From Candidatus Auribacterota bacterium (GTDB lineage Bacteria > Auribacterota > JAFGBW01): a stretch of DNA of 12,940 nucleotides. The notes below the pieces were generated by a model. It searched no databases. It had not been told where the DNA came from and saw nothing but the letters and a program-made list of their open reading frames with translations. The position numbers and the translations under genes are program-made. Below are positions 1 to 12,940 of the stretch, piece by piece; within the stretch, counting starts at the first letter, position 1; each line of letters begins with the position of its first letter. Where the stretch lies: NCBI GenBank assembly GCA_016932965.1, contig JAFGBW010000285.1:1-12940 (forward strand), in the 5' to 3' direction.

Positions 1-66
1 AGGGCCTATGACCCCTGCATCTCCTGTTCAGCCCATTTCTTAAACGTCCGTTTCATCGGCCGATAG
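1..66 (+). CDS. [NiFe]-hydrogenase large subunit, C-terminal fragment (partial at window start)
   Basis: Frame 1 is open from the window edge to a TAG at 64-66 and gives 21 residues containing DPCISCSAH. This is the C-terminal DPCxxCxxH motif of [NiFe]-hydrogenase large subunits. Its two cysteines bind the Ni-Fe centre, and maturation proteases cut directly after the histidine. Here nine residues (FLNVRFIGR) follow the histidine, so the protein is made as a precursor needing a protease. The RAYDPCxSCxxH form resembles cytoplasmic group 3 enzymes (Hyh, Mvh and Hox types) more than membrane group 1 enzymes, but 21 residues cannot settle the class. A maturation protease gene lies about 1 kb downstream on the same strand, which fits. 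The rest of the gene is outside the window. Confidence 0.85.
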   Translation, partial: RAYDPCISCSAHFLNVRFIGR

Positions 67-161
67 TCAGCCTGTTGTCAATTGATTAAAAGAGATGATG
101 TTGCGGAGAATTTTTTTATACACCACTTTCCCGAGCTATCCTTATAAAAAGATTTTATTGG

Positions 162-196
162 CGCATTCATGGAAACATCATGTTTCCATGAATGCG
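162..196. repeat. Perfect 16-bp inverted repeat with 3-nt loop upstream of purU
   Basis: The arm CGCATTCATGGAAACA (162-177) is exactly complementary to 181-196, with TCA as the loop. No T-run follows on either strand, so it is not a classical intrinsic terminator. It could still end or stabilise the hydrogenase transcript, or be an operator for purU. The ATG at 192 lies inside the right arm, which argues against that ATG as the purU start. Confidence 0.75.
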
Positions 197-248
197 GTTA
201 ATGTTTCTGTTAATCTTGTCTGAAAATTTTTTTTCAAGGGGTTTTATT

Positions 249-1112
249 TTGTCCGATCAAGATCTCACAGCCACTTTGCTTTTGACCTGTCCTGACAGGA
301 AGGGGCTCGTCTCCCGCATATCGCATTTCATTTTTGAACGAGGAGGGAACATCGTAGAGCTTGATGAGCATGTCGAGTCCCAGGAACAAAGATTTTTTCT
401 AAGGGTTGTGTGGGACATGAAGGATTTCAGCGTGATTCCGGCTCAGCTAAACGAGGTGTTTTTTCCCATGTCAAAAGAGTTCAACGCGGAATGGACCGTC
501 AGACTCAATTCCAATAAGCCGCGACTGGCCGTATTTGTTTCCAAGCACGATCATTGTCTGCAGGAGCTTCTTTGGCGTCAGGGACTGGGGGATTATGACT
601 GTGACATCAGACTGATCATTTCCAACCACAAAGATCTTCAATGGCTGGCTCAGCGTTACCAGATCCCGTTCCATGTGTTTCCTATCACTCAGGAGAACAA
701 GATCGTGCAGGAAAAAAAGGAGTTGGAAATGCTGGAAAAAGAAGAGATCAATACGATTGTATTGGCCCGCTACATGCAGATACTTTCGCCAAAATTTATT
801 TTCAGGTATTCCAACCGGATATTGAACATCCATCATTCATTTTTGCCTGCCTTTGCAGGTTCAGATCCATACAAACAGGCTTATGAGCGGGGAGTCAAAA
901 TCATCGGAGCCACGAGTCATTACGTCACAACACAATTAGACGCGGGGCCGATCATTGAACAGGACATCATCCGGATATCGCATAAAGACTCGCTCGAAGA
1001 ATTCATTCGCAAAGGCCGGGATCTTGAGCGGCTGGTATTATCCAGGGCTCTTCGTCTGCATCTGCAGGATCGCATACTGGTTTACGGAAACAAAACCATC
1101 ATTTTTGAGTAG
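249..1112 (+). CDS. purU: Formyltetrahydrofolate deformylase PurU
   Basis: Hydrolyses 10-formyl-tetrahydrofolate to formate and tetrahydrofolate in the cytoplasm. From the TTG at 249 the product has 287 residues, close to the usual size of about 280. An N-terminal ACT domain (about residues 5-85, with CPDRKGLVSRIS) is followed by a formyltransferase-fold domain (about 90-287). The catalytic signature is intact: N193 and H195 in NIHHSFLPAF, and D231 in LDAGPII. The ending VYGNKTIIF is typical of PurU. I chose TTG 249 because AAGGGG lies seven bases upstream and the protein then starts as usual for the family. The in-frame ATG at 192 would add 19 residues and sits in a palindrome. The gene lies between a hydrogenase large subunit and hydrogenase maturation genes, five bases before the next stop-to-start gap, so it is probably co-transcribed with them. 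Confidence 0.93.
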   Translation: MSDQDLTATLLLTCPDRKGLVSRISHFIFERGGNIVELDEHVESQEQRFFLRVVWDMKDFSVIPAQLNEVFFPMSKEFNAEWTVRLNSNKPRLAVFVSKHDHCLQELLWRQGLGDYDCDIRLIISNHKDLQWLAQRYQIPFHVFPITQENKIVQEKKELEMLEKEEINTIVLARYMQILSPKFIFRYSNRILNIHHSFLPAFAGSDPYKQAYERGVKIIGATSHYVTTQLDAGPIIEQDIIRISHKDSLEEFIRKGRDLERLVLSRALRLHLQDRILVYGNKTIIFE

Positions 1113-1120
1113 AATCCTTG

Positions 1121-1615
1121 ATGCGCCTGCCTGATTTATCTTTTTACTTGGATGGCGGATGCCTAGTCATTTTGACCGTAGGAAATACGTTGAGGTCCGA
1201 TGACGGGGCGGGGCCGTATATGGCTTCAAAACTGCATTCCGCTTCAAATGTGAAAATCATCGACGGCGGCATGCATCCGGAAAATTCAATAGAACAAATC
1301 ACTGCCTGGAAACCTTCTATAATTCTGATCATTGATGCGGCTGATTTTGGGGGGGGGGCCGGGGAAGTCCGTATCATTGAATCAGAGGCCATTCCGGAAA
1401 ATTCATTGAGCACTCATGCCATTTCTTTGAAAGTGATAGCAAAAATATTAAATGATGACATCGGCGCAAAAATCATATTTATTGGAATTCAGCCCAAAGA
1501 TGTTTCTTTCGGAGAGGGTTTATCTCCGGAAGTAAAAACCGCATCAGATGAGCTGGTCGAGTGGATGAATCGTCAGTTGCTGACAAAAAAGGAAAGGGAT
1601 ATGAACCATGCATGA
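1121..1615 (+). CDS. hycI: [NiFe]-hydrogenase maturation protease, HycI/HybD family
   Basis: Endopeptidase that removes the C-terminal tail of the hydrogenase large subunit after nickel insertion. The product has 164 residues, the normal size. The family motifs are present: GNTLRSDDGAGP near the N-terminus, IIDAAD in the middle, and STHAISL. The presumed nickel-sensing residues are D28, D72 and H99, matching E16/D62/H93 of HybD. The ending IGIQPKDVSFGEGLSPEV is like HycI proteins. A TTG directly precedes the ATG, so the start could be 1118. The gene begins eight bases after purU and overlaps the next gene by eight bases. A run of ten G (1349-1358) lies within the coding sequence just after the central Asp motif, a possible slippage or sequencing-error site. 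The likely substrate is the large subunit ending at position 66. Confidence 0.9.
   Translation: MRLPDLSFYLDGGCLVILTVGNTLRSDDGAGPYMASKLHSASNVKIIDGGMHPENSIEQITAWKPSIILIIDAADFGGGAGEVRIIESEAIPENSLSTHAISLKVIAKILNDDIGAKIIFIGIQPKDVSFGEGLSPEVKTASDELVEWMNRQLLTKKERDMNHA
1349..1358 (+). repeat. G10 homopolymer inside the maturation protease gene
   Basis: Ten consecutive G encode Gly-Gly-Gly and neighbouring bases after IIDAADF. One inserted or deleted base would shift the frame before the conserved STHAISL histidine and destroy the enzyme. The assembly as given is in frame. Confidence 0.9.
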
Positions 1616-1853
1616 AATGCATGTCGTAAAGGATTTGTTTTCAGATTTGCTCGCGCTGGGAAAAGAAAAACAAGCCCGGAAAATCACCAAAGTATACATA
1701 ACCCTCGGGGAATGGACTGAAATCAACGAGGAAATCCTTCGTTTTTTTTTCGAAGAGCATGGAAAAAATACGATTTTGGAGGGGGCCGAACTTTCCGTCG
1801 ATGCCAGTCCGAAAAAAAGGGAAATCAGGCTGGTTTCTTTTGATTGCGAATAG
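1608..1853 (+). CDS. hypA: HypA-like nickel metallochaperone lacking the zinc-binding domain
   Basis: HypA delivers nickel to [NiFe] hydrogenases, normally with HypB. This 81-residue protein starts MHEMHVV, keeping the N-terminal Met-His-Glu of the HypA nickel site, and carries the usual middle (KVYITLGEWTEINEEILRFFF and LEGAELSVD, as two separate stretches). Typical HypA has about 113 residues, including a zinc loop with two CxxC motifs. Here ELSVDASP runs directly into KKREIRLVSFDCE, which resembles the normal HypA C-terminal strand (GRELRVKEIEVE-like). The zinc loop is therefore cleanly missing while both flanks remain. The only cysteine is the penultimate residue. The start overlaps the protease gene by eight bases, with AAGGGA about nine bases upstream, so translation is probably coupled. 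The assignment is good; retained function is unknown. Confidence 0.8.
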   Translation: MHEMHVVKDLFSDLLALGKEKQARKITKVYITLGEWTEINEEILRFFFEEHGKNTILEGAELSVDASPKKREIRLVSFDCE

Positions 1854-1873
1854 CATGAGGAAATGCAACAAGC

Positions 1874-3169
1874 ATGTGTTACGCGATTCCTGGAAGAGTA
1901 ACGTCCTTTAATCAAGAAACCGTCATCATTGATTATTTTGGGGAAGAAAAAAAGGCTCATAATGATTTTTATGAGCTCAAAGTTGGGGACTATGTCTATG
2001 CCCAGGGCGGGTTTGTCGTAAAAAAAATCCCTCCTGATGAAGCCCTTGAGATTCTTTCTGTATGGAAAGAAACATTTTTTGATCTGCAGGAAATAGACTT
2101 AAGGCTTTCCCGTCTGAATCTGGAAGCTCAGGGGATTCCCAGAAAAACAGGATTGATCCTCGATAAACTATGCGAAGGACGGCCTGCTTCGAAAGAGGAA
2201 TTGCTTTATTTTCTGAATCTGGATGATCCGTTTCAAATTGAGTTGTTGGGTAAGTCCGCCAATTTTGTCAGGCAGAAAAACCTGAAGAATTCATGCTGTG
2301 TTCACGGGATCATTGAGATATCAAGCCATTGCAGTCAACGGTGTTCTTATTGCGGCATCTCTGCCCATCATCAGTCGTTATCCAGGTACCGGATGGGTTG
2401 TGAAGAGATTTATTCCGTGGCCTTTGATGCGGTTGAAAAATACGGTTTCAAAGCCCTTGTGCTGCAAAGCGGAGAGGATGCCGGCTATCAGACAGAGGAA
2501 TTAGCCGGGGTCATCAGAAAAATCCGGGAGGAACTGGGAGCGCTGATTTTCATCAGTTTCGGGGAAATTTCCATTGATGCATTGGATGAGTATTACCAGG
2601 CAGGAGCTCGAGGATTTTTGATGCGTTTTGAAACTTCCAATCCTGTTCTATACGAGAAAGTCCGTCCGGGCAACCATCTTGAGACCAGGCTGGAACTGCT
2701 CCGGAAAGCTTATGAAGCAGGTTATCTCATCATCACCGGTGCCCTGATAGGCCTTCCGGGACAGACACCTGAAGATATATTGAATGATATTCATCTGGCC
2801 AATGAATTGAAAACAGAAATGTTGAGTTTCGGCCCTTTTATCCCTCATCCTTCCACTCCTTTTGCCTGTGAGAAAAAGCCGTTGGAAACAGACGTTCTCA
2901 AGACGCTCGCAGTGGCAAGACTCTGCTCTGATCCGGAGAGTAAGATCCTGGTTACGACAGGCTTTGAAACACTGACCCCTCAGGCAAGAAAAACAGGACT
3001 CATGGCAGGCGCCAATTCAGTGATGCTGAATGTCACGCCCATGCAATATCGAAAGAAGTATTGCATTTATCCCCATCGTGCCCATGAAGATGAAGAAATT
3101 GCGTTTCAGATTCAGGAAACCATTTCTTTATTGAAATCCCTTGGCCGGGCACCCACGGATTTAGGATGA
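1874..3169 (+). CDS. Fusion of a HypC-type hydrogenase chaperone domain and a HydE-type radical SAM protein
   Basis: Residues 1 to about 75 are a HypC/HupF domain: it begins MCYAIPG with the essential Cys2, and has the barrel pattern ending in VGDYVYAQGGFVVKKI. The histidine usual in VHxGF is Gln44 here. Residues from about 95 to 431 match full-length HydE, the radical SAM maturase of [FeFe] hydrogenase. The SAM cluster motif is C153-SQR-C157-SY-C160. Further HydE features are RYRM, LQSGED, SFGE, RFETSNPVLYEKVRP, GLPGQT, GPFIPHP and NVTP, with LGRAP near the end. The start is fixed by the conserved HypC N-terminus, which needs Met-Cys. It follows hypA by 20 bases. HypC normally carries Fe(CN)2CO with HypD; HydE acts on an iron-cysteine-CO-cyanide intermediate made by HydG. 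A joint role in making or handing over the iron-diatomic-ligand unit is inference. Confidence 0.9.
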   Translation: MCYAIPGRVTSFNQETVIIDYFGEEKKAHNDFYELKVGDYVYAQGGFVVKKIPPDEALEILSVWKETFFDLQEIDLRLSRLNLEAQGIPRKTGLILDKLCEGRPASKEELLYFLNLDDPFQIELLGKSANFVRQKNLKNSCCVHGIIEISSHCSQRCSYCGISAHHQSLSRYRMGCEEIYSVAFDAVEKYGFKALVLQSGEDAGYQTEELAGVIRKIREELGALIFISFGEISIDALDEYYQAGARGFLMRFETSNPVLYEKVRPGNHLETRLELLRKAYEAGYLIITGALIGLPGQTPEDILNDIHLANELKTEMLSFGPFIPHPSTPFACEKKPLETDVLKTLAVARLCSDPESKILVTTGFETLTPQARKTGLMAGANSVMLNVTPMQYRKKYCIYPHRAHEDEEIAFQIQETISLLKSLGRAPTDLG

Positions 3170-3188
3170 GTTATCCTTGAGGATATAA

Positions 3189-3478
3189 AATATTAGAAAC
3201 CACGAAAAGCACGAAACACACGAAAAAAAGATTTCCGTATTATCCTTAACCCGGTAAACCAACGGCACAGCCTTTGGACTCCAAGAGTTTGACAATTCTG
3301 GAAGTTTTAAAAGAATTAATTTCTACGTAACTCCGTGGTGAAAAAAAATATTATATTAAAACAAACTTCGATGAAGCGGTTCACATTTTAAAGCCACCGG
3401 CTCTGCCGGTCGTATATCCTTTTCAAAGCGAAGCTTTTGAAAAATTTTCGTGTAATTCGTGCATTTCGTGGAAAAAAA
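3189..3478. repeat. Intergenic repeat element with inverted CACGAAA-type arms (copy 1)
   Basis: This element fills most of the 360-base gap between the HypC-HydE gene and the antiporter; no gene was seen in it. The left arm (3189-3228) is AATATTAGAAACCACGAAA followed by more CACGAAA units. The right arm (3445-3471) is its rough complement, ending TTCGTGCATTTCGTGG. The interior has an ACCGGC-TCT-GCCGGT hairpin and a near-palindrome around TTTTCAAAGCGAAGC, plus a CTCCGTGGTGAAAAA stretch. The left arm is the exact complement of 10666-10684, and 3456-3471 of 10551-10566. It looks like a dispersed non-coding repeat, not a CRISPR array, since there are no regularly spaced units. Confidence 0.7.
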
Positions 3479-3495
3479 TTAAAAGGATTCCCTTT
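3472..3495 (-). terminator. Probable intrinsic terminator of the antiporter gene
   Basis: Read on the minus strand, AAAGG-GAAT-CCTTT forms a 5-bp hairpin (3482-3495), followed by TAA and a run of seven T (plus-strand A-run 3472-3478). It lies about 35 bases beyond the antiporter stop. The stem is short. Confidence 0.45.
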
Positions 3496-3529
3496 GACTT
3501 AGGTTGACTATGTGCAGCTTCGATGGAGT

Positions 3530-4882
3530 TTAGATAAAGAAAATCACAGTCACTAGGGCAAATACCGGAAATAAAATCGGGATGGAATATTTGAGGATAT
3601 AGCTGAAAAAATCAGGGGTTTTGTATCCCCATTCATCGGCAATCGCCTTGACCATGAAGTTGGGCCCGTTGCCGATATAGGTATTGGCCCCCATAAACAC
3701 AGCTCCTAGCGAAATGGAGGAAAGCAGTATAGCCGGAACCCCCAGGACGGATCCTGTCATGGAAAAAAGACCCGGATTGTCTGTCGCGACTCCCTGGGCC
3801 AGGGAGAGAAAAGTCAAATAAGTGGGTGCATTGTCTAAAACCGAAGAGAGCGTTCCGGTGGCCCAGAAAAACTGCCATATTTTTGTTATCCCCAGGGTTG
3901 AACCTTGGGCCTTCAGAATTTCCAGGGCCGGGACCATGGCAATAAAAATCCCGATAAAGAGGTAGGTGACTTCCAGAATAGGGGCGAAAGTGAACTGGTT
4001 TTTTTTCCGTGTCATGGAATGCAACGGGGAGGAAATGAAAGAAAAAGCAGTGACAAGCAGCATGATATATTCCCTTAAAAACATCAGCGGTCCGTGGGAG
4101 ATCCCCCAGGCTTTGAGCTGATTTGGAGTGAGGATGATCACGGACAATAATACCACGAACAGCCATAAGAAATTGATTTTCCCTCTTATCTTAATGGGTT
4201 TCTGAATGGAGATGTCTCTTTTTATATCTGCCAGACGTTCGTGTTTGTAACAGATCGTATCCCAGATATAAAAAATCACCGAGATCATGAAGATGGCGGC
4301 TATCCATTTCGGGAAAAGTTTTAATGTCCAGAAAAATGGCACTCCTTTTAAATAACCAAGAAACAAGGGCGGATCGCCAATCGGAAGAAGACACCCGCCG
4401 ATATTACTGACTAAGAAAATAAAGAATATCGGAAGATGACCGGTACGTTTGCGTTCTGAATTGATCCGCAAGAACAGGCGTATCAGAAGCATGCTGGCAC
4501 CGGTTGTTCCGACAAGATTGGCTAAAACAGAACCGATGAGCAGCACGATGAGGTTGGTCAGGGGAGTCCCCTGGATGTCTCCGTCAATAAAAATTCCTCC
4601 GGAAATAGCAAACAGGGAAAAAAGAAGCACAATAAAAGAAAAATATTCTTCCAGGCTGGTGATCATGGGGCCCCAGTGGCCCACTTTCATAAAAAGTCCG
4701 ATCACAGGAAGCGCCCATAGAAGGGCGATGATCAGTTTATTCCGGTTGTTTTCCCATATGTGGGCGGGTTTTCCATGTGGGTAATTCGCTGCAAAAAACG
4801 ACATGATCCCTATCGTGAGCAGAAGTCCTGCGAAAGGCAGTAATGACCATAGAGGCAGATTTATTTTGCTGGCATGCTCCAT
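3530..4882 (-). CDS. Sodium:proton antiporter, NhaD/CitMHS-type ion transporter
   Basis: An inner membrane protein of 450 residues with about 11-12 hydrophobic segments. It belongs to the ion transporter superfamily that includes NhaD and the citrate transporter fold. Family-type features are IGDPPLFLGYLKGVPFFW in the first half, and SSVLDNAPTYLTF and GANTYIGNGPNFMVKAIADE in the second half, matching the two re-entrant hairpins. Close relatives are usually annotated as sodium:proton antiporters, but the transported ions cannot be read from the sequence. A GGAG sequence lies 11 bases before the ATG. The gene is divergent from the Rnf operon, with 170 bases between the two starts. If Rnf pumps Na+, this protein could interconvert sodium and proton gradients; that is inference from context. 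Confidence 0.8.
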   Translation of the reverse strand: MEHASKINLPLWSLLPFAGLLLTIGIMSFFAANYPHGKPAHIWENNRNKLIIALLWALPVIGLFMKVGHWGPMITSLEEYFSFIVLLFSLFAISGGIFIDGDIQGTPLTNLIVLLIGSVLANLVGTTGASMLLIRLFLRINSERKRTGHLPIFFIFLVSNIGGCLLPIGDPPLFLGYLKGVPFFWTLKLFPKWIAAIFMISVIFYIWDTICYKHERLADIKRDISIQKPIKIRGKINFLWLFVVLLSVIILTPNQLKAWGISHGPLMFLREYIMLLVTAFSFISSPLHSMTRKKNQFTFAPILEVTYLFIGIFIAMVPALEILKAQGSTLGITKIWQFFWATGTLSSVLDNAPTYLTFLSLAQGVATDNPGLFSMTGSVLGVPAILLSSISLGAVFMGANTYIGNGPNFMVKAIADEWGYKTPDFFSYILKYSIPILFPVFALVTVIFFI

Positions 4883-4956
4883 TTGACTTTAAGCTCCTTT
4901 CATGCTGACTGGATATCGTCAGAATGAGATGGAAGTTCTAGTATTTATATTCACGG

Positions 4957-4985
4957 TTGTCCAAAATATTATCTTGAATCATAAC
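4957..4985 (+). promoter_or_regulatory. Candidate promoter for the rnf operon
   Basis: TTGTCC (4957-4962) is followed after 17 bases by CATAAC (4980-4985). This is a moderate sigma70-like match in the divergent gap, about 70 bases before the first ATG. It is the best candidate seen but not strong. Confidence 0.3.
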
Positions 4986-5052
4986 AATTTTTCCTTTGCC
5001 AAATCAGAAAAATATCAATATTTTTTCTTCTTTATTGGATAAAGAATTCTCT

Positions 5053-5343
5053 ATGAATTTGCCTCAGTCTTGTAAAGGTTCATGTTCTCAATGTACCTCC
5101 CTTGGCAATGATCCAAACAAACCAGGCGGATCAAAGTCTGTTCCACCCTGGAGAATCTGGACCGGCGCGTTCGGATTGTTTGTCTGCCCGTTGATATTGG
5201 CATTGCTGGGCGCGGTGACAGGGCACAAAAAACCCGGAACTCAGTTTCTAGGAGCTCTGGCAGGATTGGGGATGGGTTTGGTTCTCTCTGTCGGGTTTAA
5301 ATATCTTTTTCAATGGTTAAAAAAAAGAAATGATAACACATAA
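5053..5343 (+). CDS. Small Cys-motif membrane protein at the head of the rnf operon (RseC-like)
   Basis: From the ATG at 5053 the product has 96 residues. The N-terminal part has CKGSCSQC, a CxxxCxxC pattern that could hold a metal or Fe-S cluster. Two hydrophobic segments follow (WTGAFGLFVCPLILALLGAV and, after a short GHKKPG loop, FLGALAGLGMGLVLSVGF). The protein ends with a basic tail, KKRND. This layout recalls RseC, a two-helix membrane protein with N-terminal cysteines often encoded beside rnf genes, but it is shorter and the resemblance is loose. An in-frame TTG at 4996 would add 19 residues without a ribosome binding site. The gene overlaps rnfC by 14 bases, so it is part of the operon. 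A role in Rnf assembly or Fe-S insertion is only inferred from position. Confidence 0.65.
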   Translation: MNLPQSCKGSCSQCTSLGNDPNKPGGSKSVPPWRIWTGAFGLFVCPLILALLGAVTGHKKPGTQFLGALAGLGMGLVLSVGFKYLFQWLKKRNDNT

Positions 5344-6703
5344 TATCAAGGCGGGCCGGGGTGATTTTAAAAGGGGGATCCATCCGCCGGCTCAGAAGCA
5401 GTTGAGCAAAGACAATCCCGTTGTGCCTCTTCCTCTTCCGCAGAAAGTATCTGTTCCCGTGTTACAGCATACCGGGGCTCCTTGCGATTCAAAAGTAAAA
5501 CCGCGACAGAAGGTGACATTGGGGGAACTCCTGGGGGAGAGTACCGCTTTTATTTCAGCCCCCATTCATGCTCCTGTTAAAGGCACGGTGGCCATGCCTG
5601 CTATGACCACCTTACCGAACGGCCGTCATATGGCCTGTATTCCCATTCAGTCGGATTCGGATTCTCCGGATCCCAAACATGTCTGGGACGATTTGATCTC
5701 TTTTTCCTGGCCCAAAGCCGGTCTGGATAGCTACGAGGCCGTTACGATTGTGGAGGATGTTAAAAAAGCCGGGATTGTCGGATTAGGCGGTGCTGCATTT
5801 CCAACCCATGTTAAACTGACCTGGAATGAAAAAAAACCGGTTGATGTTCTACTCATTAACGGATGTGAATGCGAACCATATCTGACCAATGACGATCGTC
5901 TCATGATGGAAGCCTCTTCATCGATTGTGACCGGAGCCCTTCTGGCGGCCCGGGCCGTTAAGGTGAAGACCATCATGGTGGCCATTGAGGATAACAAGCC
6001 GGAATCTATCCGGAAAATGAGAGAAACAGCTGATGGAACGGGAATTCAAATCATTCCTGTGCATACCAAATATCCCATGGGCGGGGAGAGACAGGTCGTC
6101 CCTGCCGTATTAGGGAGGGAAGTTCCGACGGGCGGGTTGCCCTTGGATGTGGGAGTAGTTGTGATCAACGTCGGAACCGCCTCGTCCATTGCCTGCGCGG
6201 TTATAAAAAAACAGCCGCTGACCCATCGTGTCATCACGGTTACAGGCCGGGGAGTGAAACAGCCGAATAATCTGTTTGTTCCGATTGGCATCAGTTATAA
6301 GGAGGCCATTGATTTCTGCGGCGGACTGACTCAGGATGCCAAAAGGGTCATTTCCGGCGGTCCCATGATGGGATTCACCATAGGAGATTTGGAGACTCCC
6401 ATCACCAAAGGAACCAGCGGAGTGGTTGTTTTGACTGAACAGGATTTGAAAGACTCTGATGAATTAAATTGCATCCGGTGCGGACGATGCGTGGATGTCT
6501 GTCCCCTGAATCTGGTACCGACCAAAATAGCTTTGTCTTCCAAGTACAGGGACTGGTCACAGGCAAAACGCCATCACCTGATGGCCTGTTGTGAATGCGG
6601 ATGCTGCGCTTATATTTGTCCTTCACAGATTCCACTTGTTCAATTGATTCGTCTTGGAAAATCCCTTCTTCCAAAAGAAGAGAAGAAAGGATCTCTTCCA
6701 TGA
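5330..6703 (+). CDS. rnfC: Rnf complex subunit RnfC
   Basis: Peripheral cytoplasmic subunit of the ferredoxin:NAD+ oxidoreductase (Rnf), where NAD(H) is bound. It has 457 residues. The N-terminal RGIHPPAQK is the usual RnfC start signature. The nucleotide and FMN domain shows GIVGLGGAAFPTHVKL and NGCECEPYLTNDDRLM. A SLBB-like stretch follows (about residues 300-350). Two [4Fe-4S] motifs lie near the end: CIRCGRCVDVCP (C381, C384, C387, C391) and CCECGCCAYICP (residues 420-431). The form is short: it lacks the long Ala/Lys-rich C-terminal repeats of gammaproteobacterial RnfC. Its TGA overlaps the rnfD ATG. Electrons pass between reduced ferredoxin and NAD+ through the complex with ion transport across the membrane. 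Confidence 0.96.
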   Translation: MITHNIKAGRGDFKRGIHPPAQKQLSKDNPVVPLPLPQKVSVPVLQHTGAPCDSKVKPRQKVTLGELLGESTAFISAPIHAPVKGTVAMPAMTTLPNGRHMACIPIQSDSDSPDPKHVWDDLISFSWPKAGLDSYEAVTIVEDVKKAGIVGLGGAAFPTHVKLTWNEKKPVDVLLINGCECEPYLTNDDRLMMEASSSIVTGALLAARAVKVKTIMVAIEDNKPESIRKMRETADGTGIQIIPVHTKYPMGGERQVVPAVLGREVPTGGLPLDVGVVVINVGTASSIACAVIKKQPLTHRVITVTGRGVKQPNNLFVPIGISYKEAIDFCGGLTQDAKRVISGGPMMGFTIGDLETPITKGTSGVVVLTEQDLKDSDELNCIRCGRCVDVCPLNLVPTKIALSSKYRDWSQAKRHHLMACCECGCCAYICPSQIPLVQLIRLGKSLLPKEEKKGSLP

Positions 6704-7662
6704 TTCATGTTTCCCCATCCCCGCATTATCCTGGAAAAAGCAGGACATCGTCCATGATGATGAGAGATGTGCTGATCGCCTTGATTCCTTGTGTGTTGAT
6801 GGCCGTTTATGTATTCAGGTCTCATGCCGTTTTTCAAATAGCGGTTTGCGTTGCATCCTGTCTGGCCTCGGAAGCGATCTTCTCCCTGATGCGAGGAAAA
6901 AAAATCCCTTTACGTGATGGCTCTGCAGCTGTCACGGGTGTCATCCTGGCGCTTTCCTTGCCCTGGAGTGCTCCCTGGTATGTAGGCGTGATTGGTTCTT
7001 TTGTTGCCATTGGAATCGGAAAGATCATTTATGGCGGGCTGGGCCAGAATGTTTTTAATCCTGCCATGGTCGGCAGGGCTTTTGTGATGATCAATTTTCC
7101 GGTAGCATTAGGTGCATCAGCGTATGTTTCTTCCGGAACAGGCATTCATATCATCACACAGGCCACCCCGTTGACCGCTGCCAAACTGACGGCTCAAGTG
7201 TCTGGATTATGGCCGCTTTTTCTCGGTACCTGCAATGGATCGCTTGGTGAAGTCAGCGCGCTGGCATGCCTCATCGGAGGACTCTATCTTTGCTTTCGCA
7301 GGACAGCTTCCTGGGAAATTCCGGCAGGAATTTTTCTCAGCGTCATCATACTGGGTGGAGTTGCCAATATGGTTTCCATTCATAAGCAGATCACGGTGCT
7401 GCATCATCTGTTCAGCGGCGCTCTCTTTTTTGGCGCATTCTTTATTGCAACGGATCCGGTGACAAGCCCCTTGACACCTTTGGGTAAGTGGATTTTTGGA
7501 ATAGGTTTGGGTTTTTTTATCATGATGATCCGGCTTTTCAGCGGGTATCCGGAAGGAGTCATGTTTGCCGTTTTACTGATGAACGGCTGTGTTCCGATCA
7601 TCAACCGGTATACGATCCCTGTGCCTGTTGGAGGTCCGGTTCCGGAGAAGAAGGTTTCATGA
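6700..7662 (+). CDS. rnfD: Rnf complex subunit RnfD (covalent FMN protein)
   Basis: Integral membrane subunit of Rnf with 320 residues and about nine hydrophobic segments. Family motifs are SPHY near the start, LRDGSAAVTGVILALSLP, GGLGQNVFNPAMVGRAF, and ATDPVTSPLTPLGK. Thr259 in TSPLT corresponds to the threonine that carries FMN by a phosphoester bond; ApbE adds this FMN, and an apbE gene lies downstream. The ATG at 6700 overlaps the rnfC stop as ATGA, with AGAAAGGA about nine bases upstream. The open frame extends further 5' into rnfC, but the protein start at MIHVSPSPHYP fits the family. It overlaps rnfG the same way, indicating coupled translation. Confidence 0.95.
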   Translation: MIHVSPSPHYPGKSRTSSMMMRDVLIALIPCVLMAVYVFRSHAVFQIAVCVASCLASEAIFSLMRGKKIPLRDGSAAVTGVILALSLPWSAPWYVGVIGSFVAIGIGKIIYGGLGQNVFNPAMVGRAFVMINFPVALGASAYVSSGTGIHIITQATPLTAAKLTAQVSGLWPLFLGTCNGSLGEVSALACLIGGLYLCFRRTASWEIPAGIFLSVIILGGVANMVSIHKQITVLHHLFSGALFFGAFFIATDPVTSPLTPLGKWIFGIGLGFFIMMIRLFSGYPEGVMFAVLLMNGCVPIINRYTIPVPVGGPVPEKKVS

Positions 7663-8258
7663 AAAAAGAACATCCCCTATTTTTATGTATCAAGAACAGT
7701 TATCTGGGGCAATCCTGGCTGGTGATCCTGCTTTCTATTTTTTTCGGCTTTACTCTTTCAGGGGTGCAGGCTTTTCTTCAGGAAAAAATTGATACCAATA
7801 AATCGAATCAGTCTATGCGGATCGTCCCCACGCTTGTTCCCGGTGCTGTGACTGGAAAATCCGTCACCGTGGGTGATCTGACCGTCTATGAAGCCCTCAA
7901 CCAAAATAATAAAAGAGCCGGATGGGTTATTCCGGCAAGGGGTCAGGGTTTCGCTGATAAGATTGAAATCCTGATCGGCCTGACGCCTGATGCATCCTCC
8001 TTATCCGGATTATCGGTCCTGAATCAGAAAGAAACACCCGGTTTGGGAAGCCGGATCACGGAATCTTCCTGGCTTTCTCAATTCATCGGGAAAGGAACAA
8101 CAGATTCACTGACTCCGACAAAGAATCCGGTCCCTTCAAAAAATGAAATCAGGGCCATTACCGGTGCGACCATTTCATCCTTTAGTATTTGTCAGATTGT
8201 GAACGAGAATGTGAAAAAATTCAGAGCGGAATTACGTAAACAGCAGGCAGATCCATAA
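7659..8258 (+). CDS. rnfG: Rnf complex subunit RnfG (covalent FMN protein)
   Basis: A 199-residue subunit with one N-terminal membrane helix (about residues 18-38) and a domain outside the cytoplasm. The FMN-binding domain shows the GLSVLNQKETPGLGSRI stretch and then ITGATISS. Thr171 in TGAT is the expected site of covalent FMN, attached by ApbE. The true start is ATG 7659, which overlaps the rnfD TGA; the longer open frame upstream is only the rnfD region in another frame. The spacing to rnfE is ten bases. The length is near the family norm. Confidence 0.94.
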   Translation: MKKEHPLFLCIKNSYLGQSWLVILLSIFFGFTLSGVQAFLQEKIDTNKSNQSMRIVPTLVPGAVTGKSVTVGDLTVYEALNQNNKRAGWVIPARGQGFADKIEILIGLTPDASSLSGLSVLNQKETPGLGSRITESSWLSQFIGKGTTDSLTPTKNPVPSKNEIRAITGATISSFSICQIVNENVKKFRAELRKQQADP

Positions 8259-8268
8259 AAGGTATTTC

Positions 8269-8889
8269 ATGTCAAAAGAAAATCCGACAGCTTTAGAACG
8301 TTTTATCTGGGGCATCATTCCTGAAAATCCCATTTTCAGGCAGGTGCTGGGAACGTGTCCTGCTCTTGCTGTTTCTACGGATATCAAGGCTGCACTCACC
8401 ATGACCTGCGCCACTGCTTTTGTTTTGATTTGTGCTAATACCATCATCAGCCTGATCAGGCATTTATTAAAACCCCATTTAAGGATCGTGGTATTTGTTT
8501 TGACTATTGCCAGTTTTGTGACCATAGTGGATTATTTGTTGGCCGCCTTTTATTATTCCATGAGCCTTCAGCTCGGACCTTATGTCCCCTTGATCATTGT
8601 GAACTGCATCATCATCTGCCGCTGTGAAGTCTGCGCGTCAAAACAGTCTGTCGGGGTTGCCATCTCTGATGCCATCGGCCAGTCTCTTGGTTTTGGATTG
8701 GCTTTGGTCAGCATGGCCAGTTTCAGGGAAATTCTGGGCTCGGGAACCTGGTGCGGTTTCAGGATCATGCCGGATTCCTGGCCGAATTGGGTCCTCATGC
8801 TTCTTCCGCCAGGCGCTTTTTTTGTGTTCGGCTTTTTAATCGGCGCTGTCAATTGGTTCACGTCTTTGAAGAAAAATAAATCATCATGA
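8269..8889 (+). CDS. rnfE: Rnf complex subunit RnfE
   Basis: Integral membrane subunit of 206 residues with about six helices, homologous to RnfA and NqrD. Conserved stretches are LGTCPALAVS near the N-terminus, VPLIIVNCIIICRCE in the middle, and ISDAIGQSLGFGLALVSMASFREILGSGTW. Cys30 and Cys113 are in the positions that, in solved Rnf and Nqr structures, help hold an iron-sulfur cluster inside the membrane between RnfA and RnfE. It sits between rnfG and rnfA, with gaps of 10 and 16 bases. Confidence 0.95.
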   Translation: MSKENPTALERFIWGIIPENPIFRQVLGTCPALAVSTDIKAALTMTCATAFVLICANTIISLIRHLLKPHLRIVVFVLTIASFVTIVDYLLAAFYYSMSLQLGPYVPLIIVNCIIICRCEVCASKQSVGVAISDAIGQSLGFGLALVSMASFREILGSGTWCGFRIMPDSWPNWVLMLLPPGAFFVFGFLIGAVNWFTSLKKNKSS

Positions 8890-8905
8890 AAAGGATTTAC
8901 GGATT

Positions 8906-9592
8906 ATGGATCTGATCGGACTGTTCCTTCTGGCTTTTAATGCAACCCTCATCAATAATTATGTTCTGCATTATTTTGTCGGGATCTGCGCCTATATCGG
9001 TGTTTCTAAACGGATTGAAATGGCTTTTGGCATGGGCTGCGCCGTCACCTTTGTCATGGGCGTTGCGGCGATGCTGAGCTGGAGCGCAATTTATTTTCTG
9101 TTACAGCCTGGAGCACCGCTCACTTCTTTTATTTTCAAGACCATACATCCCGGATCGGATTCTGTCGTTAATTTGAGCGTCCTGAACAGCATTGTTTCCA
9201 TTTTTGTCATCGCTAGCTCTGTTCAGCTCGTGGAAATGTATATCAGGAAATTTTTTCCGGCGTTATACAAGGCATTTGGAGTGTATCTCCCACTCATCAC
9301 CACCAATTGCGCCATTTTATTTGCCTGCATTGAGATCATGAAACATGTTGGGAAAAACGCCGTTGAACCCTGGGGACTGGACAAAGCTTTGCTCTTGGCG
9401 ATTTCAGCAGGAATGGGATTCACCTTGGCCATTGTATTGATGGCGGGGATACGGGAGGATCTGGAAAATGCCGATGTGCCTGCTCCTTTGCAGGGTCCGG
9501 GGATCACGCTCATCACAGCCGGTATTTTTGCTATGGCGTTCATGGGATTCACCGGGATTGACCGGGGTTTGGCTGTTTTATTCGGCAGATGA
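8906..9592 (+). CDS. rnfA: Rnf complex subunit RnfA, with enlarged loop
   Basis: Integral membrane subunit of 228 residues, pairing with RnfE. Conserved motifs are INNYVLHYFVGICAYIGVSKR, read as INNYVLHYF followed by VGICAYIGVSK, then YLPLITTNCAIL, ADVPAPLQGPGITLITAG, and MAFMGFTGI. Cys28 and Cys135 are the expected ligands of the intramembrane iron-sulfur cluster. RnfA proteins usually have about 190-195 residues. The extra length lies mostly after the second helix (about residues 66-90, QPGAPLTSFIFKTIHPGSDS), plus a few residues near 150. The start ATG is preceded by AAGGATTTACGGATT, with AAGG about 14 bases upstream. It is followed by rnfB after 13 bases. Confidence 0.94.
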   Translation: MDLIGLFLLAFNATLINNYVLHYFVGICAYIGVSKRIEMAFGMGCAVTFVMGVAAMLSWSAIYFLLQPGAPLTSFIFKTIHPGSDSVVNLSVLNSIVSIFVIASSVQLVEMYIRKFFPALYKAFGVYLPLITTNCAILFACIEIMKHVGKNAVEPWGLDKALLLAISAGMGFTLAIVLMAGIREDLENADVPAPLQGPGITLITAGIFAMAFMGFTGIDRGLAVLFGR

Positions 9593-9605
9593 CAAGGAAA
9601 TACAC

Positions 9606-10511
9606 ATGTTGTTAGAAATAAGCTTATTGGCAGGACTGGTGATGCTTCTTCTGGCTCTTTTTTCAGGCTATTCTCTTGGCTGGGCCAACAAGACTTTTCA
9701 TGTTGAAGTGGATCCGAAAATCGCCCAGGTCAATCATGTTCTTCCCGGTGCCAACTGCGGCGGTTGCGGCTATATCGGGTGTGCGGATTATGCCTCCGCT
9801 ATTGTTCTCCAGGGCGTTAGTGTAACGAAATGTCCTGTTGGCGGTGAAAGTTGTGCAAAAAAGATCGCTGATATCATGGGAGTAGAGGTCAAACAAAGTT
9901 GGCCGTACAGACCTGTTATTCATTGCGCCGCGAAATACCCCGACCGTTTGAAAAGGATTCCCTATGCGGGAGAAGCAACGTGTATTGCAGCTAATCTGGT
10001 ATCAGGTATACAAGGATGTGTTTATGGATGCCTGGGATACGGGGATTGTGTTGCGGTCTGTAAATATGATGCCATTCATATTGTGGACGGACTTTCTGTA
10101 GTTGATTATGAAAAATGTATCGGCTGCGGCGCCTGTGCGAAGATCTGTCCGCGGAATATCATCACCATGGTTCCTTTTAAGATGGAAAATATCGTGGCTA
10201 TTGCCTGTTCAAACAAGGATTTCATGAATGATGTCAAATCCGTTTGTAATGTTGGCTGCATCGGCTGCAAGGCGTGTGAACGTTTGAGTCCTATCTTTAA
10301 GGTTGCCAATAACCTTCCCTCCATTGACTATAACCAGTATGATCCGGGGGTCAGTTATCAGGCTGTAGTAGATAAATGTCCTCGTGAAACCATTATTTAT
10401 GTCGGCAAACCCTCTCAAAAAGACAAGGATGCTGTTTCAAAGGAAGAAGTTCCTAAACCAGTTGAAGCCCAATTCAAAACCACGGTCGATTCCACTGAGT
10501 GGCGGGGTTGA
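9606..10511 (+). CDS. rnfB: Rnf complex subunit RnfB (multi-cluster ferredoxin-like protein)
   Basis: The 301-residue subunit that accepts electrons from ferredoxin. One N-terminal membrane helix (about residues 5-25) is followed by the Fe-S domain NCGGCGYIGC (C51, C54, C59, then C76), as in other RnfB proteins. Ferredoxin-like motifs follow: CVYGCLGYGDCVAVC, CIGCGACAKICP and CNVGCIGCKAC with a later CP. This suggests at least four clusters. The C-terminal tail of about 35 residues is charged and probably disordered. The start was set at ATG 9606, preceded by AAGGAA; the upstream extension of the frame runs into rnfA. It is the last gene of the operon, followed by a hairpin and T-run. Confidence 0.95.
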   Translation: MLLEISLLAGLVMLLLALFSGYSLGWANKTFHVEVDPKIAQVNHVLPGANCGGCGYIGCADYASAIVLQGVSVTKCPVGGESCAKKIADIMGVEVKQSWPYRPVIHCAAKYPDRLKRIPYAGEATCIAANLVSGIQGCVYGCLGYGDCVAVCKYDAIHIVDGLSVVDYEKCIGCGACAKICPRNIITMVPFKMENIVAIACSNKDFMNDVKSVCNVGCIGCKACERLSPIFKVANNLPSIDYNQYDPGVSYQAVVDKCPRETIIYVGKPSQKDKDAVSKEEVPKPVEAQFKTTVDSTEWRG

Positions 10512-10535
10512 GGGAATCAATTCCCCGGATTTTTT
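10503..10535 (+). terminator. Probable intrinsic terminator of the rnf operon
   Basis: CGGGGTTGA (10503-10511) can pair with TCAA and CCCCG (10517-10520 and 10523-10527), with a two-base TT bulge and a GGGAA loop. Six T follow (10530-10535). The stem includes the last codons of rnfB. Confidence 0.6.
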
Positions 10536-10547
10536 ATGGACATTTTT

Positions 10548-10684
10548 CAACCACGAAATGCACGAAAGAAAGAAATAAAAATAAGAGAATCGCAACGGGC
10601 TTATTATTAAACAAATAAACCTGTTGCGAGATTATATTAATCTTTTTTTTCGTGTGTTTCGTTCATTTCGTGGTTTCTAATATT
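10548..10684. repeat. Intergenic repeat element with inverted CACGAAA-type arms (copy 2)
   Basis: The left arm at 10548-10574 (CAACCACGAAATGCACGAAA) and the right arm at 10650-10684 are rough inverted repeats. The right arm 10666-10684 is the exact complement of 3189-3207, and 10551-10566 is the exact complement of 3456-3471, so this is a shorter copy of the element at 3189-3478. Inside is a 10-bp stem, TCGCAACGGG (10590-10599) with CCTGTTGCGA (10620-10629), containing one G-T pair. T-rich sequence follows on both strands, so it might also terminate the convergent rnf and apbE transcripts. Confidence 0.7.
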
Positions 10685-10736
10685 CATATTCTTATGGGGA
10701 TAACACGGAATTCAGAATGCAGAATTCAAGATGCGG

Positions 10737-11810
10737 TCATTCAATGGTTGTCCACTTCTTTTTTTCCGGAAAAGACGGCAGAGGGAAGAGATATTCCATG
10801 AATCCTTTTGTATGATAAATGCGGCAATCATCCATGGTTCCCATTACCAGCATGGCATGAATTAAAGGATGTTTTTTTAGCCATACAAGTCCTTTGGGGC
10901 CTGAAATGCTTAACGCAGTTGCCCAGACATCCGCTTCGATTGCGGTAGGGGCGATCACCGTAACGGACGGGACCCTGTCAGCATTCTGATGTGTTCTTGG
11001 GTTGATGATATGACTGTAGCGTTTTCTGTTGATTTCAATAAACCGGTAATAATTCCCGCTGGTACAGACACTTTTTCCTTTCCTGGAGAATTTCAGGATT
11101 GCCCAGATTTCATTTTGAAAGGGATTCCTTACCTCCACTTCCCAGGCTGTTTTGCCGGGCAGAGGCTTGCCGTAAACCCTTAAATCACCCCCGACATTCA
11201 CCATGCCTCCCTGAAAACCCATGGATTTGAGTTTTTCAATTGCCTGGTCTACCCCTAATCCTTTGGCAATTCCTCCCAGATCCAGTCTGACAGTTGGAGA
11301 GAACTTGACTGCTTTTTGTCCGTTAAGATGGATTTGTTCCCAGGAGGAACAGTTTCTGGCTTCCTGTAATTTGTCAGGATCAGGTAATCTGTTTTCTTTC
11401 CCGGCTTTATTCCATAAAGAAATAAGAGGATAACATGTCACGTCAAAGCGGCCGTGAGTAATGAACCATGCTTTTCTGGCCTCATTCAGAATAGAAGATA
11501 ATTTGTCGCTCAGGATCATTTTTTGATTGGCAGGCAGAGAATTAAACCGTGAAAGCTCAGATTGTTCCAGATGCACACTCATCAGGGCTTCCAGTTTCCG
11601 CAGTTCATTTTCCGCTTCATGCAACCCTGTCATGGCTTTTTCATGTTCAAAAGAAGAGGCAATGACAACAAGAAGTGAATCGGTCCCCATGATCCCTGCA
11701 GGATGAGAAGAATAAAGGCGGACGGATTCCGTTTTCCGGAAAAACAGAACCGCGATGATGAGGGTTCCTGAAACTAAAAGGATGATGGATCGTTTTTCGA
11801 TGAGGTTCAT
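10737..11810 (-). CDS. apbE: FAD:protein FMN transferase ApbE
   Basis: Transfers FMN from FAD to a threonine of target proteins, forming the phosphoester-bound flavins of RnfD and RnfG. It has 357 residues. An N-terminal membrane anchor (about residues 8-25, without a lipoprotein Cys) places it outside the cytoplasm, as expected for its action on RnfG. Family motifs are GTDSLLVVIA, LEALMSVH, RFDVTCYPLISLW, RLDLGGIAKGLGVDQ, GGMVNVGGDLRVYG, SVCTSGNYYRF, YSHIINPRT and the metal-binding EADVWATALS. No strong ribosome binding site is visible before the ATG at 11810. It is convergent with the rnf operon, its expected functional partner. Confidence 0.95.
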   Translation of the reverse strand: MNLIEKRSIILLVSGTLIIAVLFFRKTESVRLYSSHPAGIMGTDSLLVVIASSFEHEKAMTGLHEAENELRKLEALMSVHLEQSELSRFNSLPANQKMILSDKLSSILNEARKAWFITHGRFDVTCYPLISLWNKAGKENRLPDPDKLQEARNCSSWEQIHLNGQKAVKFSPTVRLDLGGIAKGLGVDQAIEKLKSMGFQGGMVNVGGDLRVYGKPLPGKTAWEVEVRNPFQNEIWAILKFSRKGKSVCTSGNYYRFIEINRKRYSHIINPRTHQNADRVPSVTVIAPTAIEADVWATALSISGPKGLVWLKKHPLIHAMLVMGTMDDCRIYHTKGFMEYLFPLPSFPEKKKWTTIE

Positions 11811-11870
11811 GACTGTCAGTTTAAATTTTTAATTTTTACTCATCAATTGGATAAAAGCTGATATCATTTC

Positions 11871-12212
11871 ATGTATTATATATCCACAGCACATTTTAAT
11901 AAATTTTTTGATGGAATCAAAGACGTATACGAAGTTTATATTTCTGGAAAGAAATGGGATCATCGTTATCATCAAAAATATAACGGAGTGAAGGAAGGCG
12001 CAGTCATAGGCGAGATAAGTGCAGGGGACCCTTATTTCTGTTTTAAAGGACCACGGCCGTTCGTACAGTTTCAAAATTTTTTGTTGGAGAACGCGAGGCT
12101 GGAAATCAATTTTTTCACTGCGGAGCGGTTTGAAGTGGTCGCTTTGATATCGAAGACAATTGTTGAGAAGGGTTTTCAACAGAATTTGTCCCGCGGGACA
12201 AATTCAAAATAG
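11871..12212 (+). CDS. Doubtful small ORF, possibly a gene remnant
   Basis: The 476 bases between apbE and atpH contain an open frame of 113 codons here and an overlapping one of similar length on the other strand; neither is clearly a gene. The plus-strand product starts MYYISTAHFNKFFDGIKD and includes NGVKEGAVIGEIS. This faintly recalls the middle of bacterial sulfotransferases, but the P-loop and the later conserved parts are missing. Its last codons lie in a perfect palindrome and no ribosome binding site is evident. It may be a decayed fragment or a chance ORF. I would not assign a function. Confidence 0.25.
   Translation: MYYISTAHFNKFFDGIKDVYEVYISGKKWDHRYHQKYNGVKEGAVIGEISAGDPYFCFKGPRPFVQFQNFLLENARLEINFFTAERFEVVALISKTIVEKGFQQNLSRGTNSK
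12182..12205. repeat. 24-bp perfect palindrome upstream of the ATP synthase genes
   Basis: The sequence is its own reverse complement over 24 bases, with centre TTTGTCCCGCGGGACAAA. It could be a dimer-binding operator or a hairpin. No T-run follows on either strand. It lies 15 bases upstream of the candidate promoter of atpH. Confidence 0.7.
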
Positions 12213-12219
12213 AATCCTG

Positions 12220-12248
12220 TTGACTTTGATTAACCTTTCCCCTAATTT
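12220..12248 (+). promoter_or_regulatory. Candidate promoter for the atpH-atpA operon
   Basis: TTGACT (12220-12225) and TAATTT (12243-12248) are separated by 17 bases, a good sigma70-like match. It lies about 40 bases before the atpH ATG, with no other gene between. Confidence 0.5.
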
Positions 12249-12286
12249 CATTTTACGGTTTTTCGAGGGTTGCAGAAAGATTCATC

Positions 12287-12832
12287 ATGTTGTCTTATAC
12301 AACGGTAAAAAGATATGCACTGGGGCTTTTGGAAGCAGTCAAACATACCAAAAACCCTGAAGAAATTTTGCAAGAGTTGAAATCCGTTTCTTCCTTTTTT
12401 AAGAAAGTGGATGGACTGAATGAATTTCTTGACTGTCCCAAGATTCCCCCGGAAGAAAAAGTCAAGGCATTGGGTCTTTTGTTTAAAAAACGTCCTCTTT
12501 CTTCCATGACAGAGAATGTATTGAGACTTTTATTTCAGAACCATCGTCTTCCGCTATTGGAACAAATCATCAGGGAATGTGAAATCCTTTTTCTTGAAAA
12601 ACAGGGAAAAATCAATGCTCTGATTACGACTGTCATTGATCTTCATCCTCAGGAAAAGAAGCAATTGGTTTCTTTTTTGGAATCCAGGCTGCAAAAAAAA
12701 GTGGAGCCTGAATTCGAAAAAGACCAGCAGATCATTGCCGGGATCAAGATTCGCGTGGAAGACCAGGTCTGGGACGGTTCGGTCCGGAAAACGTTACAAA
12801 ATCTGGAAACCGATTTGATCGAAGGGAATTGA
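12287..12832 (+). CDS. atpH: F1Fo ATP synthase subunit delta (AtpH)
   Basis: Part of the stalk joining the F1 head to the membrane Fo sector through the b subunits. It has 181 residues, the standard length. The N-terminal helical domain starts TTVKRYALGLLEAV, like the usual RYAxALFE pattern. The C-terminal part has the family signature around residues 140-170: DQQIIAGIKIRVEDQVWDGSVRKTL, read as QQIIAGIKI then DGSVRKTL. No atpF or other Fo gene precedes it; instead there is a candidate promoter, so this looks like the first gene of its operon. The atpA start follows 70 bases later. Confidence 0.93.
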   Translation: MLSYTTVKRYALGLLEAVKHTKNPEEILQELKSVSSFFKKVDGLNEFLDCPKIPPEEKVKALGLLFKKRPLSSMTENVLRLLFQNHRLPLLEQIIRECEILFLEKQGKINALITTVIDLHPQEKKQLVSFLESRLQKKVEPEFEKDQQIIAGIKIRVEDQVWDGSVRKTLQNLETDLIEGN

Positions 12833-12902
12833 AAGGTTGATTTTTAACATTATTTTTCGCGTCTCAGCACGAGAATAAAAATATGATATCAGGAGATAAC
12901 AG

Positions 12903-12940
12903 ATGGAAAAAATATCAGAAGAAATAGTGGGGGTTCTGGA
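12903..12940 (+). CDS. atpA: F1Fo ATP synthase subunit alpha, N-terminal fragment (partial at window end)
   Basis: An ATG with AGGAG at 12891-12895 opens a frame running to the window edge. The first residues MEKISEEIVGVL resemble alpha subunit N-termini (usually with a pattern like IRPEEIS.IL). The gene order atpH-atpA is standard. Only 12 full codons are visible, so the call rests largely on position. Confidence 0.75.
   Translation, partial: MEKISEEIVGVL

Follow-up and report, generated by a model that had tools for sequence, protein, structure and literature searches.

Known [NiFe]-hydrogenase sites hold an iron that carries one CO and two CN ligands. HypX provides an aerobic supply of CO from formyl-tetrahydrofolate for such enzymes and works with HypCD. 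Fe(CN)2CO is carried to the large subunit by HypC-type proteins (PMC8692609, PMC9002611), and the maturation protease checks for nickel (PMC12134894). On the [FeFe] side, HydG uses tyrosine to form [Fe(Cys)(CO)2(CN)], and this unit goes straight to HydE for adenosylation and reduction (PMC11736057). A 2025 review of [NiFe] cofactor assembly mentions neither HydG nor HydE, and surveys of Saganbacteria and Omnitrophota that describe group 3b and group 4 hydrogenases leave the maturation described below unmentioned (PMC6349859, PMC8542988).

The window, by which we mean the whole 12,940-nucleotide stretch of DNA that was analysed, is the full length of its source contig (C79), from a genome of 3.1 Mb that is 92.6% complete. 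An earlier note on this DNA had placed a HypC domain and a complete HydE-type maturase, each with its key cysteines, in one 431-residue frame (Table 1), and Pfam, NCBIfam and phmmer searches all bear this out. Residues 1-64 begin with MCxxxPG and match Pfam HupF_HypC at 49.7 bits (cut-off 28.5), while residues 147-308 match Pfam Radical_SAM. The NCBIfam HydE model (TIGR03956) matched residues 96-421 at 230.7 bits, which is below its equivalog cut-off of 254.6; most fusions score 203-253 bits and a few reach 274. Using phmmer, we aligned residues 95-427 with T. maritima HydE (TmHydE; E 4e-64) and residues 1-67 with HypC 2z1c. Cys2 (codon 1877-1879) and C153/C157/C160 are invariant across all 79 full-length fusions. 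An AF2 model of the fusion (pLDDT 93.4, pTM 0.92) superposes on TmHydE 3iiz over 336 residues (VIA Z 47.6, rmsd 1.6 Å), and HydE structures with bound complex B are among the top fold matches to this model; the fold comparison took in residues 86-431, and the HypC part is assigned from sequence.

Table 1. Coordinates of the fusion gene, its domains and motifs, and its [NiFe]-side neighbours in the window
Feature	Position	Strand	Remarks
[NiFe]-hydrogenase large subunit C-terminus	1..66	+	direct reading; 5' part beyond contig edge
PurU, formyltetrahydrofolate deformylase	192..1112	+	TIGR00655, 391 bits
HycI-type hydrogenase maturation protease	1118..1615	+	TIGR00142, 142 bits vs cut-off 119
Short HypA, 81 aa	1608..1853	+	PF01155, profile positions 1-69 of 112
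HypC::HydE fusion, 431 aa	1874..3169	+	ATG start, frame open for 431 codons
HypC domain, residues 1-65	1874..2068	+	Pfam HupF_HypC (PF01455)
HydE-type radical-SAM domain, residues 95-427	2156..3154	+	fold match to TmHydE 3iiz
CCxH motif (C141, C142, H144)	2294..2305	+	fusion-specific, first barrel strand
Radical-SAM [4Fe-4S] ligands C153, C157, C160	2330..2353	+	identical in 79/79

Closer inspection of the alignments identified residues at which the fusions depart from HypC and from canonical HydE. Gln44 (codon 2003-2005), part of an AQG present in 79 of 79 fusions, occupies the HypC histidine position (E. coli H51 by alignment), and the HypC structures aligned with the fusion carry His there, within a VxxHxGF segment. 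A part in keeping iron bound to HypCD has been ascribed to E. coli HypC H51 (PMC12134894), and its replacement by an invariant glutamine fits with the loss of HypD. Within the HydE domain, C142 and H144 of the CCxH motif are each found in 100% of the 79 fusions and C141 in 97%. These three residues stand at TmHydE V51, H52 and R54, the last of which is invariant in the 15 canonical HydE proteins compared. By alignment the fusion retains the HydE pocket positions Tm T268, T269, M224, M291 and Y306, with S108 kept in 96%. Binding of complex B by the fusion's HydE domain, with His in place of R54, is a prediction. Gln412 lies at the auxiliary-cluster position (Tm 319), where 12 of the 15 canonical proteins have Cys.

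A scan of the genome collection returned 152 relatives of the fusion, many of them from uncultured bacteria. The best 80 were used; these share 49-64% identity with the query and span it completely or almost so. Among these best 80 of 152, Omnitrophota account for 39 of the phylum-labelled entries, and the remainder include Margulisbacteria, Saganbacteria/WOR-1, Elusimicrobiota, Spirochaetota, Myxococcota, Atribacterota, Caldifarciminota (WOR-3), Lentisphaerota and Riflebacteria. One contig labelled 'Falkowbacteria' (L071/L072) matches a WOR-1 contig in large-subunit length, score and downstream gene order and is probably mis-binned. Because the relatives lie on 80 independent contigs and mostly align end to end, a frameshift, a chimeric assembly or chance can be excluded as the origin of the fusion, which dismisses the stop or frameshift between its two parts that the earlier note had named as a possible refutation. 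In a quick tree, the HydE parts of the 79 fusions form a single group against the 15 canonical HydE proteins (SH-aLRT 100), in agreement with one fusion event.

The [NiFe] character of the neighbouring genes, namely the large-subunit C-terminus, the protease and HypA, was likewise confirmed, with two features to be added to the earlier description: PurU and the loss of the HypA zinc domain. Bases 1-66 translate to RAYDPCISCSAHFLNVRFIGR followed by a stop, comprising the DPCISCSAH ligand motif and a 9-residue tail that is removed by the protease, and the same letters close the full-length large subunit (441 aa) encoded on a second contig of this genome (G000:C180, L157). That contig encodes beta, gamma, small and large subunits and then PurU, a near-identical upstream half of the operon. 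Among solved structures its large subunit lies nearest to T. kodakarensis HyhL and P. furiosus sulfhydrogenase 1, which makes this half a group 3b match. C180 and the window (1-66, and from 192 onward) hold the same operon in near-identical yet differing sequence, which suggests two strains or two copies within the bin. PurU, which lies between large subunit and protease in the window and is also 3' of the large subunit on C180, was not recognised among the widespread neighbour clusters of fusion loci in other genomes; it is a candidate component of the maturation system, with a formate or one-carbon tie to the hydrogenase possible. The short HypA, whose gene overlaps the protease stop, begins with MHE and retains the N-terminal nickel-site half. 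Elsewhere in the window, an Rnf operon (RnfC, D, G, E, A, B; 5330-10511) is followed by ApbE on the opposite strand (10737-11810), consistent with ferredoxin-based energy metabolism.

Clustering the neighbours of 81 fusion loci revealed a recurring order of HydB-like, flavin, small and large subunits, protease, short HypA and fusion, such that the fusion is usually the last gene of a [NiFe]-hydrogenase operon in which the genes, by median spacing, mostly overlap or stand a few bases apart. The protease gene is present in 48 of the 81 loci and Rex in 25. The group 3b layout of a single operon for the beta, gamma, small and large subunits is seen at L032, L157 and many more loci, and at some loci the fusion is accompanied by group 4 type subunits. 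Neither hypB, hypD, hypE nor hypF occurs among the widespread neighbours at these 81 loci. HydG is encoded on the strand of the fusion in 35 of the 81, and in about 30 it adjoins the fusion or is separated from it by a single Rex gene; it lies either 3', where a few bases overlap in L051, L052, L062 and L066, or directly 5', as in Elusimicrobiota. At one locus (L055 12757-13014; also L189), an 85-aa fragment matching the HydF C-terminal domain sits right 3' of HydG in the fusion operon and looks like the leftover of a captured hyd gene cluster.

To place these operons in their genomic context we searched 52 fusion genomes, mostly draft metagenome bins of mostly unstated completeness; the HypB, HypD, HypE and HypF searches recovered their targets from E. 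coli and further controls. Tabulating hydrogenase class together with hydG, hydF and hypD returned a [NiFe] large subunit in 51 of the 52 genomes, HydG above the cut-off in 49, HydF in 20 and HypD in 1. Full-length HypF was found in one genome (G092); matches elsewhere were partial or belonged to the acylphosphatase, YrdC and Kae1-type background and were dismissed. No genome among the 52 contained HypE above the cut-off, and 8 contained HypB above the cut-off in a search for the non-archaeal type. In 51 of the 52 genomes HypC domains occur solely within the fusion, and the window's genome has just this one. The remaining genome, G092, also encodes a free-standing HypC of 77 aa, grouped with HypD, HypB, HypF and a group-1 large subunit on a different contig, which indicates that this standalone hyp set has another client. 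This deltaproteobacterial bin (L161, L162) holds both systems, and its fusion lies beside a group 4 type large subunit. A Riflebacteria genome (L160, G091:C105; G091:C141:135817-137214) encodes a group-1-like large subunit (513 bits) with full HypA, HypB and the fusion, and lacks HypD, HypE and HypF; the fusion route may extend to group 1 enzymes.

HydG, in turn, was undetected in G053, G063 and G089, perhaps through genome incompleteness. Of 59 HydGs compared, 17, including that of the window's genome, are encoded away from any fusion or [FeFe] cluster as far as the examined DNA shows, and linkage of HydG to the fusion is therefore not universal. A genome that is 98% complete (G001) combines HydG, the fusion and a group 3b operon, and whole-genome searches of it found no HypD, HypE, HypF, HydF, canonical HydE or [FeFe]-hydrogenase.

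We consider it likely that the fusion is the centre of a hybrid [NiFe] maturation in which HydG and HydE chemistry replaces HypD, HypE and HypF. From the observed gene content and operons we infer the following chemical steps. HydG, adjoining the fusion or elsewhere in the genome, would split tyrosine to yield an Fe(CO)2(CN)-cysteine unit, which the HydE domain would receive straight from HydG and, with SAM, convert by freeing the iron-ligand group from the cysteine. One iron unit would then pass to Cys2 of the HypC domain on the same chain, with no pairing of two units and no HydF, and the C141-C142-H144 patch is perhaps the path from HydE to Cys2. The HypC domain would deliver this Fe-CO-CN group to the large subunit of the [NiFe] enzyme, nickel would come from the short HypA and the protease would then close the site. 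Such a route would make HypD, HypE and HypF unnecessary and tyrosine the source of both CO and CN in these anaerobes. The suggestion that a radical-SAM step feeds a HypC carrier is strongly supported by comparative genomics, 51 of the 52 genomes lacking both HypD and HypF, with the reaction itself a prediction; the further idea of an alternative route for [NiFe] enzymes has the same support, and HydG is a third part that the earlier note had not foreseen.

The final ligand set, which we likewise infer, poses a question of stoichiometry, since a unit with two CO and one CN demands either ligand exchange or a different site when set against the one CO and two CN of [NiFe] enzymes. Both CxxC pairs, and with them the four NiFe cysteines, are present in 62 of 64 large subunits from all groups, the remaining two being truncated. 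The PRG and PT segments, which bind the two cyanides in [NiFe] structures, align with HyhL; their retention favours ligand exchange. Alternatively, the HydG unit could be inserted unchanged to give a non-standard site, either nickel with Fe(CO)2(CN) or iron only, a sub-case of the hybrid route that is compatible with our preferred explanation and that we regard as possible but doubtful. Its attraction is that the HydG unit is itself Fe(CO)2(CN) (PMC11736057), and the invariant glutamine at the HypC histidine position, the absence of HypB from 44 of the 52 genomes and the truncation of HypA point the same way. Of 48 short HypA proteins, 33 start with MHE and lack CxxC (for example L032 4794-5036), and the reduction of HypA to its nickel-binding half together with the lack of HypB in most fusion genomes may mean a simpler nickel insertion. 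Against an unchanged insertion stand the aligned PRG and PT segments and the retention of both the nickel-binding half of HypA and a protease of the nickel-checking kind (PMC12134894). A new type of hydrogenase active site, in which nickel is paired with an iron that has two CO ligands and one CN, is a tentative prospect and rather unlikely.

The same mismatch in CO:CN ratio could mean that HydG and the fusion give only part of the site, such as the CO, and that cyanide and scaffold come from unrecognised proteins standing in for HypD, HypE and HypF. Four genomes do encode a HypE-like protein of the AIR-synthase type; its scores of 85-90 bits, however, fall far under the HypE cut-off of 251.6, and we rejected a HypE identity because the PRIC motif is missing in the four best frames. 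Moreover, both CO and CN are HydG products (PMC11736057), and no widespread extra unknown gene other than Rex was seen in the operons of the 81 loci. We thus find a partial supply improbable.

We also asked whether the fusion and HydG could be [FeFe]-hydrogenase maturation factors that lie beside [NiFe] genes by chance. An [FeFe]-hydrogenase is indeed encoded in 22 of the 52 genomes, and the HydGs of fusion loci and FeFe loci intermingle in a tree with 9 label changes, which led us to reject a special [NiFe] clade of HydG. However, the 22 genomes with an [FeFe]-hydrogenase contain HydG in 20, HydF in 20 and a separate canonical HydE in 17, whereas HydG persists in 29 of the 30 genomes without the enzyme and HydF and canonical HydE are found in none of them. 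HydG is thus kept either way, while HydF and canonical HydE track the [FeFe]-hydrogenase (Fisher p 2e-12 and 1e-9, respectively, the genomes being related and the p values a guide only). The fusion therefore does not always accompany [FeFe]-hydrogenase with hydF and hydG to the exclusion of [NiFe] enzymes, as the earlier note had allowed it might, and a chance association is very improbable. That HypD, HypE and HypF are merely missing through genome incompleteness is hardly credible, since, although most of the genomes are metagenome bins, the same genomes yield HydG and the large subunit at near-full counts and the two bins of stated completeness lack all three.

The proposed hybrid maturation route is assembled from known families and is itself undescribed in the literature searched, in which we found no account of HydG and HypC::HydE acting on [NiFe] enzymes (preprints and most subscription journals lay outside the search). 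Widespread lineages apparently employ HydG, a maker of CO and CN from tyrosine, for [NiFe] ligands, and the route joins two maturation systems so far treated separately, with a CO source that is testable. HydG, HypC::HydE, short HypA and the protease are predicted to form a compact kit for producing [NiFe]-hydrogenases in foreign hosts. For genome annotation, HydG and HydE alone are no proof of an [FeFe]-hydrogenase.

Compared with described systems, the fusion route resembles the HypCDEF pathway in its [NiFe] target family, its HypC-type carrier with an N-terminal Cys2, HypA and the final protease, but dispenses with the HypD scaffold and with cyanide synthesis by HypE and HypF, and its HypC is joined to HydE and bears an invariant Gln for the conserved His. 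With the HydEFG pathway it shares an ordinary HydG, the HydE fold, the radical-SAM cysteines and most pocket residues, whereas 32 of the 52 fusion genomes lack HydF, the target is a [NiFe] large subunit, and the HydE bears a HypC domain, CCxH at the R54 strand and Gln412 at Tm 319. HypX is alike in being a dedicated extra enzyme for [NiFe] ligands, but its chemistry is unrelated and the fusion system operates without HypD. The group 3b enzymes P. furiosus SHI and T. kodakarensis Hyh correspond in their four-subunit operon, large-subunit cysteines, tail and protease; the fusion systems differ from them in the maturation genes, and some fusion genomes pair the fusion with group 4 type enzymes.
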